A DNA stretch of 64,000 bases from Carnobacterium pleistocenium FTR1. GTDB lineage: Bacteria; Bacillota; Bacilli; Lactobacillales; Carnobacteriaceae. This document shows positions 1 through 64,000 of this stretch, piece after piece (within the stretch, counting starts at the first letter, position 1; the number at the start of each line of letters is the position of its first letter). The stretch covers positions 248,001 to 312,000 of the forward strand of contig NZ_JQLQ01000002.1 of the NCBI RefSeq assembly GCF_000744285.1, given 5' to 3'. The position numbers and the translations under genes are program-made. The notes beneath the pieces were generated by a model. The model had not been told where the DNA came from, did not search any database, and saw nothing but the letters and a program-made list of their open reading frames with translations.

Positions 1-73
1 TTGGTATGATAATGAGTATGGCTTTGTATCGAATATGGTAAGTACCTTAGAACATTTTTCTAGTATCAAATAA
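1..73 (+). CDS. gap: Glyceraldehyde-3-phosphate dehydrogenase, C-terminal end (partial)
   Basis: Reading from base 2, 23 codons run to a TAA stop at 71-73. They begin WYDNEYGF and continue VSNMVSTLEHF. The Trp-Tyr-Asp-Asn-Glu string followed by a hydrophobic helix is the conserved C-terminus of phosphorylating GAPDH, the glycolytic enzyme that oxidises glyceraldehyde 3-phosphate to 1,3-bisphosphoglycerate in the cytosol. The start and both catalytic domains lie outside the window, so the cofactor preference cannot be judged. An intrinsic terminator follows within about 15 bases, so this is the end of its transcript. Confidence 0.85.
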   Translation, partial: WYDNEYGFVSNMVSTLEHFSSIK

Positions 74-83
74 AAGTCTAATT

Positions 84-112
84 AACGGGAAGCTTACTGC
101 TCCCGTTTTTTT
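84..112 (+). terminator. Intrinsic terminator of the GAPDH gene
   Basis: The hairpin ACGGGAAGC / GCTCCCGT (one bulged A, loop TTACT) is followed by a run of seven T. It stands directly after the GAPDH stop codon and before the minus-strand RpiR gene. Confidence 0.85.
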
Positions 113-253
113 GTGTCTATAAATGAGAATAAAGGCTGAATTTTTTTAAACAATAGTAATAAAGTCAATAGAAAAATGTAATCGTATACTAATCGATCTA
201 AAATCTACGTTAGAGGATGAATAGGATTATTTCAACTAACTTCTTACGCAAGT

Positions 254-1144
254 TTATTTATCCGATGAAGGTTGTTCTTTAATGATGTCGATGCTTGTTT
301 TGCGGATATCTGTTGAACGACCAATTTGAATGAGATGGTTCAAGTTCATTTCATAATCTGCAGTAAAGACAATAGAGTACAAAAGATTCAATAGATAAAT
401 GACAGATGTGGTTGAGGTGAAGTTTCCGATTTTAGAGTAAAGCTTTTCTCGAGTAGTGATTTTTAATGAACAATCGCTATGTGTTGCAATAGGATTATTT
501 CCTATACTAGTTAAACTAATCGTGGAGGCTCCATTCTTTTTCAAAATGTCCATGCATTTTATAAAGGAATCATCTTCACCTGTATATGAAATAATAAGAG
601 CGCACGTTTTTTTACTACTATTAAAAGCCTCATAGGTACTGTAATCGTAAGTAGAAGAAATAGTGACCTTTTTATTGATCCTACGCATCTTAGTTACGAA
701 GTCTTGAGCAATAAGGGCATTAGTTTGGCTCGCAAATACTTTGATCTCATCAGCATCTAGTAAAAGTTTTTGTGCATAGTCCAAATCTTTAGAAGTTATT
801 AAAGATAAAGTATCTTGCAGAGTATTCTGTTGCAACGTGCTTATTTTATGGGCGATAGAAATTAAATGATCCGTTTGTTCATAAGGTAGATTGGCGTCAA
901 TAGCTGTAAAATGGCTATTCAAGTAATGCCATTCTTCAAGGTAAGCTTCTTTCAAGTCTATCCAACCTGTAAAGCCCATTTTTTTCGCTACACGAATAAG
1001 GCTCGTAGGATTTGTATGAGTTAAATCTGCAATTTTTTGAGTCGTCATATCTTGTAATTTTTCAGGGTAATCGGTGAGATAACTTACTAGTGCTTGTTCA
1101 GCACCTGAAAATGAAGTGTGTTTTAATCGTTCAATGAGTAACAT
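254..1144 (-). CDS. MurR/RpiR family transcriptional regulator
   Basis: A cytoplasmic DNA-binding regulator of 296 residues. The N-terminal helix-turn-helix lies around residues 35-60 (TQKIADLTHTNPTSLIRVAK), and a C-terminal SIS sugar-phosphate-binding domain lies at about 125-250. That is the standard architecture and length of RpiR regulators, which sense phosphosugars. It is transcribed away from the 6-phospho-beta-glucosidase gene, so control of that gene by a phosphorylated glucoside is the simplest reading; this is inference. The ATG has an AAAGGAGC ribosome binding site. A perfect 10-bp inverted repeat covers its promoter, which suggests autoregulation. Confidence 0.9.
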   Translation of the reverse strand: MLLIERLKHTSFSGAEQALVSYLTDYPEKLQDMTTQKIADLTHTNPTSLIRVAKKMGFTGWIDLKEAYLEEWHYLNSHFTAIDANLPYEQTDHLISIAHKISTLQQNTLQDTLSLITSKDLDYAQKLLLDADEIKVFASQTNALIAQDFVTKMRRINKKVTISSTYDYSTYEAFNSSKKTCALIISYTGEDDSFIKCMDILKKNGASTISLTSIGNNPIATHSDCSLKITTREKLYSKIGNFTSTTSVIYLLNLLYSIVFTADYEMNLNHLIQIGRSTDIRKTSIDIIKEQPSSDK

Positions 1145-1158
1145 AAAAAAGCTCCTTT

Positions 1159-1189
1159 CCTACACAAATAGTATATATTTTTGTGTAGG
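1159..1189. promoter_or_regulatory. Inverted-repeat operator over the RpiR promoter
   Basis: CCTACACAAA (1159-1168) and TTTGTGTAGG (1180-1189) are perfect inverted repeats with centres 21 bp apart, two helical turns. They overlap the likely minus-strand core promoter (TTGTAA near 1194-1199, TATACT near 1170-1175) and lie just upstream of the RpiR start. This fits a dimeric repressor site, probably for RpiR itself. Confidence 0.6.
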
Positions 1190-1256
1190 GGTTTTACAAG
1201 AGCAATCGCTAAATTTAGAAAGTGTGTGTTGGAAACTTCTAATTGTAGATAGACGA

Positions 1257-1285
1257 TTGAAAAAATGAAACCGTTTAGATAAAAT
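1257..1285 (+). promoter_or_regulatory. Promoter with embedded cre (CcpA) site
   Basis: TTGAAA (1257-1262), a 17-bp spacer and TAAAAT (1280-1285) form a sigma-A promoter for the glucosidase gene. The spacer contains TGAAACCGTTTAGA at 1266-1279, which differs from the cre consensus TGWNANCGNTNWCA at one position. CcpA bound there would cover both hexamers, so carbon catabolite repression is expected. Confidence 0.7.
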
Positions 1286-1293
1286 GAGAATAA

Positions 1294-2760
<1,467 letters not shown>

Positions 2761-2816
2761 GTGATGAATGTGATACTGCTGTTAGCAGGCTGATTTTCTA
2801 TATAAAGGATGAGGAT

Positions 2817-3656
2817 ATGGAAGCAAACTATATTTTTTTAGATGTAGATGGCACATTAGTGAATTATTCTAACCAATTACCGAACTCCGCAATTAAAGCT
2901 ATTAAGTCTGCACAATCCAATGGGCATAAAGTTTATCCGGTAACTGGGCGCAGTAAGGCTGAAATGTATGCTGAGATAGTGGAGATCGGTTTTGATGGGT
3001 ACATTGGAGGAAATGGCAATTATATTGAAAGTGGTAATGAAGTTGTGTTACATCAATTAATGACCATAGACCAAGAAAAAGCAATCGTAGACTGGTTGAA
3101 CAATCGGGGATTAGCTTTTTATTTGGAGTCCAATAATGGACTCTTTGCAAGTGAACATCTTGAGACACAAGGAGAGCAAGCAGTTAATGACTATGTTGCC
3201 TATAAAGAAAATTCTGGCACAAAAGCGATGACAGTAAGGCAAGTATTTCCAGAAATGATTTTTGCTGGTCAAATGTATCGCGATGATGTGAATAAAATCA
3301 GTTTCGTTTTGGAAGAGTATGACGATTACCTAGCTGCAGTTGATTTTTTCTCTGACTTTAAAGTGGGTACTTGGGGAGGTGTAGGTGAAAAAGCTTTGTT
3401 TGGCGATATTGCTTTGGCAAATATTACAAAACAGACAGCTATCAAAAAACTCTTAGAACACCATGGAGTTGACCGAAAGAAAACGATGGCTTTTGGAGAT
3501 GCCAAAATAGATATTCCTATGCTTGAGTATTGTGAGATAGGTGTTGCAATGGGAAATGGCGATCGAGAAATTAAAGCTATGGCAGATTATATAACCGATA
3601 GTGTTGATAAAGATGGACTAGAAAAAGCCTTTCACCACCTTGGATTGATAAAGTAA
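2817..3656 (+). CDS. HAD superfamily phosphatase, Cof-type
   Basis: A 279-residue cytoplasmic HAD hydrolase of the Cof/YkrA type (C2-capped), probably acting on sugar phosphates or other small phosphomonoesters. Motif I is FLDVDGTLV with the nucleophile at D9 and the general acid at D11; motif II is PVTGRS; motif IV is AFGDAKIDIPMLE near the C-terminus. It lies 56 bases after the glucosidase gene on the same strand and has its own AAGGATGAGG site, so it is probably co-transcribed and may handle a phosphosugar from the same pathway. The exact substrate cannot be read from the sequence. Confidence 0.88.
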   Translation: MEANYIFLDVDGTLVNYSNQLPNSAIKAIKSAQSNGHKVYPVTGRSKAEMYAEIVEIGFDGYIGGNGNYIESGNEVVLHQLMTIDQEKAIVDWLNNRGLAFYLESNNGLFASEHLETQGEQAVNDYVAYKENSGTKAMTVRQVFPEMIFAGQMYRDDVNKISFVLEEYDDYLAAVDFFSDFKVGTWGGVGEKALFGDIALANITKQTAIKKLLEHHGVDRKKTMAFGDAKIDIPMLEYCEIGVAMGNGDREIKAMADYITDSVDKDGLEKAFHHLGLIK

Positions 3657-3703
3657 ATTTAGTCAAGTTCAGTTTCTAAAGGAATAAAATATGCAATCAG
3701 TAC

Positions 3704-3754
3704 AAAAATAGGTTATTCGTCGAACATATCTGTTCACGAATAACCTATTTTTTT
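3704..3754. terminator. Bidirectional terminator between HAD gene and aro operon
   Basis: A long hairpin pairs AAATAGGTTATTCGT with ACGAATAACCTATTT, with inner arms GAACA / TGTTC, flanked by A and T runs on either side. It lies between converging genes and should stop transcription both ways. Confidence 0.9.
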
Positions 3755-3773
3755 TACATAAACAAACGATCAA

Positions 3774-4052
3774 TCACTTTTCTGACTTAAGGAGAGCTGT
3801 TTGCGTTTCTTTCATAATAGTCATCAGAGATTGAAAAAACTGTGATAATTGTGGTTCAAATTGTGAGTCTTTTAAACAACTAACGTTTCTCTCAATAATA
3901 GCTTTTTCCCGACTGGCATCTAATACAGAGAGGTTGTGCTGCTTTTTGTAGCGGCCAACTTTTAGTACTGTGTTTAGCCGCAATTCAACTAAGCGAGTTA
4001 GCTCCTGATCAATCGCATCTATTTCTTCGCGGTATTGTTCCAGTTCAGTCAT
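3774..4052 (-). CDS. Chorismate mutase, AroQ type
   Basis: A monofunctional chorismate mutase of 92 residues converting chorismate to prephenate, the first step towards Phe and Tyr. The all-helical AroQ fold is shown by REEIDAIDQEL near the N-terminus and VGRYKKQHNLSVLDASRE in the middle, which carry the usual Arg/Lys/Asp substrate contacts. A longer frame begins at 4067, but GGAGG lies eight bases before the ATG at 4052, so that start is chosen; it overlaps the end of aroC by eight bases. It is the last gene of the minus-strand aro array, followed by a strong terminator. Confidence 0.9.
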   Translation of the reverse strand: MTELEQYREEIDAIDQELTRLVELRLNTVLKVGRYKKQHNLSVLDASREKAIIERNVSCLKDSQFEPQLSQFFQSLMTIMKETQTALLKSEK

Positions 4053-5142
4053 CGGTCTGTCCTCCAAGCATCAAATCCATTAAACCGATAGCGGTAACGG
4101 CTTCTAGTACTGGTAAAACGCGAGGGACGATACAAGGATCGTGACGTCCTTCGACCTCTAATTCAGTTTCAGTTCCTTCTTGGATATTGATTGTTTGTTG
4201 TTTTTTCTTGATAGAAGCAGGTGGCTTAACAGCAGCTCTAAAAACAATAGGCATGCCATAAGTAATCCCACCAATGATTCCGCCGTTGTTGTTAGAACGT
4301 GTTTTGATATGTCCTTGTTCATCATAGTAATATTCGTCATTTGCTTCTGAACCGCGCATTTTAGTAATGTCGAATCCTGTTCCGAATTCAATACCCTTGA
4401 TGGCTGGAACGGCAAATACAAGATGAGCCAATTGAGATTCAACTGAGTCAAAAAAGGGGTTTCCATACCCAGCATCTAATCCTAAGACGAAGGTTTCAAC
4501 GACGCCGCCAACCGAGTCGCCATCTTCTTTAGCTTCTAAAATCAAATCAGTCATTTCCGCTTTTTTTCCAGCGTTAAATAAAGGAAGCTGTTCTTCTTTG
4601 AACTGTTCAATTTGCTTCAAAGTGACTGTTTCTTGATCCTCGAAAGTTTCATCTTCAATCGTTCCAATCGATTGGATATGAGAACCTACTGTTACACCTT
4701 TTTGTTTGAGCCATTGCTGACAAATAGCGCCAGCAAAAACGAGAGGAGCAGTAATCCTGCCAGAAAAATGACCGCTGCCACGATGATCATTATGGCCATT
4801 GTAACGCACACGTCCTGGGTAATCAGCTTGTCCAGGGCGCATAACATCTTTCAATAAACTGTAGTCTTTTGAGCGTGTATTCGTGTTCCAGATGAGTGCT
4901 GTCAGAGGTGCGCCAGTCGTTTTTCCATCTAAAAAGCCGCTTAAAATTTCTGGGTGGTCTTTTTCTTTTCTAGGTGTCGTTAATGCGTTTTTTCCTGGTG
5001 CTCTACGGGCCATTTCAAAGGCCACTTGCTCCATATCGAGTTCTAATCCTGGAGGTAAACCGTTGATGGTAATACCTATAGCCACACCGTGTGATTCTCC
5101 AAATAGTGAAAGCTGTAAATTTTTACCCCATATTCCACTCAT
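4045..5142 (-). CDS. aroC: Chorismate synthase
   Basis: Converts 5-enolpyruvylshikimate 3-phosphate to chorismate using reduced FMN, the last step of the shikimate pathway. The protein has 365 residues, typical of the family. Recognisable segments are the N-terminal GESHGVAIGITINGLPPG, RGSGHFSGRITAPLVFAGAI around residues 120-140, RGSEANDEYYYD and SNNNGGIIGGITYGMPI. AGGAGG precedes the ATG. Its start overlaps the end of aroA by 20 bases and its end overlaps the chorismate mutase gene, so the three are translationally linked in one operon. Confidence 0.97.
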   Translation of the reverse strand: MSGIWGKNLQLSLFGESHGVAIGITINGLPPGLELDMEQVAFEMARRAPGKNALTTPRKEKDHPEILSGFLDGKTTGAPLTALIWNTNTRSKDYSLLKDVMRPGQADYPGRVRYNGHNDHRGSGHFSGRITAPLVFAGAICQQWLKQKGVTVGSHIQSIGTIEDETFEDQETVTLKQIEQFKEEQLPLFNAGKKAEMTDLILEAKEDGDSVGGVVETFVLGLDAGYGNPFFDSVESQLAHLVFAVPAIKGIEFGTGFDITKMRGSEANDEYYYDEQGHIKTRSNNNGGIIGGITYGMPIVFRAAVKPPASIKKKQQTINIQEGTETELEVEGRHDPCIVPRVLPVLEAVTAIGLMDLMLGGQTDD

Positions 5143-6376
5143 GTATTTTTCCTCCTAGTTTCTCAAATGTTTCCCAAAAATTGGGATAAGATTTTTTGAC
5201 ACAAACTGTGTCTTTGATGTGGATCGGTTTTTTGCATACAGTAGAAGCAATCGCCAGCATCATAGCCATGCGATGATCTTTATGGCTCCATACTTCTTGA
5301 CCGCCAGCCAGTTCAGAAACTCCTTTGATCAAGAGTGAGTCGTCTACGATTGCAATGTTTGCTCCTAAAGCAGCCAGTTCCTTTTGTGTGGCGACTAATC
5401 GATCACTTTCCTTGATTCGCAGACGTTCCAAATGAATGATCTTTGTTGTTCCTTTGCTTAAGGCAGCAACTAAAGCTACTACTGGAATAATATCAGGTAT
5501 TTGAGCTCCATCTATGACGCATTCACTTTCAGTTGAACAGTTATTCAATGTATCTAAAATAGAGACAATAGCCCGGTCACCTTGTAGAGAAGCAGTGTCT
5601 AGGCCTTTTACCAAAAGGTCATTTCCTAAGGCATGTGCACTCAGCCAGAAAGCCGCTTGTGAGTAATCGCCTTCGACTGTGTAATCGCTAGCGATATAAA
5701 CTTGTTGACCTTTGATGCGAAACTCTTGTCCATCCTCAGCTTGTTCAATTACGATGCCAAAGGATCGTAAGACTGAAAGGGTCAAATCAATGTAGCCTTT
5801 TGATTCTATAGGTGTCGTGATCTTTAAGATAGAGTCACCTGCTAGTAAAGGCAAAGTCAATAACATGCCAGTGATAAACTGGGAACTGATATCGCCACGC
5901 ATTTCATAAATACCGGGTGTTAAAGGGCCTTCGACACTCAACTGCAAATTTTGAGTTGCTGCTAGCTGATAATGGAGTGATTGAGCGTCAAATAATTCTT
6001 GATAAGGTTCAAGCGGTCTTTTGCCTAACTGACCTTGACCGATAAAGTGTGTTTTACCTTTAAATAATGTCGCTAAAGGAATTAGAAAACGTAGGGTAGA
6101 ACCGGATTCATTGCAATCAACTATCCGTTTTTCTTGAACGGACCCATTACCGACCCCTTCAATAGTCAACGTCCGATCGTTATAGGAAATAACCGCTCCA
6201 AATGACCGCATCCCTGCAATAGTGGCAATCATATCATCCGATAATTGGATATTCGTGATCATGCTTCGTCCTTTGGCCAAGCTAGCACAGATAACAGCTC
6301 GATGCGCCATACTTTTAGAAGGAGGGACAGTAACGGTTCCTTTTATTTTTTCAGGAATAAGAGTTAAATGCGTCAT
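5123..6376 (-). CDS. aroA: 3-phosphoshikimate 1-carboxyvinyltransferase (EPSP synthase)
   Basis: Joins shikimate 3-phosphate and phosphoenolpyruvate to make EPSP. At 417 residues it has the usual length. The N-terminal PPSKSMAHRAVICASLAKG loop carries the substrate-binding Lys and Ser. NESGSTLRFLIPLA, GDISSQFITGMLL and LRIKESDRL follow in the expected order. The four-base overlap with aroB upstream and the 20-base overlap with aroC downstream place it in the middle of the minus-strand shikimate operon. Nothing unusual is seen in the active-site segments. Confidence 0.97.
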   Translation of the reverse strand: MTHLTLIPEKIKGTVTVPPSKSMAHRAVICASLAKGRSMITNIQLSDDMIATIAGMRSFGAVISYNDRTLTIEGVGNGSVQEKRIVDCNESGSTLRFLIPLATLFKGKTHFIGQGQLGKRPLEPYQELFDAQSLHYQLAATQNLQLSVEGPLTPGIYEMRGDISSQFITGMLLTLPLLAGDSILKITTPIESKGYIDLTLSVLRSFGIVIEQAEDGQEFRIKGQQVYIASDYTVEGDYSQAAFWLSAHALGNDLLVKGLDTASLQGDRAIVSILDTLNNCSTESECVIDGAQIPDIIPVVALVAALSKGTTKIIHLERLRIKESDRLVATQKELAALGANIAIVDDSLLIKGVSELAGGQEVWSHKDHRMAMMLAIASTVCKKPIHIKDTVCVKKSYPNFWETFEKLGGKIHEWNMG

Positions 6377-7458
6377 AGTGTTCCTCCAGTGTTTAAAGAT
6401 TCAAAGAAGGAAAGTGCTGTTTGATGCTTGCTAGCTTGTCCGACGTCAGCTAAAACAATCACGGACAAATGGCCTTCAATGTTTTTTTTGTCTTTTTTGA
6501 TATAGGGCAATAGTTTAGGATAAGCTTCCGGATTCTCTAACTCAGTAGGCAACCGGTGTTGCTGCAAGAGAGTGATCAATTTATCTGTTGCTCCAACTTT
6601 CGTCAGTTGCTTAGCCTCTGAAATTCTTGATATAGCCACCATGCCAATAGCCACACCTTGTCCGTGTGTATATTTTTCATAATGATAGTAAGCTTCAATA
6701 GCATGTCCCAAAGTATGCCCAAAATTCAACACCATTCGTTCGCCTACGTCCTTTTCATCTGCTTGAACAATTCTTTGTTTGATCGTGCAGCAGGTCTCAA
6801 TAATCCAATCAATGTGTTGCATAACTGCCAGTCGAGAAGGCATTTCCATGAGACGATGAAACAAATCTAGATTTCTTATGCAACCATACTTAATCACTTC
6901 AGCCATCCCATCCGCAAAGGCAGAATCGGTCAAAGTCGCTAGGACTAAAGGATCAATCAAGACGAGTAGGGGGTGGTAAAACGCGCCAACTAAATTTTTC
7001 CCTTCAGGTAAGTCAACACCAACTTTTCCTCCAACACTACTATCCACTTGGGCTAGCAGTGTTGTGGGAATTTGGATATAAGAAACGCCTCTTAAGTAGG
7101 ACGAAGCTGCGAAACCAGTAATATCTCCTATAACTCCGCCACCTAAAGCAATGATCAAATCGCTCCGGGTCAAGCCAAATTCAGTGAATGCACTATAGAT
7201 TCTGGGGAGTGAGTCAAAGGTTTTGGTCTGTTCTCCAGGAGGTAAGACAATGGATCTCACTTCAAAATTCGCTGCTTCCAAATCTTTTATTACAGACTTG
7301 CCATAGTGCTCATAGACGGTTTCGTCAGTAACAAGGGCAATTTTAGCTCCAGTAAAAACTTTTGTGACTTCACTGCTGACGCGGTCGAGTAATCCTTGTT
7401 TGATTTTTAAATCGTATGCTACTTTATGTGGTGGAAGTTTAACGGTTAATACAGACAT
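6373..7458 (-). CDS. aroB: 3-dehydroquinate synthase
   Basis: Cyclises DAHP to 3-dehydroquinate with NAD+ and a divalent metal, the second step of the shikimate pathway. The protein has 361 residues. The NAD-binding segment ALGGGVIGDITGFAASSYLRG lies near residues 104-125, the PTTLLAQVDSSVGGK loop follows, and NFGHTLGHAIEAYYHY supplies metal-binding His residues. It begins 18 bases after the DAHP synthase gene and overlaps aroA by four bases (ATGA), so it belongs to the same operon. Confidence 0.97.
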   Translation of the reverse strand: MSVLTVKLPPHKVAYDLKIKQGLLDRVSSEVTKVFTGAKIALVTDETVYEHYGKSVIKDLEAANFEVRSIVLPPGEQTKTFDSLPRIYSAFTEFGLTRSDLIIALGGGVIGDITGFAASSYLRGVSYIQIPTTLLAQVDSSVGGKVGVDLPEGKNLVGAFYHPLLVLIDPLVLATLTDSAFADGMAEVIKYGCIRNLDLFHRLMEMPSRLAVMQHIDWIIETCCTIKQRIVQADEKDVGERMVLNFGHTLGHAIEAYYHYEKYTHGQGVAIGMVAISRISEAKQLTKVGATDKLITLLQQHRLPTELENPEAYPKLLPYIKKDKKNIEGHLSVIVLADVGQASKHQTALSFFESLNTGGTL

Positions 7459-7476
7459 CCATTTTTCCTCCCTTGC

Positions 7477-8517
7477 TTATTTTGTTAGAATACTAGCTGC
7501 TTCATTGATTGAACGTCCTTCGAAATCAGCTAATCTACGAGCTTTCTCCATCAATCGAGCGAATTCATCTGGAGTCAAACATTGTTCGCCATCACTCCAA
7601 GCGTTTGCTGGATCATTGTGGACTTCGATCATTAAGCCATCTGCACCAGCAACGATGCCAGATTTTGCACCAGCTTCAACTAAGTAAGCCATTCCACCAG
7701 CATGACTTGGATCGACAATAATCGGCAAATGAGAAAGTTCTTTGATGACTGGAACAGCTTGGATATCCAATGTGTTACGCGTTCCTGTTTCAAAAGTACG
7801 AATGCCGCGTTCACATAAAATAACATTTTCATTCCCTCCAGCCATGATGTACTCAGCTGACATCAACCATTCTTTGTAAGTTGCAGATAGGCCTCGTTTT
7901 AAAAGGACCGGTGTATTTGTTCGCCCAACTTCTTTTAACAAATCAAAGTTTTGCATGTTACGTGCTCCGATTTGAATGATATCTACTGAATCAACAAATT
8001 GATCGACCCATTTTGTCGACATCAATTCCGTTACGATGGGCATTCCTGTTTCCGCTTTAGCAACTTGAAGCATTTTTAATCCCTCTAATTCCAGTCCTTG
8101 GAAACTGTATGGGGAAGTTCTTGGTTTGAATGCTCCTCCACGTAAGAAGTTTGCGCCAGCTTGTTTCAGTTGTTTAGCAATCGTCACAATTTGTTCTTCA
8201 CTTTCTACAGAACAAGGCCCCGCAATGATTCCCAACTTAGTGCCGCCAATCGTTTCATCGCCAATGTTGATGATAGAATTTTCAGGATGAAACTTTCTGT
8301 TCGCTCTTTTGTAAGGATCTTCTACTCGAATAACTTGCTCAACTTCTGGAAAAGCACGCAATTGATGAATATCGATCCCACTAGTATCGCCGATCAGACC
8401 TAAGAAATCGCGTTTGATATCGGTGAAATGACTCACAGCTACTCCTTGTGTTTCTAATTTAGTAGCTAATTCTTTAACCTCACTAGCTTTAATTCCTTGT
8501 TTTAAAACGATTATCAT
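7477..8517 (-). CDS. aroF: 3-deoxy-7-phosphoheptulonate (DAHP) synthase with N-terminal ferredoxin-like domain
   Basis: Catalyses the entry reaction of the shikimate pathway, condensing PEP and erythrose 4-phosphate. The first 70 or so residues form the ferredoxin-like regulatory domain seen in Thermotoga-type DAHP synthases, where it mediates feedback by aromatic amino acids. The catalytic barrel follows with GIIAGPCSVES, FLRGGAFKPRTSPYSFQG, LLKRGLSATYKEWLMSAEY and PIIVDPSHAGG. A frame from 8535 is open, but AGAGGAGA six bases before the ATG at 8517 supports this start (346 residues). The name aroF is used for the type; aroA or aroG are used in other species. Confidence 0.95.
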   Translation of the reverse strand: MIIVLKQGIKASEVKELATKLETQGVAVSHFTDIKRDFLGLIGDTSGIDIHQLRAFPEVEQVIRVEDPYKRANRKFHPENSIINIGDETIGGTKLGIIAGPCSVESEEQIVTIAKQLKQAGANFLRGGAFKPRTSPYSFQGLELEGLKMLQVAKAETGMPIVTELMSTKWVDQFVDSVDIIQIGARNMQNFDLLKEVGRTNTPVLLKRGLSATYKEWLMSAEYIMAGGNENVILCERGIRTFETGTRNTLDIQAVPVIKELSHLPIIVDPSHAGGMAYLVEAGAKSGIVAGADGLMIEVHNDPANAWSDGEQCLTPDEFARLMEKARRLADFEGRSINEAASILTK

Positions 8518-8535
8518 AATTATTCTCCTCTGCAT

Positions 8536-8662
8536 TGTTTAGTTTATTTTGTACAAACACCTGACCAAGCTTTGAATTTATTGTCTGAAAATTCAATGAT
8601 CGTTCCTTCGTTTTTTTGGATTAACTACTTTTTAATAAAATAGGGGTTGCCGAATGAATCAT
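8536..8662 (-). pseudogene. Internally deleted 3' remnant of the BacA-like gene (repeat copy A1)
   Basis: Bases 8536-8561 match 11345-11370, and bases 8560-8662 match 11478-11582, with about 107 bases missing between them. The matching partner is the 3' part of the intact BacA-like gene, in the same orientation. One end of the remnant coincides with the trpG stop codon (8659-8661); the other is the DAHP synthase leader. Substitutions and small indels have accumulated, so it no longer encodes a useful product. It is a scar of the rearrangement that placed trpEG here. Confidence 0.85.
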
Positions 8663-9252
8663 CCTGCGCTCGCTATTGTTTTATTGATCGTGTCCAAAAA
8701 GTTTTTTATCATTTGTTTTCCATCACTCGTTCCAATTGATTCTGGATGAAACTGTAAGCCATAAATTGGGTAAGAGTTATGCTTTACTGCCATAATTTCT
8801 CCATCTGTAATCGACGTTGCTGTAACGGTTAGACATTCTGGCAAAGTGTCTTTTAGAATGACTAACGAGTGGTAACGCATAACTTCAATTTCTGCTTTCA
8901 GCCCTTTAAACAGGTCCGCCTGATGATGCAGGACACGCGCTGTTTTGCCATGTTTGACTTCGTCGGCACGACCGACAAGCCCGCCAAACGCTTCACCAAT
9001 CGCCTGATGCCCTAGACAAATCCCTAGAATAGGCACTTCACTCTGCAATTCTTTAACAATATCAACACAAATCCCTGCTTGACTTGGTGTTCCTGGCCCA
9101 GGAGAAAGTACGATGGCTTTTGGATCTAGTGCACGCACGTCTGCGATGGTCAGTGCATCATTTCGCACGACTTTTACTTCTTCTCCACATTCACCTAGAT
9201 ATTGGTACAAGTTATACGTAAACGAATCATAATTATCGATTAGTAAAATCAT
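8659..9252 (-). CDS. trpG: Anthranilate synthase component II (glutamine amidotransferase)
   Basis: The class I glutamine amidotransferase subunit that feeds ammonia to TrpE for anthranilate synthesis. The protein has 197 residues. The nucleophile C79 lies in GICLGHQAIGEAFGG, the catalytic His-Glu pair in QFHPES, and the oxyanion strand in LSPGPGTP. It overlaps trpE by four bases. Similar subunits can serve PabB instead, but pairing with a TrpE-type partner behind a Trp-codon leader favours tryptophan synthesis. No trpDCFBA genes follow in the window. Base composition looks somewhat GC-richer than its neighbours by eye, in line with the repeat evidence that trpEG is an inserted cassette. Confidence 0.92.
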   Translation of the reverse strand: MILLIDNYDSFTYNLYQYLGECGEEVKVVRNDALTIADVRALDPKAIVLSPGPGTPSQAGICVDIVKELQSEVPILGICLGHQAIGEAFGGLVGRADEVKHGKTARVLHHQADLFKGLKAEIEVMRYHSLVILKDTLPECLTVTATSITDGEIMAVKHNSYPIYGLQFHPESIGTSDGKQMIKNFLDTINKTIASAG

Positions 9253-10616
9253 TTTTTTCCAACCTCCAGTAAGGATTTTGCTTTATTCAATGTTTCTTGG
9301 TATTCCGTTGCAGGATCAGAATCATAAACGATTCCTGCACCTGCTTGAACATACGCCAGGTTGTCTTTTATTACCATTGTTCGAATAGCTAATGCTAGAT
9401 CCAAGTCTCCATTCAAATTAATGTACCCGATTGAACCAGAATAAACACCGCGTAAATTGTCTTCCAACTCATTTATAATCTGCATCGCTCGTATTTTCGG
9501 TGCACCTGACACGGTTCCTGCTGGTAGGGTGGTGGTCAGTGCATCCAATCCTGTCAGTCCATCTGCTAAGGTCCCACTAACTTCGGAGACAATGTGCATC
9601 ACATGCTGGAACCGTTCAATCGTCATATACTTATTTATTGAAATCGATCCAATCTGTGAAACGCGCCCCAAATCGTTCCGACTTAAATCTACAAGCATTT
9701 TATGTTCAGCACATTCTTTTTCATCTGAGAGCAAGTCTGCTGCATACGCATCGTCTGCTGCGATCGTTTCGCCTCTTGGTCGCGTTCCAGCAATCGGATT
9801 AGTGATGACCTTATTGCCTGTGACCCTGATTAAACTTTCCGGTGAGGCTCCAAGAACAATATACTCTTCGAAATCCACGTAAAACATATAAGGAGATGGA
9901 TTCGCTACTCTTAATTTTCGGTAAAACGTGAAGGGATCTACTTCAAACGGTGCTTTCATTCGTTGGGACAGTACGACCTGGAAGATATCCCCCTCAACGA
10001 TATGCTCTTTTGCCTTCTTGACCAGCTTCATAAAGCTTTCTCTATCATGAGAAGTCGAAAATTCAAGAGGCGTTAGTTCGCTCATCAGCTCTTCTGCTGG
10101 CTGTTGTATCATTTCTTCAAGGATTCTGATCTGCTGATCCAAATGTTCAATCCCATCAATCGCCAACGCTACGATAGTGACTTCCTGTTTCTTATGATCA
10201 AATACCACCAGTTCCTGATAAAACATCAAATGAATATCCGGCATATTGATTTCGTCTTTTAGTCGCTCACCAATTTCTTCGTATTCACGCACTGCGTCGT
10301 ATCCAACGTAACCAACTGCGCCTCCATAGAATGGAAAGGGCAAATCCAGTGATACTTGGGGAATATGCGCTTTTACAACGTTTAATGGCTTGTCATAAAA
10401 TGTTTCCTCATGGATTCCTTCTTTCACGATGACGATTTGCTCATTTCCGACGATTTCCTTATAGGGATCCATTCCGATAAACGAATACCGTCCTTTTTCC
10501 CCGTGCCCACTTGAACTCTCTAATATAAATTTCTTCTTGCCTTTCAATCGTTGAAATACCGAAATGGGCGTCAGCATATCTCCGTTGATTTGTTTCGTTC
10601 TATATTGAATACTCAT
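9249..10616 (-). CDS. trpE: Anthranilate synthase component I
   Basis: Converts chorismate to anthranilate with ammonia from TrpG. The protein has 455 residues. The N-terminal LESSSGHGEKGRYSFIGMDP segment contains the LES-type element linked to tryptophan feedback inhibition in TrpE, which argues against PabB. The chorismate-binding domain shows GDIFQVVLSQRMKAPF, NPIAGTRPRG, DLSRNDLGRVS and PAGTVSGAPKIRAMQII in order. The start is preceded by a long leader with a 33-codon ORF containing two Trp codons and a terminator, so expression is probably controlled by attenuation. Confidence 0.95.
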   Translation of the reverse strand: MSIQYRTKQINGDMLTPISVFQRLKGKKKFILESSSGHGEKGRYSFIGMDPYKEIVGNEQIVIVKEGIHEETFYDKPLNVVKAHIPQVSLDLPFPFYGGAVGYVGYDAVREYEEIGERLKDEINMPDIHLMFYQELVVFDHKKQEVTIVALAIDGIEHLDQQIRILEEMIQQPAEELMSELTPLEFSTSHDRESFMKLVKKAKEHIVEGDIFQVVLSQRMKAPFEVDPFTFYRKLRVANPSPYMFYVDFEEYIVLGASPESLIRVTGNKVITNPIAGTRPRGETIAADDAYAADLLSDEKECAEHKMLVDLSRNDLGRVSQIGSISINKYMTIERFQHVMHIVSEVSGTLADGLTGLDALTTTLPAGTVSGAPKIRAMQIINELEDNLRGVYSGSIGYINLNGDLDLALAIRTMVIKDNLAYVQAGAGIVYDSDPATEYQETLNKAKSLLEVGKK

Positions 10617-10807
10617 TTTCTTCTCCCCCGTTTAATTTAGTAAGGAACTCTTTACTGATCATTTCGTTCATGTGTCACGAATCAACGGTGAGCATTAATT
10701 GCTTTTAAAAAACACACTTCTTGATCGGAAACCCTATTTTTTCAGTCTCGCTAGTTCTCTGTAATGGGGTGGTTGACTATCTTACTCTTGATTATTGATT
10801 ATTTCGT

Positions 10808-10847
10808 AAAAAAAAAGACAGAAACCCATTTAAAATGAGTTTCTGCC
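10808..10847 (-). terminator. Attenuator terminator upstream of trpE
   Basis: Read on the minus strand, GGCAGAAACTCATT pairs with AATGGGTTTCTGTC and is followed by nine T. It lies about 190 bases before the trpE ATG, inside the leader. A competing hairpin TTCTGCTTAGGCAGAA (10841-10856) uses the 5' arm of the terminator and could act as antiterminator. Confidence 0.8.
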
Positions 10848-10973
10848 TAAGCAGAATACAGCTATTCACAGATTTTAGATTGGTCCCCCGCCCATTGTTG
10901 AAAAAAGCGAGTAACCTAAAATTAGCTACAGCTATACCTTGTATTTATCGAAGAATCACTCATTACGATTCAC

Positions 10974-11075
10974 TCATTCAATTTTTGTGCAGCGCCAATA
11001 ACCAGCGCGTACGTCGACGCCTTGGTTTTGCCATGAATAGTGCACAGTCAAATTGATAAATGAATTGTTAGTCAT
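10974..11075 (-). CDS. Trp leader peptide (33 residues, two Trp codons)
   Basis: ATG at 11075-11073, TGA at 10976-10974, and a near-perfect AAAGGAGGG ribosome binding site 7-8 bases upstream. The peptide contains HYSWQNQG and GYWRC, with Trp at positions 15 and 27. It follows a strong promoter (11124-11152) and precedes a terminator (10808-10847) in front of trpE. That arrangement matches a transcription-attenuation leader. The Trp codons are not adjacent, unlike classic trpL, so the mechanism needs testing. No T-box consensus (TGGNACC followed by the terminator) is seen; the nearest string is GGGGGACC near 10882-10889. Confidence 0.7.
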   Translation of the reverse strand: MTNNSFINLTVHYSWQNQGVDVRAGYWRCTKIE

Positions 11076-11123
11076 AATTGAGTGACCCTCCTTTCTTTTT
11101 AATAGTTTTCTTAATTTTTTCTC

Positions 11124-11152
11124 ATTATAACGAGTCCTTTTTTGAAAGTCAA
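11124..11152 (-). promoter_or_regulatory. Promoter of the trp leader-trpE-trpG transcript
   Basis: On the minus strand TTGACT (11152-11147), a 17-base spacer and TATAAT (11129-11124) give a near-consensus sigma-A promoter. Transcription would start near 11117, about 40 bases before the leader ATG. Confidence 0.85.
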
Positions 11153-11244
11153 CCGTAAAATTTTAGGATTCATGTACTTTTTGCATTGACACCGAAAAAA
11201 TTTAGAATCCAATTATTCATCTCATTATTTGTTCAATCAAGCTA

Positions 11245-11370
11245 GATGAAAAAATCGGAAAATAATTATAAAGTGTCTGGATCAACTGGTGGTAAACGAT
11301 TTAGAGTCGTTAAATGATAGTTCGTTAATTATTTTCATTTGTAATGTTTAATTTATTTTGTACAAACACC
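11245..11370. repeat. Direct repeat B, copy 1
   Basis: Bases 11257-11340 closely match 12258-12343, sharing AATAATTATAAA, CAACTGG, AAACGATTTA and TTCGTTAATTATTTT in the same order and orientation. Weaker similarity continues outward to about 11370 and 12382. The two copies flank the BacA-like gene and its leader. Confidence 0.75.
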
Positions 11371-11884
11371 ATACCATTACTGGCTCATATCGTTCTTCAA
11401 TTGTGTAATTCGGATTCTTTTCTTTCTCAAGCACATCCTCGCTAATGATCGTGTATTTCAAATTTTTCTTACAAAATCCTGACCAAGCTTTGAATTTGCT
11501 GTCTGAAAATTCAATGACAGTGTCTTCGTTTTTTAGGATTAGATATTTTTTTAAGAAAATAGTGGTTGCTGGATGAATCATTGCTCGGTTTTCAGAATAA
11601 TAGTTGTTTTTGACTAAAACCATCGGCTTGGTTTTTCGTTGAAAAACATCTACCAACTCAACTTTATCCCAATAATCATAATTAAACTCCTTCCAGCCAT
11701 ACTCTTTTCGGGCGCTTTTAAAAGCCACAGGAAATAACACGTATTGTTCAGCTAGTTTATGAATAGTGTGTAGTAGATTGTCAAAAGATGGATAGGCAAC
11801 AATACCATCGTTTTCTGACTGGAGCAAGGATTCTGCAACTGCATAACTATCCGTGCTGCTTGGTCCTAGCGTATGAATGATCAT
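11348..11884 (-). CDS. Prephenate dehydratase-fold protein, BacA (prephenate decarboxylase)-like
   Basis: A 178-residue protein beginning MIIHTLGPSSTDSYAVAES, the start of prephenate dehydratase and of BacA, the bacilysin prephenate decarboxylase. The PSFDNLLHTIHKL and KTKPMVLVKN segments resemble BacA more than classical PheA; the Thr-Arg-Phe catalytic motif of PheA and an ACT domain are not seen. It may act on prephenate, either supplying the missing dehydratase step or making a specialised product; this is inference. The start at 11884 is chosen because a G-rich site (GTGGGGGGA) lies just upstream; a longer frame begins at 11929. It sits behind a Phe/Tyr-codon leader peptide and terminator. 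Confidence 0.7.
   Translation of the reverse strand: MIIHTLGPSSTDSYAVAESLLQSENDGIVAYPSFDNLLHTIHKLAEQYVLFPVAFKSARKEYGWKEFNYDYWDKVELVDVFQRKTKPMVLVKNNYYSENRAMIHPATTIFLKKYLILKNEDTVIEFSDSKFKAWSGFCKKNLKYTIISEDVLEKEKNPNYTIEERYEPVMVWCLYKIN
11478..11582. repeat. Direct repeat A, copy 2 (inside the BacA-like gene)
   Basis: This part of the intact gene, together with 11345-11370, is the partner of the remnant at 8536-8662. The two copies lie in direct orientation on either side of trpEG and its leader. Confidence 0.8.
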
Positions 11885-11911
11885 CTCTTTTCCCCCCACT
11901 AAAATTATTAA

Positions 11912-11966
11912 AAAACGAAAAAACGCCACACACGATAGTCTATGAAAGAGTATCGAATGTAGCGTT
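11912..11966 (-). terminator. Attenuator terminator upstream of the BacA-like gene
   Basis: On the minus strand AACGCTACA pairs with TGTGGCGTT (one G-U pair), with inner arms CGATA / TATCG, followed by six T. It ends about 30 bases before the gene start, between it and the leader peptide, which is the expected place for an attenuator. Confidence 0.85.
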
Positions 11967-12003
11967 AGGTAAGTTCACTAATAGTATAATATCGGATTAG
12001 TTC

Positions 12004-12082
12004 GTTGCCCCTTCGATTTCTTTCAAAATCTATAGGGCAACTGTTGTTAGCAGCTTAAAAAGCTTTAGCCTCTATAGATTTT
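12004..12082 (-). promoter_or_regulatory. Mutually exclusive hairpin arms of the Phe/Tyr attenuator
   Basis: In the minus-strand RNA, CTATAGATTTT/AAAATCTATAG arms (12072-12082 and 12025-12035) form an 11-bp stem that starts inside the leader peptide just after the Tyr/Phe codons. GTTGCCC (12041-12035) can instead pair with GGGCAAC (12010-12004). The second stem threads through the loop of the first, so the two should exclude each other, as segments 1:2 and 2:3 do in classical attenuators. Confidence 0.65.
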
Positions 12083-12156
12083 CTCATAAAGAAGCTAAAA
12101 TAATAATTATTCAATTGTGAGTCCATTGCAGTTTGAAGTTTTGTTAGTAAGTTCAT
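12055..12156 (-). CDS. Phe/Tyr leader peptide (33 residues with YYFSFF)
   Basis: ATG at 12156-12154 after a GAGGAGAG site, TAA at 12057-12055. Residues 18-23 are Tyr-Tyr-Phe-Ser-Phe-Phe (codons 12105-12088), a cluster of the pathway end products. It follows a strong promoter, overlaps one arm of a stem and is followed by alternative hairpins and a terminator before the BacA-like gene. This is the layout of pheL/pheST-type leaders, in which ribosome stalling at starved codons permits read-through. Such leaders are uncommon in Lactobacillales, where T-boxes usually do this job. Confidence 0.8.
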   Translation of the reverse strand: MNLLTKLQTAMDSQLNNYYFSFFMRKSIEAKAF

Positions 12157-12208
12157 AGTGGTCTCTCCTCAATTGAGTATTATCAGCTGTTCGCCAACTG
12201 TGAGTCCA

Positions 12209-12237
12209 ATACTAGCAATTAAAAAAATCATTGTCAA
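12209..12237 (-). promoter_or_regulatory. Promoter of the Phe/Tyr leader transcript
   Basis: On the minus strand TTGACA (12237-12232), a 17-base spacer and TAGTAT (12214-12209). Transcription would begin near 12202, about 45 bases before the leader ATG. Confidence 0.8.
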
Positions 12238-12244
12238 CAACAAA

Positions 12245-12382
12245 ATGAAAAGATGTTTTGAAAAATAATTATAAAAGTGTGCGGAACAACTGGCTGCAAA
12301 CGATTTAAAGTCATTTTGAATAATTGTTCGTTAATTATTTTTATTGAACTTTAGGTTTTTTTTGTCTATACTTCAACACATT
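12245..12382. repeat. Direct repeat B, copy 2
   Basis: Partner of 11245-11370. The strong match is 12258-12343; the right part runs into the aroE promoter. With copy 1 it brackets the BacA-like gene and its leader, about 1 kb apart in direct orientation. Confidence 0.75.
12344..12372 (+). promoter_or_regulatory. Promoter of the aroE-aroK-aroQ-tyrA operon
   Basis: TTGAAC (12344-12349), a 17-base spacer and TATACT (12367-12372). The start point would be about 30 bases before the aroE ATG, leaving no room for a leader regulator on this strand. Confidence 0.75.
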
Positions 12383-12407
12383 ATCAAAAGATGGGAAGAG
12401 GTGCTTT

Positions 12408-13223
12408 ATGAACGTTTACGGATTATTCGGAGAATCACTTGTGCATAGCTACTCACCAAGCCTTCATAAATTGATTTATCAAAAAATAGGATTGGAGGCT
12501 GCATATCAGCTTTTTGCGTTTCCACCAACACAATTAAAGCAAGCAATGGACGGCATTAGGACGTTATCGATTAATGGAGTCAATGTCACGATGCCTTACA
12601 AAGAAGCCTCAATATCTTATTTAGACGAAATTGATTTATTTGCCCAAAAATTGGGTGCGGTAAATACGATTGAAAATGTAAATGGAAAATTGATTGGACA
12701 CAATACAGATTATGATGGCTTTGGTTTGATTTTGACTCGTAGGGGATGGGAGATAAGAGGGAAAATTGCAGTTATTTTAGGATCTGGCGGCTCCTCAAAA
12801 ATGGTTGAAGCCTACTTGATGGATCATGGAATCAAACGACTCTATATTGTTTCCCGAAATCCCGAGCGGTTTAAAAACACATCAAAAAAGAAGTATACCA
12901 ATTATGAAGAGGTGCAATCTTTAACAGGAGATTTTCTGATCAATACGTCACCTGTTGGGATGTATCCCAATAATAAAGCAACTCCTTTAAATGAAAAAAC
13001 AATTAAGAGATTTGATCGTTTGATTGATTTGATTTATAACCCTAGTGAGACAACTTTTTTAAGATTGGGACGGGAGAATAGCAAACAAACGGCCAATGGC
13101 CTGGATATGTTGGTGGGTCAAGCGGTTCGAGCAGTAGAAATTTGGGAGAACTGTTCGATTGATGAAAAAGTTACAGAAGAGCTGATTACTGAGTGGAAAA
13201 ACCAACAGGGTGAGAGCTTATGA
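12408..13223 (+). CDS. aroE: Shikimate dehydrogenase
   Basis: Reduces 3-dehydroshikimate to shikimate with NADPH. The protein has 271 residues. The shikimate-binding segments are GLFGESLVHSYSPSLHK and NVTMPYKEA (catalytic Lys); NTDYDGFG carries the catalytic Asp. The nucleotide-binding turn reads GSGGSSK in place of the usual GAGGAAR, and the adenosine-phosphate contacts look less canonical, so cofactor preference could differ. GAAGAGGTG precedes the ATG. First gene of a four-gene plus-strand operon; its stop overlaps the aroK start by four bases. Confidence 0.94.
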   Translation: MNVYGLFGESLVHSYSPSLHKLIYQKIGLEAAYQLFAFPPTQLKQAMDGIRTLSINGVNVTMPYKEASISYLDEIDLFAQKLGAVNTIENVNGKLIGHNTDYDGFGLILTRRGWEIRGKIAVILGSGGSSKMVEAYLMDHGIKRLYIVSRNPERFKNTSKKKYTNYEEVQSLTGDFLINTSPVGMYPNNKATPLNEKTIKRFDRLIDLIYNPSETTFLRLGRENSKQTANGLDMLVGQAVRAVEIWENCSIDEKVTEELITEWKNQQGESL

Positions 13224-13741
13224 AAACAAATATTGTATTGATTGGTATGACTGGAAGCGGGAAGAGCACTATTGGAGAAAAACTCAGTCAACAACTAGAG
13301 ATGCCATTTAAAGACATCGATTTGTTTATTGAACAAACGACTAAGCAGTCTATTCCGGAACTGTTTGAAGTGAGCGAAGCTCACTTTAGAGCACTTGAGA
13401 CGCTTGCTTGTAAAAAAATAGCAGCAACAGAAAATCACACGGTCATTTCGTGTGGTGGTGGAGTCGTTCTTGATCAGGAAAATATTCAGGCATTAAGAAA
13501 AACAGGCTGGATCGTATTCATTGATCGGCCGATTGAACACATTGTTAAGGATATCGAGATTGGGCATCGGCCATTATTAAAACAAGGTAAAAATAGACTA
13601 TACCAATTACACGAACAACGGTTTGAAATGTACAAATCATCAGCTGATTTCAGAGTGGAGAATCGATTCGCCTTAGAAGAGGTTATCCTTGAAATCAAGA
13701 ACAGCCTTCCAGAAACTATTGTGCAAAAAAGGAGAAGATAG
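13220..13741 (+). CDS. aroK: Shikimate kinase
   Basis: Phosphorylates shikimate at the 3-OH with ATP. The protein has 173 residues. The Walker A loop is GMTGSGKST (residues 9-17), KDIDLFIEQ supplies the substrate-binding Asp, SCGGGVV is the conserved Gly-rich loop, and the lid segment contains HRPLLK. The start overlaps aroE by four bases, and the stop lies one base before the aroQ ATG, which has an AAGGAGA site within the end of this gene. Cytosolic, part of the plus-strand shikimate/tyrosine operon. Confidence 0.95.
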   Translation: MKTNIVLIGMTGSGKSTIGEKLSQQLEMPFKDIDLFIEQTTKQSIPELFEVSEAHFRALETLACKKIAATENHTVISCGGGVVLDQENIQALRKTGWIVFIDRPIEHIVKDIEIGHRPLLKQGKNRLYQLHEQRFEMYKSSADFRVENRFALEEVILEIKNSLPETIVQKRRR

Positions 13742-13742
13742 C

Positions 13743-14192
13743 ATGAAAATCGTGATTATTAATGGACCAAATTTAAACTTTTTAGGTACCCGTGAACCTG
13801 ATATTTATGGCAGACAGACGTTAGATGAGATCGAAAATAGGATTCAGGAATATGCTGAAAGGCAAGAAGTAGCTTGTTCCTTTTTTCAAAGCAATTCTGA
13901 AGGGGAATTGATCGACCGGATCCAACAAGCACATATGGATAAGGCAGATGGAATCATTCTCAATCCTGCTGCATATACTCATTACAGCTATGCTATTCAC
14001 GATGCAGTGAAGTCAGTAAATGTGCCAACGGTTGAAGTGCATTTAAGTGCGATCCATGCTCGTGAGTCTTTCCGTAAAGAGTCTGTAGTAGCACCGGCTT
14101 GTGTTGGGCAAATATCAGGTTTTGGGGCAGTAGGTTACTTATTGGCTATTCAAGCCTTGAAAGAAGTCAGAAATAAAGGTGAAGAACAATGA
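13743..14192 (+). CDS. aroQ: 3-dehydroquinate dehydratase, type II
   Basis: Dehydrates 3-dehydroquinate to 3-dehydroshikimate. The 149-residue protein begins MKIVIINGPNLNFLGTREP, the type II signature with the active-site Tyr in DIYGRQ; NPAAYTHYSYAIHDAV and HLSAIHARESFR carry the catalytic Asn/His/Arg set. An open frame reaches back to 13689 inside aroK, but AAGGAGA at about 13729-13735 fits the ATG at 13743. The gene completes the pathway together with aroB, aroE and aroK in this window. Its end overlaps tyrA by four bases. Confidence 0.96.
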   Translation: MKIVIINGPNLNFLGTREPDIYGRQTLDEIENRIQEYAERQEVACSFFQSNSEGELIDRIQQAHMDKADGIILNPAAYTHYSYAIHDAVKSVNVPTVEVHLSAIHARESFRKESVVAPACVGQISGFGAVGYLLAIQALKEVRNKGEEQ

Positions 14193-15025
14193 ACATAGCA
14201 ATTGTTGGGTTAGGAGTTATTGGAGGTTCATTTGCTAAAGGCTTTAAGGCGGCTGGATACACCAATATTTACGGCATAGATGTCAATGAAGCAACCTTAG
14301 AAATAGCTGTAAATCAAGGGATGATCAAAGAGGGTTTTGTAGAGGCTAAAGATATTTTGCACGACATGGATATTATTATGATTTCTCTTTACCCGAATCA
14401 AATAGCGCCTTTTATTGAGCAGTACAAAAACTACTTGAAAGAGGGGGCCATTCTAACAGATGTGACGGGTGTTAAAACAACTATTATTGAAAAAGTACTT
14501 AATGTTCTTCCTTCAACAGTCGACTTTGTATTTGCTCATCCGATGCGTGGCAGTGAAAAAAAGGGAATCATTGGAGCAGACCATACACGATTTATAGGAG
14601 CGAATGCTTTGATTACCCCTATTCCAATAAATAAAGAAGCCTCTTTACAACTCATTGAAAAACTTTATAAAGAGGTTGGATTTAATCAAGTGACGCGCGT
14701 TTCTCCCGGAAAACATGATGATCAAATCGCATATGTCAGTCAATTGATGCATGTTTTGTCTGTATCCGTTGTAAACAGTCAACAAGCCTCAAAAGAAACG
14801 TTGACGTTTGCTGGAAATAGTTTCCAAGAACTTACAAGGATTGCCGATATCAATGCTGAATTATGGAGCGAACTCTTTTTAAACAATCGAATAGCTTTAT
14901 TAGCGTCGATTGAACAATTCGAAACTGAACTCAATGCTATGAAGCGTACACTAGCAGATAGTGATGAAGTTGAATTAAAGAACATCTTTAAAAAAGCTAC
15001 CAGGAAAAGAAGAGAATGGTATTGA
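14189..15025 (+). CDS. tyrA: Prephenate dehydrogenase
   Basis: Oxidatively decarboxylates prephenate to 4-hydroxyphenylpyruvate for tyrosine synthesis. The 278-residue protein starts with the NAD-binding loop GLGVIGGSFAKGF; HPMRGSEKKGI carries the catalytic His region, and SQLMHVLSVSV lies in the dimerisation domain. There is no C-terminal ACT domain, so feedback by tyrosine through ACT is not expected. Last gene of the aroE-aroK-aroQ-tyrA operon, followed by a hairpin. No classical pheA is present in the window. Confidence 0.93.
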   Translation: MNIAIVGLGVIGGSFAKGFKAAGYTNIYGIDVNEATLEIAVNQGMIKEGFVEAKDILHDMDIIMISLYPNQIAPFIEQYKNYLKEGAILTDVTGVKTTIIEKVLNVLPSTVDFVFAHPMRGSEKKGIIGADHTRFIGANALITPIPINKEASLQLIEKLYKEVGFNQVTRVSPGKHDDQIAYVSQLMHVLSVSVVNSQQASKETLTFAGNSFQELTRIADINAELWSELFLNNRIALLASIEQFETELNAMKRTLADSDEVELKNIFKKATRKRREWY

Positions 15026-15092
15026 GTAAAGAATCCTCTTTGTTATATCTGCTTTTTGGAGCACGTTCTAGAATAATCATTTAGATATAGGA

Positions 15093-15130
15093 GAGGGGGC
15101 TGGGGATTTTCTCCCAGTCCCCTCTTTAAT
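15093..15130 (+). terminator. Probable terminator of the aroE operon
   Basis: GAGGGGGCTGGGGA pairs with TCCCAGTCCCCTC, followed by TTTAATT. The stem is very stable but the T run is short. Confidence 0.65.
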
Positions 15131-15265
15131 TGAAAATAGCAACCTCTTTAGATACAAAAAAGTTCATTTGTCTATCTACGAATGTCGGACTCATGGGTTG
15201 TCAGAATAGACTGCTCATTTTTAATGCTTAAAGGTTACGGAAAGAACCTAATCACTTTTGGGAAC

Positions 15266-15401
15266 GATTGATAAAGAGCCCTTGTTTTTGATGCGACTAC
15301 ACATCAACATTCGATATAGAAGAAAGATTGTCATCATTGTTAAGCATTAAACTTAGATTAAGATTTAATTTACTTTCCTGGATATCTTGTTCCGGCAGTT
15401 G
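15266..15401 (-). pseudogene. Decayed fragment of a LysR regulator gene
   Basis: This stretch matches, with many substitutions and small gaps, an internal part of the LysR gene at 31980-32897 (around 32364-32515). Shared strings include GATTGATAAAGAGC, CTTGTTTTTG and TATCTTGTTC in the same order and orientation. No start, stop or long frame remains. It is the only recognisable content of the 15131-15457 gap. Confidence 0.7.
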
Positions 15402-15457
15402 AAAAGTAGTAAGATCTTTTTTTTATATCAAATATGCGACCATACATTCAACTGACT

Positions 15458-16906
15458 TTATTTATCTTTGAGCTGTTGTACGATGTCTCGGACGGCGGGT
15501 CGAGCACTTTCAGATACAATATTCACTGAATTATTTCCAAATTGGATCCCAGAAATCAATTCACCATGAACTTTTAGGGTATGAAGGATACCATACTTTT
15601 GGCTGACAGCACTTAAACTAGGCAAGCTAATTTGAACACCGCCAAATGTTTCGGGTTGAAGAAGACGTTCATTGACTAATTGGCTAACGAGCGGCATCCG
15701 ACCCATTTTGAATGAAATGTTTTTTTCTGTACCTGCAGCATTGATAAGATAGTCTGCGTGCTGTGATTTTTGGTCTTTTAGAATAAATTCAAATGATTGT
15801 TCGTTTTCAACAATATCTATTATGTTATCAAATACGCTGATTTTATTTTCTTCCCAAGCAGTTACCAACTCCTTGCCAGTAGCAGCAGGGAACGAACTGC
15901 GTAGTTTATCCCATTTTTCGTAGTACTTGTCAAAGAAAACTTGTTTATCTGATTCGCAAAGAGCCATCCATATTTCTGCTAGAAATGGACTCATATCGTG
16001 AAGCAGATTTTGGATTGCTCCAATCTCTGTGGCATCGCGTAATTCTTCTTTGAGCATATCTTTAGAACCTAGCTGATCATTTTTCCAATGGTTTTTTAAT
16101 GATAATTGTTGATAGTCTACTTCATTTTTGAACCATTCGATATACGTTTCTAATGGAATGAAACCATTGTTTTTTTCTTTAGCGTTCTTGATGTTCTCTG
16201 CTGTAAAAAACCGATAGTCGATTGCCTTAGATTTGCCTCGGATGGATTTAAATCTTCCAGATGGAGAAAAGAACGATACCTTTAAATCAGGTCGGTTATA
16301 ATAAGTGTATCGAAAAATATCGATACCAGTTAGACCAGTACCCACTACACCGACTGTTGCTCCATGAGGAATAATGGATAGTTTTTTTTCGACGGGAAAA
16401 GGATTAACAATGAAGTTAGGATGGTTGATCAGTTGATAGTAATCTTTGTAAGCCAGACCGCCGATACAAAGATGGACTGCATCGAAATCTTTTACACTGG
16501 AAGACGAAGTCAATCTGAGTTGGTTATTTGGCAGCATCTGAACCATCTCAACTTTTTCCTTTATGATTTCTGCTTTTGATTCTAAAAGCCAATCGTTCAT
16601 TCGATCGGTTAAGTAAGCGCCAAATAATTGACGGGGATAATGGTTTGCTGTTGTATTTTCTTGATTTTGCTGTTTCTGTGCCCATTCTTCAAAATCATTC
16701 TTGTTTTCTGGAATGATAGTAATCGTTTCTGAAGGTTGGTTCATGAGTAAAACTTCGTTATCTTTTTGATAAGGTGTACCAGTTCCAAAAGTATTTTCGT
16801 CTCCAAAGACCGTTAATTCTATTGAAGAATCGCTTTCTTTTTCTTTTGTCCATTCTCTTAGTACACTAATACCGGCAACGCCCATTCCAATAATAGCAAT
16901 TTTCAT
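15458..16906 (-). CDS. FAD/NAD(P)-binding protein of unknown substrate
   Basis: A 482-residue cytosolic flavoprotein-like enzyme. A first dinucleotide-binding fold begins at residue 1 (MKIAIIGMGVAGISVLREW), followed by FGTGTPYQ and LLMNQPSE, typical of the FAD-NAD(P)-binding (NAD_binding_9) family; a second GTGLTGIDIF loop lies near residue 190, and YLINAAGTE near the C-terminus closes the FAD site. Members are often annotated as hydroxyacylglutathione-like or unknown oxidoreductases; the reaction is not established. It is a single-gene unit with its own leader. Carries no visible signal peptide or membrane segment. Confidence 0.7.
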   Translation of the reverse strand: MKIAIIGMGVAGISVLREWTKEKESDSSIELTVFGDENTFGTGTPYQKDNEVLLMNQPSETITIIPENKNDFEEWAQKQQNQENTTANHYPRQLFGAYLTDRMNDWLLESKAEIIKEKVEMVQMLPNNQLRLTSSSSVKDFDAVHLCIGGLAYKDYYQLINHPNFIVNPFPVEKKLSIIPHGATVGVVGTGLTGIDIFRYTYYNRPDLKVSFFSPSGRFKSIRGKSKAIDYRFFTAENIKNAKEKNNGFIPLETYIEWFKNEVDYQQLSLKNHWKNDQLGSKDMLKEELRDATEIGAIQNLLHDMSPFLAEIWMALCESDKQVFFDKYYEKWDKLRSSFPAATGKELVTAWEENKISVFDNIIDIVENEQSFEFILKDQKSQHADYLINAAGTEKNISFKMGRMPLVSQLVNERLLQPETFGGVQISLPSLSAVSQKYGILHTLKVHGELISGIQFGNNSVNIVSESARPAVRDIVQQLKDK

Positions 16907-17096
16907 ATTTTTTCTCCTTAGTATTCACTTATTAGTTATATAAAATAGAGAGCTTTATAAGCAATCTAAGCAATTCAGTCTACCAAAAAAGAGCGCAAAA
17001 AGACAGCGGAGGAGCGAATTTTTTTGGAACGTTTCAGTATCCAAGCATTTTTGTCCCTTAGTTTATTAATCTATTTGAGAATCGCTTAACAGCTTA

Positions 17097-17125
17097 TTGA
17101 ATCAACTGTTTTTTAACTATATAAT
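17097..17125 (+). promoter_or_regulatory. Promoter of the YxlEFG-like operon
   Basis: TTGAAT (17097-17102), a 17-base spacer and TATAAT (17120-17125). The transcript would carry a 5' leader of about 200 bases. Confidence 0.75.
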
Positions 17126-17131
17126 AGGGTG

Positions 17132-17331
17132 CATAGAGAACATGACCGGACGTTACAATTAGGAATGTTCTTATTTATTGTGAGAGCGAGAATAACGCTA
17201 AGGAACAGAGCTCGTGTTAGCTCGTTAGTGCCGATTGTCTAAGGCTTCTGTTTCCAAATGACGATAAAAGTTGTAGAAGAAAGAATATAAAAGTTACTTA
17301 AATAGTTATTTTTAGGAATGGTGGAATATCA
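17132..17331 (+). other. Long structured 5' leader
   Basis: The leader between this promoter and the first gene has several potential hairpins. The clearest pairs GGAACAGAG near 17203 with CTTCTGTTTCC near 17247-17257. No convincing ORF, T-run terminator or known riboswitch consensus was recognised. It could affect translation of the small membrane protein that follows, or be a small RNA. Confidence 0.4.
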
Positions 17332-17553
17332 ATGAATACAAACATAGATTTACTGATCGAGTACTTACCCTTTATTGCTCCACTTATTTTGTTGCAGATA
17401 GGTCTTGCTATTTTCTCAGCCGTTCATGTCGTTCGTCATCCTAATTATAGATTTGGAAATCGGATGATGTGGTTGCTAATAGTCCTTCTTATTCAGTGGA
17501 TTGGCCCGCTAGTCTATTTTGTTTTTGGAAGAGGCGATGAACATGATCGTTGA
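17332..17553 (+). CDS. Small membrane protein with PLDc_N domain (YxlE-like)
   Basis: A 73-residue protein with two hydrophobic segments (about 10-32 and 44-66) and the ending GPLVYFVFGRGDE, which is the phospholipase-D-nuclease N-terminal domain found in short accessory proteins such as B. subtilis YxlE. In B. subtilis YxlE sits with the ABC genes yxlF and yxlG and the sigma factor SigY; here the same E-F-G order is present without a sigma factor. It probably assists or regulates the ABC exporter at the membrane. Its 3' end overlaps the next gene by 11 bases. Confidence 0.75.
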   Translation: MNTNIDLLIEYLPFIAPLILLQIGLAIFSAVHVVRHPNYRFGNRMMWLLIVLLIQWIGPLVYFVFGRGDEHDR

Positions 17554-18439
17554 GATCAAAGGAGTCTCTAAAAAAATTAGCGACCAAGAAGTGCTGAGAG
17601 ACATCAATTTATCTATTCCGGAGCATTCTATTTTTGGTTTTATTGGAGCAAATGGTGCTGGAAAAACGACGCTCATGAAATGTATGGTAGGCTTGCTGCC
17701 CACTAGCGCTGGAACTATTACTATTGCAAATGAGCCGGTTATTTTTGGAGGAACCAAATCGAATGAGCAGGTCGGCTATTTGCCTGATGTTCCTGAATTT
17801 TATCCTTTTTATAATGCAAGAGGATACTTGGAGTTATGTGCAGTGATCACAGGTCTTCCCAAAAATGAATGGCAATCTCGAATTAATGAACTGTTAGATT
17901 TAGTTGGTTTGGAAGATACTAGTGCGTTGATAGGTTCGTATTCAAGAGGAATGAAACAGCGTTTAGGGATTGCACAAGCGTTGCTTAACCGTCCTAAATT
18001 ACTTATTTGCGATGAACCGACTTCAGCCTTGGATCCTGTAGGACGCTCAAAGATCCTTTCTATATTAGAAGAAGTCAAGCAAGAGACGACTGTCTTTTTT
18101 TCTACCCATATTCTTTCAGATGCGGAACAGATTTGCGACTCCGTTGCTATGTTGCATGAGGGAACGATTATTTTTCAAGACCAATTGCAGACATTACAAC
18201 AGAAATTCGATGATTACTTTGTATACACCTTTACTGTAGCTGCAAGTGAAGCCCAGAAGTGCTTAATTAAACTCCCATTTCTTATGGAAGTGAAGGACAA
18301 CCAATTGTTAGTTCGACTGCAAAATAATCAAGAGAAATTAGTGATGATGCGGGAAATTGTTGCGCAAGGACTCATTCTCCAATCTCTTCACCCACAAAGC
18401 CGCCAGTTAGAACAACTTGTACTGGAAGTGTTATCATGA
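17543..18439 (+). CDS. ABC transporter ATP-binding protein (YxlF-like)
   Basis: A 298-residue ATPase subunit of an ABC-2 type exporter. Walker A is GANGAGKTT, the signature motif is YSRGMKQRLGIAQAL, Walker B is LLICDEPTSALDP and the H-loop is FFSTHILSD. Three in-frame ATGs exist; the start at 17543 is eight bases after GGAAGAGG and is preferred over 17537 and 17519. It overlaps the PLDc_N gene and its stop overlaps the permease start by four bases, so all three form one translationally coupled operon. The exported substrate is not known. Confidence 0.9.
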   Translation: MIVEIKGVSKKISDQEVLRDINLSIPEHSIFGFIGANGAGKTTLMKCMVGLLPTSAGTITIANEPVIFGGTKSNEQVGYLPDVPEFYPFYNARGYLELCAVITGLPKNEWQSRINELLDLVGLEDTSALIGSYSRGMKQRLGIAQALLNRPKLLICDEPTSALDPVGRSKILSILEEVKQETTVFFSTHILSDAEQICDSVAMLHEGTIIFQDQLQTLQQKFDDYFVYTFTVAASEAQKCLIKLPFLMEVKDNQLLVRLQNNQEKLVMMREIVAQGLILQSLHPQSRQLEQLVLEVLS

Positions 18440-19197
18440 ATCAATGGAGCGGTTTTTTAAAAAAAGAGTGGATTGAAAGTATAAAGTCATATAAGCTCTT
18501 GCTTATCATCACTTGTTTTTCATTTCTAGGTATTCTTAATCCTTTTACCGCTAAGATAACTCCTGTTCTGTTCGAGAAGTTTCTTCCTGAAATAATGATT
18601 TCTTTACCTGAACCTAGTGCGCTGGATTCGTGGATGCAGTTTCATAAGAATGTTCCACAAACAGGGATGATATTCTTTATTCTTTTATTTAGTACAATTG
18701 TATCTAAAGAATTGGAAAAAGGAACTTTAACGATGCTTTTGACGAAGGGTCTATCGCGTACTACCGTGATCACTACTAAGTTCTTTATAATAAGTGGGTA
18801 CTGGATTGGTGCTATTTCATTATCTTTTCTGATCACTTATGGCTATACAGCCTATTATTGGGATCAAGGAACTGTCTATCACACGGTTTTCGCTGCTTTT
18901 GGTCTTTTGTTGGTCGGACTGCTCCTTCTTTCGATCACACTGTGGGGCAATACATTTTTTGCTAACTCATCTGGAGGAGTTATTGCAGCCCTACTTGCAT
19001 TTGGAGCATTATCTTTAGCTGCAATCATTCCGACAGCTATCAAATGGAATCCGATAGCATTGCTAACCGAAGCTTCTAATTTATTAACAAATATGACAGA
19101 ACCTAAGGAATTATGGCTGCCTTGTCTTGTAGCTATTGGATCTACAGTGAGCTTTGTCTGTTGGACTGTACGCCATTTCAAAAAAAAACAGATCTAA
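18436..19197 (+). CDS. ABC-2 type transporter permease (YxlG-like)
   Basis: A 253-residue integral membrane protein with about six hydrophobic segments. The stretch IVSKELEKGTLTMLLTKGLSR, between the first and second hydrophobic segments, is the cytoplasmic coupling-helix region of ABC-2 permeases. The ATGA overlap with the ATPase gene shows coupled translation. Together with the YxlE- and YxlF-like proteins it would form a membrane exporter; in Bacillus the related set is tied to envelope or toxic-peptide stress, which is only suggestive here. Confidence 0.85.
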   Translation: MNQWSGFLKKEWIESIKSYKLLLIITCFSFLGILNPFTAKITPVLFEKFLPEIMISLPEPSALDSWMQFHKNVPQTGMIFFILLFSTIVSKELEKGTLTMLLTKGLSRTTVITTKFFIISGYWIGAISLSFLITYGYTAYYWDQGTVYHTVFAAFGLLLVGLLLLSITLWGNTFFANSSGGVIAALLAFGALSLAAIIPTAIKWNPIALLTEASNLLTNMTEPKELWLPCLVAIGSTVSFVCWTVRHFKKKQI

Positions 19198-19223
19198 TGA
19201 TATGGATTTAAAAATAGGGTACG

Positions 19224-19262
19224 AAAAAATCACTTCCAAATATAAATTTGGGGTGATTTTTT
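19224..19262. terminator. Terminator of the YxlEFG-like operon
   Basis: AAAAAATCACTTCCAAAT pairs with ATTTGGGGTGATTTTTT (one bulge), with T and A runs on either side. Confidence 0.85.
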
Positions 19263-19741
19263 ATATACTTATAATTTGACTGTCTAAATTAGCTTTATAA
19301 GTTCTACACTTTTTTTCTTTTTGATAATAATTTGACAGTTTGACAGATGGAAGAAAGATGTAGCCTCCTCAATTTGCAAGTCGCCTAAACAAATCTTTAG
19401 AGGGCTTCATAAGCTGATTCTGTTTATTTTCTCTTATAAGATCGATGTAGTATAATTGATTTGTAAGAGAAGAGCTGAAATGGACACAAAACAAGGGGTC
19501 TAAGTGGTACACTTCATGGCGGTTGACGCTATTTTGTCAGGATTATTTATAGTAGTTATTCCCACTTGGAGCTGGTCTAAAATAAACGGCAAATGATAAG
19601 GATACTAAAAGCAGGGAAAATTTAACAGGACTCTCGTGAGCAGTTGATAATTGGTTTGTTGTCTTTTGGGATAGGTAATGTGCACAGGATTATTTAACTT
19701 AACGATTCTTTCAAATTAGTTAAGGAAGAGGTGCTCTCATA
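19263..19741. other. Intergenic region without a supported gene
   Basis: About 480 AT-rich bases. A 26-codon frame at 19516-19596 (starting MAVDAILSG) is hydrophobic but has no good ribosome binding site and is not called. TATAAT at 19451-19456 is a possible -10 without a good -35. No repeat or RNA signature was recognised. Confidence 0.4.
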
Positions 19742-20899
19742 ATGAAGATTAAAGGGAATAAAAAACGCAACGCTCTGCTTCTATTGATTCTGCTTGTTGC
19801 TTTTATGTTGATTCCTTTTGTAAGCGTTCTAGCTGAAACGATTTCTGGTGATAACGTCATTGTAGAGTCAGATGAGACTTTAGAAAAAACTAGTTTTCTT
19901 TCAGGGTCAAATGTCCGTGTCGATGGAGATATAAATGCGACTACTTTTATAACAGCTGCTAACACCGAGGTTAACGGGACGATTGATGGAGATTTATTTG
20001 TTATAGGTCAAAACGCTACTATAAACGGCACAGTCAATGGGAGTGTATTTGTAGCAGGACAGAATATCACCGTAAACGGTGTTGTTGAAAATACTATTTA
20101 TCTAGCTGGAGCCACCTTAAAAGTGGGATCTCAAACAAATGGGAGTGCTTTTCTAGCAGGACAAAATGTCTCCATTGAAAAAGCTGCAGTGATTGAGAAA
20201 GATGCTTTTGTGGGTGCATCTCAAGCCTATCAAAACGGTGTGATCAATGGTGATTTATCTAGCTCAAGCGAATCGCTATCTGTTGGCGGAAAAATTGGCG
20301 GAGATTTAGACTATAGTAGTCAAAATAAGGCTGTTTTTTCAGGGAATTCTGAAGTCGCAGGCGAAACAACTTGGAAAAAAATGGAACTTGAATCTTATAA
20401 AGATTCAAGAGCGATGTTCACTACCGCAATCTTGATGCAAGTTCTCTTTAGCATAGCAGCTTCTTTAGTCGTATGGCTGTTTGTCAGATGGATCAGACCG
20501 GATTTATGGACTAACTTAGCCGAACAAATAACGATTTCTCAACTTAAAGCACTTGGTTTTGGAGCGTTAGCTGTTGTAGTAGTTCCAATAGTTTCGTTGC
20601 TTTTGATGCTTACCATTATAGGAATACCTTTAGCTTTTATCTTATTAACGCTATACGGATTATCCCTTTATGTTTCAACGATCATTCTTGCCGTTTTTAT
20701 AAGTCTTTGGTTCCAGAAAAAATTTAGCTGGTCCAATGTACAATCTTTTTGGGTGTTCTTACTAGGGCTGATCATTTTAAATGTTTTAGGGATCATACCA
20801 TTTATTGGTTGGATCCTCGGTTTCATTACTGTGTCCTTTGGATTAGGATCGATTGTATTGTCGATACTAAACCGTAGAACTCAAATAAAAAGTATTTAA
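19742..20899 (+). CDS. Bactofilin-like beta-helix protein with membrane-embedded C-terminus
   Basis: A 385-residue envelope protein. A basic N-terminus and hydrophobic segment (about 10-31) form a signal peptide or anchor. Residues of about 33-200 are short repeats (for example VNGTIDGDLFVIGQNATING) that alternate polar and hydrophobic positions like the polymerising beta-helix of bactofilins. The C-terminal 170 residues hold about four hydrophobic segments. This domain order is common in Firmicute polymer-forming proteins of unknown role. The repeats would lie outside the cytoplasm, unlike classical bactofilins. It stands alone, with GGAAGAGG upstream of the ATG. Confidence 0.75.
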   Translation: MKIKGNKKRNALLLLILLVAFMLIPFVSVLAETISGDNVIVESDETLEKTSFLSGSNVRVDGDINATTFITAANTEVNGTIDGDLFVIGQNATINGTVNGSVFVAGQNITVNGVVENTIYLAGATLKVGSQTNGSAFLAGQNVSIEKAAVIEKDAFVGASQAYQNGVINGDLSSSSESLSVGGKIGGDLDYSSQNKAVFSGNSEVAGETTWKKMELESYKDSRAMFTTAILMQVLFSIAASLVVWLFVRWIRPDLWTNLAEQITISQLKALGFGALAVVVVPIVSLLLMLTIIGIPLAFILLTLYGLSLYVSTIILAVFISLWFQKKFSWSNVQSFWVFLLGLIILNVLGIIPFIGWILGFITVSFGLGSIVLSILNRRTQIKSI

Positions 20900-21051
20900 A
20901 AATAGATAATGATAACTAATGGTGGTAGAAAGAATCATTCTAAAAGTTTAGTTCTTTGAATTTGTTTCATAGCTAGATTTAGCAGCTATGTTCTGACCCC
21001 CGAAAGATAACGTTTTAATATAGTCTTACATCAAATGGTGAGAATACTTCA
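20900..21051. other. Intergenic spacer
   Basis: No ORF, repeat or clear terminator is seen directly after the bactofilin-like gene; transcripts may end in the T-rich stretches further on. Confidence 0.3.
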
Positions 21052-21240
21052 AAAAAATTTCTTCTGGAATAGACGGGTTTGCTTGTGGAGAGCCAAGGGA
21101 ACGCCTGAAGCCTAAAAAAGTCTTCCGGCTTTCAAGCTTCAAACACACCGTAATCGCACTGAAGTGCTACCGTTGTGTAATTCTCATTGAATTCTCTACA
21201 TGGCTACAAGCAACCCTATTCCTCCATAAATTTTGAGTAA
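21052..21240 (-). ncRNA. Candidate structured small RNA, possibly 6S-like
   Basis: The ends of this 190-base stretch are inverted repeats: on the minus strand GGAATAGGGTTGCTTGT (right) pairs with ACAAGCAAACCCGTCTATTCC (left) and the left end runs into seven T. Inside are smaller hairpins, for example GCAC-TTCA-GTGC and GAAGC/GCTTC. A long closing stem, open middle and terminal hairpins at about 190 nt are compatible with a 6S RNA, but the family was not confirmed. The alternative is a palindromic mobile repeat. The minus strand is preferred because of the T run. Confidence 0.45.
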
Positions 21241-21447
21241 GTAATGCCATTAGATTAAGTCTATCAACACTAAAAATTATAGGTCTTTTAATATTGAGCA
21301 GCTGATTGGCTGGCGTGGATGCGGTATTGAATTGGACTCACGCCCGTCAATTTTTGCTTTATATCGGAATCAATCAGACCAGACTACGCGAAAATTAGCT
21401 GTTATAAGAATACTTTAGACTGATTGACCCTGATACTGCCAAAAAAA
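21241..21447. other. Intergenic region with an inverted repeat
   Basis: GGCGTG near 21314 and CACGCC near 21339 are inverted repeats. TTGATA with a 17-base spacer on the minus strand (21257-21268 region) may be a weak promoter for the RNA to the left. No gene is seen. Confidence 0.3.
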
Positions 21448-21498
21448 TAAAAACCGTTATAAGTGTCTTTTGAAAAAAGACTTTATAACGGTTTTTTT
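21448..21498. terminator. Terminator of deoD
   Basis: AAAAACCGTTATAA and TTATAACGGTTTTT form a hairpin with T runs on both strands, directly after the deoD stop. Confidence 0.85.
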
Positions 21499-21513
21499 CT
21501 GTTGTTCATTGAT

Positions 21514-22218
21514 TTATTTAATAGCGGCTTCTAATGCGACTTCAATCATTTCGCTGAAGCTTGTTTGACGTTCATCAGCTGATGTTTGTTCTCCAGTAAT
21601 CAGGTGGTCACTAACAGTTAAGATACTAAGAGCACGCACATGGAATTTAGATGCTAGGTAATAAAGACCGGCTGTTTCCATATCTACACCTAATACATCA
21701 AGTTTTGTCATACTGTTCATTGTATCTTCAGTATCATTATAGAATGTGTCAGAAGAAAAGACGTTTCCAACATGAACGGTCATGTCTTTCTCAGTTCCGA
21801 TATTGAAAGCGTTACTGATCAAACCATAATTACCAATTGGTGGGAAGTATATTGGCGCTAGGTCTTTAAAAATAAGGGAGGAGTCTGTCGCTGCAGCTTG
21901 AGCAATGATAACGTCACGAATATGTACGTCTTTTTGAATAGCTCCACACGTTCCAACACGTATCAATGTTTTAACACCGTAATCATTAATTAATTCATGA
22001 ATATACAAGACTGCAGAAGGCATTCCCATTCCAGTACCTTGTACGGAAATTTTTTTACCTTTATAGGTTCCTGTATAACCAAGCATATTTCTAACAGTAT
22101 TGTAGCAAACAGCATCTTCTAAAAATGTTTCAGCAATATATTTTGCACGAAGCGGATCCCCAGGTAATAAAACGATGTCAGCAATTTGACCTTCTTTTGC
22201 ACTAATGTGAAAACTCAT
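21514..22218 (-). CDS. deoD: Purine nucleoside phosphorylase, DeoD type
   Basis: Cleaves purine ribo- and deoxyribonucleosides with phosphate to base plus pentose 1-phosphate. The protein has 234 residues, the hexameric PNP-I length. [26 protein letters not shown] holds the phosphate-binding Gly/Asp/Arg; [13 protein letters not shown] and the substrate segment [12 protein letters not shown] follow; SDHLITGE carries the catalytic Asp that marks the broad-specificity DeoD type. GAGGAGGAA precedes the ATG. Two cre-like sites lie upstream, so catabolite repression is likely. It works with deoB and the nucleoside importer to its right. Confidence 0.96.
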
Positions 22219-22280
22219 AAATAAATTCCTCCTCTTATGTGGTTAATACCTATAATAAAGGATAAAAACGATAAACGTTA

Positions 22281-22294
22281 TGAAAGCGTTATCT
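22281..22294. promoter_or_regulatory. cre-like site upstream of deoD
   Basis: TGAAAGCGTTATCT matches the cre consensus at all but the last base and lies about 65 bases before the deoD start. Confidence 0.5.
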
Positions 22295-22344
22295 AATAAG
22301 AAGTAATCATGTTCACACTAAAGCTGTTGGATAAGTCATCGAAA

Positions 22345-22358
22345 GAAAGCGCTTTCTA
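22345..22358. promoter_or_regulatory. Palindromic cre-like site upstream of deoD
   Basis: AGAAAGCGCTTTCT is a perfect palindrome around the cre core (GAAAGCGCTTTC). It lies between deoD and the end of the Crp-family gene, 64 bases from the first site. Confidence 0.55.
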
Positions 22359-22387
22359 TTATATTATAAAGACAAGCCGATAGAGCA

Positions 22388-23047
22388 TTAATCAAAATTT
22401 GCATATGCTTGTAATTTATCCATATCAAGGACGGTTATCGTCTTTGGCTGTAATGAGAGAATATGTTCATCTTGTAAATCTTTAAAGGCTTTAGAAACGG
22501 ATTCACGTGTTACACCAATCATACTAGCAATCGTGCTTTGGTTGATATTTTTTATCGTTAAATCATTGGGTTTTTCATTGTTCTCGATAAAATCAAGTAA
22601 AACACGACAAACGCGAGTGTGGACACTATAGAAAGTTAAATTTCTTATTTGTTTATTCAAAGTTTCAAAGCGTTGATGGTGGATCCGGAAAATATTTTCC
22701 AGAATTATTTTATTTTTATAGATTAAAGCAATAAAATCAGCCTGAGACAGATGATGAATTTCAGCATCTTCAGTGACTTCAACAGAAGATAGAGCTGGGC
22801 TTTTAGAAAAAAGTTCAACTTCTCCGATTACTTCATGTTTTCTAACAAAGTCAAGGATGATTTCTTTATCTTCATACGCTCTATAAATTTTTAAAGCACC
22901 GCTTTTAATAATATAGACTTGATCAATGGGATCCTCTTCAAAAATGAGGATATGATTCTTTTTATATTTTCTAGATGGGATGGAATTTAAGATAGTTTTG
23001 ATCTGTTCATCTGAAAGACCATCAAACAATTTAATACCCTTGCTCAT
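22388..23047 (-). CDS. Crp/Fnr family transcriptional regulator
   Basis: A 219-residue regulator with a cyclic-nucleotide-binding-like beta-barrel (about 10-120) and a C-terminal helix-turn-helix (about 165-200, ASMIGVTRESVSKAFKDL). The phosphate-binding cassette reads GEVELFSKSPALSSVEV, without the Arg that contacts cAMP in CRP. There is no N-terminal Cys cluster, so neither cAMP nor a 4Fe-4S cluster is an obvious signal. It is divergent from deoB and lies just upstream of deoD, so it may govern nucleoside salvage; this is inferred from position only. Confidence 0.85.
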   Translation of the reverse strand: MSKGIKLFDGLSDEQIKTILNSIPSRKYKKNHILIFEEDPIDQVYIIKSGALKIYRAYEDKEIILDFVRKHEVIGEVELFSKSPALSSVEVTEDAEIHHLSQADFIALIYKNKIILENIFRIHHQRFETLNKQIRNLTFYSVHTRVCRVLLDFIENNEKPNDLTIKNINQSTIASMIGVTRESVSKAFKDLQDEHILSLQPKTITVLDMDKLQAYANFD

Positions 23048-23112
23048 GTTTTCACCTCAATAAAATTTTAATAGCAATAAGATTGTACCACTAAATAGGG
23101 AGGAAAAGAAAT

Positions 23113-24285
23113 ATGAAAAGCAAACGGATTCATTTGATCGTGTTAGATTCAGTTGGAATTGGTGAAGCACCAGATGCGGCATCATTTAATGATACAGGTT
23201 CACATACACTAGGACACATCGCGGAATCAATGGAGTTAGCCTTACCAAACCTAGAAAAAATGGGTTTAGGAAATATTGCAGATTTGAAAGGGATCAATAA
23301 GGTAGCAGCAAGTGAAGCGTATTGGACAAAGTTAGCTGAAAAAAGTGTGGGTAAAGATACAATGACGGGTCATTGGGAAATTGCTGGTTTACAAATTGAC
23401 ACGCCATTCAGAGTTTTTCCAGAGGGATTCCCAGAGGAGTTGCTTGAAAAAATTACCGCATATTCAGGAAGAAAAATTATTGGAAATAAACCAGCATCTG
23501 GAACAGGTATTCTTGATGAATTAGGTGAAGAGCAAATGGAAACGGGAGCTTTGATTATTTATACATCAGCTGATCCAGTTCTTCAAATTGCAGCGCACGA
23601 AGAAATTATCCCTTTAGAAGAGTTATACGATATATGTGCGTATGTCCGTGAGATCACAAAAGAAGATCCTTATATGATTGGTCGGATCATCGCACGTCCT
23701 TATCTTGGAGAACCGGGTGCATTCAAACGTACAGCTAACCGGCACGATTACGCGCTAAGCCCATTTGGTTCTACAGTATTAGATAAACTTAAAGCTAACG
23801 GAAAAGATGTTATTGCAGTTGGTAAAATCAGCGATATTTTTAATGGACATGGCATTACTGAAGCAGTTCGGACAAAAAGCAACATGGATGGAGTAGATCA
23901 ATTATTAAAAGTAATGGAAAAACCATTTGAAGGGTTGTCTTTTACTAATCTAGTCGATTTTGATGCTCTTTACGGACATCGCAGAGATACAAAAGGTTAT
24001 GGCGAAGCATTGATGGATTTTGACAGGCGTCTACCAGAAATTCTAGCTAGACTTGAAGAAGGAGATTTGTTGCTGATAACAGCAGACCATGGAAATGATC
24101 CAACCGCTCCAGGAACAGATCATACACGCGAATATATTCCGTTGCTTGCTTATTCAAAACAATTTAAAAATGCAAAAGAGTTGAAAACAGCCAATTATTT
24201 TTCGGATATCGGTGCGACAATTGCTGCAAACTTTGATTTACCAGCATTAGAAAATGGCAAAAGCTTTTTAGCAGAACTAAATTAA
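23113..24285 (+). CDS. deoB: Phosphopentomutase
   Basis: Interconverts (deoxy)ribose 1-phosphate and 5-phosphate, linking nucleoside phosphorolysis to central metabolism. The 390-residue protein belongs to the alkaline phosphatase superfamily: the metal-binding [12 protein letters not shown] at the N-terminus, the active-site Thr in [10 protein letters not shown], and metal ligands in [19 protein letters not shown] near the C-terminus. GGGAGGAAAAG precedes the ATG. The divergent promoter space to the Crp-family gene is only 65 bases. The importer genes follow after 33 bases, so co-transcription is likely. Confidence 0.97.
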
Positions 24286-24318
24286 AAGATAAAATAAAAA
24301 ACTACAGGAGTGATAAAA

Positions 24319-25344
24319 ATGAAAAAATCAACTATTAAAACTATTGGGTTCGCTTTATTATCAATGACAGTATTGGCAGCTTGTGGAAATGACAGTGCCA
24401 GTGAAGCTGGGGATGAAAGTGAAAAAACGGATTTCAAATTAGGCATGGTAACTGATTTGGGAAGTGTGAATGATAAGTCATTTAATCAAAGCGCATGGGA
24501 AGGGTTACAACAATTAGAAAAAGATAAAGGGTATGAAGTGAAATACTTAGAACCTAAAGCAGATTCAGAAGTTGAGCCAAGTTTACTTCAATTTGTTAAT
24601 AGCCAAACAGATTTGACTTGGGCCACTGCAGCAACGTTAGCAGATGCTGTGACAACGATTGCTTCTAATAATCCAGATACAAAATTAGGTATTATCGATT
24701 CAGATATTGAAGGGATTGAAAATATTGTTTCGGTTTCATTTAAAGAAAACGAAGGTGCTTTTCTAGCAGGTGTTGTTGCAGCTAGTATGACTGAAACAGA
24801 CAAAGTTGGCTTTGTTGGTGGAATGGAAATCCCAGTTATTCAACGTTTCCATGCAGGTTTTGAAGCAGGGGTCAAGGCTGTTAACCCAGAAGCAACAGTA
24901 GTTGTAAACTACGTCGGTGTCTTTAACCGTGTGGATATGGGTAAATCAGCTGCTTCTACAATGTACAACGATGGTGTAGATACTATCTTCCACGCTGCGG
25001 GCGGTACTGGAAATGGTGTCTTTAATGAAGCTCAAGAACGTTTTGATAATGGAGAAAAAGTTTGGGTGATCGGAGTTGATAAAGACCAATCACTAGAATT
25101 CGGCGATGATATTACACTAACTTCTATGATGAAAAATGTAGACAGAGCAGTATATGATATTTCTGAAAAAACAGCTGAAGGAAACTTCCCAGGTGGAGAA
25201 GTTGTTCGTTTAGGTTTAGCTGAAGATGGCGTAGGCTTAGCAACAACATCAGATAAAAATGTGCCAAAAGACATATTAGATCTTGTTGAAGATTACAAAA
25301 CAAAAATTATTTCTGGAGATATTACAGTTCCTGAGAAACCATAA
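24319..25344 (+). CDS. BMP-family nucleoside-binding lipoprotein
   Basis: The surface substrate-binding lipoprotein of a nucleoside ABC importer (PnrA/BmpA family). The signal peptide ends in a lipobox LAAC with the lipidated Cys at residue 22. The mature protein starts with a short acidic linker and then KLGMVTDLGSVNDKSFNQSAW, the family signature. AGGAG at 24306-24310 supports the ATG at 24319 over the GTG at 24310. The mature length fits the family. It precedes the ATPase and two permeases, and sits in a deo gene context, which supports purine or general nucleosides as ligand. Confidence 0.92.
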   Translation: MKKSTIKTIGFALLSMTVLAACGNDSASEAGDESEKTDFKLGMVTDLGSVNDKSFNQSAWEGLQQLEKDKGYEVKYLEPKADSEVEPSLLQFVNSQTDLTWATAATLADAVTTIASNNPDTKLGIIDSDIEGIENIVSVSFKENEGAFLAGVVAASMTETDKVGFVGGMEIPVIQRFHAGFEAGVKAVNPEATVVVNYVGVFNRVDMGKSAASTMYNDGVDTIFHAAGGTGNGVFNEAQERFDNGEKVWVIGVDKDQSLEFGDDITLTSMMKNVDRAVYDISEKTAEGNFPGGEVVRLGLAEDGVGLATTSDKNVPKDILDLVEDYKTKIISGDITVPEKP

Positions 25345-25358
25345 AGGAGAGTCATACG

Positions 25359-26891
25359 ATGGAACAAAAACGAGTTGAAAAAGTATTAGAATTAAAACAT
25401 ATTACAAAAAGATTCGGTAATTTTGTTGCTAATGATGACGTTTCGTTGACTGTAAGACGTGGAGAGATCCACGCCTTGCTCGGCGAAAATGGTGCAGGGA
25501 AATCTACTTTAATGAATGTTGTTTTCGGTATGTACCAACCTGAAGAAGGCAGCATTTCAGTCTACGAAAATGAAACAAAAATTGAAAATCCAAACCATGC
25601 GATCCATTTAGGTATTGGAATGGTTCACCAACATTTCAAGTTGATTGAAAATTTTACGGTCACGGAAAATATCATTATTGGTATGGAGCCAAAAAACGGC
25701 ATCCGCTTAAATATGAAGGCTGCTGTTAAAGAAGTTAGAAATATATCTGAAAAATATGGTTTGAAAGTAGACCCAAATAGTAAAATTGAGGATTTACCAG
25801 TCGGCATGCAACAGAAAGTTGAAATTTTGAAATGTTTATATCGTGGAGCAAATCTATTGATATTTGATGAGCCTACAGCTGTTTTGACCCCCGATGAGAT
25901 CGGTGAGTTATTACAAGTAATGCAAACGTTGGTAGCAGAAGGTAAATCCATTATTTTGATTACGCATAAATTAAATGAAATCATGAAAGTAGCTAACAAA
26001 TGTACTGTTATTCGTAAGGGGAAATACATTTCTACTGTCGATATAAAAAATTCAAATAAAGAAGAACTTGCGGAAATGATGATTGGTAAAAATATTTCGC
26101 GTGAGATTGATAAACAGGCATACGACCCTAAACAAAATGTATTAGAAATCAAAAATCTTACAATGTTAAGTCCGAGTAAAAAGAAACTATTAAATAACAT
26201 TAATCTATCTGTTGCCGCTGGAGAAGTTGTAGGGATTGCTGGTGTTGATGGAAATGGTCAGATGGAATTAGCAGAGGCAATTGTTAAAATGCGTGATTTC
26301 CAAGAAGGGGACATATTAATTAACGGTGTCTCTCAAAAAGACAAGTCAACTCGTGAAATCTATGAATCTGGTGTGAGTTATGTACCAGCAGATAGACACA
26401 AACATGGATTAGTATTGGATAACGATATTGCAGAGAATTTAATTTTAATCGAATATTACAAAGAAAAGTATAATCAAGGGATCAAATTAAATAAAACATT
26501 GATGTACGAAGAAGCAAGGGCTGCTATGAAAAATTATGATGTTCGCGCTGAAAATGAACGAACGATTGTACGTGGTATGTCTGGTGGGAACCAACAGAAA
26601 GTCATTTTATCAAGAGAAATTGGCCGTGATCCAGAACTGCTTATCATTGTACAACCAACTCGTGGACTTGATATTGGCGCGATTGATTTTATCCATCGTC
26701 AAGTTATTCGCTTGCGGGATAAAGGTGTTGCGGTCTTACTTATTTCTTTTGAATTAGAAGAAATACTAACTTTATCAGATAGAATAGATATTATTTTTGA
26801 TGGTCAAATAGTCGGACAAACAAAACCAAATGAAACAAATGATAGAGAATTAGGTCTAATGATGGCTGGTAAAGGATCGGGTGATGAATGA
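25359..26891 (+). CDS. Nucleoside ABC transporter ATP-binding protein, tandem domains
   Basis: A 510-residue ATPase with two fused nucleotide-binding domains, as in NupA and sugar-type importers. Domain 1 has Walker A GENGAGKST (about 40-48) and Walker B LLIFDEPTAVL. Domain 2 has a degenerate Walker A region GVDGNGQ and signature MSGGNQQKVILSREI, with Walker B LLIIVQPTRGLD, where Gln replaces the usual Glu/Asp-Glu. One competent and one degenerate site is normal for this class. AAAGGAGAG precedes the ATG. It overlaps the permease gene by eight bases. Confidence 0.93.
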   Translation: MEQKRVEKVLELKHITKRFGNFVANDDVSLTVRRGEIHALLGENGAGKSTLMNVVFGMYQPEEGSISVYENETKIENPNHAIHLGIGMVHQHFKLIENFTVTENIIIGMEPKNGIRLNMKAAVKEVRNISEKYGLKVDPNSKIEDLPVGMQQKVEILKCLYRGANLLIFDEPTAVLTPDEIGELLQVMQTLVAEGKSIILITHKLNEIMKVANKCTVIRKGKYISTVDIKNSNKEELAEMMIGKNISREIDKQAYDPKQNVLEIKNLTMLSPSKKKLLNNINLSVAAGEVVGIAGVDGNGQMELAEAIVKMRDFQEGDILINGVSQKDKSTREIYESGVSYVPADRHKHGLVLDNDIAENLILIEYYKEKYNQGIKLNKTLMYEEARAAMKNYDVRAENERTIVRGMSGGNQQKVILSREIGRDPELLIIVQPTRGLDIGAIDFIHRQVIRLRDKGVAVLLISFELEEILTLSDRIDIIFDGQIVGQTKPNETNDRELGLMMAGKGSGDE

Positions 26892-27966
26892 GACCATGGA
26901 AAAAATTAGACAAGACTTTAAGAATAGCCAAGCAACTATTCCACTGATCGCTGTTTTCATTGCGTTAGTTATTGGAGCAATCGTCATGCTGATTGGTGGA
27001 TATGACCCAATAGCAGCCTATGAATCATTAGTTTTAAAGATTTTTGGTTCACCTTACGACATAGGTGAAACCGTCCGTGCTATTATTCCGCTTATTTTAA
27101 GTGGATTTGCAGTTGCGGTTGCTAGTAAAGCTGGTATTTTTAACATCGGGGTTGATGGACAGATCATTATGGGGGCAGTCAGCTCTCTCTTAGTAGGTAC
27201 ATTAATTGATTTACCTCCTGTTATACATGGCATAGTAGCTATTATAGTTGGTGTGATTGCTGGGGGTTTATGGGGGGTCTTGATCGCTAGTCTTAAGACT
27301 AAGTTCGGGATCAATGAGGTTATCAGTTCAATCATGTTGAACTATATTGCGTTGTATCTGAGTCATATGTTAATCAAAAGTTTTGCAGCACAAGAGGGAA
27401 CAGCACGCTCATCTCTTATTAAAGAATCAGCTAGTGTCAGTTTTCCTTCATTAAATGATCTGTTCAGCGGTGTACGTATCCACTGGGGTTTCATAATTAT
27501 CCCATTCGTTATTTTCGGATTTTATTATTTCTTTGAAAAAACGCGGTGGGGTTATGAAACTAAAACAGTTGGGTTAAATCCTGATGCCGCAAATTATTCC
27601 GGGATGAAAGTAAACGGAATCTTAATACGGACAATGTTTATCTCTGGCGCATTAGGTGGATTAATTGGCGCCTTGGATACATTAGGCGTTTACGGATATG
27701 TAGCGATCGTATCTTCTACAAGTGGCGTAGGATTTGATGGTGTGGCGGTTGCTTTATTAGGAGGCAACTCAACATTAGGGACGACCTTAGCAGGTATTTT
27801 GATTGGAGCATTAGATTATGGATCACAAGGAATGCAGTTTGGTGCAGGAGTACCAAGTGAAATTATTGGAATCGTTATTTCACTTATAATCTTCTTCGTT
27901 GCAGCTCCTGGAATTGTTAAAGCGTTGTTACCGAAAAAAAAGGCGCTTAAAAAGGAGGTAAAATAA
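26884..27966 (+). CDS. Nucleoside ABC transporter permease (NupB-like)
   Basis: A 360-residue membrane subunit with about eight to ten hydrophobic segments, of the BPD_transp_2 family used by sugar and nucleoside importers. GIFNIGVDGQIIMGA is the conserved early segment and GFDGVAVALLGGNSTLGT lies in the EAA-like region. The ATG at 26884 overlaps the ATPase gene and is preceded by AAAGGA; a GTG at 26881 is less likely. It pairs with the permease that follows after one base to form the heterodimeric channel. Confidence 0.92.
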   Translation: MNETMEKIRQDFKNSQATIPLIAVFIALVIGAIVMLIGGYDPIAAYESLVLKIFGSPYDIGETVRAIIPLILSGFAVAVASKAGIFNIGVDGQIIMGAVSSLLVGTLIDLPPVIHGIVAIIVGVIAGGLWGVLIASLKTKFGINEVISSIMLNYIALYLSHMLIKSFAAQEGTARSSLIKESASVSFPSLNDLFSGVRIHWGFIIIPFVIFGFYYFFEKTRWGYETKTVGLNPDAANYSGMKVNGILIRTMFISGALGGLIGALDTLGVYGYVAIVSSTSGVGFDGVAVALLGGNSTLGTTLAGILIGALDYGSQGMQFGAGVPSEIIGIVISLIIFFVAAPGIVKALLPKKKALKKEVK

Positions 27967-27967
27967 G

Positions 27968-28915
27968 ATGACAGCCAATATTATAAGTGGAAGTTTGATT
28001 TTTGCCGCAGCCTTATTATTTGGTGGCCTAGGCGGTATGTTGAGTGAGAGAGCTGGTGTTATCAACCTAGGAATAGAAGGATTCATGATCTCTGGAGCAT
28101 TTTTTTCAGCGCTAGGTGCTTATTATGCTGAATCAGCTGGCATGGGAGGCTTAAGTCCTTTTATTGGTTTGTTGGCAGCTTTTATATTTACCACAATATT
28201 CTCAGGAATGCATGCTTTAGCAACCTTGAAATACAAAGCAAATCACGTTATTAGTGGGGTTGTTATTAATTTATTAGCAGCTAATGTTACTTTTTTCTTA
28301 GTTAAACTGCTATTCGATGGCTCAGCAGAAACACCTCGTTTGAAAAATATGTTTTTAAAAATTTCTATTCCAGTTCTATCAGATATCCCGATAATCGGTA
28401 AAGCACTGTTCAACTCGTATCCTACGACCTACATTGCTTTTGCAGCAGTACTTTTAATCGGATTTGTTTTCTTTAAGACTTCTTTAGGATTGCGACTAAG
28501 AGGTGTCGGAGAAAACCCTGGATCTATTGATACAGCTGGGATCAATGTGATGAAAATTAAGTTTTGGGCTGTTATGATGAGTGGTTCGATTGCTTCATTA
28601 GGGGGGGCGACGATTGTTTTAACGACAAACGGTAATTTCTCATTTAATACGATTGCTGGACAAGGATATATTGCGATCGCAGCTGTTATCTTAGGACGAT
28701 GGAATCCATATGGTGTTTTAGCGGGTGCTTTGCTCTTTGGATTTGCTCAGTCAATCAAAGATCAAATTCAAATTTTAGATTTCGCTAGTTCTATCCCAAC
28801 AGAAGTATTTTACATGTTGCCTTACCTAGTTACTTTATTGGCTCTTATCTTTACTGGTAGAAAAACTCGTGGACCAAAAGCTTTAGGAATCCATTATGAT
28901 GCGAGTGTGAGGTAA
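27968..28915 (+). CDS. Nucleoside ABC transporter permease (NupC/YufQ-like)
   Basis: The second 315-residue permease of the importer, with about eight hydrophobic segments. It carries GVINLGIEGFMISGAFF near the N-terminus, the counterpart of the NIGVDG segment in the first permease, and GQGYIAIAAVILGRWNPYG near the C-terminus. AAAAAGGAGG precedes the ATG. Its TAA overlaps the ATG of the NCS2 permease by one base, tying that gene to the same operon. Confidence 0.92.
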   Translation: MTANIISGSLIFAAALLFGGLGGMLSERAGVINLGIEGFMISGAFFSALGAYYAESAGMGGLSPFIGLLAAFIFTTIFSGMHALATLKYKANHVISGVVINLLAANVTFFLVKLLFDGSAETPRLKNMFLKISIPVLSDIPIIGKALFNSYPTTYIAFAAVLLIGFVFFKTSLGLRLRGVGENPGSIDTAGINVMKIKFWAVMMSGSIASLGGATIVLTTNGNFSFNTIAGQGYIAIAAVILGRWNPYGVLAGALLFGFAQSIKDQIQILDFASSIPTEVFYMLPYLVTLLALIFTGRKTRGPKALGIHYDASVR

Positions 28916-30207
28916 TGGCAACGGTGCAACAATTTTTTAAAGTAGAAGAAAGAGGCAGTACGTTACAAACAGAAGTAGAAGCTAGTGTTACTTCTTTTGT
29001 TTCGATCGTTTACATTGTGGCAGTTAATGCTCTTATTCTATCGCAAACAGGAATGAACTATAATTCCGTTATGATTGCAACTATCTTAACAACGGCTGTT
29101 AGTAATATCTTAATGGGCTTATATGCGAAGTCACCGTTAATTTTAGCTCCAGGCATGAGCGACAACGCATTTTTCGCTTATATCTTAGTAGGTGCTTTTG
29201 CTTTTACGTGGCAAGAAAGCTTGTCGATCGTTTTCATTGTGGGCATTATCTTTTTCTTATTGACGTATTTTAACATCACAGGTCAGCTTTTGCGTGCTAT
29301 ACCAGCTACAATGATTAAGGGAATGAGTGCAGGAGTCGGGTTTTTCTTGATTTTCCTTGGCTTAAAAAACAGTGAAATTATTGTCTCTTCGCCAGACACG
29401 ATCGTGGCTTTGAATAATATTTTCCAACCGATTCCGTTGACGATGTTAGCTACATTATTAGTAGGACTGTTTTTGTTTGTTAAAAATGTTAGAGGAAATT
29501 TTTTGTTAACGATCGTATTCGGAGTGATCATTTCAATCTTTTTAGGAGTTACGGATATTAGCTCATTCTCTTATTCTCTGATTGATGCCCGGTCATTAGA
29601 ACCCTTTATTTTTCAGTTTGATTTTTCTAGTGTCCTTTCTTTCAACTATTGGATCGCAGTCTTTTCATTACTGATTTTAGTTGTCTTTCAAAATCTAGGA
29701 ACCCAAATTAGTTTTTTGAATTCTGAAGATCCAACAGTTTTGAAGAAAACATTAGAAGCAAATGGTTTATCTGTTATTATGGCAAGTGTTCTAGGGTGCA
29801 GCTCTACTTGTACAAGTGCAGAAGGTGCAACAGGAATAGCTGTAGGTGGAAAAAGTGGATTGACTTCATTTTTAGTAGGGATTTATTTTCTTTTCACCAT
29901 CTTATTTATTCCTTTTATCGCACTCATTCCACTAGCGGTCATCTCTGCGCTGCTCGTGATTGTAGGTTCACTGCTAGTGGCAGGCAATTTGAAAGATATC
30001 GATTTTACTGATTTCACCGAATATTTCCCGGCAATTCTAATGGTCTTAATGATGGTTTTGACTTTTAATATTGCGGATGGAATCGGATGGGGATTCTCAT
30101 TCCATACATTTCTTAAAGTAAGCACTGGAAAGCATAAAACTGTATCAAAAATGATGTATGTTTTAACTGGAGTGTTTATTATATACTTTGTATTGAAATT
30201 CATTTAA
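28915..30207 (+). CDS. NCS2-family purine (guanine/hypoxanthine) permease
   Basis: A 430-residue secondary transporter with about 12-13 hydrophobic segments. The N-terminus (FKVEERGSTLQTEVEASVTSF) and APGMSDNAFFAY are typical of AzgA/PbuG-type guanine-hypoxanthine permeases, and CSSTCTSAEGATGIAVGGKSGL is the conserved motif of that group. It ends an operon of deoB and nucleoside import, so it may import or release the free bases produced by DeoD. Base specificity cannot be decided from sequence alone. Confidence 0.9.
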   Translation: MATVQQFFKVEERGSTLQTEVEASVTSFVSIVYIVAVNALILSQTGMNYNSVMIATILTTAVSNILMGLYAKSPLILAPGMSDNAFFAYILVGAFAFTWQESLSIVFIVGIIFFLLTYFNITGQLLRAIPATMIKGMSAGVGFFLIFLGLKNSEIIVSSPDTIVALNNIFQPIPLTMLATLLVGLFLFVKNVRGNFLLTIVFGVIISIFLGVTDISSFSYSLIDARSLEPFIFQFDFSSVLSFNYWIAVFSLLILVVFQNLGTQISFLNSEDPTVLKKTLEANGLSVIMASVLGCSSTCTSAEGATGIAVGGKSGLTSFLVGIYFLFTILFIPFIALIPLAVISALLVIVGSLLVAGNLKDIDFTDFTEYFPAILMVLMMVLTFNIADGIGWGFSFHTFLKVSTGKHKTVSKMMYVLTGVFIIYFVLKFI

Positions 30208-30289
30208 CTGAAAATTTCACAAAAAGATAATCTTGTGTCCTTTTACTACAAAACAATCTGTCCACCTTTAAAAAAATTATTACTATTTT

Positions 30290-30400
30290 TTAATAGACTG
30301 GTTCTTACAATCAGGACAAGTATAAAGTTTATACTGTTTGCATTTGCGCTACGGGCTATATTTTATGAAAAGAATAATCCAGTCGATTGATTCTGATCCA
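30290..30400 (-). other. Possible degraded zinc-ribbon coding remnant
   Basis: On the minus strand a short frame encodes RKCKQYKLYTCPDCKNQSI, a Cys-x-x-Cys zinc-ribbon-like string such as some transposases carry, with stops on either side. No inverted repeats or further transposase sequence were found. Treated as a weak remnant only. Confidence 0.25.
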
Positions 30401-30404
30401 TACA

Positions 30405-30473
30405 AAAACACTCCTTACAAAGCACCTTAGAAATAGTTAGTCTTTCTAAGGTTTCCTTTGCAGGGAGTGTTTT
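30405..30473. terminator. Terminator between the purine permease and NADH peroxidase genes
   Basis: AAAACACTCC pairs with GGAGTGTTTT, with an inner stem CCTTAGAAA / TTTCTAAGG. It separates convergent genes and has T runs on both strands. Confidence 0.85.
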
Positions 30474-30502
30474 AATTTTCACATTTTTTTAACGAACAAG
30501 AA

Positions 30503-31849
30503 TTATAATTTTTCACCATCAAAATTACCGTCTAATGCTTTTTGAGCAAGGACATTTAGGTAATTCCAAGGACGGTTGAACCCTGGTTGGAAGAAGAAAT
30601 CAGCAAACGCTAATTGCTCGAGTGTCCAGCCTGATGAAATAGCTACAGATAGAGCATTGATGGAAGCTGTAACGTCATAAGTTGACAACAATTGAGCACC
30701 AACAATACGATGACTTTCTTTTTCAAAATGGATTTTCATCATAACTTTTTCGTCATCAATAAAAGTTGGGCGAATATTTTCTACTACAAACGTGCTGTCT
30801 ACTTCAGCGTCAATAGAATCTTGATCAATATCTTTAACCCCCGTAGAAGTTAATTTGTAATCAAAGAGTGTTAATCCAGAAGTACCAGAAACATAAGGCA
30901 TTTTTACCTTTTTCTCTAAAATGTTTTTAGCTGCGATCACACCTTGACGACGAGCGTTAGATGCTAAGGCAATTAGTTTAGACCCATGGTTTGGCGCAAA
31001 TGGAATTTTTGTAGCATCTCCCATTGCAAAAATATCTTTTTCAGACGTTTCTAAATAATCGTCAATAACGACCGTGCCGTCTGGCTTCAAGTCAACGATT
31101 CCTTGAAGCCATTTCGTATTTGGACGGACCCCAACAGCCATTATAACAGTGTCTGCTTCATATTCGCCTTGATCGGTGACCACTTTAGTAACGGTCCCGT
31201 TTTTGCCAATGATTTCTTTTACCATTTCACCCGTGCGAACAGTAAGTCCGTGTTGGTGCATGTTTTCATTTAAGGTATCAATAAATTCTTTATCGAGATA
31301 GGTATTTAGTACGCGATCTAAAGAATCAATAACTGTAGTCTCAATCCCAAATTTTGTAAAAGCCTCAGCTACTTCGATTCCAATGTACCCTCCACCGACA
31401 ACAACCGTTTTTTTCGATTGGTCCATGCGCGCTTTAACTTTTCCAGCCCAGTTACGGCCACGTACATAATAGATATTGTCTAAGTCAGCACCAGGAATAG
31501 GAATTTCAATAGGCACTGCACCTGGAGAAAGAATCAATTTGTCATAGCTTTCTTGAGTCTCACCATCAGTTGTTTTTACAGTAATCATTTTAGCTTTTGG
31601 ATCGATTCCAGTAACGTCACTATTCATATGGACGTTTATGTTTTGCTTGATATATGACTCTTCAGTTGCGTAATGCAAACTATCTAAAGAATCAGCCAAT
31701 CCTTCTAAGTAACTTTGAATTCCACAAGATAAGAATGATGCGGTGTCACCGCGTTCATACAAATGTAACTCAGCATCTGGCTGTTCTTTTAACAATGTTT
31801 GAATGGCTTCATAACCAGCATGTGATGTTCCGACAACAATAATTTTCAA
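30503..31849 (-). CDS. NADH peroxidase / NADH oxidase, CoA-disulfide reductase family
   Basis: A 448-residue FAD enzyme that reduces H2O2 or O2 with NADH. The FAD loop contains GTSHAGYEA with the active-site His10; the redox-active Cys42 lies in SFLSCGIQSYLEG (single Cys-sulfenic acid type). The NADH-binding loop is VVGGGYIGIEVAEAF, FAMGDAT is the second FAD motif, and FFFQPGFNRPWN is the dimerisation end. These features fit enterococcal NADH peroxidase best, but water-forming NADH oxidases share them. It would act in oxygen defence in a haem-free fermenter. A GTAC-AAAT-GTAC palindrome (31876-31887) lies in its upstream region. Confidence 0.88.
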   Translation of the reverse strand: MKIIVVGTSHAGYEAIQTLLKEQPDAELHLYERGDTASFLSCGIQSYLEGLADSLDSLHYATEESYIKQNINVHMNSDVTGIDPKAKMITVKTTDGETQESYDKLILSPGAVPIEIPIPGADLDNIYYVRGRNWAGKVKARMDQSKKTVVVGGGYIGIEVAEAFTKFGIETTVIDSLDRVLNTYLDKEFIDTLNENMHQHGLTVRTGEMVKEIIGKNGTVTKVVTDQGEYEADTVIMAVGVRPNTKWLQGIVDLKPDGTVVIDDYLETSEKDIFAMGDATKIPFAPNHGSKLIALASNARRQGVIAAKNILEKKVKMPYVSGTSGLTLFDYKLTSTGVKDIDQDSIDAEVDSTFVVENIRPTFIDDEKVMMKIHFEKESHRIVGAQLLSTYDVTASINALSVAISSGWTLEQLAFADFFFQPGFNRPWNYLNVLAQKALDGNFDGEKL

Positions 31850-31875
31850 AAAAAGGCCCCCAATAAAGTTTTTTA

Positions 31876-31887
31876 GTACAAATGTAC
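31876..31887. promoter_or_regulatory. Palindrome upstream of the NADH peroxidase gene
   Basis: GTACAAATGTAC forms four-base arms around AAAT, about 30 bases before the start codon. It may be an operator; the binding protein is unknown. Confidence 0.3.
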
Positions 31888-31979
31888 CTTAACACTTAAG
31901 TTGGTTTTTTTAAAACAATCTGCCTAAAGAGAATGTTAGAAAGTACAATCGCTTTTAGTGTTTACTTGTTAGATCCAAC

Positions 31980-32897
31980 TTATGAATAATTTTTTAATTG
32001 AGTTTTTACGTGGTCAATAAACGTTAATTCTAAAGTTGACAAGGCCTTATTTTTTTTATAAGCAATAAAGTAACTAACACACATGATTTTAGGATCAATG
32101 TAAAAAACATTATAGTGATGGAAGGACTCGATTTCAGAAAGGGCGCTTTCTGGTAAAAATGTTAAGCCCATTCCTTTTCTGGCAAGAGCTGAAGCTGTAA
32201 AAATATTTTTGCTCTCTAGTACAATACTAGCTTTAATGCTAAGCTTTTTAAAAAACTCATTGGTTTGTCTGCGAATGCCTGATTCTTGATTTGTCAGGAC
32301 ATACTTTTCATTTTTTAAAATAGTTAAGGGATAAGGGAAAAGGGTTATTTTTTTCAAACCAGATTGATAAAGAGCACTTGTTTTTGGTACGATCACACAC
32401 CAACGATCTTCAGTTAAGACAATAGCAGATAGGCTGTCATCTTTTTTAGGCATCAAACCTAAATAAAAATCTATTTTATTTTCTTGTATATCTTGTTCAG
32501 TTAGTTTAGGGCTTTGTTCTAAGATTTTAAATTCAATTTCAGAATAGTCTTTTTGAAATGAGGGTAAGATCATGGGTAGCAAAAAGGTTCCCATAAGAGA
32601 TTGGACTCCTATTCTTATACGGCCCTTTCTTAGGTTGGTTATAAGAGACAATTCGTCTAACATATCATCGTATTGTACTTGAATAGACTTCATGTGTGAA
32701 AGATAGCGTTCACCTGAATAAGTTAATTCAATTGGATTGTGTGTTCTATCTACAAGAGAAGTCTTTAGCTCCTCTTCAATTTTAGTGATGTACTTGCTGA
32801 GGTAAGGTTGAGAAATATAGAGAGATTTAGCTGCTTGAGTAAAAGTCCCATCGGCTATCAGAGCTTCTAAATAACGAACAATCATATTATTATACAT
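31980..32897 (-). CDS. LysR family transcriptional regulator
   Basis: A 305-residue LysR regulator. The winged helix-turn-helix covers about residues 5-65 (FTQAAKSLYISQPYLSKYIT), and the effector-binding domain begins near residue 90 (RKGRIRIGVQS). It is divergent from the FabK-like gene and so probably controls that gene, the CoA-transferase and the transporter downstream. A perfect GTGAAA/TTTCAC inverted repeat lies just upstream of its start. A decayed copy of part of this gene lies 17 kb to the left at 15266-15401. Confidence 0.9.
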   Translation of the reverse strand: MYNNMIVRYLEALIADGTFTQAAKSLYISQPYLSKYITKIEEELKTSLVDRTHNPIELTYSGERYLSHMKSIQVQYDDMLDELSLITNLRKGRIRIGVQSLMGTFLLPMILPSFQKDYSEIEFKILEQSPKLTEQDIQENKIDFYLGLMPKKDDSLSAIVLTEDRWCVIVPKTSALYQSGLKKITLFPYPLTILKNEKYVLTNQESGIRRQTNEFFKKLSIKASIVLESKNIFTASALARKGMGLTFLPESALSEIESFHHYNVFYIDPKIMCVSYFIAYKKNKALSTLELTFIDHVKTQLKNYS

Positions 32898-32920
32898 AGA
32901 ATTAAATTCCTTTCTAATTA

Positions 32921-32940
32921 GTGAAAATTAACACTTTCAC
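32921..32940. promoter_or_regulatory. Inverted repeat in the LysR-FabK-like divergent region
   Basis: GTGAAA (32921-32926) and TTTCAC (32935-32940) are perfect arms eight bases apart, 24 bases upstream of the LysR ATG. Position and size fit a LysR autoregulatory site. Confidence 0.5.
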
Positions 32941-33133
32941 AATACATAATAAATAGGTTATTAATATTATAACAACTTATAACTTATTTGGAAAGAGTGG
33001 TTTTTTTTATTCGAAAGAATAATTGACGATTATCGATTTTGGATGCCGTTTTTAAAAGGAATAGTTAATTTATAAGTAGAGTTTTGAAAAATACAGAACC
33101 AAAAAGGAATAGGTTTATTAACAAAAGAGTAAT

Positions 33134-33162
33134 TTCACAATATCTAAATTCTGTTTTATAAT
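33134..33162 (+). promoter_or_regulatory. Promoter of the FabK-like gene
   Basis: TTCACA (33134-33139), a 17-base spacer and TATAAT (33157-33162), about 40 bases before the ATG. The 308-base divergent region otherwise holds only the inverted repeat near the LysR gene. Confidence 0.75.
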
Positions 33163-33205
33163 AAATAGATAAAGTTAATAGATTAACAAGAGAGAAGGAA
33201 AAATA

Positions 33206-34141
33206 ATGTCAACGATATGTGAAATGTTAGGAATCGAATACCCTATTTTTCAAGGAGCTATGGCAAGAATTGCAACCCATAAAATAGCAGGAGCAGTTTC
33301 TGAAGCTGGTGGTTTAGGTATTTTGGGATCAGGCGGTTGGTCAGCAGATCAATTGCGTGAAGAAATCAGATTAACCAGAGAAATCACTAAAAAACCGTTT
33401 GCTGTTAATTTAATGTTGCAAATGCCAAATTGTGATGAATTGGCTCAGGTTATTTTGGATGAAAATATAAAAATTGTTACGACTGGTGCTGGATCTCCAA
33501 AAAAATATATTCCAGTATTTAAAGAAGCGGGCATAAAAGTGATTCCCGTTATCGCTTCTGTGAGACATGCTATTAAAATGCAAGCAGCAGGGGTAGATGC
33601 AGTTGTTGCAGAAGGTCAAGAAGCAGGGGGACACATCGGTCAAACGTCAACGATGTCTTTATTGCCACAAATTGTTGACGCAATAGACATACCTGTATTA
33701 GGTGCTGGCGGTGTAGGTGACGGACGTTCGCTTGCTGCAATTTACGCATTAGGCGCGCAAGGAATTCAAGTAGGAACATTATTCTTATCAGCAGAAGAAT
33801 GTCCGATTCCAGATAGCTATAAACAACGTTTGATCAATTCTATTGATACAGATACTATTGTAACTGGTCGTAAAGCAAAAGACCCTGTTCGATCATTAAA
33901 AAATAGCATGTTGGAAAAATTTTACCAATTGGAAATGGAAAATGCTCCTCATGAAGAGTTGGAAAAATTAACGCTTGGTTCATTATCTAGAGCAGTTTAC
34001 GACGGAGATATGGAAACAGGATCTGCAATGGCAGGCGAAATTGCGGGTATGATCAAAAATATACGTCCAGCTAAACAAATTATTGAAGAACTATTCAATG
34101 AAGCGGAAGAAAAAGCAGCTTCATTAAAAATTACGTATTAA
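33206..34141 (+). CDS. Nitronate monooxygenase / FabK-like flavin enzyme
   Basis: A 311-residue FMN-dependent TIM-barrel enzyme of the NMO/2-nitropropane dioxygenase family, which also includes enoyl-ACP reductase FabK. EYPIFQGAMARIA and EAGGLGILGSGG at the N-terminus are like FabK, and EGQEAGGHIG carries the conserved His; VLGAGGVGDGRSLAAIYALG and GIQVGTLFL bind FMN phosphate. No other fatty-acid synthesis genes are near; instead it lies with a CoA-transferase and a carboxylate transporter under LysR control. That context suggests an enoyl-CoA or related reductase in use of an organic acid, by inference. Confidence 0.8.
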   Translation: MSTICEMLGIEYPIFQGAMARIATHKIAGAVSEAGGLGILGSGGWSADQLREEIRLTREITKKPFAVNLMLQMPNCDELAQVILDENIKIVTTGAGSPKKYIPVFKEAGIKVIPVIASVRHAIKMQAAGVDAVVAEGQEAGGHIGQTSTMSLLPQIVDAIDIPVLGAGGVGDGRSLAAIYALGAQGIQVGTLFLSAEECPIPDSYKQRLINSIDTDTIVTGRKAKDPVRSLKNSMLEKFYQLEMENAPHEELEKLTLGSLSRAVYDGDMETGSAMAGEIAGMIKNIRPAKQIIEELFNEAEEKAASLKITY

Positions 34142-34230
34142 TAAAGTAATGAAGCAAGAATTGCAAGAAGGAATTTATGAATCATAATTGATAAATCTCT
34201 CGTCAGAAAAAATACTTAAATAAAAGAAAG

Positions 34231-34250
34231 AAGCATAATGCTTTTTTTTA
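34231..34250 (+). terminator. Weak hairpin with T run after the FabK-like gene
   Basis: AAGCA-TAA-TGCTT followed by eight T. The stem is only five base pairs, so it may reduce rather than stop transcription into the CoA-transferase gene. Confidence 0.35.
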
Positions 34251-34291
34251 AAAATACATGTTAATTAAATCACAAATAGGAGCTGACCATT

Positions 34292-35881
34292 ATGACAAAA
34301 GTAATTACAGCAGCGGAAGCTGCAAAATTAATTAAAGACAATAGCACGGTAGCAGTAACGGGTTTTGGGATGTCATGTGTAAATGAAGAGATGTTGATAG
34401 CTATCGAAAATCGGTTTAAAGAGGAAGCACAACCAAAAAGTTTAACCGTTATGCATGCAAGTGCAGTTGGAGATCGTAGAACAAAAGGGATGAGCCACAT
34501 GGCACATGAGGGATTAATCAAACGGTGGATTGGTGGAATCGTAAATGCTTCTCCTCAAATTAGCGATTTGATCATGGAAAATAAATGTGAAGCCTATAAT
34601 TTACCTCAAGGAGTCATTGCGCAATTATACCGCGAAATAGCTGCCAAACGTCCTGGATTATTTACAAAAGTAGGTATGCGTACTTTTGTAGATCCTCGCT
34701 TAGAAGGAGGGAAGATATCGGACTGTACAACTGAGGAGTTAGTAGAATTAGTTGAAATTGCAGGAGATGAATGGTTATTTTATAAAAGCTTTCCTGTTGA
34801 CGTTGGTTTAATCAGAGGGACCGTTGCAGACGAAAAAGGCAATCTTACATTAGAAAAAGAAGGTCTGCATATGGAAGTATTGCCTGTTGCTCAAGCCGCT
34901 AAAAACTCAGGAGGAATCGTGATTGCTCAAGTGGAATCACTAGCTGCTGCAGGCACATTGAATCCTAAAGATGTAAGAGTTCCAGGTATATTGGTTGACT
35001 ATATTGTCGTTTCACAACCTGAAAATCATTTTCAAACAGAGAATACACAATACGAACCAGCTTTTTCAGGTCAAATAAAAGTTCCACTAGATTCTGTTGC
35101 TCCTTTAAAATTAAATGAACGAAAAATAATCGCTCGACGTGCGGCTGCTGAACTGGTGCCAGAAACCATTTTGAATCTAGGAGTAGGTATTCCTGTAAAC
35201 GTAGCAACAGTAGCTGCAGAAGAAGGAGTTAGCGACCAGTTGAATTTAACAACAGAAGCCGGATCAGTCGGAGGTGTTCCTGCCGGACTAAAAGATTTTG
35301 GGCATGCTTATAATAGTGAGGCAATCGTTGATCATCATTCTCAATTTGATTTTTATGATGGTGGCGGCTTAGATTTATCCGTTTTAGGATTAGCTCAAAC
35401 TGACCAATTTGGAAATGTGAATGTGTCAAAATTTAGTGGTCGGGTAGCAGGTTGTGGTGGGTTTATCAATATTTCTCAAGCCGCTAAAAAATTAGTTTTT
35501 GCAGGTACCTTCACAGCAGGTGGTTTAAAAGAAGAAGTGAAAGAGGGTAAATTAATAATAGTACAAGAAGGTCGCGTAAAGAAATTCTTGAAAAATGTCG
35601 AACAAATTACCTTTAGTGGACAATATGCATCAAGTACTGACCAAGAAGTTATATACGTAACGGAACGTGCGGTATTTGATTTACAAGATGGAATGTTGCG
35701 TTTAATTGAAATAGCACCAGGAATCGATTTAGAACAAGATATTTTAGCACAAATGGACTTCACTCCTTTAATTGCAAACAACTTAAAAGAAATGGATAAA
35801 ACTATGTTTGAAGAAAAATGGGGCGGATTAAAAGATATTATCTTAGCTAATACAGAAAAGGAGCTATTACTTCATGTCTAA
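34292..35881 (+). CDS. Acyl-CoA:carboxylate CoA-transferase, fused alpha-beta (YdiF/propionate CoA-transferase type)
   Basis: A 529-residue class I CoA-transferase with both halves fused. The alpha half begins MTKVITAAEAAKLIKDNSTV and contains AVTGFGMSC; the beta half starts near residue 275 (ERKIIARRAAAELVP) with NLGVGIPVNVA, and the catalytic Glu lies in TTEAGSVGGVP at about residue 322. It would move CoA between acetyl-CoA or another acyl-CoA and a short carboxylate. With the adjacent OFA transporter it probably activates an imported acid. Its end overlaps the transporter start by eight bases. Confidence 0.9.
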   Translation: MTKVITAAEAAKLIKDNSTVAVTGFGMSCVNEEMLIAIENRFKEEAQPKSLTVMHASAVGDRRTKGMSHMAHEGLIKRWIGGIVNASPQISDLIMENKCEAYNLPQGVIAQLYREIAAKRPGLFTKVGMRTFVDPRLEGGKISDCTTEELVELVEIAGDEWLFYKSFPVDVGLIRGTVADEKGNLTLEKEGLHMEVLPVAQAAKNSGGIVIAQVESLAAAGTLNPKDVRVPGILVDYIVVSQPENHFQTENTQYEPAFSGQIKVPLDSVAPLKLNERKIIARRAAAELVPETILNLGVGIPVNVATVAAEEGVSDQLNLTTEAGSVGGVPAGLKDFGHAYNSEAIVDHHSQFDFYDGGGLDLSVLGLAQTDQFGNVNVSKFSGRVAGCGGFINISQAAKKLVFAGTFTAGGLKEEVKEGKLIIVQEGRVKKFLKNVEQITFSGQYASSTDQEVIYVTERAVFDLQDGMLRLIEIAPGIDLEQDILAQMDFTPLIANNLKEMDKTMFEEKWGGLKDIILANTEKELLLHV

Positions 35882-37109
35882 AGTACCAAATCGGTGGGTA
35901 GTCTTAGTTAGTTCAATGGGAATTTTAATGTGTACAGGTGCCATCTATGCATTTAGTGTTTTAGCAGGACCATTATCTGAAGCAAATGGTTGGACAATGG
36001 GAGAAGTAATGACAGCCTTTGCTATCAATGCGGCTTTAGGACCGATCCCTATGGTTCTTGGGGGGTTTTTAACTGATAAAGGTTGGTCTAAATGGAGCAT
36101 TATGGTTGGAGTGGTATTATTTGGAGCTGGATTTGCTTTAACAGGTACAGCAACTAGTTTATTCCAATTGTATCTTTACTATGGTGTGTTGGCCGGATTC
36201 GGACAAGGATTTGCTTATTCTGGTTGTTTAAGCAATACCATTCGTTTTTTCCCTGACAAAAAAGGGTTGGCTTCTGGGTTGATCACTGCCGGAATGGGAG
36301 GCGCAGCTATCATAGCAGCTCCTATTGCTAATCAATTGATTCAAAGTAGAGGTGTAGGAACAGCGTTTGTTTGGATGGGAACAGCTTATATTCTGATTGG
36401 ATTTATGTGTAGTTTGTTTATTAAAGTTGCACCAAAAGAAAGTATGCTAAGTAAGGCGGCAGTGAAAAAAAATACGGTCTTGCCATTGAAAAACAGCAGT
36501 AAAAACTGGAAAGAAATGATTCAATCGACCAATTTTTATCTGATTATCTTGATGTTTGCAACCGGAGCTTTTTCTGGTCTAATGATTGCCTCTAATGCAG
36601 CGGCTATTGGTCAATCTACCTTTGGTTTAACCGCAGCAACAGCCGCATTTTATGTCAGCCTTTATTCACTAAGCAATACATTAGGTCGGGTCGTCTGGGG
36701 AACTATCTCTGATAAACTAGGACAGTCTAATACTATTACTATTATATACAGTATCATTGCACTAATGTTTGTTGTTTTAATTCTCTTTCAAACGACTCTG
36801 GGATTTGCCATTGGGATTATTGGACTAGGATTATGCTTCGGTGGTGTTATGGGAGTATTTCCATCACTGGTCATGGATAACTTTGGACCTAAGTACCAAG
36901 GCGTCAACTATGGTATTGTGTTTATCGGATATTCAACGGCAGCCTTTGTTGCCCCAAAAGTATCTGCAGCTATTTCAGTTTCTAATAATGGTGACTATAC
37001 TAAAGCCTTTTATGTAGCAATTGTTGTTGTCATCGTTGGTTTAGTGTTAAATACTCTTTATAAAAGGAAAACTGCTAGTGTCAGAATACCTCAAAAATTA
37101 GTTGATTGA
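35874..37109 (+). CDS. MFS transporter, oxalate/formate antiporter (OFA) family
   Basis: A 411-residue membrane protein with 12 predicted hydrophobic segments. The family-type N-terminus is WVVLVSSMGILMCTGAIYAFSV, and GRVVWGTISDKLG is the MFS loop motif. OFA members exchange or co-transport small carboxylates (oxalate, formate, lactate, pyruvate). The eight-base overlap with the CoA-transferase gene, with GGAG inside the upstream gene, shows linked translation, so its substrate is probably the acid that the CoA-transferase activates. Which acid is not evident. Confidence 0.87.
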   Translation: MSKVPNRWVVLVSSMGILMCTGAIYAFSVLAGPLSEANGWTMGEVMTAFAINAALGPIPMVLGGFLTDKGWSKWSIMVGVVLFGAGFALTGTATSLFQLYLYYGVLAGFGQGFAYSGCLSNTIRFFPDKKGLASGLITAGMGGAAIIAAPIANQLIQSRGVGTAFVWMGTAYILIGFMCSLFIKVAPKESMLSKAAVKKNTVLPLKNSSKNWKEMIQSTNFYLIILMFATGAFSGLMIASNAAAIGQSTFGLTAATAAFYVSLYSLSNTLGRVVWGTISDKLGQSNTITIIYSIIALMFVVLILFQTTLGFAIGIIGLGLCFGGVMGVFPSLVMDNFGPKYQGVNYGIVFIGYSTAAFVAPKVSAAISVSNNGDYTKAFYVAIVVVIVGLVLNTLYKRKTASVRIPQKLVD

Positions 37110-37226
37110 AAAAGAGGTATAACTCAAAAATCTAAGAGTTTTATATAAGAAGAAAAAGTTATGAAATAATGGATAAAATTAAAGCTTTTTTATAATTGCT
37201 ACACCTTGTCTTCTATTAATTATGTG

Positions 37227-37259
37227 AGACATTTCCGTTTTTGGGGAATGTCTTTTTTT
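37227..37259 (+). terminator. Terminator after the OFA transporter
   Basis: AGACATTTCC pairs with GGAATGTCT, followed by seven T. Confidence 0.85.
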
Positions 37260-37321
37260 GTTGCATTTACAACAAAAATAATATAAAATAAAAATTATTA
37301 AGGATGAAAAGAGGGAACGAA

Positions 37322-37774
37322 ATGGTAGATATTCTTCGTGATATTGGTGTCATTGCAAGGTCGTTAGACTCTATTGCCAATATAGAATTTAAAGAACTTA
37401 ATCTTACAAGAGGTCAATACCTCTATTTGGTAAGAATTAAAGAGAATCCAGGAATTATCCCGGAAAATTTGAGCGAAATCATAAAAGTGGATCGTACGAC
37501 TGTATCAAGAGCTATTCAAAAACTTGAACGAAATGAATTGATTGAAAAAAGAGCTGATTCAGTGAATAAAAAAATTAAAAGACTATTTACTACGGCTAAA
37601 GGTGATGAGTTAGCGAGATACATTGTGAAAGAAAATAACTATTCTAATAAAGTAGCTTTAAAAGACTTATCGGATGAGGAAGTCGAAAATTTTTCTCGGA
37701 TTTTAAACAAAATAAAACAAAACACTGAATGTGATTGGGATTATGTGAAAAAAGGAAATAAGCGAAACTATTAA
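37322..37774 (+). CDS. MarR family transcriptional regulator
   Basis: A 150-residue winged-helix regulator. The recognition helix lies in VDRTTVSRAIQKLERNELI (about residues 55-75), followed by the wing containing KKIKRLF and C-terminal dimerisation helices. An ATG at 37304 is in frame, but GAGGG at 37309-37313 fits the ATG at 37322. The acetyltransferase gene follows after 14 bases, so the pair is probably one operon and the regulator may control it. The signal is unknown. Confidence 0.87.
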   Translation: MVDILRDIGVIARSLDSIANIEFKELNLTRGQYLYLVRIKENPGIIPENLSEIIKVDRTTVSRAIQKLERNELIEKRADSVNKKIKRLFTTAKGDELARYIVKENNYSNKVALKDLSDEEVENFSRILNKIKQNTECDWDYVKKGNKRNY

Positions 37775-37788
37775 AGGAGACTGTTGAT

Positions 37789-38301
37789 ATGGAATTAAAA
37801 AAATGCGCCTTAGAGGATTTAGAATTGCTTCAAAAAATCAGTATTGAATTGTTTACTGATACATTTAAGGATCAAAATACGGAGGAAGATCTAAAAAATT
37901 ATTTAGAGAATGCCTACAATAGGGAGCAACTCAAAAAGGAACTCACAAACAAAAATTCTGTTTTTTTCTTTCTATTAGACAACAAAGTAATAGTGGGTTA
38001 TTTAAAATTAAACATAGGCAATGCACAAACAGAAGATATTGCTGAAAATGCTTTGGAAATTGAAAGAATCTATATTCGAAGCAATCGTAAAAGAAAAGGG
38101 TATGGGACAAGTTTGATAGAAAAAACTGAACAGTTTGCACGTGATGAGAATAAAGAAATGATTTGGCTAGGTGTTTGGGAAAAAAATCTAAGTGCTATGG
38201 CATTTTATAAAAATAAGGGGTTTGTTCATACAAGTTCGCATTCGTTTTTCATGGGAGATGACGAACAAACGGATTGGATCATGACTAAGAAAATTTACTA
38301 G
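37789..38301 (+). CDS. GNAT family N-acetyltransferase
   Basis: A 170-residue acetyltransferase. The acetyl-CoA-binding segment is YIRSNRKRKGYGTSLIEK (the R/Q-x-x-G-x-G/A core is RKGYGT), and NLSAMAFYKNKGFVHTSS near the C-terminus is the GNAT motif B region. It is related to the broad group of PaiA/YkkB-like small-molecule or protein acetyltransferases; no substrate can be assigned. AAAGGAGA precedes the ATG, and it is probably co-transcribed with the MarR gene. Confidence 0.85.
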   Translation: MELKKCALEDLELLQKISIELFTDTFKDQNTEEDLKNYLENAYNREQLKKELTNKNSVFFFLLDNKVIVGYLKLNIGNAQTEDIAENALEIERIYIRSNRKRKGYGTSLIEKTEQFARDENKEMIWLGVWEKNLSAMAFYKNKGFVHTSSHSFFMGDDEQTDWIMTKKIY

Positions 38302-38500
38302 TGATGCTAGTGATTAGTTTTTTCTAACTAAAGTCATTTTATCCTTCAATTAGTTTAGTTCAAGCATGTTTATTCGTTAGCTATCTATCTCATACTGCCT
38401 AGTTGCATAATAATGATTCAGGAGAATAATTGTACAGGTTAAAAAGTGCATCAATTGAGTATTGTTAGAAACCCCTAGTTTAAAATAAAGCTAGACAAAT
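38302..38500. other. Intergenic region between GNAT and flavin reductase genes
   Basis: No ORF with coding character on either strand. The right part of the gap (38501-38747) holds a minus-strand hairpin and a short coding-like remnant listed separately. Confidence 0.3.
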
Positions 38501-38572
38501 AAAAAAAGCCATTCGTGGTACACTCAACCTGTATTTCTGACTAAAGAAGACAGAGCAGTGATCACGAATGAC
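38501..38572 (-). terminator. Probable terminator for the flavin reductase transcript
   Basis: On the minus strand CATTCGTG and CACGAATG arms enclose about 45 bases and are followed by GCTTTTTTT. It lies about 180 bases after the flavin reductase stop. Confidence 0.5.
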
Positions 38573-38661
38573 TTGTACATGTTACGATTGATGAGCTAGT
38601 GATGATAGAATCATACTTACTACTAGCAAAATATCTCAGTTGCCCAAATAGCCATTTATTT

Positions 38662-38747
38662 AAACTGAATTCGAATACCCTTTGCACTGTCATCAACTTC
38701 CGTAGATTGTAAAATTAAGTTAGATAAAAAATAATGATTCGATTTTT
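38662..38747 (-). pseudogene. Short C-terminal coding remnant of unknown gene
   Basis: Directly after the flavin reductase stop, an open minus-strand frame encodes about 30 residues including STEVDDSAKGIRIQFK and then a TAA. It has the look of a protein C-terminus but no start or body; the parent gene was not recognised. Confidence 0.3.
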
Positions 38748-39314
38748 CTAGAACCCATAACTTTCTTCTTGTTCCTCGATAATTTTTTTGTAAGCTCTAG
38801 CTAATATGAAAGTATCTTCTATTAATTTTTCAATTCTAAAAGTAATGGCATCATTAGCAATTGTTCCTTGTGCAAAGTCAATTTCTTCGATAAATACATA
38901 ATTAGGCACAATAATGGCTTTCATATAGCCTAAAATAGGTTTTAAGTGCTGTTCTGCAATGAGATAATGTTTTTGAGATCCAGCCGTTATTAAAATGCCG
39001 ACCGTTTTATATAAAAAGGCATTTTGTGGAAGTAAATCGAAAACATTCTTTAAAGAGGCAGGAATAGAAGCTTGGAAAATAGGACTGCCCATAAATATTA
39101 CATCTGCATCCATCAACTGTTGAATGACATAGTTCGTATCACCTGTATAATCAAGGAAATTTCTGCCGTCACTGAAAATTACCTCATAGTCTTTTAAATC
39201 AATTAAAGTGACGTCATTTCCAGGATAGTTTTCTTCAATAATGTGCTTTGCGGCATCCATTGTAATCCTTGTTTTTGTTCCAATGTTAGAACCTGACAAT
39301 AAAACAACTTTCAT
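38748..39314 (-). CDS. NADPH-dependent FMN reductase family protein
   Basis: A 188-residue flavodoxin-fold reductase. VLLSGSNIGTKTRITMDAA is the FMN phosphate loop, and FMGSPIFQASIPASLKNVFDL is the conserved second flavin-binding region of SsuE/YwqN-type reductases. It follows the LLM flavin-dependent oxidoreductase after 15 bases, so it probably supplies reduced FMN to that enzyme, as in two-component monooxygenases. AAAGGAGG precedes the ATG. Gene order LLM enzyme then reductase, with a divergent HxlR regulator, supports this. Confidence 0.87.
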   Translation of the reverse strand: MKVVLLSGSNIGTKTRITMDAAKHIIEENYPGNDVTLIDLKDYEVIFSDGRNFLDYTGDTNYVIQQLMDADVIFMGSPIFQASIPASLKNVFDLLPQNAFLYKTVGILITAGSQKHYLIAEQHLKPILGYMKAIIVPNYVFIEEIDFAQGTIANDAITFRIEKLIEDTFILARAYKKIIEEQEESYGF

Positions 39315-39329
39315 GAGTGTTTTCCTCCT

Positions 39330-40397
39330 TTATTCAGCTGTGTATTTCCGAATTGCGGGAAGTATTTCACTTCCGATAATCTCAATATTTTTCTGAATTT
39401 TATCAAATGGCACACCACCAAAATCGATTTGTGCAATATAGCGTTGCTGCCCAAACATTTCATGTTGGTACAACAACTTTTCAATAATCTGCTGAGCACT
39501 TCCAACATTAATGATACTGGTCTTATCTTGTGAATGGGCAAAAGCTTGCTTGGGAAATCCTTGGCCATTCGTTTTTTTCATACCTTCATTGATATGTGGA
39601 TAATATTCTTTAAGTGCTTGCTGCGATGTATCAGCAACATAAAAAAATCCGGCGGTCGCTACAGGTAATGTTGTGGAATCATATCCTTGTGATTTTGCAG
39701 CTTCACGATAAACATCTAGTGCACGTTTAAAGACAATTGCGGGACCACCTAGATGAGCTTGGTACATTGGAACACCAGCAAAACCAGCTTTCTCTGCACT
39801 TTCAAGAGAACCCCCAACAGCACGCCAAATAGGTAAGTGGCCTTTTAAAGGACGAGGGAGTACATGGGCATTTTTTAGGGGCGCACGAAATTTTCCTTCC
39901 CAATTCACAACTTCTTCGCGATTTATTTTTAAGAGAAGTTCAAACTTTTCTTCAAATAATTCTTCATAATCTTTTAAATCATAACCAAGCAAATCAAATA
40001 AACCAATTCGAGAAGCGCGTCCACCAACTATTTCCATTCTTCCATTCGAAATTAGGTCAATCGTTGAGAAATCTTCATAGATACGAACAGGATCTGAAGT
40101 GCTAACGATTGTAGCACCACTAGATATTTTTATTTTTTCTGTAGCCTGAGCAATAGCAGATAAAATAATTCCATGTGCTTGTGATACGAAGTTATCTTGA
40201 TGGCTCTCTCCAAGAGTGAAGACATCCAATCCTGCTTGTTCAGCTAATTTAGCTGTTTCTATAATTTCATCAATACGCTGCTTTGCAGAGATTTGTTTAT
40301 TAGTGTGGGGATTAATCAAATGATCACCAAGAGAGTATAATCCAAATTCCATTCCTTTTTTTTTGTCAAATTTGGGAATGATATTATTTTTTTTCAT
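39330..40397 (-). CDS. LLM class flavin-dependent oxidoreductase
   Basis: A 355-residue bacterial-luciferase-like TIM-barrel enzyme that would use FMNH2 supplied by the adjacent reductase. FGLYSLGDHLINP at the N-terminus, FTLGESHQDNF, SSGATIVSTSDPVRIYEDF and NGRMEIVGGRAS around residues 60-130 are family hallmarks, and LPIWRAVGGS follows in the middle of the chain. Family members oxidise alkanesulfonates, aldehydes or other small molecules; this one is of the unassigned type often named FMN-dependent oxidoreductase. AGAAAGAAGGAT precedes the ATG. Likely controlled by the divergent HxlR regulator. Confidence 0.87.
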   Translation of the reverse strand: MKKNNIIPKFDKKKGMEFGLYSLGDHLINPHTNKQISAKQRIDEIIETAKLAEQAGLDVFTLGESHQDNFVSQAHGIILSAIAQATEKIKISSGATIVSTSDPVRIYEDFSTIDLISNGRMEIVGGRASRIGLFDLLGYDLKDYEELFEEKFELLLKINREEVVNWEGKFRAPLKNAHVLPRPLKGHLPIWRAVGGSLESAEKAGFAGVPMYQAHLGGPAIVFKRALDVYREAAKSQGYDSTTLPVATAGFFYVADTSQQALKEYYPHINEGMKKTNGQGFPKQAFAHSQDKTSIINVGSAQQIIEKLLYQHEMFGQQRYIAQIDFGGVPFDKIQKNIEIIGSEILPAIRKYTAE

Positions 40398-40462
40398 TCA
40401 TAATCCTTCTTTCTATTGAATGTATCTTCTTGACTATAGTATACTGACGCAGTGATTTAAAA

Positions 40463-40496
40463 GGAAGTAGGTACTATTAAGTGGTATAGTATCCTA
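40463..40496. promoter_or_regulatory. Shared 13-mer and inverted repeat, probable HxlR operator
   Basis: GGAAGTAGGTACT (40463-40475) recurs exactly at 42290-42302 in the OpuC-type divergent region. It overlaps a TACTAT / ATAGTA inverted repeat with an eight-base centre. The position between the LLM and HxlR genes suits an operator for both. Confidence 0.5.
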
Positions 40497-40530
40497 AAAT
40501 ATACTTAGGTAGATAAAGGTGGAGAATTGA

Positions 40531-40863
40531 GTGGAAGATCAAGTACAGAATTATTGTCAAATTAGTACATCATTAGAAATACTAGTTGGCAAATGGAAAC
40601 CGGTAATCTTACTTAATTTATTATCAGTAGATTATCTCCGTTTCAGTGAATTGAAAAGAAAAATCCCCGATATAACGCAAAAGATGCTAACAAAGCAACT
40701 TCGAGAATTGGAAAAAGAGGAAATTATTTATAGAAAAGTGTATCCGGAAGTGCCTCCAAAAGTAGAATACGGCATGACTTCTTACGGGAGAACTTTAGAA
40801 CCTATTCTGAATGATATGCATGAATGGGGATCAAGGCACCAACTACGAACAAAAAATAAATAA
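40531..40863 (+). CDS. HxlR family transcriptional regulator
   Basis: A 110-residue winged-helix regulator. The N-terminal YCQISTSLEILVGKWKPVIL with a Cys at residue 9 is the HxlR signature; that Cys serves redox or electrophile sensing in relatives such as YodB, HypR and QorR. FSELKRKIPDITQKMLTKQL is the recognition region. The start is GTG at 40531 with GGTGGAG upstream. It is divergent from the LLM/flavin-reductase pair, a layout common for electrophile-responsive oxidoreductases, so thiol-based control is a reasonable inference. Confidence 0.87.
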   Translation: MEDQVQNYCQISTSLEILVGKWKPVILLNLLSVDYLRFSELKRKIPDITQKMLTKQLRELEKEEIIYRKVYPEVPPKVEYGMTSYGRTLEPILNDMHEWGSRHQLRTKNK

Positions 40864-41220
40864 AAATCAAATTATTTTAAATTGCTCCTTGAAAAAGGTT
40901 AATATCACAAGAACTGAATAATGTATAGAAATCAATAAAAATAGCTGCCGATAAGCATGATTTTCTTTACGTAATAAAAGATTAATAGATAGAATTTCGT
41001 TTTAGATTAGTAGATGAGTCATTGAAAGAAACGAAAATATTTAATAAATTACATGAAGCTATAGAAGGCATTAGCTAAAAATTCTTAACGGAAAATTTCT
41101 GCAAGATAGAAAAATATGGCATTATCAATTGAAAAGCATATGCAATTGGGTCTTCGAAAAGTGGAGTAGTCTTTAAGTCCAACCATTCATTCAATGAGTG
41201 ATAGGGGAACAAATTACATT
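40864..41220. other. Intergenic region with a short coding-like fragment
   Basis: The plus-strand frame 40989-41078 encodes about 30 residues with VDESLKETKIFNKLHEAI before a TAA, like the amphipathic end of a protein, but has no start signal. The rest shows no gene, repeat or RNA signature. Confidence 0.3.
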
Positions 41221-41264
41221 AAAAAAAATCATTTAAGAAATAACATTTCTTAAATGATTTTTTT
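41221..41264. terminator. Bidirectional terminator between HxlR and OpuC-type genes
   Basis: AAAAATCATTTAAGAAA pairs with TTTCTTAAATGATTTTT around ATAACA (six bases), with A and T runs at the ends. Confidence 0.9.
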
Positions 41265-41352
41265 GTAGATTTTAACAAATTAATATTTAATTTGTCTTAA
41301 TGAGAAAAACTTGAAATGGTTGTCATATCTTCACTATTTTAATAAAGCTTTC

Positions 41353-42237
41353 TTAATTTAATGAATCAAAGTAATCTTGTGCTACTTGTTGATAGTCTTC
41401 TCCATCAATATCGACTTTAGCATTTAATTCAATAACCGTTTCTGTATCTAAATTCTCATTAATACCGTTGATAATGGTCTCAATTTCAGGATATGTTTCT
41501 AGAATATCTTGTCGAACAACAGGTACAAGATTGTATGGTGGCCAGAAATTTTTGTCGTCTTCTAAAATAGTAAATTCTTCGGTATTAGATAGTTGGCCTT
41601 CTGTGGTGTAAGCGGGAGTTGCATCAGCTTCATCGCTGTTTAGAACTTGGTATTTCAAACTATTATCATAAACGGTTGTTGATAGGAAGTCGAACTCCCC
41701 ATAGACTTGTGCTAAACCAGGTAAGCCATCTTCGCGTTGATCAAATTCACCTTGAGAAGCAAAACGAATTTGATCTGCATTCTCTTGTAGATCACTTATT
41801 GTTTTAATACCATATTCTTCTGATACACTCGTCTTTATTGCAATTCCAGCAGAATCATTTGCTTCCGCATAGTCAAGTGTAGTTAGAATACCATCTTCTT
41901 CATAACTTTCACGAATTGTTTCTGCAACAGCATCAGGATCGGTTTGCAAAGGCAATTCAAAAATAGTTAATAAAGATGTTCCAGTATATTCTGGATAAAG
42001 ATCTACTTCCCCGTTTTCAATAGATTGAGGAATTACTGAACTTGCAATGTTGGGTATTCTTTCAACTTCAAGATCTTGATCTTCTAATGCTAAAGCATAA
42101 ATTTCACTTACTACTAAGCTTTCAGTAAAATCTTTTGAACCGATTTTTATCGCTTCGCTTGATGAAGTAGAAGAACAACCTACTAAAACTAATCCAATTA
42201 CTGCTGTGAAAAAACCTGTCATTATTCTCTTTTTCAT
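41353..42237 (-). CDS. Glycine betaine/carnitine/choline-type ABC substrate-binding lipoprotein
   Basis: A 294-residue OpuCC/OsmF-type binding lipoprotein. The signal peptide ends in LVGC with the lipidated Cys at residue 21; IKIGSKDFTESLVVSEIYALAL opens the mature domain, and VDLYPEYTGTSL is the conserved ligand-pocket segment. GGGGAG seven bases upstream supports the ATG at 42237 over the frame start at 42252. It is encoded divergently from its permease and ATPase genes rather than inside the operon, which is unusual. The ligand could be an osmolyte, but an amino-acid derivative is also possible. Confidence 0.87.
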   Translation of the reverse strand: MKKRIMTGFFTAVIGLVLVGCSSTSSSEAIKIGSKDFTESLVVSEIYALALEDQDLEVERIPNIASSVIPQSIENGEVDLYPEYTGTSLLTIFELPLQTDPDAVAETIRESYEEDGILTTLDYAEANDSAGIAIKTSVSEEYGIKTISDLQENADQIRFASQGEFDQREDGLPGLAQVYGEFDFLSTTVYDNSLKYQVLNSDEADATPAYTTEGQLSNTEEFTILEDDKNFWPPYNLVPVVRQDILETYPEIETIINGINENLDTETVIELNAKVDIDGEDYQQVAQDYFDSLN

Positions 42238-42289
42238 AATTACACTCCCCACTTTCTTAATTCTATTATATCGTGATAAATAGTTATTG

Positions 42290-42356
42290 GGAAGTAGGTA
42301 CTCTTTTGCAGGTTAGTTACCTTTAGGTAACTATCTGATAAAAAGGTGCCTACTTC
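42290..42356. promoter_or_regulatory. Nested inverted repeats with the shared 13-mer
   Basis: GGAAGTAGGTACT (42290-42302) is repeated in inverted, slightly altered form as GGTGCCTACTTC (ending near 42356). Between them lies a second palindrome AGTTACCTTTAGGTAACT. The region separates the binding-protein gene from the permease operon and probably controls both. Confidence 0.55.
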
Positions 42357-42557
42357 TTTATTCTTTTAAAAAATTTATAATAGATAGTGAGTGAGAGGTT
42401 TTAAAAATAGATTCTCTAGAAATTATTTTTCCAGTAATCAATCATCCACTAAAACTTGCGATTTTAAAATTTTTGTAAGAAAATGAAGATAGAAACATTT
42501 CTTTTAACAAGTTTATTTATTGGTCAAAAATGCATCAGTTTTATGGGGGAATATAGT

Positions 42558-43205
42558 TTGTTTAAACAAATAGTGGATTATTTTAGCAATAATGGAAGCC
42601 AGTATGGAGAGTACCTAATCCAACATATCCAATTAAGCTTGACCGCATTAGGGATTGGCTTGGTGATTGGGGTACCACTTGGTTACATCAGCTACAAACA
42701 TCAAAAAGTAGCAGAATTTTTTACAACCACATCTCAATTGTTGAGAATCATTCCAAGCTTAGCCATTTTATTCATTTTAATTCCAATTATTGGAGTAGGA
42801 GAATTACCAGCCTTAATTGCATTAGTATTTTTAGGAATTCCACCCATTTTGATAAATACAATTCTTGGATTTAAAGAGATTCCAGCTGTAACAAAAGAAG
42901 TGGCTGAAGGATTAGGAATGAATACCAAACAACTAATGAAAAGAATTGAATTTCCTTTAGCGACACCGTTCATCTTAAACGGAATCAAATTATCTTTAGT
43001 GGAAATTATTGCTAGTGCTACACTTGCGACTTATATTGGAGCTGGTGGTCTGGGAACACTTATTTTTACAGGTTTAGGGTTATACAGAATGGATCTGTTA
43101 GTGATTGGTGGAGGAACCGTTACAATTCTTTCTTTATTGAGTATGTTTATTTTGGACAGTATTATAAGAAAGGTGTCGAAAAATCGTGTCGAATTTAGCA
43201 GTTAA
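42558..43205 (+). CDS. OpuC-type ABC transporter permease 1
   Basis: A 215-residue membrane permease with about five to six hydrophobic segments. FKQIVDYFSNNG at the start matches the OpuCB pattern, and ITKEVAEGLGMNTKQLMKRIEFPLA-type coupling-loop sequence (EVAEGLGM...EFPLA) lies near residue 120. The frame is open from 42483 with ATGs at 42483 and 42543, but neither has a ribosome binding site. TTG at 42558 is seven bases after GGGGGA and gives the usual family length, so it is chosen. Its end overlaps the ATPase gene by 20 bases. Confidence 0.8.
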   Translation: MFKQIVDYFSNNGSQYGEYLIQHIQLSLTALGIGLVIGVPLGYISYKHQKVAEFFTTTSQLLRIIPSLAILFILIPIIGVGELPALIALVFLGIPPILINTILGFKEIPAVTKEVAEGLGMNTKQLMKRIEFPLATPFILNGIKLSLVEIIASATLATYIGAGGLGTLIFTGLGLYRMDLLVIGGGTVTILSLLSMFILDSIIRKVSKNRVEFSS

Positions 43206-43953
43206 GTTTAAAAATGTAGAAAAAAAGTTTGGATCAGAAACCATTATTGAGAAGCTTTCCTTTGAGGTTGAATCTGGGGAATTTATTACAATATTAGGTT
43301 CATCAGGATCTGGTAAAACTACAACTTTAAAAATGATCAATCGCTTGATTGAACCAGATGGAGGAACAATTGAAGTCAATGGGAAAAGTATAGCACAGAC
43401 TGATTTAATTGAATTGAGAAGAGATATTGGATATGTGGTGCAACAAATTGGTCTGTTTCCTCACTTAACTATTGAAAAAAATATTGCAACTGTGCCAGAG
43501 TTGCTTGGTTGGGATAAAAATAAAATTCAGTCTAGAGTAAAAGAACTGATGGAACTAGTTAAATTGCCTTATGAGCAATATGGCAAACGATATCCTAAAC
43601 AACTTTCCGGTGGCCAGCAACAGCGAGTGGGAGTTGCTAGAGCGCTAGCAGCTAATCCGCAAATTATGTTGTTAGACGAGCCTTTTGGTGCTGTTGATGC
43701 AATTACTCGGAAAGAGTTGCAAAAACAAATAAAAATGATTCATCAAGAGTTGATGGGGAAGACTTTCCTTTTTGTCACACATGATATTAATGAAGCCTTT
43801 TATCTAGGGGATAAAGTAATGATTATGGATGATGGGAAAATCAGTCAATATGATACACCAAAAAATATCGTTAAGAATCCTGAAACAGCTTTTGTTAAAG
43901 AGTTGTTAGATACAATATATGAAGAAGAGGTTTTATGGAGGGAATTAAAATGA
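43186..43953 (+). CDS. OpuC-type ABC transporter ATP-binding protein
   Basis: A 255-residue ATPase. Walker A is GSSGSGKTT, the signature is LSGGQQQRVGVARAL, Walker B is IMLLDEPFGAVD, and the H-loop is FVTHDINEA. The start is GTG at 43186, inside the end of the permease gene, with AAGGTG upstream. There is no C-terminal CBS pair like that of OpuCA or OpuAA, so ionic-strength sensing through CBS domains is not expected; this argues against a simple osmoregulatory importer. Its stop overlaps the next permease start (ATGA). Confidence 0.9.
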   Translation: MSNLAVKFKNVEKKFGSETIIEKLSFEVESGEFITILGSSGSGKTTTLKMINRLIEPDGGTIEVNGKSIAQTDLIELRRDIGYVVQQIGLFPHLTIEKNIATVPELLGWDKNKIQSRVKELMELVKLPYEQYGKRYPKQLSGGQQQRVGVARALAANPQIMLLDEPFGAVDAITRKELQKQIKMIHQELMGKTFLFVTHDINEAFYLGDKVMIMDDGKISQYDTPKNIVKNPETAFVKELLDTIYEEEVLWRELK

Positions 43954-44582
43954 TCGACTACTGGATCAATTATCATACAAGATTAATTGAAGCTTTATTG
44001 ATACATGTACAGTTAGTGACAGTATCTTTAATGGCTGCCTTACTCATTGCGATGGTGGTCATCTTTACTTGTTTAAATAAAGGTAAATGGTTAAGTGGTT
44101 TGATTTATTTTTTTTCAGCACTTTATTCCATCCCTAGCTATGCCTTTTTTGCTTTATTGATACCGCTAAGTGGATTAGGAAGAAACACTGCAATTATTGT
44201 CTTAATATTATACAGTGAATACATTCTATTACGAACGTTTTCAACCGGCATAAAACAAATTGATCCATTGATTATTGAATCAGCTAAAGGGATGGGCATG
44301 ACAGATCGTCAAGTCTTTTTCAGAATTCAGTTGCCTTTAGCCTCTAAATCGATTTTCAGTGGAATTCGATTAGCGCTAACTTCAATCATTGGAATAGCAA
44401 CAATTGCGGCTACAATCAATGCGGGCGGTTTAGGAACTGTTTTATTTGATGGTTTGCGAACGCAAAGTATTGTAAAAATTGTATGGGGATCACTGTTAAC
44501 AATCTTCTTGTGTGTTTGCAGTAATGGTGTGTTGCGTTTAATTGAAAAGTTTACTCTAAGGAATTTGGAATTGGGGGACTAA
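43950..44582 (+). CDS. OpuC-type ABC transporter permease 2
   Basis: A 210-residue permease with about five hydrophobic segments, the partner of permease 1. ESAKGMGMTDRQVFFRIQLPLA is the EAA-type coupling loop and GIATIAATINAGGLGTVLF the conserved C-terminal region. A frame start at 43935 exists, but GGAGGG seven bases before the ATG at 43950 supports the latter. It overlaps the ATPase gene by four bases, and the oxidoreductase gene follows after one base. Confidence 0.9.
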   Translation: MIDYWINYHTRLIEALLIHVQLVTVSLMAALLIAMVVIFTCLNKGKWLSGLIYFFSALYSIPSYAFFALLIPLSGLGRNTAIIVLILYSEYILLRTFSTGIKQIDPLIIESAKGMGMTDRQVFFRIQLPLASKSIFSGIRLALTSIIGIATIAATINAGGLGTVLFDGLRTQSIVKIVWGSLLTIFLCVCSNGVLRLIEKFTLRNLELGD

Positions 44583-44583
44583 C

Positions 44584-45564
44584 ATGAAAGCAGTAGTTGT
44601 CTATGAAGCCGGTGGACCAGAAAAATTGGTTTATAAAGAAGTACCAAAGCCTATTCTTAAAAAAGAGTGGTCTTTAGTCAAAGTAATGGGTTTTGGCGTT
44701 AATCATTCTGAAATTTTCACTCGAGAAGGCAAATCACCAAGCGTTCATTTTCCTCGTATTTTAGGCATTGAATGTGTGGGTATTATTGAAGAAACGAGCG
44801 ATGAAAATCTATTTCGAGTTGGTCAAAAGGTAATTTCTATCATGGGAGAAATGGGAAGATCATTTGATGGAAGCTATGCCGAATATGTGTTGCTTCCTAA
44901 TGAACAGATTTATCCTATAGAGACGGATCTTTCATGGGAGGAGTTAGCTACGATTCCTGAAACGTACTATACTGCTTTTGGTTCTATGAAAAATTTGCAG
45001 ATCAAAGAAAGTGATCAGATTTTAGTACGTGGAGCAACAAGTGGTGTGGGCATTGCTTTTTTAAATCTAATAAGAAGTCAATTTAAAACAATTCATGTAG
45101 AAGGAACCAGTCGAAATTTAGCTACAAGAGAACTGTTGATTCAAACTGGTTTTGATGATGTGATTGAAGATAAGAATGGTCAATTGCAAACTGAGAAAAC
45201 ATATGACAAAATTATTGAATTGATTGGACCAGCAACTGTAAAAGATAGCTTTAATCATATTAATGAACATGGAATCGTTTGTAGTACTGGACAATTAGGC
45301 GGGCAATGGTTCTTAAAAGATTTTGACCCTATTACAGATATTAAAGCCAATAGTTATTTGACTAGTTTTTATTCAGACAACGTCGATGGCAGTAAATTGA
45401 GCGAGCTATTCCAATTTATTGAAAAAAATAAGCTAACGGTTAAACCTGAGAAAGTATTTGAACTAAAAGATAGCAGTAAAGCGCATGCCTTTATTGAAAG
45501 CAATCACAGCTTTGGAAAAGTGGTTATTCTAAATAAGGACTTGGGTAATTATAAAAACAGATAA
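44584..45564 (+). CDS. Zinc-independent MDR alcohol dehydrogenase / quinone oxidoreductase family protein
   Basis: A 326-residue NAD(P)H-dependent enzyme of the medium-chain dehydrogenase family. GVNHSEIFTREG and FPRILGIECVGIIE in the N-terminal domain lack the zinc-binding Cys/His pattern; VRGATSGVGIAFLNLI is the cofactor loop near residue 150. That combination fits quinone oxidoreductase or enal/enone reductase types. It starts one base after the permease gene, with GGGGGAC upstream, so it is part of the transporter operon. This is an unusual partner for an Opu-type importer and may modify the imported compound. Confidence 0.85.
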   Translation: MKAVVVYEAGGPEKLVYKEVPKPILKKEWSLVKVMGFGVNHSEIFTREGKSPSVHFPRILGIECVGIIEETSDENLFRVGQKVISIMGEMGRSFDGSYAEYVLLPNEQIYPIETDLSWEELATIPETYYTAFGSMKNLQIKESDQILVRGATSGVGIAFLNLIRSQFKTIHVEGTSRNLATRELLIQTGFDDVIEDKNGQLQTEKTYDKIIELIGPATVKDSFNHINEHGIVCSTGQLGGQWFLKDFDPITDIKANSYLTSFYSDNVDGSKLSELFQFIEKNKLTVKPEKVFELKDSSKAHAFIESNHSFGKVVILNKDLGNYKNR

Positions 45565-46113
45565 TCAATAGATGCAACCATTCGTTATACAGAAAATTAC
45601 GATTGTACCTGTGCATAATAAAATTGGAAGAATGATTGATCCGCTGATAGGAATCAGAGTGTAGAAATTTGATCATTAACAGCATCTAAACTCAAACTTA
45701 GAGTTCACTGTTAAAAAATAATGTAGATAAACAGAAGTCACCATAGTCAGTCAGAAAAGTCTATCATAAAGTTGAGAGGCTTTTTTTCATATTCTGATTT
45801 GTCAAATGAAACTAAATACGCTTACTTCTCAAAAACTATACTTTTTGTTATAGTAGAGTAGTAAAATGTGTAATCAATCAAGAATCAACTTAGTCTATTA
45901 TCATTACTTGGTTGAAATGGTGATAACTATGTTAAATATGAAGCACATATTGGAATAATAGTGAGTGAGGAACTAAGTAGTGGATAAAATCTGCAGTTCT
46001 AGATAAATAAATATCGGTGCAGCAATAACAGAATATAAAAAAAGGCATCATTAAATAAGTGTTGTTAGAATAAAGAATAACGCTTTTGACCAAAGGAACG
46101 GGGGAGTGAACAA
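45565..46113. other. Intergenic region upstream of the ROK kinase
   Basis: 549 AT-rich bases. A hairpin TAACAG...CTGTTA with inner AACTC/GAGTT (45676-45712) follows the dehydrogenase gene but lacks a plus-strand T run; GAGGCTTTTTTTC at 45776-45789 may end transcripts. TATACTTTTTGTTATAGTA near 45838 is promoter-like. No gene is seen. Confidence 0.35.
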
Positions 46114-47001
46114 ATGAGCATTGTTGTGTTTGATATTGGTGGGTCTGCAGTGAAATATGGTCTATGGGAAAATGAAAATTTAAGCAATAAAGGGTCTTTT
46201 TATACACCTGAAAATTGGAAAGATATGAAAGAAGAAATGAAAAAAATCTACCATAACTTTACTAATGATAAATCAGTTGAAGGTGTTGCAATTAGCGCTC
46301 CAGGAGCTGTTGATGTGCAAGAGGGAAATATCAAAGGAATCAGTTCCGTTCCTTATCTCCATTTTTTTTCAATTAAAAAAGAGTGGGAAGAGTTATTTGG
46401 TGTACCTGTTTCAATGGAAAATGATGCCAATTGTGCTGCCTTGGCAGAAGTATGGCGAGGAGTCGCAAAAGATGTTCAAAATGCGTTATTCCTTATCATC
46501 GGCTCAGGTGTTGGTGGATCTGTTATTATTGATCGGAAATTATTCAAAGGGAGAGATCTTTTTGGAGGAGAATTTGGCTATATGCTCTTAGATGACGTTC
46601 ACACGTTAAGTGACATGGGCAGCCCAGTTCAAATTGCAAAACGTTATGGGAAAGAAATCGGTCTAGATACTGTGGTGGATGGCAAATACCTTTTCGAAGA
46701 AGCCAATAGAGGAGAGCCAATTGCTATGAAATATGTAGAAGGCATTATTGATGCTTTGGCACATGGAATTTATAATCTCACTACCAGTTTTAACCCCGAC
46801 ATGGTCGTTATCGGTGGTGGCATATCTGTACGTGAAGATCTTATTCAGCGTTTGCATGATCGAACGTCTTATTATTTAGAACGTCAGAACGTGCAAGACT
46901 TAAAATTGAATATTCAAGTATGCAAATTTCACAACGATGCTAATCTGATTGGGGCCGTGGTCCATTTTGAACAAACACTAGGTAATAAGAAGATAAGCTA
47001 G
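46114..47001 (+). CDS. ROK family sugar kinase
   Basis: A 295-residue ATP-dependent sugar kinase of the ROK family. VFDIGGSAVKYGLW is the ATP phosphate-1 motif (residues 4-17), MENDANCAALAEVW carries the catalytic Asp, and LFLIIGSGVGGSVI the second phosphate loop. The Cys-x-Cys-Gly zinc-binding motif of glucokinase and NagC-type members is absent, as in beta-glucoside kinases (BglK). Substrate is therefore open: glucose, a beta-glucoside or another hexose. GGGGGAG precedes the ATG. It stands alone between an intergenic gap and a terminator. Confidence 0.85.
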   Translation: MSIVVFDIGGSAVKYGLWENENLSNKGSFYTPENWKDMKEEMKKIYHNFTNDKSVEGVAISAPGAVDVQEGNIKGISSVPYLHFFSIKKEWEELFGVPVSMENDANCAALAEVWRGVAKDVQNALFLIIGSGVGGSVIIDRKLFKGRDLFGGEFGYMLLDDVHTLSDMGSPVQIAKRYGKEIGLDTVVDGKYLFEEANRGEPIAMKYVEGIIDALAHGIYNLTTSFNPDMVVIGGGISVREDLIQRLHDRTSYYLERQNVQDLKLNIQVCKFHNDANLIGAVVHFEQTLGNKKIS

Positions 47002-47071
47002 TAAAAGACTGATGCTGTTTTATTAATGGTCTCAATTAGCTAAAATTAAAAAGCTAGATGGGATCTTTAAT

Positions 47072-47119
47072 AAAAAAAGCTGTTAGACATTCGGTAGTGA
47101 CCGAACGTCTAACGGCTTA
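47072..47119. terminator. Terminator between ROK kinase and N5-(carboxyethyl)ornithine synthase-like gene
   Basis: AGCTGTTAGACATTCGGT pairs with ACCGAACGTCTAACGGCT around AGTG; the minus strand continues into seven T. Confidence 0.9.
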
Positions 47120-47157
47120 TTAGCTTTTTAACCAAATTTATAAAGCCAGTCTTTTGA

Positions 47158-48183
47158 TTAAAGATTGGCTACAGTATTTTGTTCATCTGGATCAATGAGT
47201 GAATCTGGTGTAGATCGATGTTGAAATTGATTGATTCGTTTATCCATAATGTGACCTTGGTCAATGATCAGAGCATTTTCTAAAATAACATTTGGACGGC
47301 TTTCGATCAAATCATCAATGTATTTAACGGTTTCAGTTGAAATAGCACTTGAAGAAGAACGATAAAAAATAGTTGGAGTATGATTAACTGCATAATGGAC
47401 AATGCCATCTATTTCATAAATTGGATTATCTAATGAAGTAGGAATAGTAGTCTCGATAGCTCCATGTTCATCACAACTGACATCAATGAACATTGTGCCA
47501 GGTTTGAATCGCTTCAAATCATTTTGGTAAATAAGATGATCTACACGAGAATTATCCCATAAGACCGCATTGACGATCACATCATATTCAGTCATTTCTT
47601 TCCGAAATAATTTTTCTTGATCACGGTTATAGATTCGAACATCTGCGCCCAATCCGATTAAAATACGTTGTGCTCCGCGTGCGGTATTTCCGCGTCCTAA
47701 GATAGCTACCTTTGTGTCATAAGGCATAATACCATTTAGTTGATAAGCATGCATAACGGCTGCTTCACCAGCTAGTTCATTATTGCGCCAATAAGAATGG
47801 CGGTTATCTTCATACATATCTTCCCAAGCGTAAGCAGAAAGCTCATTAGATAATAATGTATTGGTCACTTTTTTATTTTGGACAGCATGAACCCAGCCAA
47901 ATAACGTTTGTCCTGGATGTAGATCCTTTAAAAAGGAAGCGTCTCCAATTTTAGGATCACAAATAATATCTTGTTCCAAGGCTATGCTCCGCGGAACTAC
48001 CTGACAACCTAAAGCAGCATATTCAGTATCCGAAATATTTAAATCACTTCCATAACCTTCCTCAAAATATAAAGCTTCCCGGTATTTTATGTGCGTGATT
48101 TCTTTAGGCAGTAAGGCAATCCGCTTCTCTCCGAGTTTGTGACTGTTGACAAATCCGATAGTTTTCAAATGTTTGTGCAGCAT
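47158..48183 (-). CDS. N5-(carboxyethyl)ornithine synthase-like protein
   Basis: A 341-residue enzyme of the alanine dehydrogenase/pyridine nucleotide transhydrogenase superfamily. KTIGFVNSHKLGEKRIALLP at the N-terminus and VAILGRGNTARGAQRILIGLG near residue 160 (NAD(P) loop) match the lactococcal Ceo type, which reductively joins pyruvate to the side-chain amine of ornithine. FIDVSCDEHGAIE is a conserved later motif. The GRGNTARG loop differs from alanine dehydrogenase. AGGAGG lies eight bases before the ATG. The biological role of carboxyethyl amino acids is unclear. Single gene. Confidence 0.8.
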   Translation of the reverse strand: MLHKHLKTIGFVNSHKLGEKRIALLPKEITHIKYREALYFEEGYGSDLNISDTEYAALGCQVVPRSIALEQDIICDPKIGDASFLKDLHPGQTLFGWVHAVQNKKVTNTLLSNELSAYAWEDMYEDNRHSYWRNNELAGEAAVMHAYQLNGIMPYDTKVAILGRGNTARGAQRILIGLGADVRIYNRDQEKLFRKEMTEYDVIVNAVLWDNSRVDHLIYQNDLKRFKPGTMFIDVSCDEHGAIETTIPTSLDNPIYEIDGIVHYAVNHTPTIFYRSSSSAISTETVKYIDDLIESRPNVILENALIIDQGHIMDKRINQFQHRSTPDSLIDPDEQNTVANL

Positions 48184-48299
48184 GTTCCTAACCTCCTATT
48201 TATTTATGTATAAAATAGTATGAAATACACTCTAATTATCTCACTAATAGTGGTGGGTTGCAAATTTACGACGAAACAAAAGGTTAGTAATCAATCAAA

Positions 48300-48680
48300 A
48301 GTGTAGCGTGATGCCTATTTAATCATTAAAGTTATTTTATTCGTCAAATGACCATTAGGCTCACACCCTGTCTGATTCGTAGCTACAATGACCAAAGCCT
48401 CAAAACTAGTTAGACGTGTTGCTCATCATTTTATTTGTAGCAATATTCACAAACGAGACATTTTGATATAGAAACTCAGGGAGTAGCATCTTGAAAATCT
48501 CTGTTAATCGTTTGCTAGCTTCAAAAATCTTTTCTGAGAGACTACAATAAGTGCAAATGTAGGTTTTTCGTTTACATGTATGATCGAATGAGAAATAACT
48601 TGGATAGGCAGTATCTTTCTTTAAATCGAAGTGCCTCTTTTCAGTGCATCAAACTCTTGGGCCAACTGATTCGGCGTTTT
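48300..48680 (-). other. Degraded coding sequence of unknown origin
   Basis: On the minus strand two frames read as protein over short stretches: TPNQLAQEFDALKRGTSI (about 48610-48680), then after a frame change HFDLKKDTAYPSYFSFDH and KRKTYICTYCSLSEKIFEA (about 48430-48620) ending at a TAG. Cys-x-x-Cys spacing suggests a zinc ribbon. No start or full domain remains. The rest of the 48184-48753 gap shows nothing recognisable. Confidence 0.35.
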
Positions 48681-48753
48681 TTCATTCTAATTGAGTAGAA
48701 TCACAACAACCAGATAAGATAGTCCTTTAGTCTATTTCCTATTGCTGCTCATT

Positions 48754-50156
48754 TCAGACAAAATTTTCCCTGAAATGAGCAAAACTAAGTCGGAATCCAT
48801 TCTTTTGGTCACCGAATTTTTGTACTTCCAAAAAAATAATATTTTTTTTCAGTAGCTCTTGCAAAATATTGTCTACTTCTGCTTTTGTTTTTTTCGGAAA
48901 AAGGCAGTATAAGTGGAATCCACCTTTAGCTGGTAAAAATTCTATATCTTCTCCAAATTCTATTCTTAACCATTTCTCCATCATGCGAGCTCTTTCCGCT
49001 AAATTAATTTTGAGCTTTTTTTGGTGCTCGTCCATCTCGATTCGTAAATAATGATCGGCCATAAATTGAGGTAGGAAACTAAGCTCTGATTCAATTTGGA
49101 ATCGTATATCTGCCAGTTCCTTCAATATATTCTTGGGTCCGACCATCCAACCAATTCGCAAATGATTTCCAGCTAATTTGGATAGAGTGCCTAAATAAAT
49201 AACCTGTTGCTGTTGATCCATCTTTTTTAAAGGACTATTATCGACTGACTGATCAAAAGATAAGGCGCCATATGCGTCATCTTCTACAATGGGAATCCGT
49301 TTCATCAAGCAATAATCAAGAATGTCCGTTTTTCGTTTAGCACTCATCACCAATCCGGTTGGATTTTGAAAAATAGGATTTAGGAATATCATTTTTAACG
49401 GATAATTTATGGACGCTTCTTGCAATCCTTTAATTGTCATACCTTCAGTATCCATAGAAATGGGTATAATACGAAGACCTGCTGCTTGAAATAAGCGGAG
49501 AGAATAAAAATGAGAAGGAGCTTCGATACCAACTGCATCTCCTGGTTTTAATAATCCTTGTGAAATGAGAAATAATGCGTTTTGCGTCCCAGAAGTAATC
49601 ATAATTTCTTCTATCGGAACTTCCATTTGATAGGTTTTTTTGAGATGCAACTGAACACTTTCTCTTAAAGAATGCATTTCACTGTCGGGACTCTGTTTTC
49701 TTTCTTGTAGGATTAATTCTTTCCAGGATAAACTGGGTGACTGAAGTTCCGGCAATAAATCTGCAGGCAAGTTTCCGTTGGATAAGTCAATGACTCTGTC
49801 CTGTTTCTGCTCCCTAAATCTGGCAACAGTCTGTTGATAGTCACTTTTTTTTTAAAACTATCAGTAGTGAGTGAAGTACCCCAGTTGATCAAAGATTTTG
49901 TTTGCAATCCCCATTTGTCTGGGTTCACATAGGTCCCACTCCCTTTTTTTCTTGCCAGTACTCCTTGGGCTGTCAATTCCTCCATTGCGTGGATGACAGT
50001 AGATCGATTTACTTTCAGATACTCAGCTAACTTTCTTTCCGAAGGCAAACGGGTTCCAGGTTTTAATTCACCAGACTTAATTTTCTCTTCCGTTAACAAC
50101 ATGATTTTTTGATATAAAGGCATGCTATGAGCTTGATTAATACTCCATTTGTTCAT
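48754..50156 (-). pseudogene. pdxR: MocR/PdxR-type GntR regulator with aminotransferase domain, split by a frameshift
   Basis: The 5' part (50156 to about 49850) encodes a GntR winged helix-turn-helix (PSERKLAEYLKVNRSTVIHA, about residues 40-60). The 3' part (from about 49845 to 48754) encodes a type I aminotransferase fold with the PLP-type VEDDAYGAL and GTLSKLAGNHLRIGW segments. The two are joined if one base is added to a nine-A run at 49845-49853: the frame then continues SDYQQTVARF, giving about 467 residues, the normal PdxR length. The gene is divergent from pdxS-pdxT, which PdxR activates in other Gram-positives. The break could be a mutation, a sequencing error or slippage control. 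Confidence 0.85.
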
Positions 50157-50198
50157 GCTATTTCCTCTTTCTTAAATGTTTTTTTTATTATAGCACGA

Positions 50199-50230
50199 AT
50201 TGGATGGTATATTTCCAATCCAATTGGATG
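50199..50230. promoter_or_regulatory. Probable PdxR operator
   Basis: ATTGGATG occurs twice in direct orientation (50199-50206 and 50223-50230), 24 bp apart, with TTTCCAATCCAATTGG between them giving inverted halves. Known MocR regulators bind such combined direct and inverted repeats between pdxR and pdxS. Confidence 0.6.
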
Positions 50231-50302
50231 TAGTCTGATGTTTTTTTCTTACGTATACTTTTAATCAGTACTAGCGCAGTAAAAATACGAGGAGGAATTA
50301 AT

Positions 50303-51193
50303 ATGAATGAAAACATTATTGGCAGCATGAGAGTTAAACGTGGAATGGCTCAAATGCAAAAAGGCGGAGTCATTATGGACGTGGTAAATGCTGAACAAGC
50401 TAAAATTGCAGAAGCAGCAGGAGCAGTTGCCGTCATGGCATTAGAACGCGTACCTTCGGATATACGCAAAGAAGGTGGAGTTGCCCGCATGGCCAATCCG
50501 ACTATTATTGAAGCAGTCATGAATGCCGTTAGTATTCCTGTAATGGCTAAGGCACGTATTGGACATATTTCTGAAGCCCGTATTTTGGAAGCTATGGGAG
50601 TAGATTATATTGACGAAAGTGAAGTCTTGACTCCAGCAGATGATACCTTTCATTTACTGAAGTCGGAATATGTAGTGCCATTTGTCTGCGGCTGCCGAGA
50701 CTTAGGTGAGGCTTTACGGCGCATTGGCGAAGGAGCATCGATGCTTCGAACTAAAGGGGAACCTGGAACTGGAAATATAGTGGAGGCCGTTCGCCACATG
50801 CGTAAAGTAAATAGTCAAATACGTGAACTTTCTACTAAGTCATATGAGGAGTTGATGACTTTTGCCAAAGAGATTGGAGCCCCTTATGAATTAGTAAAAG
50901 AAGTAAAACAACTTGGTAAATTACCAGTTGTAAATTTTGCTGCTGGAGGAGTGGCTACACCAGCTGATGCTGCTTTAATGATGAGTCTTGGAGCAAATGG
51001 TGTGTTTGTCGGTTCTGGTATTTTTAAATCCGAATCACCAGAAAAATTTGCTCATGCTATTGTTCAAGCAACTACGAACTATGAAGACTATGAATTGCTA
51101 GCTGAGCTTTCTAAAGGTTTAGGTGAACCGATGAAAGGAATAGAAATCAGCCAATTACTTCAATCTGAACGGATGCAGGAAAGAGGTTGGTAA
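50303..51193 (+). CDS. pdxS: Pyridoxal 5'-phosphate synthase subunit PdxS
   Basis: The synthase subunit of the DXP-independent vitamin B6 pathway, making PLP from ribose 5-phosphate, glyceraldehyde 3-phosphate and ammonia. The 296-residue TIM barrel has the catalytic Lys83 in VMAKARIGH, the second Lys in [10 protein letters not shown], and the phosphate-binding [17 protein letters not shown] and [18 protein letters not shown] precedes the ATG. It is followed at two bases by pdxT, whose product delivers ammonia from glutamine. Expression probably depends on the divergent PdxR gene, which is frameshifted here. Confidence 0.97.
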
Positions 51194-51195
51194 GT

Positions 51196-51768
51196 ATGTT
51201 AAAAACCATAGGGGTCCTCGATCTACAAGGTGCCGTTACGGAACACCTTCTGGCCTTAAAAGCTTTAGGAGTAAATGCAGTATCTGTCAAAAACGCAAAA
51301 GATTTTGATGTTCTAGATGGCCTAATTATACCAGGCGGAGAATCAACAGCAATTGGTCGATTGATTCGAGAAAAAGAGTTGGAGACCCGTCTGCGTTCTT
51401 TCCATAGAGAAAAAAAAGCCATTTTTGGAACCTGTGCGGGTCTTATACTCTGCAGTACGGATGAAAGTCATGCCACGGACGATCTGCGTTTGGGTTTTAT
51501 TGATATGGAAGTAGAACGGAATGGTTTTGGAAGACAAGTAGACAGCTTTGAAACTTCTCTTCATTTTGTAGGTATCAATCAAGAAGTCGAAGCGGTGTTT
51601 ATCCGTGCTCCTTACATTCAATCTGTCGGACCAAATGTAAAAGTTCTAGCTTCTATCAATCAAAAAATTGTAGCTGCAGAGCAAGAAAACGTACTGGTGA
51701 CGGCTTATCACCCTGAACTAACTGAAGATCATGCTGTCTTGAACTACTTTTTAAATAAGATTCGTTAA
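51196..51768 (+). CDS. pdxT: Pyridoxal 5'-phosphate synthase glutaminase subunit PdxT
   Basis: A class I glutaminase of 190 residues that supplies ammonia to PdxS. IGVLDLQGAVTEHL opens the protein, IIPGGEST is the substrate loop, the nucleophile is C80 in FGTCAGLIL, and the His-Glu pair lies in TAYHPELTED. A TTG at 51187 is in frame, but AAGAGG nine bases upstream supports the ATG at 51196. It is co-transcribed with pdxS and followed by a terminator. Confidence 0.95.
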   Translation: MLKTIGVLDLQGAVTEHLLALKALGVNAVSVKNAKDFDVLDGLIIPGGESTAIGRLIREKELETRLRSFHREKKAIFGTCAGLILCSTDESHATDDLRLGFIDMEVERNGFGRQVDSFETSLHFVGINQEVEAVFIRAPYIQSVGPNVKVLASINQKIVAAEQENVLVTAYHPELTEDHAVLNYFLNKIR

Positions 51769-51885
51769 TTAAGCTATTCATTATAGAATATAGTTTTTAT
51801 AATGAATAAGCGTTCAGTTTAGTAAACTATCAAGCACTATCAACAGGCGCAAATAAACCAAATTTCACGAAAAATTTTTAATCGA

Positions 51886-51936
51886 AAAAAAGACCTTCAA
51901 AACCGTATTTTTAAATAGTATTGAAGGTTTTTATAA
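51886..51936. terminator. Bidirectional terminator after pdxT
   Basis: ACCTTCAA and TTGAAGGT arms with a partly paired inner region; A run on the left and T run on the right. It also serves the decayed PTS gene on the other strand. Confidence 0.8.
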
Positions 51937-51945
51937 ATTAAATAA

Positions 51946-52945
51946 AATTTTGTTTTGCTGGATTTTTAGGTTCCGCGCGTTTTTCTTGCATAACCATGGA
52001 ATCGTTGTAACCTCAAACATATGTGAGGGTAAAAGCTGAAAACAAAGTAGTAGCGGTTATCCAAAAGGTATACCAGAAGTTCGTTGTGATTCCATTTGCA
52101 GGGTCAATAAAAAAAGGTAGTCCGATGATAGATCCAATAATGCTCCACATATTGACTTGGAATAAACCTGTTGAAAATCCTCCCACTGCACTAGTAGCCA
52201 TACTGGCACATAAAAAAGGTCTGCGGAAACGTAAATTAATTCCGTATATGGCTGGCTCAGTAATGCCACAAAAAGCAAGCGACATATGGGAAACTAAATG
52301 TTCCAATAGATAAGATGTTCAGGTCATTATTAGCAGCTTCAAGGACAGTGGGGTGAATAATGATTCCGCCGATTACGGCCGTTAACAGGGGATTCCCACC
52401 TAAACGTTTGGCAGCATTAAAACCGATAAGGATTGGCAGAAAATAAAAGACTGCATCAGCCATTGCGCTAACGATTAAATAAACATTTCCAGTAGCAGAA
52501 ACCAGATTTGAAGCAGTCAATACAGCCAGAAGACTCTTGATGATTCCTGAATCAGCAAGTAAATTGATGATAGGCATCACTGAACCAGTTATAATTTCGA
52601 TCAATTGATCACCGCTATGTTTGATTCTTTCAAAAGACGTGCTATCTTCAGATAAAGTGCCTGCAGTTTCCATAATGTTGGATTGGTCATCAGAAAGGTC
52701 CATCTGAGAAATAACCTCTTTATAGATATCCTCGACTGCTGCTCCGATGACTATTTGGTATTGACCACCAGCGTTTGCTACACTCAAAACCCCTGTTAAG
52801 TGAGTTAACTCATCTTCATTTGCTTGGGTGTCATCTTTTAAATAAAAACGAAGACGCGTTACACAATGGATAACGTTATTAATGTTTTTTTTTGCCACCC
52901 ACTAACTGAATAATAGTAGTCGCTAAATCATATTAATCCTCTTTT
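51946..52945 (-). pseudogene. Decayed beta-glucoside PTS transporter, EIIBC
   Basis: The right part encodes an EIIB domain with the phosphorylated Cys in HCVTRLRFYLKD and the start of EIIC (GSVMPIINLLADSGIIKSLL). A frame change near 52290 leads to the end of EIIC (SLAFCGITEPAIYGINLRF and on to about 52013), after which a frame continues to about 51946. The middle of EIIC is missing, the frame before the EIIB Cys is broken at a nine-A run (52885-52893, where eight restores VGG-K-K-N), and the start codon region is damaged. It cannot make a working transporter. Confidence 0.88.
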
Positions 52946-53149
52946 TTATTTTTCATGCATGATGGATGATTCTCCTTTTTAAGGTTATCATCCCATAATC
53001 AGGCTTTTTTTGTCATTTAAAGTGATTCTTCTATGCAATAAAATTTGTTGTTACGCATGTTGACGATTTTTTTTCAAACTATATAATCTTGACTATTTTG
53101 TTACTTAATCGTAGCAGACTGTAAAACCACCATTATATATTCACGAAAT
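52946..53149. other. Intergenic region next to the PTS pseudogene
   Basis: AT-rich spacer. No BglG/LicT-type antiterminator (RAT) sequence or terminator pair was recognised upstream of the decayed PTS gene. Confidence 0.3.
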
Positions 53150-53203
53150 AAAAAAGAATTCAAACTAAATAAAGTCAGAAAGCTTGATTTAGTCTGAGTT
53201 CTT
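53150..53203 (-). terminator. Terminator of the DUF308 gene
   Basis: On the minus strand AAGAACTCAGACTAAAT pairs imperfectly with ATTTAGTTTGAATTCTT, followed by six T. Confidence 0.75.
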
Positions 53204-53209
53204 ATGAGG

Positions 53210-53725
53210 TTATAAGTCGGGTATGATAAAGTACATAATGATATGGTTGATACCAGTAAAAATTAGCTGAAAGGAAACTGTCCAATAGAAAATAGCTACT
53301 GCTAATTGTGGATCGAGTAAGGATTGAAATCCAAACCAAATCACTAGAATATTTAACAATATAGCCACCCACTTCACACTATGATTTAATTTGAAAACAG
53401 CTACAGTATTTACAACGGCTAAAACAATCATCATAATAACAACAAAGTAAATCATTAAAGCTGCTCCTCTTGCAGGATTTCTTAAAAAGAAGACTATACC
53501 AAAGCCACTAAATAAAATTCCCTCTGCTATACGCAATAATTTGTATTTGAGTTCTTGCGTTAAAATTATCCCATCAATGATAATGATAATTCCTATAAGA
53601 GTAAGTGTAATTCCGATAATCATTAGAAATAAAGAGCCTTGGCGGATAGGATTTGACAGGAATAACAGTCCTAAAATCAACAAAAGAATTCCTTGAGCTA
53701 GAAATTTCAATCGTTCCTTTTTCAT
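53210..53725 (-). CDS. DUF308/HdeD-type membrane protein
   Basis: A 171-residue protein made almost entirely of six hydrophobic segments in three hairpins, with short polar turns; FGIVFFLRNP near the middle repeats the LGLLFLSNP element near the N-terminus, the internal repeat typical of HdeD/DUF308 proteins. In enteric bacteria HdeD is linked to acid resistance; no function is known in Lactobacillales. AGGAGGAG precedes the ATG. Monocistronic with its own terminator. Confidence 0.78.
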   Translation of the reverse strand: MKKERLKFLAQGILLLILGLLFLSNPIRQGSLFLMIIGITLTLIGIIIIIDGIILTQELKYKLLRIAEGILFSGFGIVFFLRNPARGAALMIYFVVIMMIVLAVVNTVAVFKLNHSVKWVAILLNILVIWFGFQSLLDPQLAVAIFYWTVSFQLIFTGINHIIMYFIIPDL

Positions 53726-54008
53726 GTTTACTCCTCCTATTTCTTGATACGGCGAGTTTATAATTGTAACTTGAAAAAGTCAATTAATTTGATTGGAATC
53801 CACAGCATAAATAGTGAGGTAGAATAATGGTGAAAAAAGGTGACATCTATCATAATGTAAAGTATAAAAAAACTTCATTTATATTCTGAATTCAAAATTT
53901 GCACAACACGCAGTAACCACCTACCCAAATGATCATAAGTAAATGGTTAAATCAAATTTTATTAAAGATTCTGCTAGTAAGTTATACAAAGATCAGGAGG
54001 AAAAAATA

Positions 54009-55127
54009 ATGAATGAACGAGTTGTTGAAACTTTTATTGAGTTAGTTGAAATCGATTCTGAAGCTAAAGATGAAGGTAAGTTTCAAGCATTTCTTAAAGC
54101 AAAATTTGAAAGTCTCGGACTAGATGTCTTTGAAGATGATACTCTCAAGCAAACCGGGTTAGGAGCTAACAACTTGCTATGTACCTTGAAAGGTGAAAAA
54201 GATGTAGCACCACTGTTTTTTTCGGCACATGTAGATACAGTTGCTCCCGGTAAAGGAATCAACCCTCAAATTAGGGAAGGAATCATTTATTCCGATGGGA
54301 CAACCATTTTGGCAGCAGATGATAAAGCAGGTATAGCAATTATGTTGGAGTTGATTGAAGTAATCAGAGAAGAAGCCATTCCTCATGGAACGATTGAATT
54401 TATTCTAACTCCCGGCGAGGAAATCGGACTAGTAGGAGCTAATGCCTTCGATATGGCAAAGTTGACAGCAAATCAGGGTTTTGTTTTAGATAATGGAGGT
54501 CCGGTAGGTAGTATCACAATGGACAGCCCAACTTTAATGGGGTTAACTGTTGAAGTCAAAGGGGTTACAGCACATGCTGGATTAGAACCGGAAAAAGGGA
54601 TTTCAGCGATTGAAATTGCTGCAAAGGCCATAGCAAGCATGAAATTAGGACGTTTGGATTCTGAGACAACTGCAAATATTGGGACAATTCATGGTGGAGT
54701 CGCAAGTAATATTGTAGCGGATAAGGTAAACATTGTCGCAGAAGCGCGTTCAATCTCTAAACTAAAATGCCAAGAGCAGATTAACCATATGATCGGCCAA
54801 TTCGAAATTGCTAGTATTGATTTAGGTGGTGAGTTCAACTTTTCAACCGACACAAAGTCTGTTGGATATCATTTTGAGAAAGAAGATCACTTAGTTAAAC
54901 AAGCTGCATACGCTATTTCTAAAGTGGGACGTTCTGCTGTTTACGATAGCAGCGGGGGTGGTAGTGATGCCAATGTTTTTAATGCTAATGGTAAAAAAGC
55001 GTTGAATTTATCAATCGGATATGGAAAGATCCATACAACTCATGAATACTTGCCAATCAACGAATTAAGGAAAGCAGTTGAATTATCATGTGAATTAGTA
55101 AAACAAGCTTATAAGCCTACTCTTTAA
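54009..55127 (+). CDS. M20 family peptidase, PepT-like
   Basis: A 372-residue cytosolic zinc peptidase of the tripeptidase T/YqjE group. Metal ligands appear in order: LFFSAHVDTVAPG (His and catalytic Asp), AADDKAGIAIMLEL (bridging Asp), ILTPGEEIGLVGA (Glu-Glu) and the C-terminal IHTTHEYLP (His). The dimerisation domain includes KGVTAHAGLEPEKGISAIE. A frame runs back to 53943, but AGGAGG with a seven- to eight-base gap supports the ATG at 54009. It precedes a YitT protein and a membrane transporter-like protein in one apparent operon. Confidence 0.9.
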   Translation: MNERVVETFIELVEIDSEAKDEGKFQAFLKAKFESLGLDVFEDDTLKQTGLGANNLLCTLKGEKDVAPLFFSAHVDTVAPGKGINPQIREGIIYSDGTTILAADDKAGIAIMLELIEVIREEAIPHGTIEFILTPGEEIGLVGANAFDMAKLTANQGFVLDNGGPVGSITMDSPTLMGLTVEVKGVTAHAGLEPEKGISAIEIAAKAIASMKLGRLDSETTANIGTIHGGVASNIVADKVNIVAEARSISKLKCQEQINHMIGQFEIASIDLGGEFNFSTDTKSVGYHFEKEDHLVKQAAYAISKVGRSAVYDSSGGGSDANVFNANGKKALNLSIGYGKIHTTHEYLPINELRKAVELSCELVKQAYKPTL

Positions 55128-55145
55128 AGAAAAGAGGCTAAAATA

Positions 55146-55985
55146 GTGAATAAGTTGATAAAACAGACACCTGTTGTTGCAGTGGCTATTGCCTTAATCG
55201 GGATCAGTATTAATATGTTTTTAGCACCTCATCATATTGCAGCAGGAGGGGTAAGTGGGCTTGGAATTTTAGCTGAACAAGTTTTTGGAATCGATCGAGC
55301 GATCATTGTATCAGTTCTAAATGGTTTTATGTTGATTATTACTTTTTTCTTTTTAGGGAATCCCTACTTTATCCGGACGATAATTGGCAGCATCTTTTTA
55401 CCAATCTCTCTGGCGGTAGTACCTGAGATAATGGTCACTTCTGATCGATTGTTATCAGTGATTTTCGGAAGTGCAATTTTTGCTATAGGTGTAGCTATAT
55501 TATATGGAATTGGAGCCTCGAGTGGTGGCACGACAATTCCGCCGTTGATTTTTCAAAAGTATTTTGGCTTAAATACCTCAATTGGATTGTTAGCAACTGA
55601 TGCAGTTATTGTTATTCTCAATTTATTTGTTTTTGGTGTCGAAGAGTTTTTATTAGCGATTTTTTCTTTAGTTATCACTTCAATCGTGATGACGTATATC
55701 GAAACCGGTCTTAAACGAAAAACAGCCGTTTTGATTATGAGCGAACAGTCTATCGATGTCGTTAAAGAAAAATTACTAAAAGATATTAGTCGTGGGATTA
55801 CAGTGTTTTCTGTTTCAGGTGGGTATACAGGAAGAAAGAAGGATATGTTAATGATCATTTTAAGCAATCAGGAGTACTCAACAGTCAAAAAATTGATTAA
55901 TGAAATTGACAAAAATGCATTTGTCATTGCGTACAATGTTTCAGAAGTTCACGGATTAGGTTTTACTTATTTGCCAATGGGTTAA
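55146..55985 (+). CDS. YitT family membrane protein (DUF2179 C-terminal domain)
   Basis: A 279-residue protein with five hydrophobic segments in the first 175 residues (FLAPHHIAAGGVSGLGILAE near residue 25 is the family signature) and a cytosolic DUF2179 domain at the C-terminus (SRGITVFSVSGGYTGRKKDML). The start is GTG at 55146, 18 bases after the peptidase gene, with GAGGCT upstream. YitT-family proteins are proposed membrane transporters or regulators without an established substrate. Confidence 0.85.
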   Translation: MNKLIKQTPVVAVAIALIGISINMFLAPHHIAAGGVSGLGILAEQVFGIDRAIIVSVLNGFMLIITFFFLGNPYFIRTIIGSIFLPISLAVVPEIMVTSDRLLSVIFGSAIFAIGVAILYGIGASSGGTTIPPLIFQKYFGLNTSIGLLATDAVIVILNLFVFGVEEFLLAIFSLVITSIVMTYIETGLKRKTAVLIMSEQSIDVVKEKLLKDISRGITVFSVSGGYTGRKKDMLMIILSNQEYSTVKKLINEIDKNAFVIAYNVSEVHGLGFTYLPMG

Positions 55986-56011
55986 AAAAGTAAAAAATAG
56001 GAGTGATAAAA

Positions 56012-57175
56012 ATGAATGCAGTTTTAGCTTTTACAGTTATTATGTTGGTATGGACAATTAGTGACTTTGTCTCTAAAAAGACAAAATCATTGATTTCATC
56101 CTTACTAGTAGCTTCCTTAATTTTCTTGATTGGGTTTAAGACAAGTATATTGCCTGAGGATCTTTTGCAAAGTTCATCATTACTAAGTTTAGGAACGACC
56201 ATTGTTGGATTTATTATTGTTCATATTGGTACAATGATTAGTATTGACGAGCTGAAACAACAATGGAAGACGGTACTAGTAGGAATTTCTGCGATTCTAG
56301 GAATAACGGTATCTTTATTATTGATCGGTCCATTATTTGAAAGTCGTAACTACGCAATTGCAGCAATAGGAGGCGTAAGTGGCGGAACAATTTCTATCAT
56401 TATTGTTCAAGAAGCAGCCTTGGCAGCCGGTTTGTTGTCGGCAGCCGTTTTACCAGTCTTAATTTCCGCCTTACAAGGGTTAATTGGATTTCCTTTCACA
56501 TCACTGATTTTGAGAAAAGAAGCACGTCGATTGCAAGGAGAGTATCGTGCAGGCAACTTGAAAATGGTAAAGAAAGAAGAAGGTCACGATGAAGGAAAGG
56601 GTAAATTGCCTGAGATGTTTCAAACAACAGCAGGGACGTTATTTATTGTAGGGATAATTGTTTTAGTGTCAACCTATATTGATAACCTAACCAATGGAGT
56701 TTTAAATACTTTCATTGTAGCTTTGCTATTAGGAGTACTATTAAGGGCAACTGGTATTTTGAAACAAAATATTTTAAGTGGGATCGATGCATACGGTTTA
56801 ATGATGCTGGCCCTTTTGATAATTATATTTGGTCCTTTAGCAACGATTGAACCACAAGCCTTATTCGAATTAATTGTACCCATTAGCCTTTCATTTTTAG
56901 TAGGAGTGAGTGGAAGTATCTTATTTTCAGTGATTACGGGTAAATTATTAGGGTATAGCTTACCGATGTCTATTGCAGTTGGTTTGACGCCTTTGTATGG
57001 TTTTCCGGGAACAATGATATTAAGTCAAGAAGCTGCCAAGAGCGTAGGTGAAACGGAAGAAGAAGTTCAAGTCATAGAAGAGCAAATTTTGCCAAAAATG
57101 ATTATTGCCGGATTTTCGACGGTAACGATCACTTCAGTATTAGTCACGAGTATCGTTGCAGGCTTTATTGGCTAA
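56012..57175 (+). CDS. Polytopic membrane protein, transporter-like, family not recognised
   Basis: A 387-residue protein with about ten to eleven hydrophobic segments. Features are IAAIGGVSGGTISIIIVQEAALAAG near residue 115 and the related VGLTPLYGFPGTMILSQEA near the C-terminus, which suggest two inverted structural halves as in ion-coupled transporters. A charged cytoplasmic loop (KMVKKEEGHDEGKGK) separates them. AGGAG nine bases upstream supports the ATG at 56012 over the GTG at 56003. It follows the PepT-like and YitT genes, so a role in uptake or efflux of peptides or amino acids is possible but unproven. Confidence 0.65.
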   Translation: MNAVLAFTVIMLVWTISDFVSKKTKSLISSLLVASLIFLIGFKTSILPEDLLQSSSLLSLGTTIVGFIIVHIGTMISIDELKQQWKTVLVGISAILGITVSLLLIGPLFESRNYAIAAIGGVSGGTISIIIVQEAALAAGLLSAAVLPVLISALQGLIGFPFTSLILRKEARRLQGEYRAGNLKMVKKEEGHDEGKGKLPEMFQTTAGTLFIVGIIVLVSTYIDNLTNGVLNTFIVALLLGVLLRATGILKQNILSGIDAYGLMMLALLIIIFGPLATIEPQALFELIVPISLSFLVGVSGSILFSVITGKLLGYSLPMSIAVGLTPLYGFPGTMILSQEAAKSVGETEEEVQVIEEQILPKMIIAGFSTVTITSVLVTSIVAGFIG

Positions 57176-57183
57176 CAATAAAA

Positions 57184-57222
57184 AGTAAGCTCAGCTGTTA
57201 TTATCTAATAATAGGTGAGTTT
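57184..57222 (+). terminator. Probable terminator of the PepT-YitT-membrane protein operon
   Basis: AAGCTCA(GCTG)TTATTAT pairs with TAATAATAGGTGAGTTT, followed by an imperfect T run. Confidence 0.6.
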
Positions 57223-57448
57223 ATTTTAGGGGCTTTCATTAAGCCTATTAAAAAAATTGGTAATAAGATAAAACTGTACAAAAAGTAATTCTATATCTGC
57301 TGTAATTCATTAATATTTGAATAAAAGAATATACTCCTTTATTTTTTGATTAAGAGTTTTTTTTAATAGGGAGGTCAGGATACATCTATTGTTAAAGGCT
57401 GAGAAAAAGGAAACTATAATCGTCCAAAATATCAAATTTTAAAGCAAA

Positions 57449-57493
57449 AAGGGTACAACTACTTTTTCTAAATGAGAAAGTAGTTGTACCCTT
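57449..57493. terminator. Terminator of the HEAT-repeat gene
   Basis: AAGGGTACAACTACTTT and AAAGTAGTTGTACCCTT form a perfect 17-bp stem; the minus strand continues with T-rich sequence. Confidence 0.88.
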
Positions 57494-57510
57494 AGTTTTA
57501 CGTACAAAAT

Positions 57511-57957
57511 TCAGCTTAAATTTGCGTAAGATGCACTGATCCATAAATCGAATTTTTCTTGTTCTTCGTATTGCATCACATCATACATTTCAGGACTCAC
57601 AATTTGGAATTGTTTCTTGAAAACAGCTAAATCTAATTCTTCCATTTGAGTGTCTCTTTTAACACGTTTGAAAACTTTAGCAAAGTCTTTACTGCTGTAC
57701 CCGATATCTTTTCTTTTAGCCACTAGCGGCAAACCTTTTTTAGTGACGCCCATTGCTTGAGCAGCATTGAAAGCAGCTTCTTTAACAGCAAAAACACGGT
57801 CACTTGATGCAAGTTTCGTTAAAATGTATCTTGATTTTTGACAATCGTAGTTTGCTAATTCATTAACGGCTGCTAATCTTGTTTCCCAATTGTCTTTTGT
57901 ATTTGCTTTGATTTTTAATTCTTCTATATTAGCTGGTTCTGCTTGAATAATTCCCAT
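57511..57957 (-). CDS. HEAT repeat domain-containing protein
   Basis: A 148-residue soluble protein, mostly helical. Residues of about 15-75 form HEAT-like repeats (WETRLAAVNELANYDCQKSR, then VFAVKEAAFNAAQAMG). The C-terminal half carries basic segments (FKRVKRDTQME) and no known catalytic motif. HEAT repeats mediate protein binding, so an adaptor role is likely; no partner is evident from the neighbours. It is monocistronic with a strong terminator. Confidence 0.7.
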   Translation of the reverse strand: MGIIQAEPANIEELKIKANTKDNWETRLAAVNELANYDCQKSRYILTKLASSDRVFAVKEAAFNAAQAMGVTKKGLPLVAKRKDIGYSSKDFAKVFKRVKRDTQMEELDLAVFKKQFQIVSPEMYDVMQYEEQEKFDLWISASYANLS

Positions 57958-58438
57958 AATTTTGTTGCCTCTTCCTGTTTAGTGTCTTTAAGTTCATATT
58001 ATAACGTTTGATTGGCTTTTACAAGGTTATTTTGATTAAATGAATGTTTTCCGCTGCTTGATATATTTATTTTTCACCACAGAAAATGACTTCAACTATC
58101 TTGATTGACCTAAAGGGAAAAAACCAAATAACTTAAGGAAAGATACTTTTATTGAAGTGAATCAAACAAAATTCTATACGACAATAGAAAGTATGAAGGA
58201 GGAATATAATCTCTTAAAAATATTTATAAAAAGACTGTCAAACCTCCATAACGATGGTGTGGACAGGAGTGTCTTCCATCTAGATTACTTAGATTTTTAC
58301 ATTTAGAATCATTCCTTTTTATTGGTTTCAAAAGTATTAGAGGTTAAAATGTTGATTTATCCATTATTAAAAAAGGTAATCCAAAAAGAGGCTATTGAAT
58401 TAATAACATATAAAGAATTGTAAGAGATATCTCGTAAT
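57958..58438. other. Intergenic region without a supported gene
   Basis: The region between the HEAT-repeat gene and the hairpin at 58439 shows no ORF with coding character. CTGTC / GACAG arms near 58228-58265 may form a hairpin in an RNA. Nothing else was recognised. Confidence 0.3.
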
Positions 58439-58482
58439 AAAAAAGTACAATATCTATTTATTTAGATACTGAACTTTTTTTT
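58439..58482 (+). terminator. Hairpin with T run of unclear owner
   Basis: AAAAGTACAATATCTA pairs imperfectly with TAGATACTGAACTTTT and continues into T. No gene lies directly upstream on the plus strand. Confidence 0.4.
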
Positions 58483-58590
58483 ATTTTTCTATAAATCGAT
58501 TGAATTAGTAACACAAATCTTAAAGTATTTTGCACTATTATAGTTTTTTTATCATCAGTGTAATAGACAGGATTTGAAGTAAAAAACTCA

Positions 58591-58705
58591 CTATTTTTTA
58601 GGCAATCCAGTATTTGTTGGTGCAGGAATCAATTTACGAATATCGAATCCATCGTCAGTAGCTAAAAGAATGACTTCTTAAGCAAGAGCTTCTGAGAATA
58701 GAACC
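58591..58705 (-). pseudogene. C-terminal coding remnant of unknown gene
   Basis: A minus-strand frame reads TEVLFSEALA, stop, EVILLATDDGFDIRKLIP and APTNTGLPKK, stop. It looks like the last 38 residues of an enzyme with one nonsense mutation. It lies directly after the LysR gene stop. The parent family was not recognised. Confidence 0.4.
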
Positions 58706-59587
58706 TCAGTGGTAATACATATTTTGAAGATAGTGCCAAAAGATATTAGAAGCTTTAGAATTAGCCCCCTTTTTGCGAATAAACGACAATTGACTTAAGA
58801 GGTTTGGCTTGATTGGAATGGCAACCGTTTTTGAGTTTAAATGATGCTGAACCGCTTTTTTCATTAAAATAGAAATACCTAGATCGCTTGATACCATATT
58901 CATGATTAAATCAACCCTAGTGCCTTCGTGTGTGATATCCGGTTCAAATCCGGCTTCATGACACAAATTAATAACTGGATGCAAAAGATTGGTATCTTTG
59001 CCCAATAGTAGAAAATGATCAAGTTGTAATTCAGCTAAATAAATTTCTTTTTTAGCAGCTAAAGGATGATTTGAAGGCAAAATGGCTACAAGTTGGTCAT
59101 TTTCAGTCACGATTTGCTCTAAGTTTTTTTCAAGAGTATCAAAGATTCGAGTAAAGATTAAATCGCTTTTTTCTTCTATTAGATAAGAAACTAACTCATT
59201 GCTTTCGAATTCTTGTAAATGAACTGTAATTTCTGGATGTAATTTTAAAAAGTTCATAATCGAACTAAAGCCTTGATAATTTGACATAGTAGGATGTGTA
59301 TAAATGGTCAGAGAAAGATTTTTGGCTGTTTGGTAACTGTTTAGGTTGTCTTTAAGCGTGTGATAAGAGATGACTATTTCTTTTGCATAAGGAAGTGCTA
59401 ATATACCAGCTTCTGTCAAAGTTATTTTTCTATGAGAACGTCTGAATAATTGTACGGCTAAGTCTTTTTCTAAAGCTTTAATTTTTTTAGAAATATTTCC
59501 TTGAGTAGTAAATTGATGTTCAGCTGTCTCTGTGTAATTTAGTGTTTCTGATAGATCGATAAAAATCTCTAATTTATGAATATCCAC
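58706..59587 (-). CDS. LysR family transcriptional regulator
   Basis: A 293-residue regulator. The helix-turn-helix spans about residues 3-62 (LNYTETAEHQFTTQGNISKK), followed by the linker helix and effector domain from about residue 90. It is divergent from the DUF554 gene (195-base spacer) and may control it. Its old downstream partner may be the broken remnant immediately after it. The effector is unknown. Confidence 0.88.
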   Translation of the reverse strand: MDIHKLEIFIDLSETLNYTETAEHQFTTQGNISKKIKALEKDLAVQLFRRSHRKITLTEAGILALPYAKEIVISYHTLKDNLNSYQTAKNLSLTIYTHPTMSNYQGFSSIMNFLKLHPEITVHLQEFESNELVSYLIEEKSDLIFTRIFDTLEKNLEQIVTENDQLVAILPSNHPLAAKKEIYLAELQLDHFLLLGKDTNLLHPVINLCHEAGFEPDITHEGTRVDLIMNMVSSDLGISILMKKAVQHHLNSKTVAIPIKPNLLSQLSFIRKKGANSKASNIFWHYLQNMYYH

Positions 59588-59781
59588 TAGCTATTCTCCT
59601 ACCTATTCCATTTAAGAATAGTATAACACGGAATTTGAATGGTTGTTCGTAACAGTGATTGTTAAAATAATAATGCACTTATTTTTTTATGATGATTAAA
59701 ATCAAATCAACTTCAGGTATAAAGTTGATTTGATTTTAATATGAGAAATAATTTTTTAATGAGTAGAAAGGGGATTTTTGT

Positions 59782-60510
59782 ATGCCAACAGGTATTATCA
59801 TCAATACAAGTTCAATTTTATTAGGAGGTTTATTAGGAGGATTAATAGGAAACAAACTGTCAGAAGGATTTAAAACTGACATTACATTAATTTTTGGGGT
59901 ATGTTCTATGGGAATGGGAATCTATTCCATTGGACCTATGAAATATATGCCTGCCGTGATTTTTGCATTAGTAATTGGAACTGGAATTGGTTTAATTATT
60001 CACTTAGGAGAATATATTAATAAAGGTGCAAAGTTGATGCAGCAACCAATTTCAAAGTTATTCCCAAATGAAAATCTAAAAATATCGGATGAGGAATTTA
60101 TTAATAGTTTAGTCACTATTATTGTTCTTTTTTGTGCCAGCGGAACAGGGATTTATGGTAGTCTGGATGCAGGAATGACTGGAGACAATACTGTTTTAAT
60201 TTCTAAGTCCATTCTAGATTTTTTTACTGCAGTAATTTTTGCTTGTAATTTAGGTTATGTAGTCTCTATTATTGCCATCCCGCAGTTTATTTTCTTTTAT
60301 ATTTTATTCTTATTAGCAAAATTTATTTATCCTTTGACCACCCCTGATATGATTCTTGATTTCAAGGCATGCGGAGGCTTCTTAATGTTAGCAACTGGAT
60401 TTCGGATGATTAAAGTAAAAATGTTTCCAACTGCCGACATGATTCCAGCAATGATTATCATCATGCCACTGAGCTGGATATGGATCAATTGGATTTTGCC
60501 TATTTTGTAG
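59782..60510 (+). CDS. DUF554 family membrane protein
   Basis: A 242-residue protein with about seven hydrophobic segments. PTGIIINTSSILLGGLLGGLIG at the N-terminus and FKACGGFLMLATGFRMI near the C-terminus are the DUF554 (YqgA/YdfK) signatures. The function is unknown; some members are proposed transporters. GAAAGGGG precedes the ATG. The divergent LysR gene is the likely regulator. Confidence 0.85.
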   Translation: MPTGIIINTSSILLGGLLGGLIGNKLSEGFKTDITLIFGVCSMGMGIYSIGPMKYMPAVIFALVIGTGIGLIIHLGEYINKGAKLMQQPISKLFPNENLKISDEEFINSLVTIIVLFCASGTGIYGSLDAGMTGDNTVLISKSILDFFTAVIFACNLGYVVSIIAIPQFIFFYILFLLAKFIYPLTTPDMILDFKACGGFLMLATGFRMIKVKMFPTADMIPAMIIIMPLSWIWINWILPIL

Positions 60511-60590
60511 GAGTGTGTTCCAAAACAAATAGCTGCAAAAAAGTACTTTTAAATTAGCCTGAGCGTTTCTTAAATAGAAAATAAATTTAG

Positions 60591-60619
60591 TTGACAAATA
60601 CAGTTTATCTTGCTATATT
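60591..60619 (+). promoter_or_regulatory. Strong promoter of the MutS2-like leader transcript
   Basis: Consensus TTGACA (60591-60596), a 17-base spacer and TATATT (60614-60619). Transcription would start near 60626, about 240 bases before the MutS2-like ATG. Confidence 0.85.
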
Positions 60620-60662
60620 CTCAGTGAGAATAAATAAAACCTAGATGAATGGGGATTTTTTT

Positions 60663-60683
60663 GTGAGTGTAGCAGGTATCTAA
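60663..60683 (+). CDS. Six-codon upstream ORF in the MutS2-like leader
   Basis: GTG AGT GTA GCA GGT ATC TAA (60663-60683) follows GGGGA (60651-60655) with a seven-base gap and would encode MSVAGI. Codons 4-6 form the 5' arm of a long hairpin. Very short leader ORFs with stem-overlapping codons are typical of antibiotic-responsive attenuators. The peptide itself has no recognised stalling motif. Confidence 0.5.
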   Translation: MSVAGI

Positions 60684-60745
60684 TCAATAAGTTGAATAGC
60701 CAGTAAACTGAAAGTTTATTTGGCATGCTTATAAGTGATACCTGT
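60672..60745 (+). ncRNA. Long leader hairpin upstream of the MutS2-like gene
   Basis: GCAGGTATC (60672-60680) pairs with GATACCTGT (60737-60745); inner arms ATAAG/CTTAT, GCCA/TGGC and TAAAC/GTTTA extend it into one long interrupted stem capped by TGAAA. A ribosome on the upstream ORF would open its base. With the following terminator it forms a leader RNA of about 170 nt, either an attenuator or a stand-alone small RNA. Confidence 0.6.
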
Positions 60746-60770
60746 CGATAAATAGAATTTTATATTCTAA

Positions 60771-60801
60771 AGACGATAGTATGACGACTATCGTCTTTTT
60801 T
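60771..60801 (+). terminator. Leader terminator upstream of the MutS2-like gene
   Basis: AGACGATAGT and ACTATCGTCT form a perfect 10-bp stem around ATGACG, followed by seven T, 65 bases before the MutS2-like ATG and on the same strand. A terminator inside a leader implies conditional read-through. Confidence 0.85.
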
Positions 60802-60865
60802 TGTACTCTCTAGGTTTAATTATTTATTTTAGGACGGGTATCTCTTCAACGAAAGGGAGAGAGCT

Positions 60866-62764
60866 ATGAATAAAGAAACACTTAATAAATTGCAGTTTAA
60901 TAACGTTCAAGAAGAAGTACAAGCTAAAGCAATTGGAAACTATAGTAAAATTAGGATTGGAGAACTTTCACCACAAACGAATTTAGCAACCGTAAAAGTT
61001 TGGCAGCAAGAAACACAAGAAGCACGTTTGATTTTAGATAGCAATCAGCATGTGCCTTTCATGGGACTGAGTAGGATTGATTCCTTGATGGCACAAGTTC
61101 AAAAGGGTATGGTTTTAGCCCCTGATGATTTGATTGAATATGCAGATTTTCTTAGAAGCAGTCGCATGATTGATAATTTTTTTGGGAAAAATCAATATCA
61201 AACGCCACTTCTTTATCAGTATAGTAAGAGTCTGCCAAGCTTGTTAGAGATTGAGGAAGAAATTTATCAAAAAATTCAACATCAAAAAGTCAGTGATGTG
61301 GCATCAAGCAACTTAAGAAAAGTCCGTAAACAAATTCGTGAAAATGAAAAAGAAATCCAAGATAAGCTGACGAGATTTTTAAAAAATTCTAGCAATAAAG
61401 AGATGATCCAAGACGGAATAATCGTTCAAAAAGATGGACATTATACCGTTCCAATCAAAATAAGCTACAAGAATAAAGTAGCTGGAAATATGATTGAACA
61501 ATCTAATAAAGGGACAACGGTCTTTGTTGAGCCTGCAGCTGTAGCAAAATTAAATGAGCAATTGATTATGCTGAAGGCTGAAGAGGTTGCACAAGAGTAT
61601 CAAATTTTAGCTGAATTAACAGGTTACTTGGCTGAGAAAGAAACCATTATTGATTTTATCATGGAAACGATCACTGCTTTTGATATTATTTTTGCCCGAG
61701 CAAAATATAGTCGAGAAATCAACGGTATTACTCCAAAGGTAAATAAAAATGAAGTGATCCATATCAAGAAAGGTATTCATCCATTTTTACCTAAAGGTGC
61801 TGTACCGTTAGATTTCACCTTAGGAGAAGGGCATCGAGGGTTAGTAATTACAGGTGCGAACGCTGGTGGAAAGACTGTTGTATTAAAAACAGTTGGATTA
61901 TTGACGTTGATGACGATGTTTGGAATTCAAATTCCTGTTCAAGAAGGGACCGATATTGCAGTTTTTGATGAAGTGTTTGTGGATATTGGTGATCAACAAA
62001 GTATGGAAAATGCCCTAAGTACCTTTTCTGGACACATGGATGGCATTGCTTCTATTTTGAATAAAGTGAAACGGAACTCATTGGTCCTGTTAGATGAGAT
62101 TGGTAGTGGAACGGAGCCAAATGAAGGTGCTGCTTTAGCTATCGCGATTATGGAAGCACTGTATGCTAAGGGAGCCTTAGTCGTGACCACAACCCATTAT
62201 GGAGAAATTAAGCGATTTGCTGAAGAACATGAAGATTTTATTCCCGCAGCAATGGAATTTGATCGAGAGTCTTTGACGCCTAAGTTCATTTTACATTTAG
62301 GTGAAAGTGGCGATAGCCAAGCACTTTGGATTGCTAAAAAAGTTAATATGGCATCCAATTTGATCAAACAAGCGCAAAAATATATTGATACTAAAGATTA
62401 TCAAATCCAGAAAAAAGAATTTGCAAAAAATGAAATAAAATCTGAAATGATTAAAGAAAAAATCCCTACTTTCGGAAAAGGGGACAGCATCCTTCTTACA
62501 GAAAGCCAGCGGAAAGGGTTAATATATGAAGACAGTGGTTCAGATAACGTTGTTGTTTATATCGATAAGGATGTTGTAGAAGTACCTAGACAAAGAATCA
62601 AGTTATTGACTATGGCTGAAGAATTGTATCCAGAAGGTTATGATTTAGATAGCCTCTTTACAGATTTTCTTACGAGAAAGGTACGGAAAGACTTAGATCG
62701 TGGTTCTAAAAAAGCTCAAAAAATTTTAGATAAAGAGATGAAAAAGAGAAGAGAAAACAGTTAG
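60866..62764 (+). CDS. MutS2-like ATPase lacking the Smr domain
   Basis: A 632-residue homologue of MutS2, which acts on collided ribosomes in B. subtilis. Helical core regions fill about residues 1-310. Walker A is GANAGGKT (about 330-337) and Walker B LVLLDEIGSGTEPNEG (about 405-420), followed by TTHYGEIKRFAEE. The C-terminal part holds a KOW-like segment (FGKGDSILLTESQ). Normal MutS2 is near 780 residues with a C-terminal Smr nuclease domain; this one ends in a basic tail instead. GGGAGAG precedes the ATG. It is the only gene behind the attenuator-like leader. Confidence 0.88.
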   Translation: MNKETLNKLQFNNVQEEVQAKAIGNYSKIRIGELSPQTNLATVKVWQQETQEARLILDSNQHVPFMGLSRIDSLMAQVQKGMVLAPDDLIEYADFLRSSRMIDNFFGKNQYQTPLLYQYSKSLPSLLEIEEEIYQKIQHQKVSDVASSNLRKVRKQIRENEKEIQDKLTRFLKNSSNKEMIQDGIIVQKDGHYTVPIKISYKNKVAGNMIEQSNKGTTVFVEPAAVAKLNEQLIMLKAEEVAQEYQILAELTGYLAEKETIIDFIMETITAFDIIFARAKYSREINGITPKVNKNEVIHIKKGIHPFLPKGAVPLDFTLGEGHRGLVITGANAGGKTVVLKTVGLLTLMTMFGIQIPVQEGTDIAVFDEVFVDIGDQQSMENALSTFSGHMDGIASILNKVKRNSLVLLDEIGSGTEPNEGAALAIAIMEALYAKGALVVTTTHYGEIKRFAEEHEDFIPAAMEFDRESLTPKFILHLGESGDSQALWIAKKVNMASNLIKQAQKYIDTKDYQIQKKEFAKNEIKSEMIKEKIPTFGKGDSILLTESQRKGLIYEDSGSDNVVVYIDKDVVEVPRQRIKLLTMAEELYPEGYDLDSLFTDFLTRKVRKDLDRGSKKAQKILDKEMKKRRENS

Positions 62765-62783
62765 TTGCATGCTTACGATTTTA

Positions 62784-62816
62784 GATTCTTTCCACTAAAT
62801 GGAAAGGATCTTTTTA
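62784..62816 (+). terminator. Terminator of the MutS2-like gene
   Basis: GATTCTTTCCA pairs with TGGAAAGGATC, followed by five T. Confidence 0.75.
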
Positions 62817-62833
62817 TTGTTGATCATTCTATA

Positions 62834-62892
62834 TAAAAAAAGAAACGAATGCTTTCTACAAAATAGTTGTAGAAAGCATTCGTTTCTTTTTT
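62834..62892. terminator. Bidirectional terminator before the M24 gene end
   Basis: AAAAAAGAAACGAATGCTTT / CTACAA and its complement form a stem of about 26 bp around a short loop, with A and T runs at either end. It mainly serves the minus-strand M24 gene. Confidence 0.9.
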
Positions 62893-62896
62893 AACA

Positions 62897-64000
62897 TTAT
62901 ACTTCTTTTGTGTAGGCTAGAGTTTTATTTAAGAAAAACGGTGTATAAAAGGCAACTGTGTCACTTAAAGGCAGAATATCATCCGAAAGTTTGATACCAA
63001 TAACCTCTTTGATGTAGGTTCTTCTAGCTTCAATACGTTTCCAAACTGCAGGATACTGTTGGCTGAGTTCAATTCTTAATGTTTTGTCAGCAAGTGCAAT
63101 CGGTTCTTCACAGCTTGCACCAGTATAGCCAGGAACGCTTGGGATCATATCAATTTGTAATAGTTGACCGCTTTGAATAACGGCTTCTGACCCTTTATAA
63201 AATGGGGAAGACAGCCATTCTTCGTCTGCAGTATAGTGTCCAGGATTCAAAGTCCAGCCATAAATTTCAGAAGGAAAGACTTCTTGGATTTTTGTATAAA
63301 ATTCGTCTCCGGAAATACCGATAGCAATGGTTTCTAACCAAGTGGAATAAGCTTTGAAGTAAGGTTTACCAACTTTTACCAAATAATCTTTTTGATTTTC
63401 TGGTAATTGGGTTTCTGAAGAAATCACAAAACCAGCTCGGCTGCTCAAACCGCCTTTGTAGCCTACAGTTAGAGAGTAAGGATCTGTTAAAGAGATCGCT
63501 TTATCTCTAGGGTAGAGAATAGCATGCGTAAAGCGTTGACCGGTAGCGCTGATCGTTGTGACCGAGTTGGGTTGACCGTCTTGCGCTAGGAAAGATCCAA
63601 TTTCTTTTTCACTTTTTCCAACAGAAATTTCTTGAATCGCACGAAACATCGCAATTCCTGCTAGAGAAGCGCCGTATTCGTAGTAAGCAATCTCATTTGC
63701 GTTATAAATTGTACGCAATCCGACTTTTGGAGAAAGCAAAGAAAAAGTGAAGTTTTGTAATTGATTTTTATTGGAAACATAGTTTAGTAGGCTATCAATG
63801 ATATAAAATGGCAAATCGAATAGCTCACTATTGATGTACTGATTTGATGTGAAAAGTTTCCAACCGATGATACCGATTTTAGCATCAGGAGCGATATGAC
63901 TTTCTTTAAAATAATAGTCTAATGTTTTTTCACCGGTCATTGGCTGATTTGGAAGAGAAAAGAAAGGAACATGGACTGGGCTCGCTTTGATTCTAGAATG
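62897..64000 (-). CDS. M24 (creatinase/aminopeptidase P-fold) family protein, partial
   Basis: The frame is open to the right edge: upstream of the first ATG at 63940 it continues without a stop through 20 more codons (ending in SLPNQP), so the gene starts outside the window. The C-terminal pita-bread domain shows the family order: GYKGGLSSRAG, LNPGHYTADEEW (His) and LQIDMIPSVPG followed by CEEPIAL (Glu). The Asp of the usual GYxSDxTR segment is replaced by Gly in GYKGGLSSR, so metal binding may be lost. It could be a non-enzymatic or atypical peptidase. Confidence 0.75.
   Translation of the reverse strand, partial: HSRIKASPVHVPFFSLPNQPMTGEKTLDYYFKESHIAPDAKIGIIGWKLFTSNQYINSELFDLPFYIIDSLLNYVSNKNQLQNFTFSLLSPKVGLRTIYNANEIAYYEYGASLAGIAMFRAIQEISVGKSEKEIGSFLAQDGQPNSVTTISATGQRFTHAILYPRDKAISLTDPYSLTVGYKGGLSSRAGFVISSETQLPENQKDYLVKVGKPYFKAYSTWLETIAIGISGDEFYTKIQEVFPSEIYGWTLNPGHYTADEEWLSSPFYKGSEAVIQSGQLLQIDMIPSVPGYTGASCEEPIALADKTLRIELSQQYPAVWKRIEARRTYIKEVIGIKLSDDILPLSDTVAFYTPFFLNKTLAYTKEV

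Follow-up and report, generated by a model that had tools for sequence, protein, structure and literature searches.

The window, by which we mean the whole 64,000-nucleotide stretch of Carnobacterium pleistocenium FTR1 that was analysed, carries a gene whose product resembles prephenate dehydratase, and this gene is preceded by a promoter, a leader peptide ORF, and an intrinsic terminator (Table 1). Position 11884, where the region picked out by the preliminary description begins, is the first base of this gene. The promoter, the ribosome site, the 33-residue ORF, and the terminator are where that description had put them, by both sequence and fold. The terminator hairpin and its T-run end near 11918, about 33 bases upstream of the ATG (it had said about 30).

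Table 1. Features of the leader, the gene behind it, and the second leader-like ORF, with positions in the window
Feature	Position	Strand	Basis or remark
Promoter TTGACA-17-TAGTAT, with TG before the -10 box (extended -10)	12209..12237	-	sequence scan
Small 5' UTR hairpin, CAGTTG..CAGCTG	12184..12200	-	by eye
CAATTG, then ribosome site AGGAG (12169-12165)	12165..12175	-	pairing of CAATTG with the QLN codons is possible
Leader peptide ORF, 33 codons	12055..12156	-	core QLNNYYFSFF at 12117-12088
Segment A, Phe-Ser-Phe-Phe codons, 5' arm of putative stem A:B	12087..12100	-	folds and alignment
Segment B, putative partner of A or C	12063..12082	-	folds and alignment
Segment C, putative partner of B or D	12025..12041	-	folds and alignment
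Segment D, putative partner of C or E	12004..12019	-	folds and alignment
Segment E, 5' arm of terminator, putative partner of D or F	11951..11965	-	folds and alignment
Segment F, 3' arm of terminator, with T-run	11918..11937	-	sequence, folds, and alignment
Regulated gene, 178 codons plus stop, prephenate-dehydratase-like	11348..11884	-	ATG at 11884
Second leader-like ORF	11075-10974	-	...YSWQNQ...GYWR

The leader ORF (12156-12055) translates as MNLLTKLQTAMDSQLNNYYFSFFMRKSIEAKAF, and its regulatory codon run is Tyr-Tyr-Phe-Ser-Phe-Phe. Of the features by which an attenuator is recognized, the window has a ribosome site, a leader ORF with a codon run, and an intrinsic terminator between the ORF and the gene. 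The minimum free energy of the 252-base leader is -62.8, versus a mean of -40.6 for shuffled sequences (sd 4.3, n = 200; z = -5.2), and none of the shuffles equalled it. The terminator hairpin (11965-11918) is seen in the RNA fold and is absent from the listing of a generic terminator scan. By eye, a comparable promoter lies at the equivalent position in the related loci L002-L006. At the gathering score, the window has no match to any Rfam family, and positions 10500-12600 have none at E ≤ 5.

Between the gene and the DAHP synthase gene of the window lie trpE, trpG, and the second leader-like ORF. A remnant of the gene (amino acids 107-142, with stops) is found at 8538-8645, before the DAHP synthase. 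Both leaders are preceded by a direct repeat (42 + 30 bases). It looks like an insertion with duplication has split an ancestral operon, so that the DAHP synthase is now behind a Trp-type leader. Using a two-Trp rule, we found no form comparable to the window's Trp-leader-like ORF in 15 other loci. Because DAHP synthase directly follows the gene in those loci, this absence is no test of whether the Trp ORF is conserved.

At a threshold of 1e-3, the protein encoded behind the leader matches no Pfam or NCBIfam family. It does not reach the PF00800 cut-off of 25.2 bits, and we found no place in its own genome that matches PF00800. Among 14 members of its family, eight match PF00800 at E ≤ 1 (best 1.3e-4) and four match the NCBIfam model for prephenate dehydratase. 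The catalytic domain of prephenate dehydratases has, towards its end, a catalytic TRF motif; this motif is invariant in the four canonical enzymes that we compared and absent from all 14 members, so the protein should not be filed under PF00800. An hhalign comparison with four canonical prephenate dehydratases yielded E = 1.4e-4 but a probability of 52.7, with an alignment that ends short of the C-terminus, and a search of PDB sequences with the protein's profile gave chance-like matches only.

The predicted structure (pLDDT 93, pTM 0.74) has a two-lobed catalytic-domain fold like that of prephenate dehydratase. The nine best chains from Foldseek (from four entries) are prephenate dehydratases, and so are the two best chains from VIA (Z = 10.9, 4.7 Å over 166; and Z = 10.3), although VIA puts the solute-binding protein TphC on a level with them (Z = 9.8, 4.2 Å over 169). 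In these fold comparisons, solute-binding proteins rank shortly after the prephenate dehydratases. A length of 178 codons would leave no room for an ACT domain. The gene product is probably a catalytic domain that has diverged and has no ACT domain to bind Phe, in which case control of transcription might stand in for feedback inhibition.

Relatives of the gene are found in 34 of the 395 genomes in our sample of Lactobacillales (one of these, G372, has a broken copy). In a second collection, the named carriers are Carnobacterium, Desemzia, Marinilactibacillus, Alkalibacterium, Paucilactobacillus, and Fructobacillus. PF00800 is found in none of the 34 genomes with the protein, versus 230 of the 361 others (Fisher p = 1.4e-14, with shared ancestry ignored), and two genera (g58 and g32) each include both states. 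Chorismate synthase is present in all 34 genomes with the protein, versus 14 of 46 genomes that we sampled from the 131 with neither enzyme. In 16 of 17 leader-bearing loci, the end of the gene and the start of a DAHP synthase gene are at most about 30 bases apart, and the exception is the window (this check covered L013 and left out L018, which is cut off). We did not find DAHP synthase behind the gene in the four Paucilactobacillus loci. In L023, the gene lies between a fusion of shikimate kinase and chorismate mutase and a dehydroquinate dehydratase-like gene (the latter identified by eye).

The preliminary description called the protein BacA-like, which is understandable given what we take to be a local resemblance to BacA. 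This resemblance and the missing TRF motif would fit a BacA-type prephenate decarboxylase that makes a secondary metabolite, with the leader linking the product to the aromatic supply. We consider this unlikely, because in the 395 genomes the protein never occurs alongside PF00800, it occurs with chorismate synthase in 34 of 34, and it is encoded next to DAHP synthase in 16 of 17 loci and, in L023, behind the chorismate mutase fusion. The distribution, the gene neighbours, and the fold favour a stand-in prephenate dehydratase over a bacilysin-type decarboxylase, and the protein is probably the missing prephenate dehydratase of the genomes that carry it.

An alignable leader lies upstream of the gene in 17 of the 34 gene-bearing genomes. 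These 17 leaders have a mean column identity of 74% and share a common ORF core. The check for conservation in related genomes that had been suggested at the outset finds the ORF and the stems in 17 loci, but about half of the gene-bearing genomes show no leader of this kind immediately upstream of the gene or were unreadable at that place. In genome G132, the contig stops short of the leader; a leader at the end of another contig (L065) is probably this gene's own. All four Paucilactobacillus loci (L048-L051) have, before the same gene, a leader that ends Q-F-N-F-S-F-F-R-stop (QFNFSFFR), and its stem sequences differ. L020 (from G156) shows a stretch identical to that of L048, and L029 (from G278) has, by eye, a further leader variant. 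We saw no comparable leader by eye directly upstream of the gene in L021-L028, L030, L031, or L052-L054; in many of these loci, the neighbouring gene abuts the prephenate-dehydratase-like gene. This upstream survey of the 34 genomes left out G274, G230, G345, and G313.

Five helices recur across the 17 loci: A:B, C:D, and E:F, which alternate with B:C and D:E. As read from the aligned sequences, the wiring is one of six alternating segments, with AB, CD, and EF in the OFF state versus BC and DE in the ON state. The first stem had been described as starting just after the regulatory codons, but the 5' arm of A:B is the Phe-Ser-Phe codons themselves (UUUAGCUUC, paired with GAGGCUAAA). A second stem (GTTGCCC/GGGCAAC) had been thought to compete with the first. 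This stem, C:D, does not overlap A:B, so there is no direct competition; we rejected the two-stem scheme, and the links B:C and D:E take its place.

Across the 17 loci, pairing holds in 91.3% of the cells of the OFF helices, as compared to 35-49% with slid partners, and in 96.8% of the cells of the ON helices, as compared to 17-44%. Covariation among these 17 short and closely related leaders is thin. The OFF helices have 5 pairs that changed on both sides, versus 3.3 in shuffles (30 of 500 shuffles were as high), and their pair types are not above shuffles (494/500). The ON helices have 1 such change, versus 1.0 in shuffles.

We then considered predicted folds of transcripts that end at different points. 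For a transcript that ends after E and is free, AB+CD is predicted in all 17 short leaders. If A is covered, as by a ribosome, then BC+DE is predicted in 13 of the 17, and the exceptions, which keep C:D, are the window (L001) and three congeners (L002, L004, and L005). For the window copy with A covered, the minimum is -28.3 and keeps C:D, while BC+DE at -27.0 is 1.3 kcal/mol higher; BC+DE is still 1.2 kcal/mol below the best fold with part of B barred from pairing. Also with A covered, the minimum has B:C in 17/17 for transcripts that have got only as far as C and C:D in 17/17 for transcripts that end after D, and E:F wins in 17/17 once the terminator is complete. Because C:D and then E:F are favoured in the later transcripts, B:C would have to persist, and the switch would be kinetic. 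Attenuators are usually decided by the order of events during transcription, not by equilibrium.

To describe the wider family, we used two models, whose E-values are rough. R1 is built from the 17 short leaders and includes the QLN columns; R2 is a model of a longer form, without the QLN codons. R1 matches 69 of the 395 genomes, and its matches include longer relatives that precede AroE, DAHP synthase, or an ABC substrate-binding lipoprotein. The window's own genome also has a leader of the ABC lipoprotein type (L085). In AroE cases such as G006, G011, G051, and G079, a canonical prephenate dehydratase lies 7-8 kb further on, on the same strand. Within the order, R2 has matches in 256 of 390 genomes (the counts for the protein, PF00800, and R1 are from 395), so this kind of leader is hardly the unexpected mechanism for Lactobacillales that it first seemed. 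R2 also matches 21 of 220 genomes of the class, and five of these are outside the order. From the matches in the 256 genomes, we read 56 loci individually.

We classified 106 first downstream genes, defined as the first open frames of at least 80 codons 3' of a match, with representatives included, a few places counted twice, and the 17 window-type loci excluded. Most belong to an aromatic-type ABC transporter or encode AroE or DAHP synthase. These genes comprise 64 ABC_sub_bind proteins, 24 AroE, 8 DAHP synthases, 2 unclassified genes, and eight others: two class I aminotransferases, a transketolase, IlvE, a probable branched-chain binding protein, a family-3 binding protein, a CitMHS transporter, and a PTS EIIC. 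Very likely, the window's leader is the short form of a family that is widespread in Lactobacillales.

In the longer leaders, A and B are separated by an additional hairpin, P1. We aligned 39 of the 51 further R1 loci (alignment A5), excluding odd, cut, or near-identical loci. In these 39 leaders, 27 pairs of the OFF set changed on both sides, versus 16.2 in shuffles and 10-18 with slid partners, and none of 500 shuffles was as high. The ON set has 9 pairs that changed on both sides, versus 6.8 in shuffles (41/500 as high), and 32 both-side cells, versus 16.6 in shuffles and 7-28 with slid partners. Covariation thus supports the OFF helices of the longer leaders and, more weakly, the ON set.

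Predicted folds of the 39 longer leaders suggest, on paper, three states. For transcripts that end after E and are free, C:D is predicted in 31/39. With A covered, BC+DE is predicted in 29/39 and C:D is kept in 10/39. If the 5' arm of P1 is covered as well, to mimic a ribosome that has reached the stop codon, then B is paired with the 3' arm of P1 in 38/39, with B:C in 3/39, C:D in 25/39, and D:E in 14/39. According to these folds, it is a stall on the codons, and not a run to the stop codon, that would free B for C in most of the leaders.

If these leaders sense amino acids via the ribosome, then the codon run should agree with the controlled gene, and it does so: Phe/Tyr codons go with aromatic genes, Trp with TrpX, and Ile with IlvE. 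In the window's own genome, a leader with QLNSSW (QLNSSWQSQDR) precedes a protein above the TrpX cut-off (450 versus 390 bits), and the leader before a paralogue below that cut-off (344 bits) is QLNNYYFSYFRSCL, with the run QLNNYYFSYFR. G219 has two leaders of the family: IISIIR, before IlvE (443 bits, cut-off 307), and VIISIIIR, before what is probably a branched-chain binding protein (169.6 bits, below that model's cut-off of 477). In G084, the short leader before DAHP synthase has QLNTWYYSFLD, with a single Phe codon left, and we found neither prephenate dehydratase nor the stand-in protein in that genome. The Trp leader of the window's genome, L197, is a weak match, with a rough E of 8e-4 for R2 and E = 2.2e-5 for RF04312. 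The known codon swaps are a handful of cases and not a full survey. These natural exchanges of codons in a retained frame are the best evidence for sensing via ribosome stalling.

QLN precedes the codon run in 48 of the 51 further R1 loci, and four synonymous Leu codons are used. This could indicate a TnaC-like mechanism, in which the nascent peptide would arrest the ribosome in response to free Phe or Tyr, instead of codons and charged tRNA. Many of the longer leaders also end with Arg-stop right after the run, which would fit. However, QLN is found in just 24 of the 56 R2 loci (LN is in 33), so we rejected it as an obligatory arrest motif. Its frequency is explained in part by pairing with the 5' UTR and by the QLN columns in R1. 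The scaffold is also kept through swaps to Ile and Trp codons, and arrest by a free amino acid has the wrong sign for induction by shortage. We consider nascent-peptide arrest improbable. The pairing itself is a side feature: in the window, CAATTG with the QLN codons has -7.0 kcal/mol, which none of 31 control 9-mers of the ORF equals, and QLN is the best-pairing 9-mer for the 5' UTR in 38 of 68 leaders.

Rfam labels relatives of these leaders as a small RNA gene (RF02863), which would act in trans. Of 26 loci searched, six pass the RF02863 cut-off of 61 bits (L116 at 116.4, L080 at 70.7, L201 at 70.0, L100 at 66.6, L166 at 63.5, and L084 at 61.1), and 11 more match below the cut-off. One report describes sRNA_2410 of Enterococcus faecium, of 195 nt, as two transcripts on Northern blots (PMC5593968). 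An attenuator in the OFF state would itself yield a short stable RNA, though, and the simplest reading of sRNA_2410 is a terminated leader. Furthermore, the element lies 5' of amino-acid genes in the loci that we read, it contains an ORF whose codons match the gene, and the window copy has no match to RF02863. A trans-acting small RNA is thus very improbable as the explanation.

We give equally little credence to a riboswitch that binds a metabolite, as has been proposed for a possible relative, the trpB motif (RF04312). In that study, the motif is among the strong riboswitch candidates and is mostly found before an uncharacterised ABC transporter, but a classic attenuator is not excluded (PMC11109978). 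Two loci match RF04312 below its cut-off of 59 bits (L191 at 47.4, which is the best score among the loci searched, and L197 at 46.7), and none of four genomes has a match above it. The conserved ORF, ribosome site, and codon run argue against a riboswitch, and since the codons vary with the gene (W, I, or Y/F) on a constant scaffold, a ligand pocket is no explanation. T-boxes, which read uncharged tRNA directly, are common on amino-acid genes of Firmicutes (PMC2494555), but we rejected a T-box as next to impossible here: RF00230 matches neither the window, at the gathering score, nor 10500-12600, at E ≤ 5, and the same search mode does see the T-box of L187 (E = 6.4e-19; 91.2 bits, just under the cut-off of 93).

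We therefore propose, with a probability of roughly 0.8, that this part of the window works as a ribosome-mediated attenuator of transcription, with Phe (and Tyr) as the sensed amino acids, before a probable prephenate dehydratase gene. If no ribosome is present, A:B, C:D, and E:F would form, and RNA polymerase would stop at E:F. If charged tRNA-Phe or tRNA-Tyr is scarce, the ribosome would halt on the Tyr-Tyr-Phe-Ser-Phe-Phe codons and cover A, so that B:C and D:E would form instead of the terminator and the gene would be transcribed. If the supply is good, the ribosome would run on and cover B (the window's ORF extends through B), C:D would form, and transcription would stop. The proposal of Phe/Tyr attenuation in the preliminary description is thus upheld by the conservation, the structure, and the codon swaps, but not in its two-stem form.

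For the family as a whole, the scaffold would stay constant and the sensed codons would change with the controlled gene. On balance, we favour a scenario in which an ancestral attenuator of 6-8 segments has spread, as a re-programmable sensor, throughout the Lactobacillales and to a few more of the Bacilli. AGC...AGA-stop and segments B-F, which make up the RNA frame, would have been kept while the codons were swapped between Phe/Tyr, Trp, and Ile; RF02863 and, probably, the trpB motif would be parts of the family; and the window copy would control prephenate dehydratase.

Aromatic regulation in low-GC Gram-positive bacteria was reportedly treated by Panina et al. in 2003. Leader-peptide attenuation has been regarded as rare in Firmicutes. 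According to PMC2965389, it had been shown, ermC aside, only in Proteobacteria and Actinobacteria before a predicted case at hisS. In listings of the open-licence literature, we found no Phe/Tyr leader-peptide family described for Lactobacillales. If our proposal is correct, then a scaffold matched in about two thirds of the sampled genomes would be a main route for sensing aromatic amino acids in this order, an Rfam small RNA and perhaps an orphan riboswitch candidate would need to be reread, and the codon swaps would make the specificity readable from the sequence. The enzyme assignment could also fill a gap like that of Leuconostoc carnosum, in which neither prephenate dehydratase nor chorismate mutase was found (PMC7829361).

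It remains to compare these leaders to known systems. In the alignments obtained, the RF02863 model starts inside the Phe-Ser-Tyr-Phe-Arg-stop codons of the longer relatives; it differs in being annotated as a small RNA gene, and the window copy is a shorter form. The uORFC-13-1 motif (PMC8632094) is similar in having a proposed uORF with a Phe codon, and a terminator, before aroF (DAHP synthase); it has 24 representatives there, and we set it beside our leader by description only. RF04312 is alike in having an ABC transporter downstream and a terminator with a possible antiterminator, and it weakly matches the TrpX leader of the window's genome as well as L191. It was proposed as a riboswitch, and with matches under the cut-off, its kinship with this family is a lead.

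In E. coli, the leader peptide ahead of the prephenate dehydratase gene pheA contains Phe codons. The window's leader has Phe codons before a prephenate-dehydratase-like gene, but they are mixed with Tyr codons, and this likeness is by description only. The attenuator of the his operon in enteric bacteria has six alternating segments, AB/CD/EF versus BC/DE. The window's leader appears to share this six-segment logic, with the codon run inside the first segment. It differs in lineage and in amino acid, and also in that one scaffold recurs at several genes of a single genome and across an order, with the codons swapped.

A remnant of the prephenate-dehydratase-like (PDT-like) gene lies immediately 5' of the DAHP synthase gene, and the promoters of the Phe/Tyr leader and of the Trp-codon leader-like ORF each have one copy of a direct repeat upstream; the copies are spaced 1004–1006 bases apart. 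Because of the remnant and the repeat, the sequence suggests that trpEG was inserted into an ancestral operon of the PDT-like and DAHP synthase genes.

Features around trpE and the PDT-like gene remnant (window positions)
Feature	Position	Strand	Remark
Second leader-like ORF, Trp codons	11075-10974	(-)	Contains ...HYSWQNQGVDVRAGYWRCTKIE
trpE	10616-9249	(-)	Downstream of Trp-codon ORF
Promoter-like site	11152-11124		Precedes Trp-codon ORF
Strong terminator-like site	10848-10816		After Trp-codon ORF
PDT-like gene remnant, aa 107-142	8538-8645	(-)	67% identity, stops present
Direct repeat, 42 + 30 bases	11270-11339 and 12274-12345		81% and 87% identical

Among the related loci, the PDT-like gene of L023 comes after a fusion of shikimate kinase and chorismate mutase domains (PF01202 + PF01817; L023:691-1491). 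At L019 (genome G372), in-frame stops break the PDT-like gene and the leader is intact. By eye, short repeat units (such as GTTCGAAGC.AAGC and GGATTTTCAATC) separate the leader terminator from the gene in L007, L009, L012, L014, and L016–L018, which are from Marinilactibacillus- and Alkalibacterium-type relatives.

Leaders of this family also precede other genes: a transketolase in L192 (G514, outside the window's order; leader QLNRYYYFGWFS) and a CitMHS-family transporter in L188 (G219; leader ...VYFSYFR). The codons of the latter leader suggest that the transporter's substrate is an aromatic compound.

In the window's Trp-codon ORF, TGGCAAAACCAAG is similar to TGGCAAAGCCAAG of the TrpX leader from the same genome (L197).
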